In this document: positions 1 through 25,786 of the stretch, in pieces
How the letters are laid out: every line of letters starts with the position of its first letter
Position numbering within the stretch: position 1 is the stretch's first letter
Translations under genes and position numbers: made by a program
From: a virus
Reading direction: 5' to 3' (one strand)
Length of the DNA: 25,786 bases
Virus record (IMG/VR): IMGVR_UViG_3300008450_000395
Coordinates: 1-25,786 of that record
Notes under the pieces: model-generated
The model's database searches: none
Told to the model about the DNA's origin: nothing
Seen by the model: the letters and a program-made list of their open reading frames with translations, nothing else

Positions 1-138
1 TATATTTGTTTGGTCATTAACTTTAGTGTTAGTGATCATTGATGCTAATATTTGAAATTGTTTAGCAGCAGGTTTTGGTTCTTTAGGATCTTCAATTGGT
101 GTAAAATCCTCTTCCTCTTTAACTATGCGAATTTTCAT
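1..138 (-). CDS. Partial unknown protein, N-terminal 46 residues
   Basis: The reading frame is open from an ATG at 138-136 to the left edge of the window, so only the first 46 residues are visible and the C-terminus is missing. The start overlaps the stop of the upstream Dps-like gene by one base (TAATG), which suggests translational coupling. The protein begins MKIRIVKEEED and continues with a charged, proline-containing stretch. Its first five residues match those of the P-loop kinase that starts at 4174. I do not recognise the family, and too little is present to assign a role. It is probably the next member of the accessory gene string. Confidence 0.75.
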   Translation of the reverse strand, partial: MKIRIVKEEEDFTPIEDPKEPKPAAKQFQILASMITNTKVNDQTNI

Positions 139-713
139 TATTGTAAGTTTACTAATTTGTATTTAGTTGATTCAACTAATTCAACAAATGTATCAATTTG
201 GTTTTGAATGTATGAATCTTGAGGTAACATTTGACGGTTTTTCTCAATGTACATACATAATGCTTCAAAATATTTTATAGCATCAGTTGGATTTTCAATC
301 CACTGTCCTTCACACTTATAACCAGTAATGATACCATAGCGACCTTGAAATGATTCAACTAAACCATCAATTAATGGAATGATACCTTCATAATATGCTT
401 GTAATGCTGTATGAGCAGCAAAAGCACCTGGTCCTTTAACTTGTAAATGGAATATATGAGATTGTGTGCGAGAAGCAAAAAAAGTTGAGACAAAAGAAGC
501 CATAGCTTGTGTTGGGTTAGGTAACTCAATAGTCACTGCTAATTCTGGTTGGTTTGGATCAATTGTTTCTGGTTCAAATCCTTCTTTAAGATTTCCGGAT
601 TCAGCGGCGTATAACGCCTTCATGTATTTTTCAGCAGCGGCTGCGTCTTTAGAGCAGCCCATTTTCTTGCCAGTTTCTTTGTATACGCAATTACCTTTAC
701 GAGTATAGGGCAT
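138..713 (-). CDS. Dps/ferritin-like protein with basic N-terminal extension
   Basis: This 191-residue protein has two parts. Residues 1-40 are a basic, two-cysteine segment (C9, C20) rich in Lys and Arg. Residues about 70-190 look like a helical ferritin/Dps-type domain. In it H89, G94, H101, D116 and E120 have the same mutual spacing as the E. coli Dps ferroxidase positions H51, G56, H63, D78 and E82; the position equivalent to Dps D67 is Gln105. I associate such phage proteins with the uncharacterised DUF5856 group, from memory. Iron oxidation or DNA protection is an inference. The start is the only sensible ATG after a 53-base gap, and the stop overlaps the next ATG. Whether it forms a Dps-like cage cannot be seen from sequence. 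Confidence 0.6.
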   Translation of the reverse strand: MPYTRKGNCVYKETGKKMGCSKDAAAAEKYMKALYAAESGNLKEGFEPETIDPNQPELAVTIELPNPTQAMASFVSTFFASRTQSHIFHLQVKGPGAFAAHTALQAYYEGIIPLIDGLVESFQGRYGIITGYKCEGQWIENPTDAIKYFEALCMYIEKNRQMLPQDSYIQNQIDTFVELVESTKYKLVNLQ

Positions 714-715
714 AA

Positions 716-739
716 TTATATAGATTTTATCCTATATAA
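716..739. repeat. 8-bp perfect inverted repeat in the gap before the Dps-like gene
   Basis: TTATATAG (716-723) and its exact complement CTATATAA (732-739) flank an 8-base spacer. The right arm overlaps the intergenic ATATTTATA element. The stem is all A/T except for one G-C pair and is not followed by a U-run in the coding direction, so it is not a convincing terminator. An operator or a weak RNA hairpin is possible. Confidence 0.35.
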
Positions 740-743
740 ATAT
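735..743 (-). promoter_or_regulatory. ATATTTATA intergenic element, copy 1
   Basis: The coding strand reads ATATTTATA 21 bases upstream of the ATG at 713, in the 53-base gap. It is the same 9-mer found in seven other gaps, always in this orientation. Its function is unproven. Confidence 0.4.
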
Positions 744-766
744 ATTCAGGAGCAATAATAAGTAAG

Positions 767-1042
767 TTATATTTTACCTTTCTCGAAAAATTCAACTTTA
801 GTACGAAGTGTAGCTACTTCTCTAGTGAGTTCTAATATCATTTTACGCAACTCATCTTTTTCACGAGCGGATTCAACTAGTAATGCTTCTAGTTTTGATA
901 TTCTATCTTTACAGTCATGACGAATAAATTCTTCATCACGTTCTTTACGCATTGATTTTTTTTCATAGAATCGAAACGCGGCAGCACTACCTAAAACTGT
1001 AACTGCTGTCATTAAAACTGTGTAGATATTGTCTTGATTCAT
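767..1042 (-). CDS. Small membrane-anchored coiled-coil protein (spanin- or holin-like candidate)
   Basis: This 91-residue protein has one hydrophobic segment at about residues 7-24, followed by basic residues (KKSMRKER) and then a long charged helix from about residue 45 to 88 with heptad-like Leu/Ile spacing. That layout (short N-terminus, single membrane anchor, soluble coiled coil) is typical of inner-membrane spanins and some phage membrane proteins. No overlapping or adjacent lipoprotein gene for an outer-membrane spanin was found, so lysis is only a guess. The ATG is preceded by an ATATTTATA element only three bases away. The gene follows the zinc-ribbon gene by 14 bases. Confidence 0.6.
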   Translation of the reverse strand: MNQDNIYTVLMTAVTVLGSAAAFRFYEKKSMRKERDEEFIRHDCKDRISKLEALLVESAREKDELRKMILELTREVATLRTKVEFFEKGKI

Positions 1043-1045
1043 GGG

Positions 1046-1054
1046 TATAAATAT
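1046..1054 (-). promoter_or_regulatory. ATATTTATA intergenic element, copy 2
   Basis: The coding strand reads ATATTTATA and ends three bases before the ATG at 1042, in a 14-base gap. That is too close to the start codon for a standard -10 promoter of this gene. Confidence 0.35.
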
Positions 1055-1056
1055 CT

Positions 1057-1632
1057 CTATACTTGTGCTTCGCGCAATTTCTTAATGTATTCTTTAACAT
1101 TTTTAATTTCTTCCTCATTGATCTTACCACCTCCCCAATGTTCTACATCGCCTTGTTCAGTCATATATGATTCGCTTTGGCTAGCATAAAAATCTTCAAT
1201 GGCTTTCTCAAAATCATCAACCATAGCGTTTTTATTAGAATTCATCATTTGTGACTGGTATTCATCCCATTTACCTTCTAATTTGATTTTGGCTTCCATT
1301 TCTAAAACACAATCAAAGCATTTATGATGAATTGACCACATCTTTTTACTAATGTCATCATTCTTCATTGGTTTACTACATTCAGGGCACGCAATAGGTA
1401 TGATAAACATTTTTTTAAGTCTATCAAACTTAGTTACAGTTTGTTTAATACCATTTTTAATGGTCCATTGTTTACCATTTTCTTCCCAAATGTCACCTTC
1501 TGTATAATCTTGAGATTGTTTACTATAACCTACTTGTACACCTGTAGAACCACCAGCATTACCTGTGATGATATTCCTCATTCTTTGTACATCACGTTTC
1601 GAAAACTCTTTTTTTAAATTTGTATCACTCAT
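1057..1632 (-). CDS. Zinc-ribbon protein of unknown function
   Basis: The reading frame is open further upstream, but the ATG at 1632-1630 is chosen because it forms an ATGA overlap with the stop of the upstream fusion gene; an upstream start would bury 26 residues in that gene. The 191-residue product has a zinc-ribbon-like set of ligands: C82 and C85 (CPEC), then H102/H103, C105 and C108 (HHKCFDC). The N-terminus (KEFSKRDVQRMRNIITG) is basic and helical, and the C-terminus is acidic with a run of glutamates. I have seen similar N-termini in hypothetical proteins of marine T4-like phages, from memory, but know no function. A role in nucleic-acid binding is an inference from the zinc ribbon and the basic N-terminus. 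Confidence 0.75.
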   Translation of the reverse strand: MSDTNLKKEFSKRDVQRMRNIITGNAGGSTGVQVGYSKQSQDYTEGDIWEENGKQWTIKNGIKQTVTKFDRLKKMFIIPIACPECSKPMKNDDISKKMWSIHHKCFDCVLEMEAKIKLEGKWDEYQSQMMNSNKNAMVDDFEKAIEDFYASQSESYMTEQGDVEHWGGGKINEEEIKNVKEYIKKLREAQV

Positions 1633-3428
1633 AAACCTAAATCTTTCAATTGTTGTATTGTGTCGGCTGCTGATGTATGGACAATTCCAATACCACCAGC
1701 GTCTTTCCAACGTTGTATATTATCAGCTCTATCATCAATTAAGATAGAGTTTGGTGTTGCGAATTCTTGTTTACGTTCTGCTTGACGTAATATAAGTTTA
1801 GTACCAGGAACATTTCTTTTCACCCATACAAACTTACCTATCTTAGATGATTCGTCTCTTGATGGAGCTGATAGTAAATCTGGATTGTATGGTTTAATAA
1901 ATTCCCATAATTTTTTTCCATCAGGCATCCATTGTAATTTAATCCAAAATGAGGCGCCTGCTTTTTGAATAGGAGCCCAAAATTCTTCTTTAGGTGTGTC
2001 AAAGCTAGCTTCTCTACCTGTTAATTCTTTATATCCTTTATCAAAATCAACAATAACACCATCCATATCACAATATATCTTATAATCAGCTTTTTCTTTA
2101 GCGTCTTCTTCAAATATTTCTGGTCTGTATTTACCAAATTGTCTTAATAACACACCAGCAGCAGCATTAGCTTCATTTTCAATTGGTGAACCAGTAGCCC
2201 CATCTTCTTTACTTAATGGATTTAATTCATCTTGTTTACGATGTACTAATTCATGAGCTAATGTACGTAAAATGTCAGCTGTTAGTCTTGGTCCTTTAAC
2301 AACTAATAATTCATCACTTTTAGGATTATAAGCACCTAATGAATGCATGTTTTTAGCTAATTCTTGATCATCACTAAAAGTAATTTTAGGTACTTTTTGT
2401 AAGTCAAGTGCTTTAGCAGCAAAATCAATAAAGTCAGCTATAACATTATCTGATGCTTCTTGAGGCTCAGTTAATGTTTCTTCTAATGTTGATTTCCACC
2501 ATTTAATAGTGAATAGATCTTCTTCTACGTTAATAGCTATACCTTTTTTAGATAACCAATTAAGTATTTTCTCACGTTGATATGGATCATCACTTAAATT
2601 AGGTATTAACATACGACGTTCTTGTCCACCAAATGCTTGTTGTGAGTATTCAAATGGAACTAACATTGTATTAAGATAGTTCTCAATTTTAGGTGTTAAT
2701 TTATAAGGTACTCTTATAATTATGTTTCCGTCTTCTTGATTTTCTTGTAATTGGTCAGCATCTAAAACAGGAATACCTAGTATTCTCATTATTGCTTCAA
2801 ATTGTCCTTTTTGAATAACTGCTTCTGGGAAGCAACCTTCAAGTATTTTTATATTATTTAAATACTCATTTCTAGCCTTTGAGTATTCATTTGAATTTTT
2901 ATCTTTAATAGATCTTAATTTTAAAACGGATGCTTTAACAGTATCTATTAATTGGCGAACTTGAGTACCTGATAGACGTTTACCTTGGCTAACTATTTTT
3001 TCCTCAATAGATATAGGCATTACTCTATTACCAAATGCTTTTTGTAATGAAGAAAAATATCCTTGATCTTCAACTTCTTCCTTAGCACCAGCAACATATA
3101 CCTTCATTTCTAAATTATTATCCATTATTCCAAAAATATCTTTAATTGGAGATGGATCTTTAGACATTTCAACTGATACTTTAGCTATTGGAGCAGCAGC
3201 GAGATATAAATCCCATATTTGCTTACTCATTTTAGAAGTAATACCATCACGTTCTTTTTGTCCTACTAAAATAATTACTTTAGATATATTAGGACATGAA
3301 GCTAAATCTTTAGCTGCCTCATAATGTCCTTCATGTGGTGGTTTGAATCCACCTGGATAATAAGCAACAGCTGAAGGGTTAGTTTGGTCGTCGTTTAGTT
3401 CGCTTAATATAGTATTTAAATCTATCAT
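1629..3428 (-). CDS. Nucleotidyltransferase / HExxH peptidase / HAD phosphatase fusion
   Basis: The 599-residue protein strings three recognisable enzyme folds together. Residues about 20-165 form a cytidylyltransferase/NMNAT-type domain: the H32-E-G-H35 motif follows a GGFKPP loop, and LSGTQVR at 152-158 matches the family's ISSTxxR signature. Residues about 185-320 are unassigned. Residues about 325-435 carry H392-E-L-V-H396 with downstream acidic candidates E417 and E419, the layout of a zincin metallopeptidase. Residues 449-599 are a HAD phosphatase resembling 5'(3')-deoxyribonucleotidases: D454-M-D456-G-V, then LSAPSR near 520, and D565/D566. The gene overlaps the kinase stop and the next start by ATGA, so the three are probably co-translated. 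NAD metabolism, nucleotide turnover and nucleic-acid end repair are all possible; the substrate cannot be read from sequence. Confidence 0.75.
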   Translation of the reverse strand: MIDLNTILSELNDDQTNPSAVAYYPGGFKPPHEGHYEAAKDLASCPNISKVIILVGQKERDGITSKMSKQIWDLYLAAAPIAKVSVEMSKDPSPIKDIFGIMDNNLEMKVYVAGAKEEVEDQGYFSSLQKAFGNRVMPISIEEKIVSQGKRLSGTQVRQLIDTVKASVLKLRSIKDKNSNEYSKARNEYLNNIKILEGCFPEAVIQKGQFEAIMRILGIPVLDADQLQENQEDGNIIIRVPYKLTPKIENYLNTMLVPFEYSQQAFGGQERRMLIPNLSDDPYQREKILNWLSKKGIAINVEEDLFTIKWWKSTLEETLTEPQEASDNVIADFIDFAAKALDLQKVPKITFSDDQELAKNMHSLGAYNPKSDELLVVKGPRLTADILRTLAHELVHRKQDELNPLSKEDGATGSPIENEANAAAGVLLRQFGKYRPEIFEEDAKEKADYKIYCDMDGVIVDFDKGYKELTGREASFDTPKEEFWAPIQKAGASFWIKLQWMPDGKKLWEFIKPYNPDLLSAPSRDESSKIGKFVWVKRNVPGTKLILRQAERKQEFATPNSILIDDRADNIQRWKDAGGIGIVHTSAADTIQQLKDLGL

Positions 3429-4174
3429 TTAATGAATGCCTTTATTTTAGCAACCGCTGTAGCAGCAGGTGTGAATTTTGGTTGTTGTTGAATTGCTAAC
3501 TCAATATCTTTATTTAATTGAGCAATATCAGCTTTTGCCTTTTCTATTTCTTCAGGTGTTTTTGGTTTACCTTTAGCTTTTGATGTGTCAAAAAATCTAC
3601 GTTTTATTTCTTGTGGGTCAAAACTTTTATCAGCGTCTTTAGGATCATTATTTATGACAACTAAATTGTCACCAAATGCTTGCTCATATGTTTCAATATT
3701 ACTATTAATATCTCTCCATGTTCTTAAAACAATACCTGGCATTAATGAGCGTTCTCTATTAGCATTACGTTCAAGTGATGTTATTGGAGAAACATATATC
3801 ATTACCATCATTGTTTCATACCCTAAAGCCTCTAATTCTGCCTTTTTCTTGAGTAATGGTTTAGATGCCGCACCTGTTCCATCAATAATAATGTCGTTTA
3901 AATTTTCAAGTGCTTTGGCGTATTTTTCCTTAGTTGATTTTTGGGCTTGAGCCATTAATTTACCAGCTTGTGACAATTGTTCAGGATCAAAATCCTTTTG
4001 TTTCATGCCTAAACCAGATGCCTTAAGCAATTCTTCATAAGTATCGTCAACATTTATTACTTGGAATTTAGATAGTGGTAAAGATTTGGCGATAAATGAC
4101 TTACCAGCACCTGCTGGGCCCGCCATGAATATTGCCTGTGGCGTTTGTTGCGCTTCTTTAATTCTAATCTTCAT
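3425..4174 (-). CDS. P-loop kinase, zeta-toxin/polynucleotide-kinase-like
   Basis: This 249-residue protein has a clear Walker A motif (GPAGAGKS, residues 19-26), a following NVDD acidic motif (D43/D44) and an IIIDGTGAASK strand-loop near 95-105. An Arg-rich lid region (RNANRERS, 137-143) comes before a long helix. This pattern fits the zeta-toxin/AAA_33 kinases and the kinase half of phage polynucleotide kinases; the phosphate acceptor is unknown. The C-terminal 50 residues are a Lys/Glu-rich helix. It begins MKIRIKEA, like the truncated gene at the left edge. Its stop overlaps the ATG of the downstream fusion enzyme (ATGA), so kinase and HAD phosphatase activities are encoded side by side, as in T4 Pnkp but on separate chains. 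Confidence 0.75.
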   Translation of the reverse strand: MKIRIKEAQQTPQAIFMAGPAGAGKSFIAKSLPLSKFQVINVDDTYEELLKASGLGMKQKDFDPEQLSQAGKLMAQAQKSTKEKYAKALENLNDIIIDGTGAASKPLLKKKAELEALGYETMMVMIYVSPITSLERNANRERSLMPGIVLRTWRDINSNIETYEQAFGDNLVVINNDPKDADKSFDPQEIKRRFFDTSKAKGKPKTPEEIEKAKADIAQLNKDIELAIQQQPKFTPAATAVAKIKAFIK

Positions 4175-4177
4175 ACC

Positions 4178-4186
4178 GATAAATAT
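4178..4186 (-). promoter_or_regulatory. ATATTTAT intergenic element, copy 3 (one mismatch)
   Basis: The coding strand reads ATATTTATC three bases before the ATG at 4174. The last base differs from the other copies, and the first base lies in the stop codon of the AT-hook gene. Confidence 0.3.
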
Positions 4187-4668
4187 TAACTATCCTTCCT
4201 TGGGCGTCCACGTTTTCCGCCAGTCTTAACGTACACTGTTGATTTCTTTAATGTTGGGTCCATTTTTGGACGGCCACGTTTACCACCAGTTTTAACATAT
4301 ACAGTAGGTTCTTTTTTAAGTGATGGATCCATTTTTGGACGACCACGCTTACCTGTACCTTTACTTGTACGTATTTTTTCAGCTTTGGCTTTACGTTTAA
4401 AGTATCTAGGATGTATAATTAATGAGTCAGTGTGAAATGCTCTACTAGCACCTGTAGTATCAGTACATTCATATCCACCACCTTTCCAACCTGGAGTTCC
4501 GTCTGGGTGGTATTTTTTGAAGAAGAATTTATTGCCGTTATCACTTTCATAATATTGAGCAGGTAATACTTCAATACCTTCAGTAAAATTCAAGTATTCT
4601 TGTTCATTAACTTCTACCACATATGCTTTACGCGGGTAGATAGGTGCTTCTACATCAATTACTTTCAT
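4186..4668 (-). CDS. Triple AT-hook DNA-binding protein
   Basis: The 160-residue protein has an N-terminal domain of about 95 residues that I do not recognise, with aromatic residues and a GWKGGGYECTD motif. Its basic tail contains three AT-hook cores: RGRPK at 108-112, RGRPK at 131-135 and RGRPR at 153-157. They are separated by near-identical spacers (MDPSLKK and TVYVKTGG). AT-hooks bind the minor groove of A/T-rich DNA, which suits this A/T-rich genome. The three repeats differ at many synonymous positions, which suggests the protein sequence is being conserved. The start lies 5 bases after the previous stop and shares 14 bases of leader (AAATAAAAGTTATG) with the gene starting at 4877. Genome organisation, transcription control and host nucleoid takeover are possible roles. 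Confidence 0.75.
   Translation of the reverse strand: MKVIDVEAPIYPRKAYVVEVNEQEYLNFTEGIEVLPAQYYESDNGNKFFFKKYHPDGTPGWKGGGYECTDTTGASRAFHTDSLIIHPRYFKRKAKAEKIRTSKGTGKRGRPKMDPSLKKEPTVYVKTGGKRGRPKMDPTLKKSTVYVKTGGKRGRPRKDS
4189..4350 (-). repeat. Three tandem in-frame AT-hook coding repeats
   Basis: The 3' third of the AT-hook gene encodes three copies of a KRGRP(K/R) core. The first two repeats are 23 and 22 codons long and the third is truncated by the stop. Codon use differs between copies. Confidence 0.7.
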
Positions 4669-4673
4669 AACTT

Positions 4674-4877
4674 TTATTTAATATATTTAACTGCGATTCT
4701 ATATTCATTTGCATCATCCTCAGTCATACGACCAAATAATACATAGAGTTGACACTCTTTATCATATAACTTATTGAATAATTTAGCCTCATAGTCATTA
4801 TTGACATCTAAAGTATCCATGATCTTTGTCTCATTAAATAAATCCACCGCTTCTTGTACTAATTGTTCGTTTATCAT
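4674..4877 (-). CDS. Small acidic protein, unknown
   Basis: This 67-residue product is mostly helical in appearance and acidic, with no cysteine pair motif, signal peptide or membrane segment; I do not recognise it. It sits directly behind a putative promoter (TGACCGCG-N15-palindrome), with 12 bases between the palindrome and the ATG. A near-identical arrangement precedes the next small gene upstream. A small, separately promoted gene of this kind in phages is often an early host-takeover factor, but that is an inference from size and promoter only. It is followed after five bases by the AT-hook gene and probably shares its transcript. Confidence 0.65.
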   Translation of the reverse strand: MINEQLVQEAVDLFNETKIMDTLDVNNDYEAKLFNKLYDKECQLYVLFGRMTEDDANEYRIAVKYIK

Positions 4878-4889
4878 AACTTTTATTTC

Positions 4890-4926
4890 TTATTATATAA
4901 TAAATTTAGTGAAATAACCGCGGTCA
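4890..4926 (-). promoter_or_regulatory. Putative phage promoter, copy A (TGACCGCG-N15-palindrome)
   Basis: On the coding strand, TGACCGCG (4926-4919) is followed after exactly 15 bases by the perfect palindrome TTATTATATAATAA (4903-4890), 12 bases before the ATG at 4877. TTGACC resembles a sigma-70 -35 box, and TATAAT lies inside the palindrome, but their spacing (24 bases) is not the usual 17. The same two blocks at the same spacing recur at 5138-5174. Confidence 0.55.
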
Positions 4927-4933
4927 ATCAATC

Positions 4934-5125
4934 TTAATAACCACGTTCCATTTCAAATTGACGTTTTTCATGGTCAGCCTCACTATATACGTCTAAATTT
5001 AAATACGTGTTATTCCATGTATTATGAAATAAAAACTGCTTAACCCATTCTGGATTAGTTGTGGTTAAAAACTCATGCTCTTCCGCGGTCAAACAAACTT
5101 TATTCATTAATTCTTGTGTGTTCAT
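4934..5125 (-). CDS. Small protein, unknown
   Basis: This small soluble-looking protein has no recognised family. An ATG at 5134 gives 66 residues, but the ATG at 5125 (63 residues, starting MNTQELM) is preferred. When the two promoter copies are aligned, the 29 bases from the palindrome to this ATG match those before the 4877 start at 27 positions, giving the same 12-base leader. The sequence has a Trp/Phe/Asn-rich middle and a charged C-terminus ending RGY. Like its small neighbour it seems separately promoted, perhaps for early expression. It follows the RecB-type nuclease after a gap holding the promoter. Confidence 0.6.
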   Translation of the reverse strand: MNTQELMNKVCLTAEEHEFLTTTNPEWVKQFLFHNTWNNTYLNLDVYSEADHEKRQFEMERGY

Positions 5126-5137
5126 ATCTTTCATTTC

Positions 5138-5174
5138 TTATTATATAATAAAGATATGCCAAGAGTCGCGGTCA
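5138..5174 (-). promoter_or_regulatory. Putative phage promoter, copy B (TGACCGCG-N15-palindrome)
   Basis: TGACCGCG (5174-5167 on the coding strand) and TTATTATATAATAA (5151-5138) are separated by 15 unrelated bases, exactly as in copy A. Conserved blocks with a conserved spacer length but a divergent spacer sequence are what two binding sites for one transcription machinery look like. Confidence 0.55.
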
Positions 5175-5176
5175 GT

Positions 5177-5962
5177 CTAGTCTTCGATTTTTATGGAGAT
5201 AGGTAGAGTTTCTGTACTTGGTTTAGCGTCAGGATTTTCTAATTTGTAGATATCATATATCTTAAGGAACATACTGAAATTATCTTCAATATTGTCAATA
5301 ATTTTTAGTTCCCATCCTTTACCTTGTACTTTATCTTTTTTCTCACCACGTGTATTTGCTTTTAACCATAAAATAGCTATTCCTTCTACAGGTTCATTGT
5401 GAGTTTCATTCCATGCTTTCGCGTAAGCGGCTAATTGTAAGTTGTATGATGTATGAACTGAATTAGATGTTTTAATATCTATCAACCATAGTTTACCATC
5501 AATACGACAAATGATATCTGTTGTACCAGCATACTGATGTTCGTCTGAGAATAAATGATATTCAGTTGCAATTAATTCTGGTTTTGTTTGTTTCCAAAAA
5601 TCAGCAAACTTTAAAATCATTTTCCACACATCAAGTGAATAACTTACTCTTCCATCTTCATTCATCCATGTTACTTCCTTACCTAACATAAGTTCCTCAC
5701 ATGCATTATGTACTTGAGTACCTTCAGCGGCTGCTTTTGAAGCGATAATATCTGAGTTATGCCCTACATCTTTAAGCCAGTTATGAAAGAACTGATTTTT
5801 AGGGAAAAAGTTTAATATACTGGTGATAGATGGATAGTATTTACCATCTCGTCTATAAAAACGTTGGTCTAATACATTTACTTGTTTGTTATCTTGACTA
5901 TATTCTACAATTCTTTTAATTTTAGGATCGTGAATAATGTTTGAGTGTTTATCTATACTCAT
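5177..5962 (-). CDS. PD-(D/E)XK nuclease, RecB/Cas4 family
   Basis: The 261-residue product has the ordered motifs of RecB/Cas4-type exonucleases: GTQVH (81-85), an acidic residue at E134, GTTD (D149), the I-D-I-K core (D162, K164) and the QLAAYA motif (Q176-A181). These are the metal-binding and catalytic positions of the PD-(D/E)XK superfamily. No Cas4-type C-terminal cysteine cluster is seen, so an iron-sulfur form is unlikely. The start overlaps the primase stop (ATGA), so the two are probably translated together and the nuclease likely works in phage replication, recombination or host DNA breakdown. The family is fairly certain; the exact substrate is not. Confidence 0.85.
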   Translation of the reverse strand: MSIDKHSNIIHDPKIKRIVEYSQDNKQVNVLDQRFYRRDGKYYPSITSILNFFPKNQFFHNWLKDVGHNSDIIASKAAAEGTQVHNACEELMLGKEVTWMNEDGRVSYSLDVWKMILKFADFWKQTKPELIATEYHLFSDEHQYAGTTDIICRIDGKLWLIDIKTSNSVHTSYNLQLAAYAKAWNETHNEPVEGIAILWLKANTRGEKKDKVQGKGWELKIIDNIEDNFSMFLKIYDIYKLENPDAKPSTETLPISIKIED

Positions 5963-6894
5963 GCTAATTCTAGTTTTTTATAAATTAGTTGCCCAAGCGT
6001 TAATTGCTCAGCTTCATGAACTAATTTGGTGAATTTTTCGAAACCCATGTCTGATGGGTCTTTATCTTGTAAGTCAATCAAATAAACGTCTTTACCTAAA
6101 TTGAGAAGTTGTTCCGCGTATGATAAAGCATCTTTTAAGGCGTCCCTATCTAAAGATACGTATACTGTTTTTACATTTGGTTGTACTAATTTTAACATTA
6201 GTGCTTTTGGTATTGATTTACCTAATAATGGTATTGCATTACGTTTAATAGCAATAGCATCAAATATACCTTCACATAATATGATAGGTACATCCCAATT
6301 AATAAAATATTCTAGTCCTATTAATTCGTTTTTATTGCATTTAGGTGCATCATATTTTTTCTTTGAGTCAGGATTAATATCTCTGGCTATGAAGTAATTT
6401 AATTCACCGTTAGCATCATATGATGGTATAATAATTCTGTTGTTATACCTGCCTTCTTCACAATAACCTATATTATACTTCAATATATCTGACTTATTGA
6501 TACCTCGTTTCTTTAAATACATTAAAGCGTGTTTAGCAGCGATATCTGTGCGTGCGAGGTTAGTAAGTGGTTTATATTCTTTAGGTAATTCAACTTTTGT
6601 CTTGTCATGAACTACTTCTTCCTTTGTAGTGAAACCAAGTATTGACTTTAACTCAGCTATTTTGTCAGAAGTAACTTTGATCTTTTTAAATAAACCTACT
6701 AGTGTTTTACCTTTAGCGTTACATACCCAACAATGCCATGGATTTTCTCCTTTTAAGTTAGGAACCATGTTCACCTCGAGTTTTGGTTTATGATGGTTAC
6801 AGAAAGGACATTTATAAGCGTAGTTATTACTACTTGTTTCTTTACCCTTTCCTAGAACGCTATTCACAGTATGTAGTAAGGCAGCATTAATCAT
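5959..6894 (-). CDS. DNA primase, DnaG/T4 gp61-like (zinc finger plus TOPRIM)
   Basis: The 311-residue protein has an N-terminal zinc-binding module with C29, C32, C55 and C58 (CPFC and CWVC) and nearby histidines. Next come a primase core region (about 105-200, including GRYNNRIIIPSYD) and a TOPRIM domain. The TOPRIM signatures are E209 in LCEGIFDAI, D249 and D251 in SLDRDA, and DPSD at 279-282. It should make RNA primers for lagging-strand synthesis. At 311 residues it lacks the C-terminal helicase-binding domain of bacterial DnaG, as expected for phage primases that work with a separate helicase; no helicase gene is in this window. The ATG follows a 27-base A/T-rich gap without the ATATTTATA element. 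Confidence 0.85.
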   Translation of the reverse strand: MINAALLHTVNSVLGKGKETSSNNYAYKCPFCNHHKPKLEVNMVPNLKGENPWHCWVCNAKGKTLVGLFKKIKVTSDKIAELKSILGFTTKEEVVHDKTKVELPKEYKPLTNLARTDIAAKHALMYLKKRGINKSDILKYNIGYCEEGRYNNRIIIPSYDANGELNYFIARDINPDSKKKYDAPKCNKNELIGLEYFINWDVPIILCEGIFDAIAIKRNAIPLLGKSIPKALMLKLVQPNVKTVYVSLDRDALKDALSYAEQLLNLGKDVYLIDLQDKDPSDMGFEKFTKLVHEAEQLTLGQLIYKKLELA

Positions 6895-6921
6895 AACTAA
6901 TAATATAGCTAAAATAATCTA

Positions 6922-7350
6922 CTAAACCAAATCTTTAGTAAAAAACTTGCCTAATATATTATCATTGTAAGATTTATTGCTACTAATTAACACTTCTTCT
7001 TTACATTGATAGTGCATTTCCCAATATGTGAGTTGTTTTTTAGTTAGACATTGTTTAAATATCCAACATTCAAATTTATCCTCTCCATATTGTTTTATGT
7101 CTGTGAGCAATTGTTTATTAGAACCCCAATATGTTTTCCAGTCACTTTCAACACGAACTACTTCATGTGTGGGTTTGCGACCTGGTGTGGGTGGAAGCTC
7201 AGCGAGTTGTTTTTTAGTGAGTTTTTTCTTTTTATTATGCCAATAGACCTTTTTACCAACATAAAACTTACCAGTTTCTTTGTTAGTTATTTTGTAAATA
7301 AATCCAAAATATTTTTCTGGATTGATTTCTTCTCGTCCTTTCCATTTCAT
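6922..7350 (-). CDS. GIY-YIG nuclease, likely homing-endonuclease-like
   Basis: The 142-residue protein shows the GIY-YIG fold in order: GFIY (16-19) and FYVG (29-32) in place of GIY and YIG, a basic stretch with K33/K34, WGSNK near 75-79, then an E111 in TYWEMHY as the candidate metal-binding glutamate. The rest, about 30 residues, is too short for a large DNA-binding domain, though the KKKKLTKK stretch at 40-47 is very basic. It sits exactly where the tail gene block ends and replication genes begin. Free-standing GIY-YIG genes of this kind in T4-like phages (Seg type) are selfish elements. A repair nuclease is the alternative. Confidence 0.75.
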   Translation of the reverse strand: MKWKGREEINPEKYFGFIYKITNKETGKFYVGKKVYWHNKKKKLTKKQLAELPPTPGRKPTHEVVRVESDWKTYWGSNKQLLTDIKQYGEDKFECWIFKQCLTKKQLTYWEMHYQCKEEVLISSNKSYNDNILGKFFTKDLV

Positions 7351-7362
7351 AACATTATTTTA

Positions 7363-7371
7363 TATAAATAT
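7363..7371 (-). promoter_or_regulatory. ATATTTATA intergenic element, copy 4
   Basis: The coding strand reads ATATTTATA 12 bases before the ATG at 7350, between the last fibre gene and the GIY-YIG gene. Confidence 0.4.
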
Positions 7372-7372
7372 T

Positions 7373-8347
7373 TTAACAGGCAGTAGAACCATCTACTGTT
7401 ATATATACGTTATTAGTTCCACCACTCACAGCGCCATAGTTGTAAGTACATCCAAATCCAGATGATGGACAAGGTGATGTTGAAGAACCAGCTATAGCAT
7501 ACGCACTAACAACATCAAATGTCACTGTATCACCAGGTATTAATCCAGTTATTGTATATAAGTAATCACAAGTTGATGATAAAGTAAGAGGAATTTCATT
7601 GAAAGTTCCACTATTAATTTTATATCTTAAAGTACCACCACTGTTTATATATTTAGCATATACTATTAAAGAAACACTACTAGGAGGTGTTGTTGAAGGT
7701 GTCACACTAGGTGTCACACTAATACTTGGTGTTGTGCTTGGAGTTACACTAATTGAAGGTGTTACACTAGGTGTCACACTAATACTTGGTGTCACACTTA
7801 TACTAGTTGTAGCAGAAGGTGTTACACTAGGTGTCACACTAATACTTGGTGTCACACTTATTGAAGGTGTAACTGAAGGTGTAACTGTTGGTGTTGGAGG
7901 TATAAATGATGGTGACGGAGTCATTGATGGTGTCACTGAAGGAGTAAAGTATGGTTTATTAATCCATTGGGTGTCATATTTAACTAAAAATGTCATATCA
8001 GTGTTAGATGATAATGGCATTGGTGAAGCTAATTTTGCTACTGCTAATAAATCTCCAGCATCATTATATAATCCTATTTCACTAGTGTATGGAGAAAATT
8101 CTGAACCTGTAGTGAATGGTTTTAATATACCAAAATATTCTGAGCCTGTTGGATTGAAAAATACATCTCCACCAACTGAAGAACTATATGGGAATAAAGC
8201 AGCTTGAGAACCTGATAATAGAGACGGATTATAACTTAAATTAAATTCATAATCCTTAATAGTACACTTAATAAAATTCTCATAAACAGTATGACTGTTT
8301 TGAAATTTTATTCTTGTGATTCCTGTATTTAATGTTCTACTATTCAT
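7373..8347 (-). CDS. Tail fibre/adhesin with SVTP linker, Cys-terminated head (1)
   Basis: The ATG at 8347 is used, giving 324 residues; it lies two bases after the previous stop, and the frame's earlier TTG would overlap that gene. Residues about 1-130 resemble the C-terminal domain of the protein encoded at 10340-11431 (shared GLYN[11 protein letters not shown] motif), suggesting a common docking fold. About 90 residues of Ser-Val-Thr-Pro repeats form an extended linker. The C-terminal head of about 100 residues contains four cysteines in or near TCDY, SPCPSS, FGCTY and the final STAC, so it ends in Cys like its two paralogues. A role in host-receptor binding is inferred from architecture. 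No secretion signal is seen. Confidence 0.65.
7680..7950 (-). repeat. SVTP-coding low-complexity repeat, fibre 1
   Basis: In-frame 12- and 18-base units (GGTGTCACACTA on the plus strand encodes the reverse of PSVT) repeat across this stretch. It is coding, and near-identical units occur in two neighbouring genes, so recombination between them is possible. Confidence 0.8.
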
Positions 8348-8349
8348 AA

Positions 8350-9048
8350 TTAACAAGCAAAAGTTGATGGATTTACAGGTGCATCAATATAATTAACACA
8401 AACACTATTTACATCATAATTACATCCTACATAAGCACCACCTCCAGCACAAGGATCACTATTATTATAACTTTGACCCGCTAAAATTGTACCATAAGCT
8501 TGATATGTGTATTGGTATATGTTGTATTGATATAATTCAATAGATAAAATATAATTTGTATCAACTAATACAGGTTCAAGTAATGTTATATCCCATCCTA
8601 AATAATCATCACAACTTCCTCCTGTACAAGGTTGAGTACTTGCGTTTGCTCCTATAACTCTAGGAGCATAACCAACAGATGGTGATGGTGTTATACTTGG
8701 TGTTACAGTTGGTGTTACACTAGGTGTAGCAGATATAGAAATAGATGGAGTCACACTTGGAGTTACACTTGGTGTACTTGGTATACTTGGACTTACACTA
8801 ATACTTGGTGTCACACTAGGTGTAACAGTTGGTGTCACACTTGGACTTATACTAATACTTGGTGTTAAACTAATTGTAGGTGTAACACTTGGGCTAGCTG
8901 ATGGTAATGGACAAAAAGCTAAATCTAAAAATGGAGCTATATAATCAGGATCACTAATACTATTAGTTTTAGTCACACCAGTAGCAACACCATTATCTAA
9001 ATAGTATTGTTCTAGGTCTGTATATGCTTTAAATCCTGTATTACTCAT
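8350..9048 (-). CDS. Tail fibre/adhesin with SVTP linker, Cys-rich head (2)
   Basis: This 232-residue protein has the shortest N-terminal part of the three fibre paralogues (about 50 residues, starting [16 protein letters not shown]). About 80 residues of SVTP/SISP repeats follow, then a head of about 95 residues. The head has cysteines in [20 protein letters not shown] and SVCVNY and at the final residue (STFAC). Pairing into disulfides is plausible but cannot be seen. The N-terminal segment is unlike those of the neighbours, so this may be an accessory tip joined to another fibre. The gene begins four bases after an ATATTTATA element and ends two bases before the next fibre's ATG. Confidence 0.65.
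8675..8905 (-). repeat. SVTP-coding low-complexity repeat, fibre 2
   Basis: This is the same class of in-frame Ser/Thr/Pro-coding units as in the other two fibre genes, here with more SISI and SPSI variants. It is coding, not an array of spacers. Confidence 0.75.
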
Positions 9049-9052
9049 TTTT

Positions 9053-9061
9053 TATAAATAT
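9053..9061 (-). promoter_or_regulatory. ATATTTATA intergenic element, copy 5
   Basis: The coding strand reads ATATTTATA followed by AAAA and the ATG at 9048. Only four bases separate it from the start codon. Confidence 0.35.
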
Positions 9062-9063
9062 TT

Positions 9064-10329
9064 TTAACAAGCTCCATCTGCTAAAATAATCTGAACTGTT
9101 GTAGTATTATTTATTACAAGACCAGTAAATGAAATAGTTCCATTTCCAGTCACATTTTGTTGATAATAATTTGCACCACTGTCTGTTACTTGAATACATC
9201 CATTCAATGTAAATCCACCTATTGAGATATTCAAAGTTTCATTATTACCAGTTTGGTTAGTAGCAAAACCATGTCCATCAGTACTAAACGGAACATTAGT
9301 TCCACTTGTTAAGGTAGGTGTTGATCCATTCACATCAATAGCTGTGACACTATAACCACCTGCACCAGTTGTAGCATCAAAATATAAACTACCTGATAAG
9401 GTAGGAGGTGTTGTTGATGGGGTTACACTAATTGTTGGTGTTACACTTATTGAAGGAGTTGTACTTATTGAAGGTGTTACACTAATTGTTGGTGTTACAC
9501 TAGGTGTTACACTTGGTGTTGCACTTGTTGATGGAGTCACACTTGGTGTGCTTGGTATACTTGGACTTACACTAACACTTGGTGTCACACTAGGTGTCAC
9601 ACTAATACTAGGTGTAATACTTACTGAAGTAGTCACACTAGGTGTTACAGATGGAGATGCTTGAACACAGAAAGGATTAGCTCCTCTCCAAGCTGTAGCT
9701 CTCATACTATTAGGTACAACAGTAATTATAGCAACATTCTGTTCATAGAATATATTTCCTACTTGTGAACCTGCTACTAAAGTAGTTCCAATAGATGAAC
9801 CTACAGGACTTCCACTATAAAATAAATTATAGTTTCCGTCATCATAAAATTTATAATCAACAGAGGCACTATTTAAAAACACTTCAAATGTACCAGGTAA
9901 TATTTTTTCACTGGTTAAAGATCTAGGTATGTTTAAAACATAGATAGAAGCATTAGCTCCTGTTGGGAAAAATTTAACTGTATCTAAATTACCTAAATCA
10001 ACTAATCCTCTATTATAAGACTGAGTAGTTAAAGTACCATCATTAAGTGTGGTGTTTTGTCTTTCAGTTAAATATAAAGATGAAGCTGATGGTAAAAACT
10101 TAGGATAATAAATCATATTGATAGAATTGTAAACCAATCTATCATACTGACCATTAGTTATGTATTCACTATTAGGATCAAATATAGATCCACTATAATT
10201 AACTCCTAAGTTGACTACAATTCTATGATCAGCAAATGAGCCGGATGAAATATCCCAGCTTTTATTCGCTGTATATGGTACTACGAAAGTATCAGATACA
10301 CTAAATCTCTTGTAAACATCTGCTGACAT
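9064..10329 (-). CDS. Tail fibre/baseplate protein with SVTP linker, Cys-terminated head (3)
   Basis: The 421-residue protein has an N-terminal beta-rich domain of about 220 residues. It includes the pattern I-P-R-x(6)-I-L-P-G-T-F and later VGNIFYEQNVAIIT, which mirrors the adjacent 10340-11431 protein (R-F-K-E-S-I-N-P-G-S-F and GIMIPDEGLIIL); the two are probably paralogues in the baseplate or fibre base. An SVTP linker of about 85 residues follows, then a head of about 110 residues with cysteines at NGCIQV and the final DGAC. No catalytic motif is seen. This is likely a virion-attached fibre whose head differs from those of the two genes downstream, and the whole set may present several receptor-binding heads. 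Confidence 0.65.
   Translation of the reverse strand: MSADVYKRFSVSDTFVVPYTANKSWDISSGSFADHRIVVNLGVNYSGSIFDPNSEYITNGQYDRLVYNSINMIYYPKFLPSASSLYLTERQNTTLNDGTLTTQSYNRGLVDLGNLDTVKFFPTGANASIYVLNIPRSLTSEKILPGTFEVFLNSASVDYKFYDDGNYNLFYSGSPVGSSIGTTLVAGSQVGNIFYEQNVAIITVVPNSMRATAWRGANPFCVQASPSVTPSVTTSVSITPSISVTPSVTPSVSVSPSIPSTPSVTPSTSATPSVTPSVTPTISVTPSISTTPSISVTPTISVTPSTTPPTLSGSLYFDATTGAGGYSVTAIDVNGSTPTLTSGTNVPFSTDGHGFATNQTGNNETLNISIGGFTLNGCIQVTDSGANYYQQNVTGNGTISFTGLVINNTTTVQIILADGAC
9405..9660 (-). repeat. SVTP-coding low-complexity repeat, fibre 3
   Basis: In-frame Ser/Thr/Pro-coding units, with several blocks identical at DNA level to those at 7680-7950 and 8675-8905. Confidence 0.8.
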
Positions 10330-10339
10330 GGGCGAAACA

Positions 10340-11431
10340 TTAGAAGTCTAATTTAACTTTTAATAATAATTCCTTGGTAAAGTCTTTAACTAGAGGTTTA
10401 TTTAATTTAGCTACTGCTAATAAATCACCTGTATTGTTATATAAACCAACTGTTGTGATAAATGTTTGAGGATTATACACTAATTGAGTATATAATAAAT
10501 TACCATTAGTATCAATTATAGTTGGGTTAGTTGTGTAGTTAAATTCAGCATTCTTAACACGTGTAAAGAAATAACGTGATGAGATTGTTTCATAGTTCTG
10601 TAAACTAAAAGTAGGAGCTAATACAACACTAGATGAAATCATATCAAAAACCATTCTGTTATTGATATTATAAGTTGCTGTTGTACTAAAGAAAGCAGCT
10701 GCTTGAGATGAGCTAAATTCATTAAATACAGCACCTACACCACCTAAAGCACCAGCTGGTAAAGCTAAAGCTCTTGGATTTAATATGATTAATCCTTCAT
10801 CAGGAATCATAATACCATAAGATCCACTAACTGTGTAGTTAGAAGATGAAGGTAAGTTTGTTTGAGTTGATGAGTTATAAGAGCCACTTAATAATTGATA
10901 AACACGAGATGTACCAATATAAGTTGAAGTAGTTGTTACACTTGAATCATCTACTAAACCAATTGATCTAGCACTACCACCACTGCCACTTGTAATACGT
11001 AAGAAGAAAGAACCTGGATTGATAGATTCTTTAAATCTTGATCTGTTTACAGATAGTACAATAATGTCTTTTGATGTGAAAGTTGAACCGCCAAATTGGA
11101 ATGATGAATTTTCATCTCCATAGACTAATGATCTAAATTGACCATAAACATCTCTTGTTGGTGTTTTATCAACTACTAAAGGATTAAAATAAGATGATCC
11201 TGATCCACTAATGTGACCATAAGCAATAGTGAACTGAGACTCAAGTGATTGAGTTGCAGCTACATTTCCTTGATAAACATTAAGGAAAAATTTACCAGCA
11301 GGAGTATTTTGCTCTTGTAATGACCAACTAAAAAAAGTGGTTAATTGAAGAGTATTGTTGCTCCACATTGGTGACACTATCGCGTCTGAACTTAGGACCT
11401 GATCTTCAGGGTTGTATGCTCCAAAAGACAT
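10340..11431 (-). CDS. Baseplate or fibre-base structural protein
   Basis: This 363-residue protein lacks an SVTP linker but shares sequence with both sides of the fibre set. Its middle region (RFKESINPGSFFLRI, then GIMIPDEGLIIL) resembles the N-terminal domain of the 9064-10329 protein. Its C-terminal 75 residues (AEFNYTTNP, then [16 protein letters not shown]) resemble the N-terminal domain of the 7373-8347 protein. It is rich in Ser, Thr, Asn and Gly, as usual for phage tail proteins. It probably forms the platform onto which the fibres dock, an inference from domain sharing and gene order. The start is the first ATG, 7 bases after the previous stop. Confidence 0.6.
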   Translation of the reverse strand: MSFGAYNPEDQVLSSDAIVSPMWSNNTLQLTTFFSWSLQEQNTPAGKFFLNVYQGNVAATQSLESQFTIAYGHISGSGSSYFNPLVVDKTPTRDVYGQFRSLVYGDENSSFQFGGSTFTSKDIIVLSVNRSRFKESINPGSFFLRITSGSGGSARSIGLVDDSSVTTTSTYIGTSRVYQLLSGSYNSSTQTNLPSSSNYTVSGSYGIMIPDEGLIILNPRALALPAGALGGVGAVFNEFSSSQAAAFFSTTATYNINNRMVFDMISSSVVLAPTFSLQNYETISSRYFFTRVKNAEFNYTTNPTIIDTNGNLLYTQLVYNPQTFITTVGLYNNTGDLLAVAKLNKPLVKDFTKELLLKVKLDF

Positions 11432-11438
11432 ATGTTAA

Positions 11439-12107
11439 TTAGGTTTTAATTAAAGTTAAAGGTATAGTAATTCTAGCACCACTATCTCTACCAGTTACAG
11501 TTATTGTAGTTGATATTGAAGCACCTGCTACAGCACTTGTTGGGAATAGAGTATTAATTGTTGTTGCAATTAAACTAAATGATGTACCAATTTGACTCGC
11601 TGATAGACTAGCTCCGCTAGCATTTGGAGTTGGGTTAGTTATATTTAATCCAGTTGTATCAATACCTGTACCAGTGAATGTACTTAAGAATCTTGAATCT
11701 CCCACAGTCATTAAGTAACCTGATGGTTCAAATGTTGAAACAGCACCTAAGTAGTTTAATGTTTGTGGAGTAATATTGATAGCCGCTGCTTGACGTAATG
11801 ATACAGCCGCATATCCAAGGTTAAGAACTGGTAGTTTAGATGTACCACGAGGTAAAGTTACTAATTTGTACTTCATCATTTGTGTTTCATCTACAAAAGC
11901 TTCTAATAAAGGCATTGCCTCAATAGCTTCGCCATAAAAAGCTGAACCTGATGGGTGATTAGGATTATATAAAGTATAATCAATCTCATCATCAGCTAAA
12001 GCAAATTGTGTGATTTGGAATGAACCATCATTACGTGCTAACAATTCACGGCCTTTCTTTGTTAGAACCGCGTCAATTGTTACATATTGGTTATTTAAAT
12101 ACGCCAT
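11439..12107 (-). CDS. Tail/baseplate structural protein
   Basis: The 222-residue protein begins with AVLTKKGRELLARNDG and FQITQFALADDEIDY. I associate this pattern with tail or baseplate proteins in marine T4-like phages, but cannot name its T4 counterpart. The second half is Thr/Ser/Ala-rich and beta-like, ending in RDSGARITIPLTLIKT. It lies directly downstream of the 1637-residue wedge protein and upstream of the fibre set, so a connector or short tail-tip role is plausible. The ATG follows a 28-base gap holding an ATATTTATA element 18 bases upstream. Confidence 0.6.
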   Translation of the reverse strand: MAYLNNQYVTIDAVLTKKGRELLARNDGSFQITQFALADDEIDYTLYNPNHPSGSAFYGEAIEAMPLLEAFVDETQMMKYKLVTLPRGTSKLPVLNLGYAAVSLRQAAAINITPQTLNYLGAVSTFEPSGYLMTVGDSRFLSTFTGTGIDTTGLNITNPTPNASGASLSASQIGTSFSLIATTINTLFPTSAVAGASISTTITVTGRDSGARITIPLTLIKT

Positions 12108-12125
12108 TTTAAATATGTTGTTTTA

Positions 12126-12134
12126 TATAAATAT
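12126..12134 (-). promoter_or_regulatory. ATATTTATA intergenic element, copy 6
   Basis: The coding strand reads ATATTTATA 18 bases before the ATG at 12107, just after the stop of the large wedge gene. Confidence 0.4.
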
Positions 12135-12135
12135 A

Positions 12136-15100
12136 TTACGGAACCAGAACTGTACTAAATATTTTACTCTTAAGTTCACTTACAACATTAGCTATGTTAT
12201 CATCTATGTCTAATTTCAAATTAAGACTTTTAACAATACCAGATGATGTTTGTCCAGGTTTCTTTAAGTGATTAATAACCACATTTGTTTCATCAGGTAC
12301 TCTCTTTGAGAATACATAACGAGGTATTCTATATGGAGTAGCACTAGATGTTAATATGTTTAATACAGGTCTATCTAATTTAAATGCCACACTTGATCCT
12401 GAAGGATAAACTTCAAGAATAGTGTATTCATTCACATCTCTAAATGTTGAAACTACAGCTGATGATCCTGAATCAAATCTAATTACATCTCCAGGAGTTA
12501 ACTGGAATGGATAATCTGGAGGGCAATAAGTGTTATAAATTTTAAGTGTTGGATCTACTGTGTTAATACCTGTTAATGTGCTAGATGACATAAACATAGT
12601 AGCATTATAATAAGTACTCATAGCAGCGGAACATGACACTATACTCTTATCAGTTGAATCTACTATTAATGATGGTGAAGAATCATCAACAAAGAATAAT
12701 AAGTTTGGAGCATTACCTGCTGCTGGTCTAACATTAACAATACTATATCCATTGTAACCAACAGCGCCTCCTCTATCATATCTAAATGTTCCTTGATAAT
12801 TTGGAGTACCGTTTTTATTTACAGCGGGTATTAATACATCAACAAAACTTGAATTACCAAAAATTACTTTAATTTCAAGAGTTACTATCACATCATAAGG
12901 TAATGGTGTTCTAGAACCTGGAGAACTTGGAGGCCAATATTCAACATATCCGCTAAAACTTGTTTCAAACCAGCCATAGTGAGTTATAAGTCTCACATTA
13001 ACAGATTCTCTATAGTTACCTCTTATAAAGTAAATATCGCCTGAATATCCTGTTGGTAAAGCATATCTTTGTTGAGTATCAGCTACTCTCCATAATGTTG
13101 GAACAAATTTATATCCACCAGCAAATATATTATGATTACCATCTAAATCTTTTTGGCCTGATGGGTTTTGATTATCAAATAAAGATATATTTAATGATCC
13201 TGTGTTAGAACCATAATAATCAGTTGATGGGAATATATTTTGTACTTGATATAAATTCCAGAATTGATTATTTTTAATATTTGTATAATCACGTTGAGTT
13301 AATTCTACTAAGGAACCTGATGCGTCAATTAGATATTTTAAATATACATTTGAACGTTCAGGCATTGCTATAGCGAATGAACCTGTACAATTGATTTCAG
13401 AGAAGAAAGCGTATTGAATAGTATTCTTATCAATAGCAGCCCCAGCACCAAATGGTGCTAAACCTCTTTTATAGAAATCAAAATCATTATTGTTATAAAA
13501 AGTATAAGCTGTACTTGTCACTTGAGAACCAATATATCTTGGTCTTATATGACGAGTATATTCATAAGTAAAATCTTGTAATTCTACAGGTTCTAATATT
13601 TGAACTAATCTACTTCCACTAGTTATGTAATTTATTTTTTGTCTATACTGAGATAATACAGAATTAGGAACATTATTTAATAATGGATTATAATTATAAT
13701 ACCATATTGATTCTGAGTATGAACTAGTATTAGTTGGTAAATAAGTAGTAAATGGATTAGATTGAGTGTAAGTCACTTCAATAGAAGCACTTGGTAGCTC
13801 ACCTGTAAAGAAATCTCTAGCATCTGAAAGCATAGATACAGGTCCTAAATTACCTTGTATAGTGTATCCATAAATTGACTGGCTGTAGTTACCACCATTG
13901 CTGGCAGTAATAAAAGCTGTATCAATAGATTGACTTAATTCTAAATAAGTAAATTCAGGTTCTGGTCTATATACTACTGGTCTTTCAAGTAAGTGAGGTT
14001 TAATTACAATACCTGTAGATAAATTAGTTCTAGCAGGAGTAAAATCTTTAAGTGTTCTAAATAATGAGTTATGAAAGAATGAAATTAAACGAATAAAATC
14101 TTTATAATCATATCTATTTACAAATTTCTTAAAGAAGTCAACTTGTAATGGTTGAATTTGTTGATAAGATCCTGTAGCAGGATTACCAATAATACTATCC
14201 ATATTATAAGTAGAACCAAACGCTGCTATAATAGCTCTATCAATTTCATCTTGTGGAGATAAACTAGCATCAAGTATATGAATATCCTTAGTTACAGGAA
14301 TTGTTGGTTGTATCTCAATACTCTTATTTGGTAAAAGTTGAGTACCATAAGCACTACCACTATATATTCTTATTTTATCAGTTACAGGATTAGCTAAACC
14401 TGAGTTAGCTACATCAGCATAGTATGTTTCAGTAAATGAATAGTAATTATTTTGATTAGGAAAGTTAGCAAATGAAGCTGTCCATCCTTGAATTATTAGA
14501 TCTGGAGCTACAGAGGCAATACTAGCTGTTAAGTTGTGATTACTAGTGTATAAGTTATTTCCTAATGGCCACCTAGCTGTTAAATCTGAGTATGAAGATG
14601 TTGTAAAATTACCTTCAATTGATTCAGGATTTAACACATGAGAATCAAAAGTTGATTCAGATACATGATTAGACCATAATCTTAATTCTTGTAATGATCC
14701 ACTAAATGGAAAAGATCCACCCCCAAATGTCATAGTACCTTGACTATACCATAGTGAGTTAGAAGCAGCTGTGTTAGTAGTTAAACTAGCACTTGTTTTA
14801 TGCCCTATTTCTCCCCACACATTACTCTTAACAAAGAATTGATATGTTTGAGAAGTACTTGTTTGTCCTATTCTTAAGTTAGGATTGGTTCTTTGAATTA
14901 ATACTGTGTACCAATCTGTATCAGTATCAGAATCACTATTTGAACCTGTATAATAAACAGGTATAGTAGAAGATGTAACTGATAGTCCACCTAGTTTAAA
15001 TTGGAAATATCCAAATTGGCCTGTACTACCTGAGTATATTGAGTTATTAGATGCTGTCGCGGCATACAATAAATTAAATTGAATATCTGAACCGCTATAA

Positions 15101-17049
15101 AATAATGATTGAGTAGCAAAACTTGATGTTGGGTAAGCTTTAAATCTAAATTCAATACCGTTAGGAGCTATATCAGTGTTACCTGTTCTAACTGCACTTT
15201 GTGAAGTATAAGTCCAAGGAATTCTAACTGTGTTTGAGCCACTAACATTTAAAGCATAAGTAAATCTATCATATTCATATTCAAATGAAGATGTTACTTT
15301 ATCAACACCACCATATTCAAGATAACTCATTACTGTATCAGGAACACCAAATATAGTATTTAAGTATTGTATAAAACGAGTAGTACCTTTAGATTTAAGT
15401 AATAAAGGTAAGTTATGGTACATACGTTTGTATATACCTTTTTGTAAGTCTTGTCCTGACATCTGGTATTGAGAGGCACTTACTAAAGTGTCAAATGAAC
15501 CAGTTATTGGTAGATAACTACCATCAGGATTTATACCATACAAATATTGGAATACATTAGTTCCATCTTCATTAGTATAAACATCAATACCCATTGATTG
15601 TAAAGCAAAGTATACTAAATCTTTAGATATACCCTCAGTTAATGAGTTTTTAGCTTTATATAAGTCTGAGATTGCTTTAATATGAATCCAAATGTCATCA
15701 AACATTTGTCCTAAGGATGCTACAAACTGAAATACTAATTCATTATCTGTATTTTCAGTTATATAGCCAGGCATTGCATATAACAAATAGTTTTGGTTAT
15801 TGTCATCATACAATGAAGCTGAAGTATTATAACTAGCATACCAGTTAACACCTTGAGATGATGTAACTGAGTAGTTAATATAAGGTTTAGTTGAGTTTTG
15901 TTTTGGCCAAGCATATGATTCACTTTCATAGTACATATACTGTTCCCAACCATCAAAACTTTGAATTACTTTATTTATTGAATTTTGATACTTAGTAGCA
16001 TCTAGTTGTGCTGTAGGAGAAACACTCAAAGCAGCGGAAGCACTCATTGAAGATGTTACCTCAATTTGAGTTAATTTATATTGGAATCCTTCTAATCTAC
16101 GAGCCGCAGAAGAGAAGTGAACAAAATTTTCAAAATCAGTATAATCAACATTAATAGCGAAATTAGAAGCACTTAATTGACCAAGTAATTGCTGTAATTG
16201 AGGAGCAAATGTACCTTGGAAAGTAGTTACTTGAGTGAAATTATAATATGGAGTAGGTCCTACTCTTAAATTATCTAAATCTAAATCAAAATTAGCATTA
16301 CGTAATGTTGGGAATACTGTTGGTACAGGATCTACGGTGATTATAGCTTCAAACTTTTGTGGGTTTGAAATTTCATCAACAACAGTTAATAAATCATTTA
16401 CCTTATAATTTACAGGTAATGGATTTAATAATTTAATTAATACAGTTGGAGGTCCTGATAATGTTGAAGTTACTGTTCGGTTATTTAATGAACCAGTTAT
16501 TGTTGTGGTAGAACCACCTATATCTAAAGCTACATTAATAGCTGGTATTAATCTATTTTTACCAAAGTTTAAATAAAATTCTTTAAAATAAGGAGTACCA
16601 GAAAATGTTTGAATAAACTCATTTGTATTTTGAGTTAAAGCACTAACAGGAATGTTATTAGTTGATAATCTAATTTCAGTTCTATCACCAGATATTTCTT
16701 TAATGAATAGACTTGGATTAAAACTTTTAACTATAACAGGTCTTAAAATATTATAAGTAATATTATAATTACCAAACTTAATACCTAAATCCTCTAAATC
16801 TTTAGCGGGATCAAAAATTAATTCCTGGATTGTAAAAGAAGATGATGGTTGGAAATTACCTGGTGTTTTATATCCTTTAAAAGGAACAATAGAAAAAGAA
16901 ACTTTACCTGATGGATCTGATAGATGCATTTCTACATAATCTTCAGGAGATCCAAAGTTACGAACCATATCTCTTGTCAAAACCAGAGGAAAAGCTGATC
17001 CTGTAAGGATATTATTAGTGCTTAATATTTTTTTAATTTCTGTACTCAT
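12136..17049 (-). CDS. Giant baseplate wedge/tail protein with laminin-G-like domain
   Basis: At 1637 residues this is the largest protein here. Residues about 525-570 hold a conserved phage tail segment (KRMYHNLPLLLKSKG and FIQYLNTIFGVP). Residues about 590-810 look like a laminin-G/concanavalin-type beta sandwich, ending in FSGSLQELRLWSNHVS. The N-terminal 300 residues are beta-rich and the rest is Tyr/Asn/Ser-rich. Its place after the gp6-like gene resembles gp7 in the T4 order, but similarity to gp7 itself is not visible. It should be a structural wedge protein, perhaps with a carbohydrate-binding face. Its ATG overlaps the previous stop (TAATG). I see no frameshift or internal stop. Confidence 0.65.
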   Translation of the reverse strand: MSTEIKKILSTNNILTGSAFPLVLTRDMVRNFGSPEDYVEMHLSDPSGKVSFSIVPFKGYKTPGNFQPSSSFTIQELIFDPAKDLEDLGIKFGNYNITYNILRPVIVKSFNPSLFIKEISGDRTEIRLSTNNIPVSALTQNTNEFIQTFSGTPYFKEFYLNFGKNRLIPAINVALDIGGSTTTITGSLNNRTVTSTLSGPPTVLIKLLNPLPVNYKVNDLLTVVDEISNPQKFEAIITVDPVPTVFPTLRNANFDLDLDNLRVGPTPYYNFTQVTTFQGTFAPQLQQLLGQLSASNFAINVDYTDFENFVHFSSAARRLEGFQYKLTQIEVTSSMSASAALSVSPTAQLDATKYQNSINKVIQSFDGWEQYMYYESESYAWPKQNSTKPYINYSVTSSQGVNWYASYNTSASLYDDNNQNYLLYAMPGYITENTDNELVFQFVASLGQMFDDIWIHIKAISDLYKAKNSLTEGISKDLVYFALQSMGIDVYTNEDGTNVFQYLYGINPDGSYLPITGSFDTLVSASQYQMSGQDLQKGIYKRMYHNLPLLLKSKGTTRFIQYLNTIFGVPDTVMSYLEYGGVDKVTSSFEYEYDRFTYALNVSGSNTVRIPWTYTSQSAVRTGNTDIAPNGIEFRFKAYPTSSFATQSLFYSGSDIQFNLLYAATASNNSIYSGSTGQFGYFQFKLGGLSVTSSTIPVYYTGSNSDSDTDTDWYTVLIQRTNPNLRIGQTSTSQTYQFFVKSNVWGEIGHKTSASLTTNTAASNSLWYSQGTMTFGGGSFPFSGSLQELRLWSNHVSESTFDSHVLNPESIEGNFTTSSYSDLTARWPLGNNLYTSNHNLTASIASVAPDLIIQGWTASFANFPNQNNYYSFTETYYADVANSGLANPVTDKIRIYSGSAYGTQLLPNKSIEIQPTIPVTKDIHILDASLSPQDEIDRAIIAAFGSTYNMDSIIGNPATGSYQQIQPLQVDFFKKFVNRYDYKDFIRLISFFHNSLFRTLKDFTPARTNLSTGIVIKPHLLERPVVYRPEPEFTYLELSQSIDTAFITASNGGNYSQSIYGYTIQGNLGPVSMLSDARDFFTGELPSASIEVTYTQSNPFTTYLPTNTSSYSESIWYYNYNPLLNNVPNSVLSQYRQKINYITSGSRLVQILEPVELQDFTYEYTRHIRPRYIGSQVTSTAYTFYNNNDFDFYKRGLAPFGAGAAIDKNTIQYAFFSEINCTGSFAIAMPERSNVYLKYLIDASGSLVELTQRDYTNIKNNQFWNLYQVQNIFPSTDYYGSNTGSLNISLFDNQNPSGQKDLDGNHNIFAGGYKFVPTLWRVADTQQRYALPTGYSGDIYFIRGNYRESVNVRLITHYGWFETSFSGYVEYWPPSSPGSRTPLPYDVIVTLEIKVIFGNSSFVDVLIPAVNKNGTPNYQGTFRYDRGGAVGYNGYSIVNVRPAAGNAPNLLFFVDDSSPSLIVDSTDKSIVSCSAAMSTYYNATMFMSSSTLTGINTVDPTLKIYNTYCPPDYPFQLTPGDVIRFDSGSSAVVSTFRDVNEYTILEVYPSGSSVAFKLDRPVLNILTSSATPYRIPRYVFSKRVPDETNVVINHLKKPGQTSSGIVKSLNLKLDIDDNIANVVSELKSKIFSTVLVP

Positions 17050-17405
17050 TATATTTGTGTTCCAAGTTCAATTTGAGAAGCTAATAAAATTTGATTTTTT
17101 AGATCTATGTTTTCTTCTCTTAATAATGAAATTTCATTTTGTAAATCATCTAAAGATAATCCAATATATTCTAAACTTCTAGTCGCTAGAGTTAGATGTG
17201 AATTTTCTGATCCTGTAGGAGGAATATCAAAAAATAGAATATCATATTCATTAAAAAATTGATCAACAGTCATATCAGGAGTTAAACCATCATTATCAAT
17301 CGCTTGATTTTGTTTAGCTAATTGAGAAAATTGAGTGTTAACTACATTATTAAAATTATCTAAACTATAAATAGTTTTTTGTATCTGTATTTGCTGTTCA
17401 GCCAT
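17049..17405 (-). CDS. Small baseplate-associated protein, unknown
   Basis: This 118-residue protein is flanked by TAATG overlaps on both sides, so its translation is tied to that of the DNRLRE-like protein before it and the giant wedge protein after it. The N-terminal half is polar with several Gln and Asn. The C-terminal half (about 80-110) is a heptad-like helix (LDDLQNEISLLREENIDLKNQILLA) that could form a coiled coil. I recognise no family. A trimeric or connecting structural role is an inference from the coiled coil and the location. Confidence 0.65.
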   Translation of the reverse strand: MAEQQIQIQKTIYSLDNFNNVVNTQFSQLAKQNQAIDNDGLTPDMTVDQFFNEYDILFFDIPPTGSENSHLTLATRSLEYIGLSLDDLQNEISLLREENIDLKNQILLASQIELGTQI

Positions 17406-18520
17406 TATTCAACTGTTTGTAAAACTTTAAAATAATAATCATCATCAAAAATATAAGTACCACCATCAATGATAGACTTAATTTGTATTTTATAATAACG
17501 ATCAGGTTCTAAACCATTCATATATAATCTAAAGAAACTACTAGTGGCATCAATACTTAATCTAGTTGCTACATTATCAAAATCAACTACTTTAAGGTTG
17601 GTATTCAAATCTATAATAGAATAGTATGAAGTAACTGGTAGGCATTTATTATACTTATAAAGAGTAGAAGTAGCATATATACGTTGAGGATATTTTTCTC
17701 TAGCATATACTCTAAACTTCACATACTCATTATCATAAAAAATATTCTTATTATTTGATACAGCTATGTTTATTTGTTCATCAGTTATAAACACAGATGA
17801 ACCGGTACTAAATGTACTATCATCCCATTTAAACTCCAAGCAAGGAGGATAAATTGTATTAGTGTCTCTTGAGAAGAAATTAAATGTGTATTGATAATTA
17901 GGATCAAATTCAAATGAACCTGTACCTGTTGCTGATGCTGAGGTACTATTCATAATGATTAATCCGTTATTACTAATAACACTTCCTGTCCACCACCCAA
18001 CAAATCGAGTCACATCAACATCAATATCTTTAGTTGAGAAGAAATTAAATGATTGAGTGACAGAAGCTGTATACCAGTTAGCACCACCATTTGCTGGGGT
18101 GTAAAAAGATGATGTTATGCCTGTTGGTAAACCTGTTATTGACCAAGCTGATGTTTGGTTTGAGTTTCTATATTCCCAACTAGCCCCATCTGTTGTTATA
18201 GGAATATTTGAAAATCTACCTGTACCCATATCCCAACTTTGGTAAATTGGATGTACTTCTATATTGAAATTAGTTGGAATACCATCAACATTAGCATTGT
18301 ATAATTTTAATGAAGCGGTAAAGTTAGTTCCTGATTTAGAAACGGCATCAGCTATGTCAGTGTTGTCAAATTTAATTAATACGCGACCAACTGATGATGA
18401 AGCATACAGATTGGACTCATTCTTAGATAAATCTAAGATAGAATCCAATCCAGCGTTTAGAGTATTGTACTCTGAGTATATTGTTGTGTCCTGTGAAGGA
18501 AATATTTTGTAAACACCCAT
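17405..18520 (-). CDS. DNRLRE-like virion protein
   Basis: The 371-residue protein begins with the pattern seen in DNRLRE-type repeats: D11-T-T-I-Y15, then LDSILDL and VGRVLIKFD (44-52). Such domains occur in bacterial surface and phage proteins, often with carbohydrate-related functions. Residues 60-230 are rich in aromatic and Ser/Thr residues, including SSTKDIDVDVTRFV-type strands, and the C-terminal 130 residues look like immunoglobulin-type beta strands. It lies between the GH19 enzyme and a small coiled-coil protein in the wedge operon. It could be a wedge subunit or a short side fibre. The start codon lies in a predicted hairpin (see 18516-18552). The DNRLRE call is moderate. Confidence 0.5.
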   Translation of the reverse strand: MGVYKIFPSQDTTIYSEYNTLNAGLDSILDLSKNESNLYASSSVGRVLIKFDNTDIADAVSKSGTNFTASLKLYNANVDGIPTNFNIEVHPIYQSWDMGTGRFSNIPITTDGASWEYRNSNQTSAWSITGLPTGITSSFYTPANGGANWYTASVTQSFNFFSTKDIDVDVTRFVGWWTGSVISNNGLIIMNSTSASATGTGSFEFDPNYQYTFNFFSRDTNTIYPPCLEFKWDDSTFSTGSSVFITDEQINIAVSNNKNIFYDNEYVKFRVYAREKYPQRIYATSTLYKYNKCLPVTSYYSIIDLNTNLKVVDFDNVATRLSIDATSSFFRLYMNGLEPDRYYKIQIKSIIDGGTYIFDDDYYFKVLQTVE

Positions 18521-18552
18521 TTATATTAGTATTATTCTAGTATAAATATGGG
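18516..18552 (-). promoter_or_regulatory. Hairpin that includes the start codon of the DNRLRE-like gene
   Basis: CCCAT plus TTATA (18516-18525) can pair with TATAA and ATGGG (18541-18545 and 18548-18552), leaving a 2-base bulge and a 15-base loop. The initiator ATG (18520-18518) is in one arm. In RNA this could hide the start codon. No U-run follows it, so it is not a standard terminator. Confidence 0.35.
18541..18549 (-). promoter_or_regulatory. ATATTTATA intergenic element, copy 7
   Basis: The coding strand reads ATATTTATA 20 bases before the ATG at 18520, in the 45-base gap after the GH19 gene. It overlaps the start-codon hairpin. Confidence 0.4.
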
Positions 18553-18565
18553 ATGTTTATAGAGA

Positions 18566-19165
18566 TTAAGCTAGTAAGTGATGATATTCTTTGAAGTGCT
18601 TAATACGATCAGCTAAACCAATAGTACCACCGTTAACACGTTTAGTAATTTTAGTTACAACTGCGTCAGTAGCGCCTTCATCAGCCATTTTATGTAAACC
18701 ATTTTTATTAAAGAACCAAGCAGCTGATAATAAAGCATATTTGTCGGCTACTGATGTTGGATCTTTTGTTAAGTCTTCATTAATAGATTTACCAAATGCT
18801 GTGTAGTTATCTTTACCTGTTAATTGGATATAACCACGACCGCAGAATTTAGCGCCGTCGCCAGATGATTCAGGACCATTACCCATTCTATTACCATACA
18901 CTTTGTTGGCAATTTTTTCAGGTTGTCTAGCGTATGCTGCGGCTGCTGCTTCAGTTGGAAAATATTTTTTGAAAGTGCCTGTTAAACCCTTAGCACTATA
19001 GTTTAAGTTTTCTTTAGTTAGTCTAAATCCACCTGATTCGTGACCACATTGAGCTAAGAAGTGTGCTAAGCGTAATGGAGTGTTGATTTGGAATTTTTCC
19101 ATTACTCCAGGAATTTGGCTAATTACTTTGTCAGGAATGTGTCCTTTTAATTTGTCTAAATTCAT
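18566..19165 (-). CDS. GH19-family lysozyme/chitinase (endolysin or tail lysozyme)
   Basis: The 199-residue protein matches phage GH19 endolysins in length and motifs. HFLAQCGHESGGF holds the likely catalytic acid E43, followed by KKYFP (66-70), NRMGNGPESSGDG (92-104) and the GRGYIQLTGKDNY motif (109-121), which is a hallmark of the family. GH19 enzymes in phages cut peptidoglycan glycan strands. There is no signal peptide or membrane segment, so export would need a holin, or the protein could be virion-borne. Its position between the gp6-like and DNRLRE-like baseplate genes, rather than near a holin, is unusual for a lysis gene and leaves open a role in entry. Confidence 0.85.
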   Translation of the reverse strand: MNLDKLKGHIPDKVISQIPGVMEKFQINTPLRLAHFLAQCGHESGGFRLTKENLNYSAKGLTGTFKKYFPTEAAAAAYARQPEKIANKVYGNRMGNGPESSGDGAKFCGRGYIQLTGKDNYTAFGKSINEDLTKDPTSVADKYALLSAAWFFNKNGLHKMADEGATDAVVTKITKRVNGGTIGLADRIKHFKEYHHLLA

Positions 19166-19175
19166 ATTTTAATTT

Positions 19176-21050
19176 TTAGTAAGTTACAATACGACCATAA
19201 ATATCAGTATTAGGATATCTTACTTCAAAAATACATGGATCTAAAGAAGGATAAATAACACCTTGTTTAGTTGCGCCTTTAATATCATATGAATATGGAG
19301 AATAATTACCACCAGCTAAATTTACAATATCTACTTTAATAACTGATTGAACACCTTGAATAGCTCCAATCATGTTGTATATATCTGAATATATAATAGG
19401 TTGGTTTATTTGCCATTTATCTATATTGAAATAATCTTTTAATGTATTGATACATTTAGTTAATACTTCTTGTGAGTTATAAGCTGGTAGTACTGTTATA
19501 TCAAAATTAACTTTAATATTAATATAGTAACCATCCTTAATAATAACAGCGTCACTCATCATCTTATTGTATGATAAGTATGTTTTTAAATTTTGTTTAA
19601 TAACATTAGATGCTTTAATTAGTTTACCATCTAAATTAGTTGTTAAAATATAGATAGATAATGCTAATGGATTATTGTTAATAAAGTTTTGTCTGTCAGT
19701 ATCATTAGCTACTAAATAATCTTGTGTTACATAAGCCTTACTTATATAACCAAATTTAGCAGGTAAAGATAAAGTACGAACTAAATAGTCAGCTTTAGTA
19801 ACGTTTCTATTTTGAGTTGGGAAGTTAGCTAAAGCTTGTAAACGAATTTGTTCTGTTGTTTCACCAGGTCCACCACCTGAAGAAGGTTGATCATTATTAA
19901 ATCTTATAGATCCTGATACTATGTTAACTATTGAAGAGTTTAAATTATAATCATTGATTGATGTTATTACAGTTTCAGCTACACCAATATCATCAGATGG
20001 TAAGTTGGCTTCAATACCACCACCAACTAAATAAGTAATTGTTAAAGTTGTATTTGAAGGTGCTACACCATATTCATTAGTATACATGAAGTTTGATGGA
20101 TCATAAGCCATAAACATTTTACTAACACCATCTACTAAACCTAAACCTACATTGTCTGGGTTAGGGATAATTACCTCGTCTGGAGATGATGTTATACCAC
20201 TACCAAATTCTAGTATTAAATTATTATCGTCATCAAAGCGAGTAACAAAGCGTCTATCAACTTTTTTAAGACGTAATAAGAAACGAGCACTATCATCATC
20301 ATTATAGTAGTTAGGTTCGTTTACAGGCAGATTTAATGACTCATCAAATACAGTATCCTGTGCTAAGTATGGTACTTCATACCAAGTATTATTATCACTA
20401 TCAGTTACATTTAATACCTGTATAATATTAGTATCACTAATAGTTATATTTTGAAATTGTTGAGGAGTAGTAAAACTAAATTCAGTACTTCTAACTTGTC
20501 CTGAAATAGCTTCCACTGATTTTTTAAGTAGATAATATTGAGGATTAGTTGTATTAGTAAAGTATTGATATATAGTAACTTCAGTTGGGTCAAATGATGA
20601 TGAGAAACCAAAATCAACTGAGTCTTGAGTTATAAAAGTTATGCTTGGGTTTGATATAGACTTAATAGAAGAATTTTTTTCTACTTTTAAAGTATATCTA
20701 TAATCAGGTCTATAGTTAGGAGCACCCTCTGAAGGTATTAATTGGTATACACTTAAATTAACAGATGAAACATTAGTTATTTTGGGTCTGTAGCCTAAAG
20801 CGTATGCTAAAGCAATTATATTTTTTCTTTCTTGAGCGTATAATAATAATGTTTCTTGTAACTGAGTATCAGTATAGAATGATAAAATATCACCTACATA
20901 AGCGGCCATTTCAATGAACATATTACCAGGAGCAGATGGACTAAAGTCCATATAGCTATTTTGGAAGTATGTTCTAGCGTAGTTAATTAAGTCTGACTTT
21001 AATACACTAAAGTCTTTATCAAAATATTTTATATCAGGTACGTTTGCCAT
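19176..21050 (-). CDS. Baseplate wedge protein, gp6/baseplate J-like
   Basis: The 624-residue protein starts MANVPDIKYFDKDFSVLKSD and contains the segment SPSAPGNMFIEMAAYVGDILSFYTDT (about 37-62), which is characteristic of gp6/J-like wedge proteins. Later regions include the GGGPGETTEQIRLQA-type segment (about 390-405) before a NVTKADYLV motif, also typical. In contractile tails, gp6 dimers form the ring that joins wedges around the hub. The neighbouring upstream gene is gp25-like, which matches the usual gp25-gp6 pairing. The stop of the gp25 gene and this ATG are separated by only three bases. This is among the firmest assignments in the window. Confidence 0.8.
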   Translation of the reverse strand: MANVPDIKYFDKDFSVLKSDLINYARTYFQNSYMDFSPSAPGNMFIEMAAYVGDILSFYTDTQLQETLLLYAQERKNIIALAYALGYRPKITNVSSVNLSVYQLIPSEGAPNYRPDYRYTLKVEKNSSIKSISNPSITFITQDSVDFGFSSSFDPTEVTIYQYFTNTTNPQYYLLKKSVEAISGQVRSTEFSFTTPQQFQNITISDTNIIQVLNVTDSDNNTWYEVPYLAQDTVFDESLNLPVNEPNYYNDDDSARFLLRLKKVDRRFVTRFDDDNNLILEFGSGITSSPDEVIIPNPDNVGLGLVDGVSKMFMAYDPSNFMYTNEYGVAPSNTTLTITYLVGGGIEANLPSDDIGVAETVITSINDYNLNSSIVNIVSGSIRFNNDQPSSGGGPGETTEQIRLQALANFPTQNRNVTKADYLVRTLSLPAKFGYISKAYVTQDYLVANDTDRQNFINNNPLALSIYILTTNLDGKLIKASNVIKQNLKTYLSYNKMMSDAVIIKDGYYINIKVNFDITVLPAYNSQEVLTKCINTLKDYFNIDKWQINQPIIYSDIYNMIGAIQGVQSVIKVDIVNLAGGNYSPYSYDIKGATKQGVIYPSLDPCIFEVRYPNTDIYGRIVTY

Positions 21051-21053
21051 TTA

Positions 21054-21473
21054 TTATTGAGTTAAATCTTGTGTTGAAACATTTATCACTAAATTATCAT
21101 CTTGATTGTTTATTGAATAAGATAATGATATGGTTATATAATTTATATCTGATGATCTTTTAATTGAAATATCTCTAATAATAATATTAGGCACATAAGC
21201 ATATATTTCATTTTCTAATCTAGCAGCTACACTGTCAAATGCTGTGTCTGGTTCAAATAAAGATGCTCTTAAGTTTCCACCAAAAGTAGGATTAAATAAT
21301 CGCTCACCTTTGTCTGTTAATATATAGTTGATTAAGTTTGATTTAACTTGTTCTTTAGTAGTTGTGGTTGTATTAAATACACTAGTCTCATTATTGAAAA
21401 CAACACTAATACCTATACCTCGTTTTTGTCCGACATCTACAGGATTAATACTATATGTGGGTCTTCTTAACAT
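21054..21473 (-). CDS. Baseplate wedge protein, gp25-like
   Basis: The 139-residue protein has the gp25/GPW-type core: VKSNLINYILTDKGERLFNP (43-62) followed by FGGNLRASLFEP (64-75), with the E57-R58 position near the start of the domain and an Ile-rich C-terminal half. It is the size expected of this family, which forms the wedge sheath-initiation region together with gp6 and gp53. Its ATG overlaps the previous stop (TAATG). The N-terminal 40 residues, including a Thr run at 35-39, extend beyond the core. The gene order gp25 then gp6 supports the call. Confidence 0.85.
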   Translation of the reverse strand: MLRRPTYSINPVDVGQKRGIGISVVFNNETSVFNTTTTTKEQVKSNLINYILTDKGERLFNPTFGGNLRASLFEPDTAFDSVAARLENEIYAYVPNIIIRDISIKRSSDINYITISLSYSINNQDDNLVINVSTQDLTQ

Positions 21474-21925
21474 TATATTTGTCCTTCTTGTTTCATTTTA
21501 CTCATTAACGCTGTAAAATCAGGTACAGTATCTATTCTAACAGCATTAATGTCACTAGCTGGTCTTGTGTTAGCGAACATTTCACTTACACTGTTAACTA
21601 CTACTGGTTCAGATCCAAATCCACCCATAACATCAGATGAATTCATTTCAGCTATTGAACGCCATTCACCTTGTTGTGCAGTTTGTTGTAACATCTCATT
21701 CAATATACTATTATTAGTAAATGATGGAGGATTAATAGGCTGTGTAGGTTTGGCAGGTTTTATAGATTCAACCATGGAATTTTTTACAGCGGTTTTCTTG
21801 GTCTCTGCCACCACTGGCTTAGGCTCTGGTGTCTCAAGCATTAATCCAAGCTCTTCCCTAACAACAGCTTGTACTTCTTCACGTATAACCTTGCGTAATA
21901 TTTTAATAAATGTATCGGCTTTCAT
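21473..21925 (-). CDS. Unknown virion-associated protein with helical N-terminus
   Basis: The 150-residue protein begins with an amphipathic basic/acidic helix (MKADTFIKILRKVIREEV, continuing to about residue 28). A Pro/Lys/Val-rich linker follows, then a C-terminal part with SEMFANTRPASDINAVRIDTV (from about 113). Short proteins with a similar first helix occur in marine T4-like phages, from memory, but I know no function. It ends in a TAATG overlap with the gp25-like gene, so it is likely part of the same baseplate assembly set. It has no cysteines or membrane segment. A chaperone or hub-associated role is possible but not supported by any motif. Confidence 0.65.
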   Translation of the reverse strand: MKADTFIKILRKVIREEVQAVVREELGLMLETPEPKPVVAETKKTAVKNSMVESIKPAKPTQPINPPSFTNNSILNEMLQQTAQQGEWRSIAEMNSSDVMGGFGSEPVVVNSVSEMFANTRPASDINAVRIDTVPDFTALMSKMKQEGQI

Positions 21926-21928
21926 GTT

Positions 21929-21937
21929 TATAAATAT
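21929..21937 (-). promoter_or_regulatory. ATATTTATA intergenic element, copy 8
   Basis: The coding strand reads ATATTTATA three bases before the ATG at 21925, in a 16-base gap. Confidence 0.35.
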
Positions 21938-21941
21938 TTTA

Positions 21942-23018
21942 TTATCCTAGTATTTGTTTAAGTTCATCAATTAATTCATCAGCTTCGCGTATTCTGCTAG
22001 GAGCTGTTTTTGTGATTGGCAAATTACTAAATCTATCATAAGCTATAGCTTGTAATGTACCATTTGATAAATTTACTACTCTAATTATATATTCTTTACC
22101 ATTCATATCCTCATATACTTCAATTGAGTCTTTATTTTCACTTGGAGTTGATAATCCACTAATTACCTCAGTTGGGTAAATAGAACTATTAGGTGTTGGT
22201 GGTAAGATAATTACAATATTAAAGTTATCTAATTTTTGTTTTGATTTGTCAATAAGTCGTTTAAAGACATTTAATATAGAACTAACAGCAGTAGCCATTA
22301 ACATATAATCATCTACCTTTTTTTCTAATTCTTTTATTAATGGTTCTGTAGTCTCTTTAAAAGCTAAATAAGCTGATGCAGCGGGTTTGTTTGGGGTTGG
22401 TGATAAAGACTCAGCTACTGCGGCTGCTGCTAGTTTTTTAGATTGTACTTTTAAAACAATTATATATAATTTAATAGCTACTAATCCCGCTTTAATTACT
22501 TTAAGTATAGTAATTAGTGAGTCAACTATTTTTTTTAATTCAGCTATTGTTTTTTTTATAGTATCTAACTTTTGTTTGATACTTGTAACATATTTTGTAA
22601 AATCACTATTTACATTTCTTGGTGTAAAATATATAGTACCTCCTATAACTTCAACTTTACCATATTTACTTAACTTTTTTTTAGCTTCATCAATTATTTT
22701 ATTGATAACAGCATTGACTATTTTTTCAGTATTAATGAATTTTGATAATATAGGTAAAACAGCAGCTGCTAAAATATTTTTTAAATCAGCGGGACTTAAT
22801 TTAGTTTGTTCTTTTAAAAAATTTCTAGCATTTTTAGCTTTTTCAAGTTCTTTTTTAGCTTTATCAGTTATACCTTTAGCCTTATCAATTTTAGCTTTAG
22901 CGTCAGATAATTTTTGAGCAGCTTGAGCGGCGGTTTGACCAACTACACCTCCTGCTCCAGAAACTAAATTTCCTAATTGTGCTGGATTTAAATTATTTGG
23001 AAAAATCGCTGTTGCCAT
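21942..23018 (-). CDS. Helical structural protein, baseplate hub region
   Basis: The 358-residue protein is largely helical. Residues about 30-70 are Ala/Lys/Asp-rich and likely coiled coil, residues about 140-210 contain repeated hydrophobic helices (LITILKVIKAGLVAIKLYIIVL) between Lys-rich ones, and the last 80 residues look like a beta domain (YIIRVVNLSNGTLQAIAYDRFS). Its hydrophobic stretches are interrupted by Lys, so a single membrane-spanning protein is not certain; pore-like or tape-measure-like behaviour is conceivable. It overlaps the spike gene's stop (TAATG) and lies before the gp25 block, in hub position. I do not recognise the family, and no T4 hub homologue is visible. Confidence 0.6.
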   Translation of the reverse strand: MATAIFPNNLNPAQLGNLVSGAGGVVGQTAAQAAQKLSDAKAKIDKAKGITDKAKKELEKAKNARNFLKEQTKLSPADLKNILAAAVLPILSKFINTEKIVNAVINKIIDEAKKKLSKYGKVEVIGGTIYFTPRNVNSDFTKYVTSIKQKLDTIKKTIAELKKIVDSLITILKVIKAGLVAIKLYIIVLKVQSKKLAAAAVAESLSPTPNKPAASAYLAFKETTEPLIKELEKKVDDYMLMATAVSSILNVFKRLIDKSKQKLDNFNIVIILPPTPNSSIYPTEVISGLSTPSENKDSIEVYEDMNGKEYIIRVVNLSNGTLQAIAYDRFSNLPITKTAPSRIREADELIDELKQILG

Positions 23019-23455
23019 TATATTGTAAATGATTTAGTTGATTTAAAGTTTTCTAGTTGTGATTTTATACCCTGAAGTCTACTTGTTAAAAACTTAGATG
23101 GTGTTTGAGCTAAGTCAGGAGTAAAAGCAGTCGCGGCTACCATTGTGCTATAATCAGCTAAAGCCTCCATTAAATCACTTAACACAGTATCTAATTCCTC
23201 TCCTTTAACTATTGGTTCCACAACACCATATCTATCTAATCCAAGTTGCATTTTAGGAGCATTAACTAAAAATATATTTTGTTCATCATCACTATCTATA
23301 GCACCTACATCAATAGTTACTTTATCACCAGCTGATATATTAATATAACGTTTTGAATTAAAGTATATATCATTAGAACGTGAGCTAAAAACTAAACGTC
23401 CTGATGATAATACTATCTGTTCTCCACTATATGTTTTAATATCATTAGTTGCCAT
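23018..23455 (-). CDS. Beta-rich spike-like protein, gp5 C-terminal-type
   Basis: The 145-residue protein has short beta repeats in its first 80 residues (IVLSSGRLVFSSRSNDIYFN and INISAGDKVTIDVG, then IFLVNAPKMQLGLD), of the kind found in trimeric beta-prism tail spikes such as the C-terminal part of T4 gp5. The last 60 residues are helical and Ala/Lys-rich. It directly follows the M15-type hub hydrolase and overlaps the next start by TAATG. A role as the membrane-piercing spike or a piece of it is inferred from these repeats and the position; a metal-binding tip motif is not obvious. Confidence 0.6.
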   Translation of the reverse strand: MATNDIKTYSGEQIVLSSGRLVFSSRSNDIYFNSKRYINISAGDKVTIDVGAIDSDDEQNIFLVNAPKMQLGLDRYGVVEPIVKGEELDTVLSDLMEALADYSTMVAATAFTPDLAQTPSKFLTSRLQGIKSQLENFKSTKSFTI

Positions 23456-23462
23456 TATATAT

Positions 23463-23498
23463 AATTTTGAGCGGTTAATTACAATTTTGAGCAGTTAA
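23463..23498. repeat. 16-bp direct repeat across the end of the hub hydrolase gene
   Basis: AATTTTGAGCGGTTAA (23463-23478) and AATTTTGAGCAGTTAA (23483-23498) differ at one base and lie 20 bases apart. The first copy contains the gene's stop codon and the second encodes the last residues, so this looks like a short tandem duplication at the 3' end. Confidence 0.6.
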
Positions 23499-25154
23499 AT
23501 TCGCATTTCTTATTTGATCACAATCACAGTTGAAAGATGATGGAATTGTTTTTATAAACCATCCAGAGTAAGGTATATTATTACTATAATGAACATGATT
23601 AAAATGATTTCCTCCTTTACTACGATTATTAAAATACCATAAGACTCCTCTCTTATTAGCTCCTTCTCCTCTTCCAGCATTTGGAAGAGTTACAGCACTA
23701 GCTACAAATTTATCAGCTAAAGCTTTAAAAATAGATGATACAGGAGTATATGGTGTTTTAGAATCTACATCTGGGGTTCCGTCAGCAGCTACATTTGCTT
23801 TAGAATCAGTAATGAGTTTATCAGCAGGAGCTATAGTACCAGTTAAATCATAGAAACCAGGTAAATCAAGACCTTCTCCTTTCATATGTCTACTTATATT
23901 ACCACTTGTTGTTTTACATGAATGACCACTTCTAGCGGTGCCTACATAAATTTTTAATTGTGTAGCTTTAGCTATGGCTATTAAATCTAATACTGTATTA
24001 GGATTAATAACACCATTTGTCCAATCATTCCAAGCTTGATTTGAAAATTTTATATATTGATTTAAATCTCTAACTATGTCAGCTGTAGTCAAGTCAGGAG
24101 GAAGACCACCACCTGAAAGAGAAAGTGTTGTAATGACTGATGGATAAGTATCTTTTAAGGATGCTGCCGCTGCTTCTGAACAAGTATCTCCATAACCACT
24201 ATCAAATAATTGAAATCCATCATTTTCAGTGGCTGGTAGGAAATTAGCTTCATATAATTCTTCTTCTTCTTGAACTGTAACTGTTACAGGAGGAGTTGTT
24301 ACTGGGGTGGGTGTTGGAGTGATAGTAACAGTAGGAGGTGGAGTCACTTGGCTACCACATTTGATATTTTCTTTCATTACTTCCCCAACTATTTTAAGAG
24401 CGTCCCAATGAGATGTTCTTGTTCCTTTGAAGTTTGTATCAGATGGATTACTAATAACTCCTTTACCAACACTTGTATTTGGACCAACATAAACATTTTC
24501 TGGAGGGACACCACTAGCCACAGCATCTTGAACTATTTTCTTTGTTCCTGCTCCAACAGCCCATGGTTCAACAATATATATTCTATTTTTATTTATACCT
24601 TTAACAGCAGCTATTTTATCAGCGTATTCACATCCTTTACTAAACATTATAACTGGAACTTTAGGATGGTCTTTTAAAAAGCTAGTAATTGTCGCTACAG
24701 GGGTTGACCAAGGAAATGCTTTTACATTTTTATCAGTTCCATATCCTTTTTTAAATATTTCTAACTGATCACTAATTGTTTTATATCCTCTAGATGTATC
24801 ATCTAATCCTCCAACTAATACAGCATCAAATACATCATCACATTCATCTTGTAGTGGATTAGTAAATACAATATTATTATCTTGAGGAGTAAATAATGAA
24901 TATTGATTGCTATTAGGAATATCTACATCAACAGGTTCACTGTCAGCATTCATTATACCTATGTAAGATGAATTAGTATTAGGATTAATATCTACAACAC
25001 CATCAAATGATGTTTCATTTAATTCATTAGTTATTTCTTGTAACTTAGCCCCAAATAAAAATTTTCCATTTTTAGTGAGTGTTAACCCACCTCCATCTTC
25101 TGATTGAAGAGAGATATCAGTTGGACTTTGTTTTGAAAAATAATTATTAGCCAT
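23475..25154 (-). CDS. Tail hub hydrolase: alpha/beta-hydrolase-like domain plus M15-type peptidase
   Basis: The 559-residue protein has four parts. Residues 1-100 are polar and beta-like and may be the attachment region. Residues about 105-265 look like an alpha/beta hydrolase: VLVGGLDD at 112-119, a possible nucleophile S172 in MFSKGCEY and a late His at H249 in SHWDAL; this call is tentative. Residues about 270-295 are a Thr/Pro/Val linker. Residues about 310-535 resemble M15_3 D-Ala-D-Ala peptidases: S-R-H423-x6-D430 and H520 in FNHVHYS are the likely zinc ligands. Such domains degrade peptidoglycan peptides during DNA entry. It sits between the beta-rich protein and the spike-like gene. 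The C-terminus is Cys-rich (CDCD and the final QNCN). Confidence 0.7.
   Translation of the reverse strand: MANNYFSKQSPTDISLQSEDGGGLTLTKNGKFLFGAKLQEITNELNETSFDGVVDINPNTNSSYIGIMNADSEPVDVDIPNSNQYSLFTPQDNNIVFTNPLQDECDDVFDAVLVGGLDDTSRGYKTISDQLEIFKKGYGTDKNVKAFPWSTPVATITSFLKDHPKVPVIMFSKGCEYADKIAAVKGINKNRIYIVEPWAVGAGTKKIVQDAVASGVPPENVYVGPNTSVGKGVISNPSDTNFKGTRTSHWDALKIVGEVMKENIKCGSQVTPPPTVTITPTPTPVTTPPVTVTVQEEEELYEANFLPATENDGFQLFDSGYGDTCSEAAAASLKDTYPSVITTLSLSGGGLPPDLTTADIVRDLNQYIKFSNQAWNDWTNGVINPNTVLDLIAIAKATQLKIYVGTARSGHSCKTTSGNISRHMKGEGLDLPGFYDLTGTIAPADKLITDSKANVAADGTPDVDSKTPYTPVSSIFKALADKFVASAVTLPNAGRGEGANKRGVLWYFNNRSKGGNHFNHVHYSNNIPYSGWFIKTIPSSFNCDCDQIRNANLTAQNCN
24283..24345 (-). repeat. Thr-Pro-rich linker coding region in the hub hydrolase
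   Basis: A short in-frame run of Thr, Pro and Val codons joins the two enzymatic halves of the hub hydrolase. It resembles the SVTP linkers of the fibres in composition but has a different unit. Confidence 0.6.
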
Positions 25155-25158
25155 ATTA

Positions 25159-25629
25159 TTATCCGTTTGAGTTATTAACTATACCTATTTCAGCTAGTTT
25201 AATATTTAATTTATTAACATCAGCTGTTGGAGTATTAGGCGACATTGAAGGAGATTTTTCAATTTTATTTTCTTCAACTGTTTGCCATATTCCTATAGGG
25301 TCTAAGTAATAAGTAGTTTTACTATATTGTCCACCATTAACACTGATGTCTGTGCTTGGTCCTCTTAATAATGGAACAACATATCCTATATCAGGCAATT
25401 GTATTTTATTTTTATATAATGGTAGAGCTTTACCTTGTTTATTAACAGCTATATTATCTTCAATAGCGTTATAAATTATTTCTTTAGTTGTAGGATTAAC
25501 ACCTATTACTAAACCAAACTGATAAGTAGATGAAGGTAATAGATTATTTAAACTATTAGAATTAACTGATAGTCCTTGTCTATTATTCTTTTTAGTTGTA
25601 CCTGTTGATATAGTATTTTCCTTACCCAT
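25159..25629 (-). CDS. Beta-rich baseplate hub-associated protein, OB-fold-like candidate
   Basis: The 156-residue protein is beta-like in its centre (YQFGLVIGVNPTTKEIIYN, then IQLPDIGYVVPLLRGP and YYLDPIGIWQTVEENKI). This layout resembles the small OB-type domain found at the N-terminus of T4 gp5 and in other phage hub proteins. It has a polar N-terminus and a Pro/Ser linker near 127-135. The next gene is the M15-type hub hydrolase and the one after it the spike-like protein, so the three together may correspond to a split gp5. The ATG overlaps the end of the upstream gene by eight bases. The fold assignment is tentative. Confidence 0.5.
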   Translation of the reverse strand: MGKENTISTGTTKKNNRQGLSVNSNSLNNLLPSSTYQFGLVIGVNPTTKEIIYNAIEDNIAVNKQGKALPLYKNKIQLPDIGYVVPLLRGPSTDISVNGGQYSKTTYYLDPIGIWQTVEENKIEKSPSMSPNTPTADVNKLNIKLAEIGIVNNSNG

Positions 25630-25786
25630 TACTTAATTGTTTAGGCTCTTCTATTTTAATACCACTAATTTCTTGAAACAATAATTCCTTGTCACGCTCA
25701 CTTAGCATACCACTATCATCATTCCCACCAGTATTATTCATACCACGTTGAACAATGCCCGCCATTTTAATTAAAGCGTCATCATT
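25622..25786 (-). CDS. Partial unknown protein, C-terminal 54 residues
   Basis: An open frame enters from the right edge and ends with a TAA at 25624-25622, overlapping the next gene by eight bases. The visible 54 residues include a polar Asn/Gly/Asp stretch and the helix MLSERDKELLFQEISGI. I do not recognise the family. By position it is probably another baseplate hub or tail gene. The upstream part is outside the window. Confidence 0.65.
   Translation of the reverse strand, partial: NDDALIKMAGIVQRGMNNTGGNDDSGMLSERDKELLFQEISGIKIEEPKQLSNG

Follow-up and report, generated by a model that had tools for sequence, protein, structure and literature searches.

The window, the whole 25,786-nt stretch of viral DNA analysed here, carries on its minus strand a gene for a P-loop kinase, followed by a gene for a multidomain polyprotein and a third gene (Table 1). 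The kinase and polyprotein genes overlap stop-to-start as ATGA at 3425-3428, as an earlier note on this DNA had described, and its placement of an HxGH nucleotidyltransferase, an HExxH zincin-like domain and a DxD HAD phosphatase in one protein was also right. That note had mentioned neither the second ATGA, at 1629-1632, where the 599-aa ORF overlaps the 191-aa gene, nor the middle region of the polyprotein. The third gene has its counterpart adjoining the same cluster in Flavobacterium phage immuto, and no targeting tag was recognised in it. In the downstream DUF5856 gene, a linker (NLKE followed by G) separates the first 40 residues from the DUF5856 domain. Neither a prohead protease gene nor a capsid gene lies inside the window fragment.

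Table 1. Genes, domains, tags and putative cut sites of the locus, in window coordinates.
Feature	Position	Strand	Details
Downstream gene with DUF5856	138-713	-	Pfam 1.6e-16
Third gene, 191 aa	1057-1632	-	Cys-pair motifs; similar to immuto gp86
Polyprotein ORF, 599 aa	1629-3428	-	tag, nucleotidyltransferase, middle module, zincin, HAD
HAD phosphatase, 5'(3')-deoxyribonucleotidase type	1632-2090	-	DMDGV at 2055-2069
IFE, residues 438-440, putative cut site	2109-2117	-	ahead of HAD
IrrE-like zincin, residues 326-440	2109-2453	-	HELVH 2241-2255; invariant Glu417 2178-2180
LEE, residues 315-317	2478-2486	-	L and second E invariant; low-confidence linker 301-323
Middle module, uncharacterised, residues about 171-310	2499-2918	-	alignment
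LQE, residues 227-229, putative gp21-type cut site	2742-2750	-	invariant; low-confidence linker
HxGH nucleotidyltransferase, NadD/PPAT-like, residues 20-170	2919-3371	-	Foldseek 5deo, 2qtm, others
MIDLNTILSE, putative capsid-targeting tag	3399-3428	-	hydrophobic 4, 7, 8; E10; LSE 3399-3407
P-loop kinase ORF, zeta-toxin/AAA_33 type, 249 aa	3425-4174	-	N-terminus MKIRIKEA
Kinase tag MKIRIKE (IKE followed by A), putative capsid-targeting/propeptide	4154-4174	-	shorter variant of the 10-residue tag

To assign the domains, we combined profile and structure searches. The kinase matched Zeta_toxin (2.3e-11) and AAA_33 (1.7e-8) in Pfam, and zeta toxin (1gvn) and PezT in the PDB profile search. The nucleotidyltransferase, with HEGH at residues 32-35 and SGTQVR at residues 153-158, matched NadD/PPAT structures in Foldseek (best E 6e-5). 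The middle module had no Pfam match, and the alignment showed it to be partly deleted in one relative (L010). The HAD domain matched PHROG 2643 (5'-3' deoxyribonucleotidase, 1.9e-26) and PDB 3bwv, which makes it an NT5C (5'-nucleotidase) type enzyme and not one of the T4 Pnkp type, to which the earlier note had pointed.

For the zincin, the best Pfam match was DUF6782 (E 0.16), the PDB profile search returned nothing convincing, and a structure search with the whole protein did not show the domain. Because the Pfam and PDB profile searches gave no identity, its fold was taken from a confident structure model of the segment (137 residues, pLDDT 89.7). The first PDB matches of this model were IrrE/PprI and small gluzincins (Foldseek probability 0.91-0.99, E 0.01-0.04), with HELVH (residues 392-396) and the downstream Glu placed on a zincin fold, so the model agrees with the earlier zincin reading of the HExxH segment. 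The H, E and H residues and the downstream Glu were invariant in 59 diverse members. The resemblance to IrrE/PprI-type peptidases lies in the predicted fold and these residues, whereas the present domain sits within a phage polyprotein and the PDB match is weak by E-value. With its IrrE-like fold, the domain may well target other proteins; among the nearby genes, none was recognised as a DNA-damage or repressor partner.

We then compared the domain architecture among relatives. Nucleotidyltransferase-zincin fusions occurred in 90 distinct proteins and the complete nucleotidyltransferase-zincin-HAD fusion in 60, so the fusion is no sequencing accident. The catalytic motifs were kept in most relatives: HExxH in 149/149 zincins, PPxxGH in 160/167 nucleotidyltransferases, an SGTxxR-type motif in 140/167, and IDD in 164/165 HADs. 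The domains also occurred alone, paired or reordered, and were mixed with ART-, M91- and DUF5661-type modules. At linker 301-323, an extra module was inserted in four relatives (L005, L007, L009 and L011), that of L007 being DUF5661. Because the domains shuffle so freely, one metabolic pathway joining the activities, as the earlier note had suggested, is not the best reading.

The N-termini and linkers share a short sequence signal. These seams stay the same while the modules vary, and almost all folded modules have [L/I]xE ahead of them. In T4 IPIII, residues 4 and 7 serve targeting and residues 8 and 10 processing, and gp21 cleaves after L/I-x-E (PMC9026906). The N-terminus of the polyprotein follows the same spacing, as do T4 gp24 (MAKINELLRE), IPII and IPIII (MKTYQEFIAE) and Alt; its L8-x-E10 is kept in all close relatives, and residues 6-17 are modelled with low confidence. 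The exact tag (hydrophobic 4, 7 and 8 with E10) was found at 107/130 gene-start kinases vs 17/12,816 interior methionines. Applied to T4, the pattern picked 12 of 220 ORFs, only 4 of which are known gp21 substrates. The tag of the window kinase has 7 residues, not 10, and lacks the exact 4/7/8/10 spacing, yet ends in [LIVMF]xE; the kinases of L007 and L197 have no tag. In favour of the cargo reading set out below, the HADs of XacN1, L338C, CcrRogue, Phosso, phiM12, Cr30 and Atu_ph07 lack such an N-terminal extension.

Upstream of the module core, [LIVMF]xE was present in 44/44 internal HADs (shuffled 27.1 ± 3.2), 130/132 gene-start kinases (40.4 ± 5.1), 103/109 gene-start nucleotidyltransferases (58.0 ± 4.9) and 54/64 gene-start HADs (22.6 ± 3.3), being missing in the other 10. 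It directly preceded 18 of 20 internal G[RV]YD sites, the two exceptions seeming to be unrelated proteins, and was enriched on each side of the zincin (z 7.4 and 12.6). The AlphaFold-disordered linkers of the polyprotein contain conserved LxE motifs: of the six [LIVMF]xE positions that at least 90% of close relatives retain, five fell within linkers, which were delimited by eye on the model and account for 9% of the protein's length (binomial p 3e-5). In two relatives the IFE site had moved by one residue (FTE, FSE). LxE is a short motif.

To place these signals in their genomic context, we examined the head genes of relatives. Peptidase_S77, the gp21-type prohead protease, was present in G005 (2.5e-30), immuto and HTVC008M, and the motif also occurred in the major capsid protein propeptides and the protease of relatives. 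In five genomes, tagged genes made up 42/163 in the interval from the operon to the capsid gene, the bounds of which were set by hand after the tags had been seen, vs 16/633 elsewhere, and a gp21 homologue lay nearby. Some tagged proteins fell outside this cluster. Whole-genome tag counts showed a modest excess only, in G001 and G011, and no enrichment in HTVC008M (2 vs 2.6 expected), whose nucleotidyltransferase begins MKTLKELLRKK, without the Glu. In published mass spectrometry of virions, others found cytidylyltransferase homologues in the cyanophages S-CREM2, S-SCSM1, S-CBWM1 and S-SZBM1 (PMC10665884, PMC9602691), the S-CREM2 enzyme by three peptides only and with possible co-purification mentioned by its authors. 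These NMNAT-like enzymes share the nucleotidyltransferase type with the polyprotein, whereas that of S-CREM2, with the N-terminus MKNFSSFLTEA, is a single 286-aa protein with no fused zincin or HAD. The passages covered do not mention a packaging signal. PADLOC defence families gave no match.

We consider it probable that the polyprotein is a T4-type 'polyvalent protein', an enzyme polyprotein that is packaged in the capsid, cut up there by the prohead protease and then delivered into the host; targeting, cutting, injection and the enzyme substrates are what we infer. Through their short N-terminal tags, both the kinase and the polyprotein would be brought into the core of the assembling prohead, where the gp21-type protease would remove the tag and cleave the polyprotein after [L/I]xE in its linkers. 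Cleavage would free the nucleotidyltransferase, middle module, zincin and HAD phosphatase as individual enzymes, which would remain in the mature head, enter the host with the DNA and act ahead of phage gene expression. A common cut site in all linkers would allow modules to be gained or exchanged with their neighbours undisturbed. More tentatively, the IrrE-like zincin might cleave a regulator of the host or of a rival, and the nucleotidyltransferase, kinase and nucleotidase might act on nucleotides or cofactors. The locus resembles the T4 cargo proteins IPII, IPIII and Alt in tag spacing, [L/I]xE, an S77 protease in relatives and a gene cluster reaching up to the capsid gene, whereas T4 cargo is trimmed at chain ends and here several other enzymes are apparently joined by putative cut sites.

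The zincin might instead process its own chain, with the linkers cut either ahead of packaging or once the protein has been injected. Self-cutting has been proposed for zincin-containing polyvalent proteins (Iyer et al. 2017, PMC5512222), and a zincin accompanies 150 of about 183 nucleotidyltransferase proteins. However, LxE seams also occur in seven kinase-HAD fusions and one nucleotidyltransferase-kinase fusion without HExxH; the seams double as start tags of single-domain proteins and fit the S77 protease specificity, and the IrrE-like fold suggests other proteins as targets. We regard self-processing as unlikely, and as the only mechanism it was rejected, since the seams remain without a zincin. 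The earlier note's suggestion that the protease processes a partner or itself pointed in the right direction, but the processing enzyme is probably not the embedded zincin, because the seams persist without HExxH and close relatives encode a separate gp21-type protease. We assign similarly little probability to the tag being a different short helix common to late proteins, such as one serving folding or assembly chaperones, with the domains staying joined. An amphipathic N-terminal helix could have such an alternative role, LxE is brief, and some tagged proteins lie beyond the cluster, but the spacing is identical to that of the tested T4 signal and the seams are retained at internal fusion points.

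A cytoplasmic salvage or NAD pathway, in which the kinase, nucleotidyltransferase and nucleotidase are made during infection and the zincin is regulatory, would fit the folds, which are compatible with nucleotide or NAD chemistry, and the translational coupling. The three enzyme genes lie close together in HTVC008M, as do those for the nucleotidyltransferase and nucleotidase in immuto. Against this, the modules are lost, swapped and combined with ART- and M91-type modules, the neighbours have tags rather than a pathway in common, and homologues are reported in virions. No NMNAT/Namat partner for NAD+ reconstitution was found among the recognised neighbours of the operon. With modules not kept together and no partner found, a single NAD or salvage pathway was rejected as the main reading and appears improbable. 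T4 Pnkp-like RNA or DNA end repair by the kinase and HAD is more doubtful still, and we consider it very unlikely. The pairing of a P-loop kinase with a HAD phosphatase recalls Pnkp, the kinase matched a PHROG polynucleotide kinase (8e-7), and seven relatives carry the fusion in Pnkp order, kinase then HAD. However, T4 Pnkp is one polypeptide, whereas the window encodes the two on separate genes and in other families; zeta toxin and NT5C are the better matches for kinase and HAD, and end repair was rejected on this placement. No ligase was recognised beside the operon in the window.

The preferred reading, a capsid-packaged polyprotein cut by the prohead protease, extends a known class. Polyvalent proteins of phages and conjugative elements have the zincin as their commonest domain and are predicted to be delivered with DNA (PMC5512222); the text of that paper makes no mention of an NMNAT-like adenylyltransferase, a HAD nucleotidase or a zeta-type kinase. 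It was the only source of the polyprotein idea in the literature covered, a scope that left out preprints and many subscription journals. The present protein is likewise phage-encoded, joins biochemically unrelated domains in one polypeptide and exchanges modules among relatives, whereas its LxE seams and capsid tags point towards cutting by the prohead protease and away from the zincin within the chain.

T4-type phages are abundant in natural waters. It seems somewhat likely that T4-related phages of aquatic bacteria carry injected-enzyme polyproteins with prohead-protease linkers, that the chain is cut up within the capsid as the head matures, that the seams serve as joints for module exchange, and that injected proteins of these phages could be listed from sequence alone. 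If tag and seams mean the same as in T4, many 'hypothetical' genes between operon and capsid gene would become predicted injected effectors, and the same signals could uncover many more injected proteins. The reading would also offer a mechanism for the puzzling NMNAT-like enzymes in cyanophage virions, and it makes testable a point of principle, whether a capsid maturation protease can double as the enzyme that processes an effector polyprotein. An ART-PolyVal-like module, below the family cut-off, was seen in one relative (L044).

The 25,786-base virus record encodes T4-type baseplate genes (named by comparison with annotated relatives), a DnaG-like primase and a PD-(D/E)XK exonuclease. As the earlier note described, the kinase ORF overlaps the 599-aa ORF through ATGA. 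A second ATGA overlap links the 599-aa ORF to the gene that follows it. The kinase is of the zeta-toxin/AAA_33 type. Modelling of the 599-aa protein revealed a NadD/PPAT-like nucleotidyltransferase, an assignment backed by Foldseek, followed by a central region of uncharacterised type, then a zincin and a HAD domain; with a mean pLDDT of 73.7 and a pTM of 0.39, relative domain placement in the whole-protein model is meaningless. Modelled separately from 59 diverse sequences, the zincin was of good quality (pLDDT 89.7), and the solved structures that it matched best (IrrE/PprI, abylysin and selecase types) scored at high probability but with modest E-values. These results support the zincin fold proposed for the HExxH segment, and the likeness to IrrE suggests that this domain may cleave a regulator.

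IMG/VR was scanned with three profiles, each giving hundreds of relatives, and 80 per profile were kept, the counts being samples. Among the matches listed, after removal of identical proteins, we found kinase alone (161), HAD alone (94), nucleotidyltransferase-zincin (90), nucleotidyltransferase-zincin-HAD (60), kinase-HAD (7) and rarer architectures; three proteins scored as nucleotidyltransferase-HAD do have an HExxH, which went undetected by the profile. Long forms (740-1160 aa) carried further modules, among them M91-like zincins and an ART-PolyVal-like module (in contig L044, where its E of 1e-4 falls short of the family cut-off), and contig L007 contained DUF5661 (1e-12). The cultured relative HTVC008M encodes its kinase, nucleotidyltransferase and nucleotidase in separate genes that lie close together, and Flavobacterium phage immuto has a nucleotidyltransferase-zincin gene followed by a separate nucleotidase gene. 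These arrangements, together with the varied architectures, indicate that the fusion joined neighbouring genes and that modules were exchanged. Kinase-HAD fusions in seven relative loci (L049, L054, L047, L056, L045, L057 and L048) have the domain order of T4 Pnkp and LAE or LNE linkers, without a zincin.

Inspection of single-domain gene starts and of the linkers in fused genes revealed a common mark, hydrophobic-x-Glu, just ahead of the folded core. The mark was strongly enriched over shuffles of the same stretches at gene starts, at internal HAD joints and around the zincin, and in 18 of 20 cases it immediately preceded an internal G[RV]YD, where a second zincin module begins in many of the long forms. 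Low-confidence linkers of the window protein contain the conserved motifs LSE8-10, LQE227-229, LEE315-317 and IFE438-440 (the last displaced by one residue in two relatives). The mark was absent from the HADs of seven phages outside the scanned set, which begin at the core, and from some HADs within the scanned contigs. Contigs L016, L017 and others encode standalone HADs that carry no tag; neighbouring genes there have a second start type, K..QL..[IL]I.E.., which may be another packaging signal.

In T4, the prohead protease gp21 cleaves after L/I-x-E, and residues 1-10 of IPIII are enough to direct a protein to the capsid: positions 4 and 7 matter for this targeting, positions 8 and 10 for processing (PMC9026906). 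The window polyprotein starts with MIDLNTILSE (hydrophobic at 4, 7 and 8; Glu at 10), and most kinases share this pattern (e.g. MISLVQLLKE), which exactly fitted 107 of 130 gene-start kinases versus 17 of 12,816 interior methionines. T4 gp24 (MAKINELLRE) and IPII/IPIII also match; a looser form matched 12 of 220 T4 ORFs, four of them known substrates, and the pattern by itself is not specific. The relatives' major capsid proteins have a similar start tag and an LxE near the propeptide end, and in one relative's genome (G005) the capsid gene has a Peptidase_S77 gene just upstream of it. Across five genomes, tagged ORFs clustered between operon and capsid gene (42/163 vs 16/633 elsewhere; Fisher 5e-19, indicative only because the interval was chosen by hand).

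Two cyanophage reports describe NMNAT-like cytidylyltransferases detected by mass spectrometry in S-CREM2, S-SCSM1, S-CBWM1 and S-SZBM1 virions, that of S-CREM2 by three peptides only, with the authors' caution that co-purification is possible (PMC10665884, PMC9602691). The S-CREM2 enzyme, whose sequence we checked, starts with MKNFSSFLTEA. Most likely, the tag would direct the operon's proteins into the head, where the prohead protease would cut at the seams before injection into the host. The main rival is that the zincin cuts its own chain, as generally proposed for polyvalent proteins (PMC5512222); seams in chains without a zincin count against this as the sole mechanism. A cytoplasmic pathway, such as the NAD or nucleotide salvage suggested in the earlier note, is less likely because the module set varies among relatives. 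A word search of the polyvalent-protein paper did not find an NMNAT-like adenylyltransferase, a HAD nucleotidase or a zeta-type kinase (PMC5512222), and a literature search, with preprints and many journals outside its coverage, found no paper describing such a combination. The architecture of the window protein is that of polyvalent proteins and its signals are like those of the T4 internal-protein system; the combination of both with these three enzymes appears to be a new form of these known systems.

Additional features of the window and of relative contigs
Source	Position (strand)	Feature
Window	4186-4668 (-)	160-aa protein; C-terminal end of three KRGRPxxD-type repeats, AT-hook-like
Window	6922-7350 (-)	GIY-YIG endonuclease, SegE-type (Pfam 5e-25); best PHROG phrog_447 'NAD synthetase', apparently a mislabel
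Window	7373-10329 (-)	Three adjoining proteins with long Thr/Ser-Pro repeats; probable structural components of tail or fibre
Window	18566-19165 (-)	GH19-type endolysin gene within the baseplate gene cluster
L023	5213-7936	immuto gp88, annotated NadR; also a second HExxH; N-terminal segment resembles Pol-beta-type nucleotidyltransferases
L011	637-3915	1092-aa protein adjoining the operon; by eye, resembles a TonB-dependent receptor of the Bacteroidota outer membrane

Follow-up and report, generated by a model that had tools for sequence, protein, structure and literature searches.

Three consecutive genes of a virus (IMG/VR record IMGVR_UViG_3300008450_000395) appear to form a head-display array set in a broken baseplate gene, in which the heads would be drawn from a common pool and the two halves of the broken protein would still assemble on the tail. 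Judging from sequence comparisons, we give this reading a probability of roughly two in three (0.68). The window, that is, the whole stretch of 25,786 nucleotides analysed here, carries the genes g3, g2, and g1 consecutively on the minus strand at positions 7373-10329, each with an S/V/I/T/P linker; among the 26 window ORFs listed, they alone end in Cys. The array sits in a tail/baseplate module: the gene run that contains it also encodes g4-type proteins and baseplate wedge subunits (PHROGs 219 and 261). The features are as follows:

6922-7350, minus strand: SegE-like GIY-YIG endonuclease ORF flanking the array (Pfam SegE_GIY-YIG)
7373-8347, minus strand: g1, 324 aa from ATG (327 aa if the TTG at 8356 is used), C-terminal end ...VDGSTAC
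7373-7681, minus strand: g1 head and stop, family F2, 102 aa, 4 Cys, also found on other carriers
7682-7945, minus strand: g1 S/V/T/P linker, 88 aa (motif segmentation)
7946-8347, minus strand: g1 dock C, C-terminal half of the split protein (HMM of dock C)
8350-9048, minus strand: g2, 232 aa, C-terminal end ...NPSTFAC
8350-8676, minus strand: g2 head and stop, family F1, 108 aa, 6 Cys (alignment A3)
8677-8895, minus strand: g2 S/V/T/P linker, 73 aa (motif segmentation)
8896-9048, minus strand: g2 dock B, about 46-51 aa, accessory, with Cys46 adjoining the linker
9064-10329, minus strand: g3, 421 aa, C-terminal end ...ILADGAC
9064-9402, minus strand: g3 head and stop, family F5, 112 aa, 2 Cys
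9403-9657, minus strand: g3 S/V/T/P linker, 85 aa (motif segmentation; direct and tandem repeats)
9658-10329, minus strand: g3 dock A, N-terminal half of the split baseplate-associated protein (HMM residues 1-214)
10340-11431, minus strand: g4, unsplit paralogue of the A+C protein, directly upstream of g3 in transcription
19176-21050, minus strand: baseplate wedge subunit of the contractile tail module (PHROG 219, E=1.6e-17)
21054-21473, minus strand: second baseplate wedge subunit (PHROG 261, E=3.3e-18)

The original prediction described a family with shared linkers and different heads. The three consecutive genes do combine S/V/T/P linkers with unlike, Cys-ended heads, but this is only part of the picture, because their N-terminal parts are three different docks (A in g3, B in g2, and C in g1), two of them being halves of one protein. 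Docks A and C correspond to the N- and C-terminal halves of a protein of about 336 aa, to which g4 is paralogous. In L062 and L065 (L-numbers label the loci or assemblies of relatives), a single 336-aa ORF matched dock A in residues 1-205 and dock C in residues 206-331; it lies between g4 and the GIY-YIG and primase genes and has no linker, head, or B. Such a single-ORF A+C homologue was found in L062/L065 and in 20 other fused rows among the best 80 of 191 relatives, and gp166 of Flavobacterium phage immuto carries dock A N-terminally and dock C C-terminally. The homology of g3 dock A ends near residue 212, and the stretch from there to residue 224 includes Cys221. The C-terminal part of g4 matched the dock C HMM (E 4.4e-5), and gp165 of phage immuto is a g4 homologue with 39% identity. 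The break separating A from C in the window is filled by the linker and head of A, by gene B, which has a linker and head as well, and by a new start for C; dock C carries the third linker and head.

Among the best 80 of 191 relatives, 63 unique rows comprised 42 split and 21 fused forms. On a quick tree of these rows, which has long branches and support of a single type, at least six split/fused changes were forced by the starred branches, compared with 17.9 in shuffles (0/500 as low). Because its rows derive from the best 80 of 191 relatives in the dock-C scan, the tree is a sample; L061 and L066 count in it as split forms though no C ORF was found. An open C ORF was present downstream in 40 of the 42 split rows, the others being L061, where the contig ends, and L066, where the C-like half is broken by two in-frame stops. 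In L055, C survives as a 138-aa ORF that bears no head, and in L021, L023, and L024 it is followed by nothing more than a linker-like tail. The dN/dS values were 0.08-0.29 for dock A (10 close pairs) and 0.06-0.37 for dock C (6 measurable pairs); both halves are under purifying selection, the interrupted C of L066 being the exception. Across 19 genomes, distances correlated between A and g4 (r 0.91), C and g4 (0.82), and A and C (0.84), compared with 0.36-0.42 for the primase. L062 nested among split genomes in the free tree; a single clade of split genomes was not rejected (p-AU 0.23). Some relatives have glycosyltransferase-like ORFs and further non-tail ORFs in the break that separates A from C, the label being a reading of the sequences and not a family search. 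When unsplit and g4-type proteins of relatives were compared with PHROGs, five of six gave nothing at E<=0.01; the 591-aa protein of Microcystis phage Mel-JY01 matched phrog_3545 (unknown, E 4.6e-15), with weaker matches to tail families. Rhodothermus phage RM378, examined as a split isolate, gave weak dock-C-like matches in p119 and none convincing for A.

Gene B is absent from part of the group, and its dock matches neither dock A nor dock C. A Cys at the end of dock A was present in 18/18 genomes with B and lacking in seven split genomes without B and in the fused L062 and L028; L026, L044, L060, L061, and L064, whose contigs end in gene A, were set aside in this comparison. This association follows clades and thus argues only weakly for a bond between A and B.

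The window and selected relatives' loci yielded 72 complete heads in 42 families, and the heads of g3, g2, and g1 were not homologous to each other (E<=1e-5). For these statistics, duplicate assemblies were removed by eye, L026 was skipped, the slot C head of L025 (open at the contig end) was dropped, pieces shorter than 25 residues or with more than 50% P/T/S were treated as remains of linkers and left out, and a single L008 piece consisting of two heads was counted once, as odd. The terminal Cys had been predicted to be conserved; it is present in all three window genes (with 2, 6, and 4 Cys in the g3, g2, and g1 heads, respectively), but in the whole set it is the last residue in only 33 of the 72 heads. 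A Cys within the last six residues was found in 64/72 complete heads, whereas shuffling within heads gave a mean of 18.0 and a maximum of 30. Cys counts were even in 63 of the 70 Cys-bearing heads and odd in seven, with two further heads lacking Cys; by family (n=42), 36 were even, four odd, and two zero (binomial p=1.9e-7). The same rule of a Cys at the end was obeyed by 16 of 17 internal heads, which lie inside longer proteins, and on this ground a protein end signal was ruled out as the role of the terminal Cys. The Cys therefore closes each head and not the protein, which fits a disulfide within the head. The suggested locking of each head by its Cys is thus reinterpreted: the Cys marks the end of a head, internal heads included.

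Exchange of heads between relatives was as predicted: docks persist between close relatives while heads change, some head families sit on different docks, and combinations of head and linker vary among the relatives compared instead of being fixed. For example, the slot-A docks of L011 and L025 are 97% identical and the dock C sequences of L014 and L015 are 90% identical, and in both pairs the head families differ. The type of head in slot A of L011 is found on dock C in L025, and the g1 head family also occurs on quite different carrier proteins. The window g3 head and an internal head on dock C of L052 are 92% identical in amino acids and 87% in DNA, although the docks are only 60-64% identical; the linker chemistry also differs for this shared head (SVTPS in window g3, TPTP in L052). 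L016 was considered as a case of the g2 head moved to dock A; genes A and B are actually fused there, with dock B retained, so it was not counted as a head swap.

Junctions were mapped in pairs with docks at least 80% identical in DNA and heads of different families; these pairs are not independent. Homology ended in the linker in 34 of 39 pairs, in the dock in four, and in the head in one. Of the 38 pairs in which homology was found to resume, 32 did so no more than 15 nt from the stop codon. In the slot-A swap between L011 and L025, the exchanged tract stopped at the stop codon of that slot, and homology resumed through B. Recombination in the linker, as first proposed, therefore describes the 5' junction, but it does not account for the 3' junction, which falls at the stop codon, outside any linker, or for the L052 head with its other linker chemistry. 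The linkers had also been called near-identical in DNA, which was an overstatement: motifs repeat, but ungapped 57- and 106-nt copies were 60-91% identical to the reference copy, and the longest exact runs common to the window linkers, slot against slot, were 23, 25, and 29 nt. The suggestion of switchable specificity found no counterpart either. Two other assemblies, L006 and L007, contain the whole array of the window virus with the same gene lengths and ends, g4 is 100% identical in all three other assemblies of this virus, and nothing like phase variation was seen among them; PHROG and Pfam scans, which covered part of the window ORFs, detected no reverse transcriptase of a diversity-generating retroelement. 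Rapid switching is not supported. Mixing of heads is probably the means by which these phages alter their adhesion targets.

The predicted models of the g1 head (a seven-strand beta-sandwich, pLDDT 91) and the g2 head (a beta-sandwich, pLDDT about 90 across most of the head) gave no Foldseek match at E<=0.001. The best VIA Z scores, 7.3 for g1 (5u6f, rmsd 3.0, 89 aligned) and 6.4 for g2 (8xek, rmsd 4.1, 96 aligned), represent weak beta-sandwich matches. No Pfam match at E<=0.01 was obtained for 41 of the 42 head representatives; the best CBM56 match among the 42 had E 0.0018, below the cut-off, and the g1 head reached 16.8 bits (E 0.008) against a gathering cut-off of 27. A PDB profile search returned one weak match for the g1 head (7quz, E 0.0087) and none at E<=1 for the g2 head and dock A. 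The three window heads gave no match at E<=0.01 by tblastn against the phage collection, and one scan of bacterial genome contigs revealed no relative of the g1 head. Because fold matches were weak and 41/42 heads were without a Pfam family, it is from baseplate position and exchange that we infer the heads to be adhesins or receptor-binding domains.

The ORF flanking the array reached the SegE_GIY-YIG gathering score (88.4 bits, cut-off 25, E=5.4e-25). A GIY-YIG gene was found downstream of C in 57 of the 59 rows with room among the best 80 of 191 relatives (20 fused and 37 split); its frequency beside fused and split forms is the same, so it is no specific mark of the split. Nuclease type was discordant with the docks, L011 and L012 sharing 87% identity in dock A and 41% in the nuclease, and L012 and L014 sharing 81% and 96%, respectively, suggesting that the GIY-YIG gene is itself exchanged.

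Several other explanations were weighed. The genes might be ordinary modular tail fibres, with three independent genes, conserved anchors, and exchanged tips, the homology of A and C reflecting a tandem anchor-domain family. Phages are well known to exchange C-terminal parts while the N-terminus is conserved (PMC10684548, in the text available), g4, the A+C protein, and dock C are paralogous, and dock B matches neither half; we nevertheless regard this explanation as unlikely, for docks A and C match contiguous, non-overlapping parts of one L062 ORF at the same locus, C is kept headless or with a mere linker-like tail in the four relatives named above, and an open C ORF follows in nearly all split rows. 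Alternatively, the heads could be decoration or cargo, such as virion-protecting or sugar-modifying accessory domains. The scarcity of Pfam matches and the glycosyltransferase-like and non-tail ORFs read in the A/C break of some relatives are in keeping with this, but receptor-binding proteins typically show the same location in the baseplate module, diversity, and exchange, and the g1 head is weakly similar, below the cut-off, to the carbohydrate-binding module CBM56, which makes such a role improbable.

With respect to the mechanism of exchange, the flanking GIY-YIG homing endonuclease could be the main driver through co-conversion, the linkers only marking stops of resection or strand exchange. 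This is doubtful: a SegE-family ORF does adjoin the array in nearly every row with room, its type is discordant with the docks, and the sources as available describe nucleases at the boundaries of phage exchange (PMC10448857) and co-conversion by T4 free-standing nucleases (PMC2988022), but the nuclease is equally present beside fused forms, and slot-A swaps bounded at the slot-A stop codon, as in L011/L025, imply that tracts need not reach it. Somewhat better placed, though still not favoured, is the possibility that the linkers themselves are the substrate, their repeated S/T/P codons letting heads move between slots by homologous recombination or slippage. Linkers within a genome shared 12-mers across slots at 0.137, compared with 0.056 when genome labels were shuffled within slots (0/2000 as high), exact between-slot runs reached 14-39 nt among the 12 genomes listed, and 5' junctions fall in linkers; however, a per-genome linker style could also stem from codon use and composition, between-slot identity is moderate, and the 3' junction has no linker.

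The array resembles several known systems in part. Smug et al. 2023 described, in the text available, related phages with a near-identical N-terminus and an unrelated C-terminal domain, with exchange also across distant phages (PMC10684548). Like those receptor-binding proteins, the array combines conserved N-terminal anchors with non-homologous C-terminal domains in close relatives; unlike them as described there, it has three slots, with short, Cys-closed heads borne by S/T/P linkers, and two of its docks correspond to the two halves of a single protein. Split genes of T4-related phages, namely, Aeh1 nrdA, phage 25 gene 43, and T4 topoisomerase, are likewise one ORF in relatives and two ORFs with products kept in these phages, with a free-standing endonuclease ORF nearby (PMC2988022, as excerpted). 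In that account, an enzyme gene is broken by an endonuclease or intercistronic sequence, whereas here the gene is baseplate-associated, head cassettes occupy the break, the state changed at least six times, and the GIY-YIG gene follows the second half. As the endonuclease is not inside the window break, which holds head cassettes and gene B, the array is compared with the genes-in-pieces class and not filed there by that feature. The phages vB_FspM_immuto_2-6A (gp165/gp166) and Mel-JY01 have g4 homologues (39% and 32-34%) and the A+C protein in one ORF, and in Mel-JY01 the GIY-YIG and primase genes adjoin it as at the L062/L065 locus; they differ in having no S/T/P linkers or such heads by motif segmentation and no split. 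Gut phages of Bacteroidota combine modular adhesins of beta-sandwich type in different orders, and these are described in the portion available as BACON, PKD, and Ig-like domains tested on epithelial cells (PMC13370021). In contrast, the array heads had no BACON, PKD, or Ig-like Pfam match and are built into a split baseplate gene. Virion tail proteins of Agrobacterium phage Milano, baseplate included, carry disulfides that, according to the text available, link subunits (PMC10811340), whereas the even Cys counts of the array heads suggest predicted bonds inside heads.

In the preferred reading, a head-display array in a broken baseplate gene, the A and C halves would still assemble together on the tail, and splitting would provide one more C-terminus to which a head can be attached. 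The heads would be stabilised by internal disulfides formed outside the cell. Their exchange would proceed through recombination, joining in the linker on one side and at the stop codon on the other, and double-strand breaks made by the adjoining GIY-YIG nuclease may assist it. A fuller version, which we offer tentatively and at somewhat short of even odds, treats the baseplate-associated protein as a plug-in site whose gene was opened at the same loop in at least six split/fused changes. The halves would reassemble on the virion and the new C-termini would carry pooled, disulfide-sealed heads; where B is present, the linker-side Cys of docks A and B may bond and tether a third head. The break would also take accessory genes and thus be an island in a split structural gene.

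If this is true, the locus would be a natural plug-and-play display site, in which a structural protein tolerates a cut at one point and binding heads are interchangeable, and unsplit, short-split, and loaded versions are at hand for a direct assembly test. The head rule (an even Cys count and a Cys at the end, internal heads included) may serve as a simple metagenome marker for such modules. It would also join split genes, known from phage enzymes, to the evolution of receptor binding and explain how these phages diversify adhesion while leaving the baseplate undisturbed.

The array at 7373-10329 of the 25.8 kb virus record consists of three consecutive minus-strand genes, transcribed after g4 in the order g4, g3, g2, g1:

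10340-11431, minus strand: g4, transcribed before g3
9064-10329, minus strand: g3, first array gene, linker of 85 aa, Cys end
8350-9048, minus strand: g2, second array gene, linker of 73 aa, Cys end
7373-8347, minus strand: g1, third array gene, linker of 88 aa, Cys end

Each array protein carries a linker of S, V, I, T and P between an N-terminal dock and a C-terminal head. As originally noted, all three genes end in Cys, and no other ORF among the 26 listed for the window does so. The linkers were first described as near-identical in DNA; they have motifs in common, but ungapped copies matched the reference copy at only 60-91% identity, and exact runs between slots of the window reached no more than 23-29 nt. 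Because two baseplate wedge subunits are encoded among the genes upstream, the phage is contractile-tailed and the array lies in its tail module.

Elsewhere in the tail region, a 559-aa protein (23475-25154, minus strand) has 8 Cys and a T/P-rich linker of its own (29 aa in the first segmentation), and ends in ...AQNCN; a PHROG search with it gave no match at E<=0.1. In a 160-aa protein (4186-4668, minus strand), a 66-bp tandem repeat encodes repeated KTGGKRGRPKMDP motifs, which are AT-hook-like and below the Pfam cut-off. The octamer TATTTATA has eight coding-strand copies (minus strand, at 742, 1053, 7370, 9060, 12133, 17373, 18548, and 21936), each shortly upstream of a listed gene start; two of the copies come right after the g3 and g1 stop codons. 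We regard it as a candidate motif for late promoters or start regions.

A scan of viral contigs for g4 yielded 22 loci. Three were other assemblies of the window's virus (g4 100% identical), and two of these spanned the entire array with gene lengths and ends as in the window. The set of relatives (loci with L-numbers) was enlarged by alignment scans for the docks of g3 and g1 and by a scan for the unsplit protein. Slots were recognisable by dock in every array (A in g3, B in g2, C in g1), and slot order and the presence of dock B differed among relatives.

The isolate Flavobacterium phage immuto encodes gp166 immediately downstream of its g4 homologue; this protein carries dock A at the N-terminal end and dock C at the C-terminal end. 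L062 and L065, which are closer to the window than immuto, have a single 336-aa ORF, flanked by g4 on one side and by the GIY-YIG and primase genes on the other, in which dock A (1-205) is immediately followed by dock C (206-331); the locus has no linker, head, or dock B. Together, g3 and g1 therefore make up the two parts of a single protein of ancestral type, and the array occupies the break between them. Of the 63 unique rows, the gene was split in 42 and fused in 21. At least six changes of state were forced by well-supported branches, the exact number being uncertain in a quick tree with long branches. A single clade of split genomes in the window's subgroup was not rejected (p-AU 0.23), and the split may have arisen there once or more than once.

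The A stop and the C start are between 2 nt (L158, in which no linker was identified) and about 3.6 kb apart. In L182 and L183, the unsplit protein has additional residues separating A from C. Dock C is kept headless in L055, and in L021, L023, and L024 nothing but a linker-like tail follows it. Purifying selection acts on both halves, and A and C distances track g4 and one another, not primase. The exception is L066, in which the dock-C-like half is broken by two in-frame stops between 8903 and 9280, while the rest of the array is loaded. The break of some relatives contains ORFs that, from a reading of their sequences, resemble glycosyltransferases or another adhesin dock; those of L165, L185, and L194 (glycosyltransferase- or methyltransferase-like on such a reading) may serve to modify the S/T linkers or the virion.

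The predicted exchange of heads was borne out between relatives: dock A is 97% identical in L011 and L025, and the head families differ. The 72 complete heads of the window and relatives fell into 42 families at E<=1e-5. The slot-A head type of L011 was found on dock C in L025, and the g3 head of the window was 92% identical to a head inside the L052 slot-C protein (DNA 87% over 376 nt), despite docks A and C being only 64% and 60% identical. Six genomes carry the g1 head type on dock C, and L021 has it on dock A; it also occurs on a different dock in L083, on a dock bearing a T/S-only linker in L069-L073, and in an ORF without a dock in L081/L086. Where docks were at least 80% identical in DNA but head families were unlike, 34 of 39 pairs lost homology inside the linker, and in 32 of 38 it was back no more than 15 nt from the stop codon. 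The exchanged unit is thus the head, from linker through stop. Linkers of the same genome were more alike than chance allows. This is consistent with slots exchanging or converting sequence, but shared codon use could play a part. In L019 (9085-14271), the slot-A protein is 1728 aa long and has six heads and six linker stretches, the longest of 335 aa; two of the heads are only 29 aa, with Cys at or beside both ends.

In 64 of 72 heads, the last Cys fell within the final 6 residues (shuffles: mean 18.0, maximum 30); these include 16 of 17 internal heads, which have another linker, not a stop, after them. Cys counts were even in 63 of 70 Cys-bearing heads; by family, 36 were even, 4 odd, and 2 zero (binomial p=1.9e-7). 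The head 1 model is a seven-strand beta-sandwich whose last strand reaches the terminal Cys (pLDDT 91), and head 2 was also modelled as a beta-sandwich; fold searches matched many beta-sandwich proteins, all weakly. We infer that the last Cys closes each head via an internal disulfide. Dock A also ends in Cys, beside the linker, in 18 of 18 genomes with dock B (L008-L020, L025, L035, L036, L066, and the window), and the window's dock B likewise ends in Cys. This Cys is absent from seven split genomes without B and from fused L062 and L028. The pattern may reflect an A-B disulfide, but it follows clades.

Of the 59 rows with room, 57 have a SegE-type GIY-YIG ORF (Pfam E 5.4e-25 in the window) after dock C. 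Since fused forms are flanked as well, this gene does not define the array. Nuclease type is discordant with the docks: L012 and L014 have nucleases 96% identical and docks 81%, and L011 and L012 have docks 87% and nucleases 41%. Downstream of dock C in L010, L011, L012, L014, and L015, two sharply different alleles (41% vs 96-98% identity) alternate among close relatives. Such inheritance suits recombination around the array, and parts of PMC2988022 and PMC10448857 offer precedents for nuclease-associated recombination.

C-terminal exchange in receptor-binding proteins is already known (excerpts of PMC10684548) and resembles the head exchange here. Phage genes that are split yet yield cooperating products are also known (a portion of PMC2988022); the A and C halves would be a comparable case. 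In searches of open-licence literature, largely at the level of listings, no description was found of a baseplate-type gene repeatedly split at one point and serving as a head-cassette site. Alongside the observed anatomy, head exchange, cysteine rule, split and fused forms, and selection, we propose that the A and C halves would reassemble on the baseplate, and that every new C-terminus would display, on a flexible linker, an adhesin head closed by a disulfide. Heads would be replaced through recombination between co-infecting phages, with one junction within the linker and the other at the stop codon, perhaps initiated by breaks near the GIY-YIG gene.
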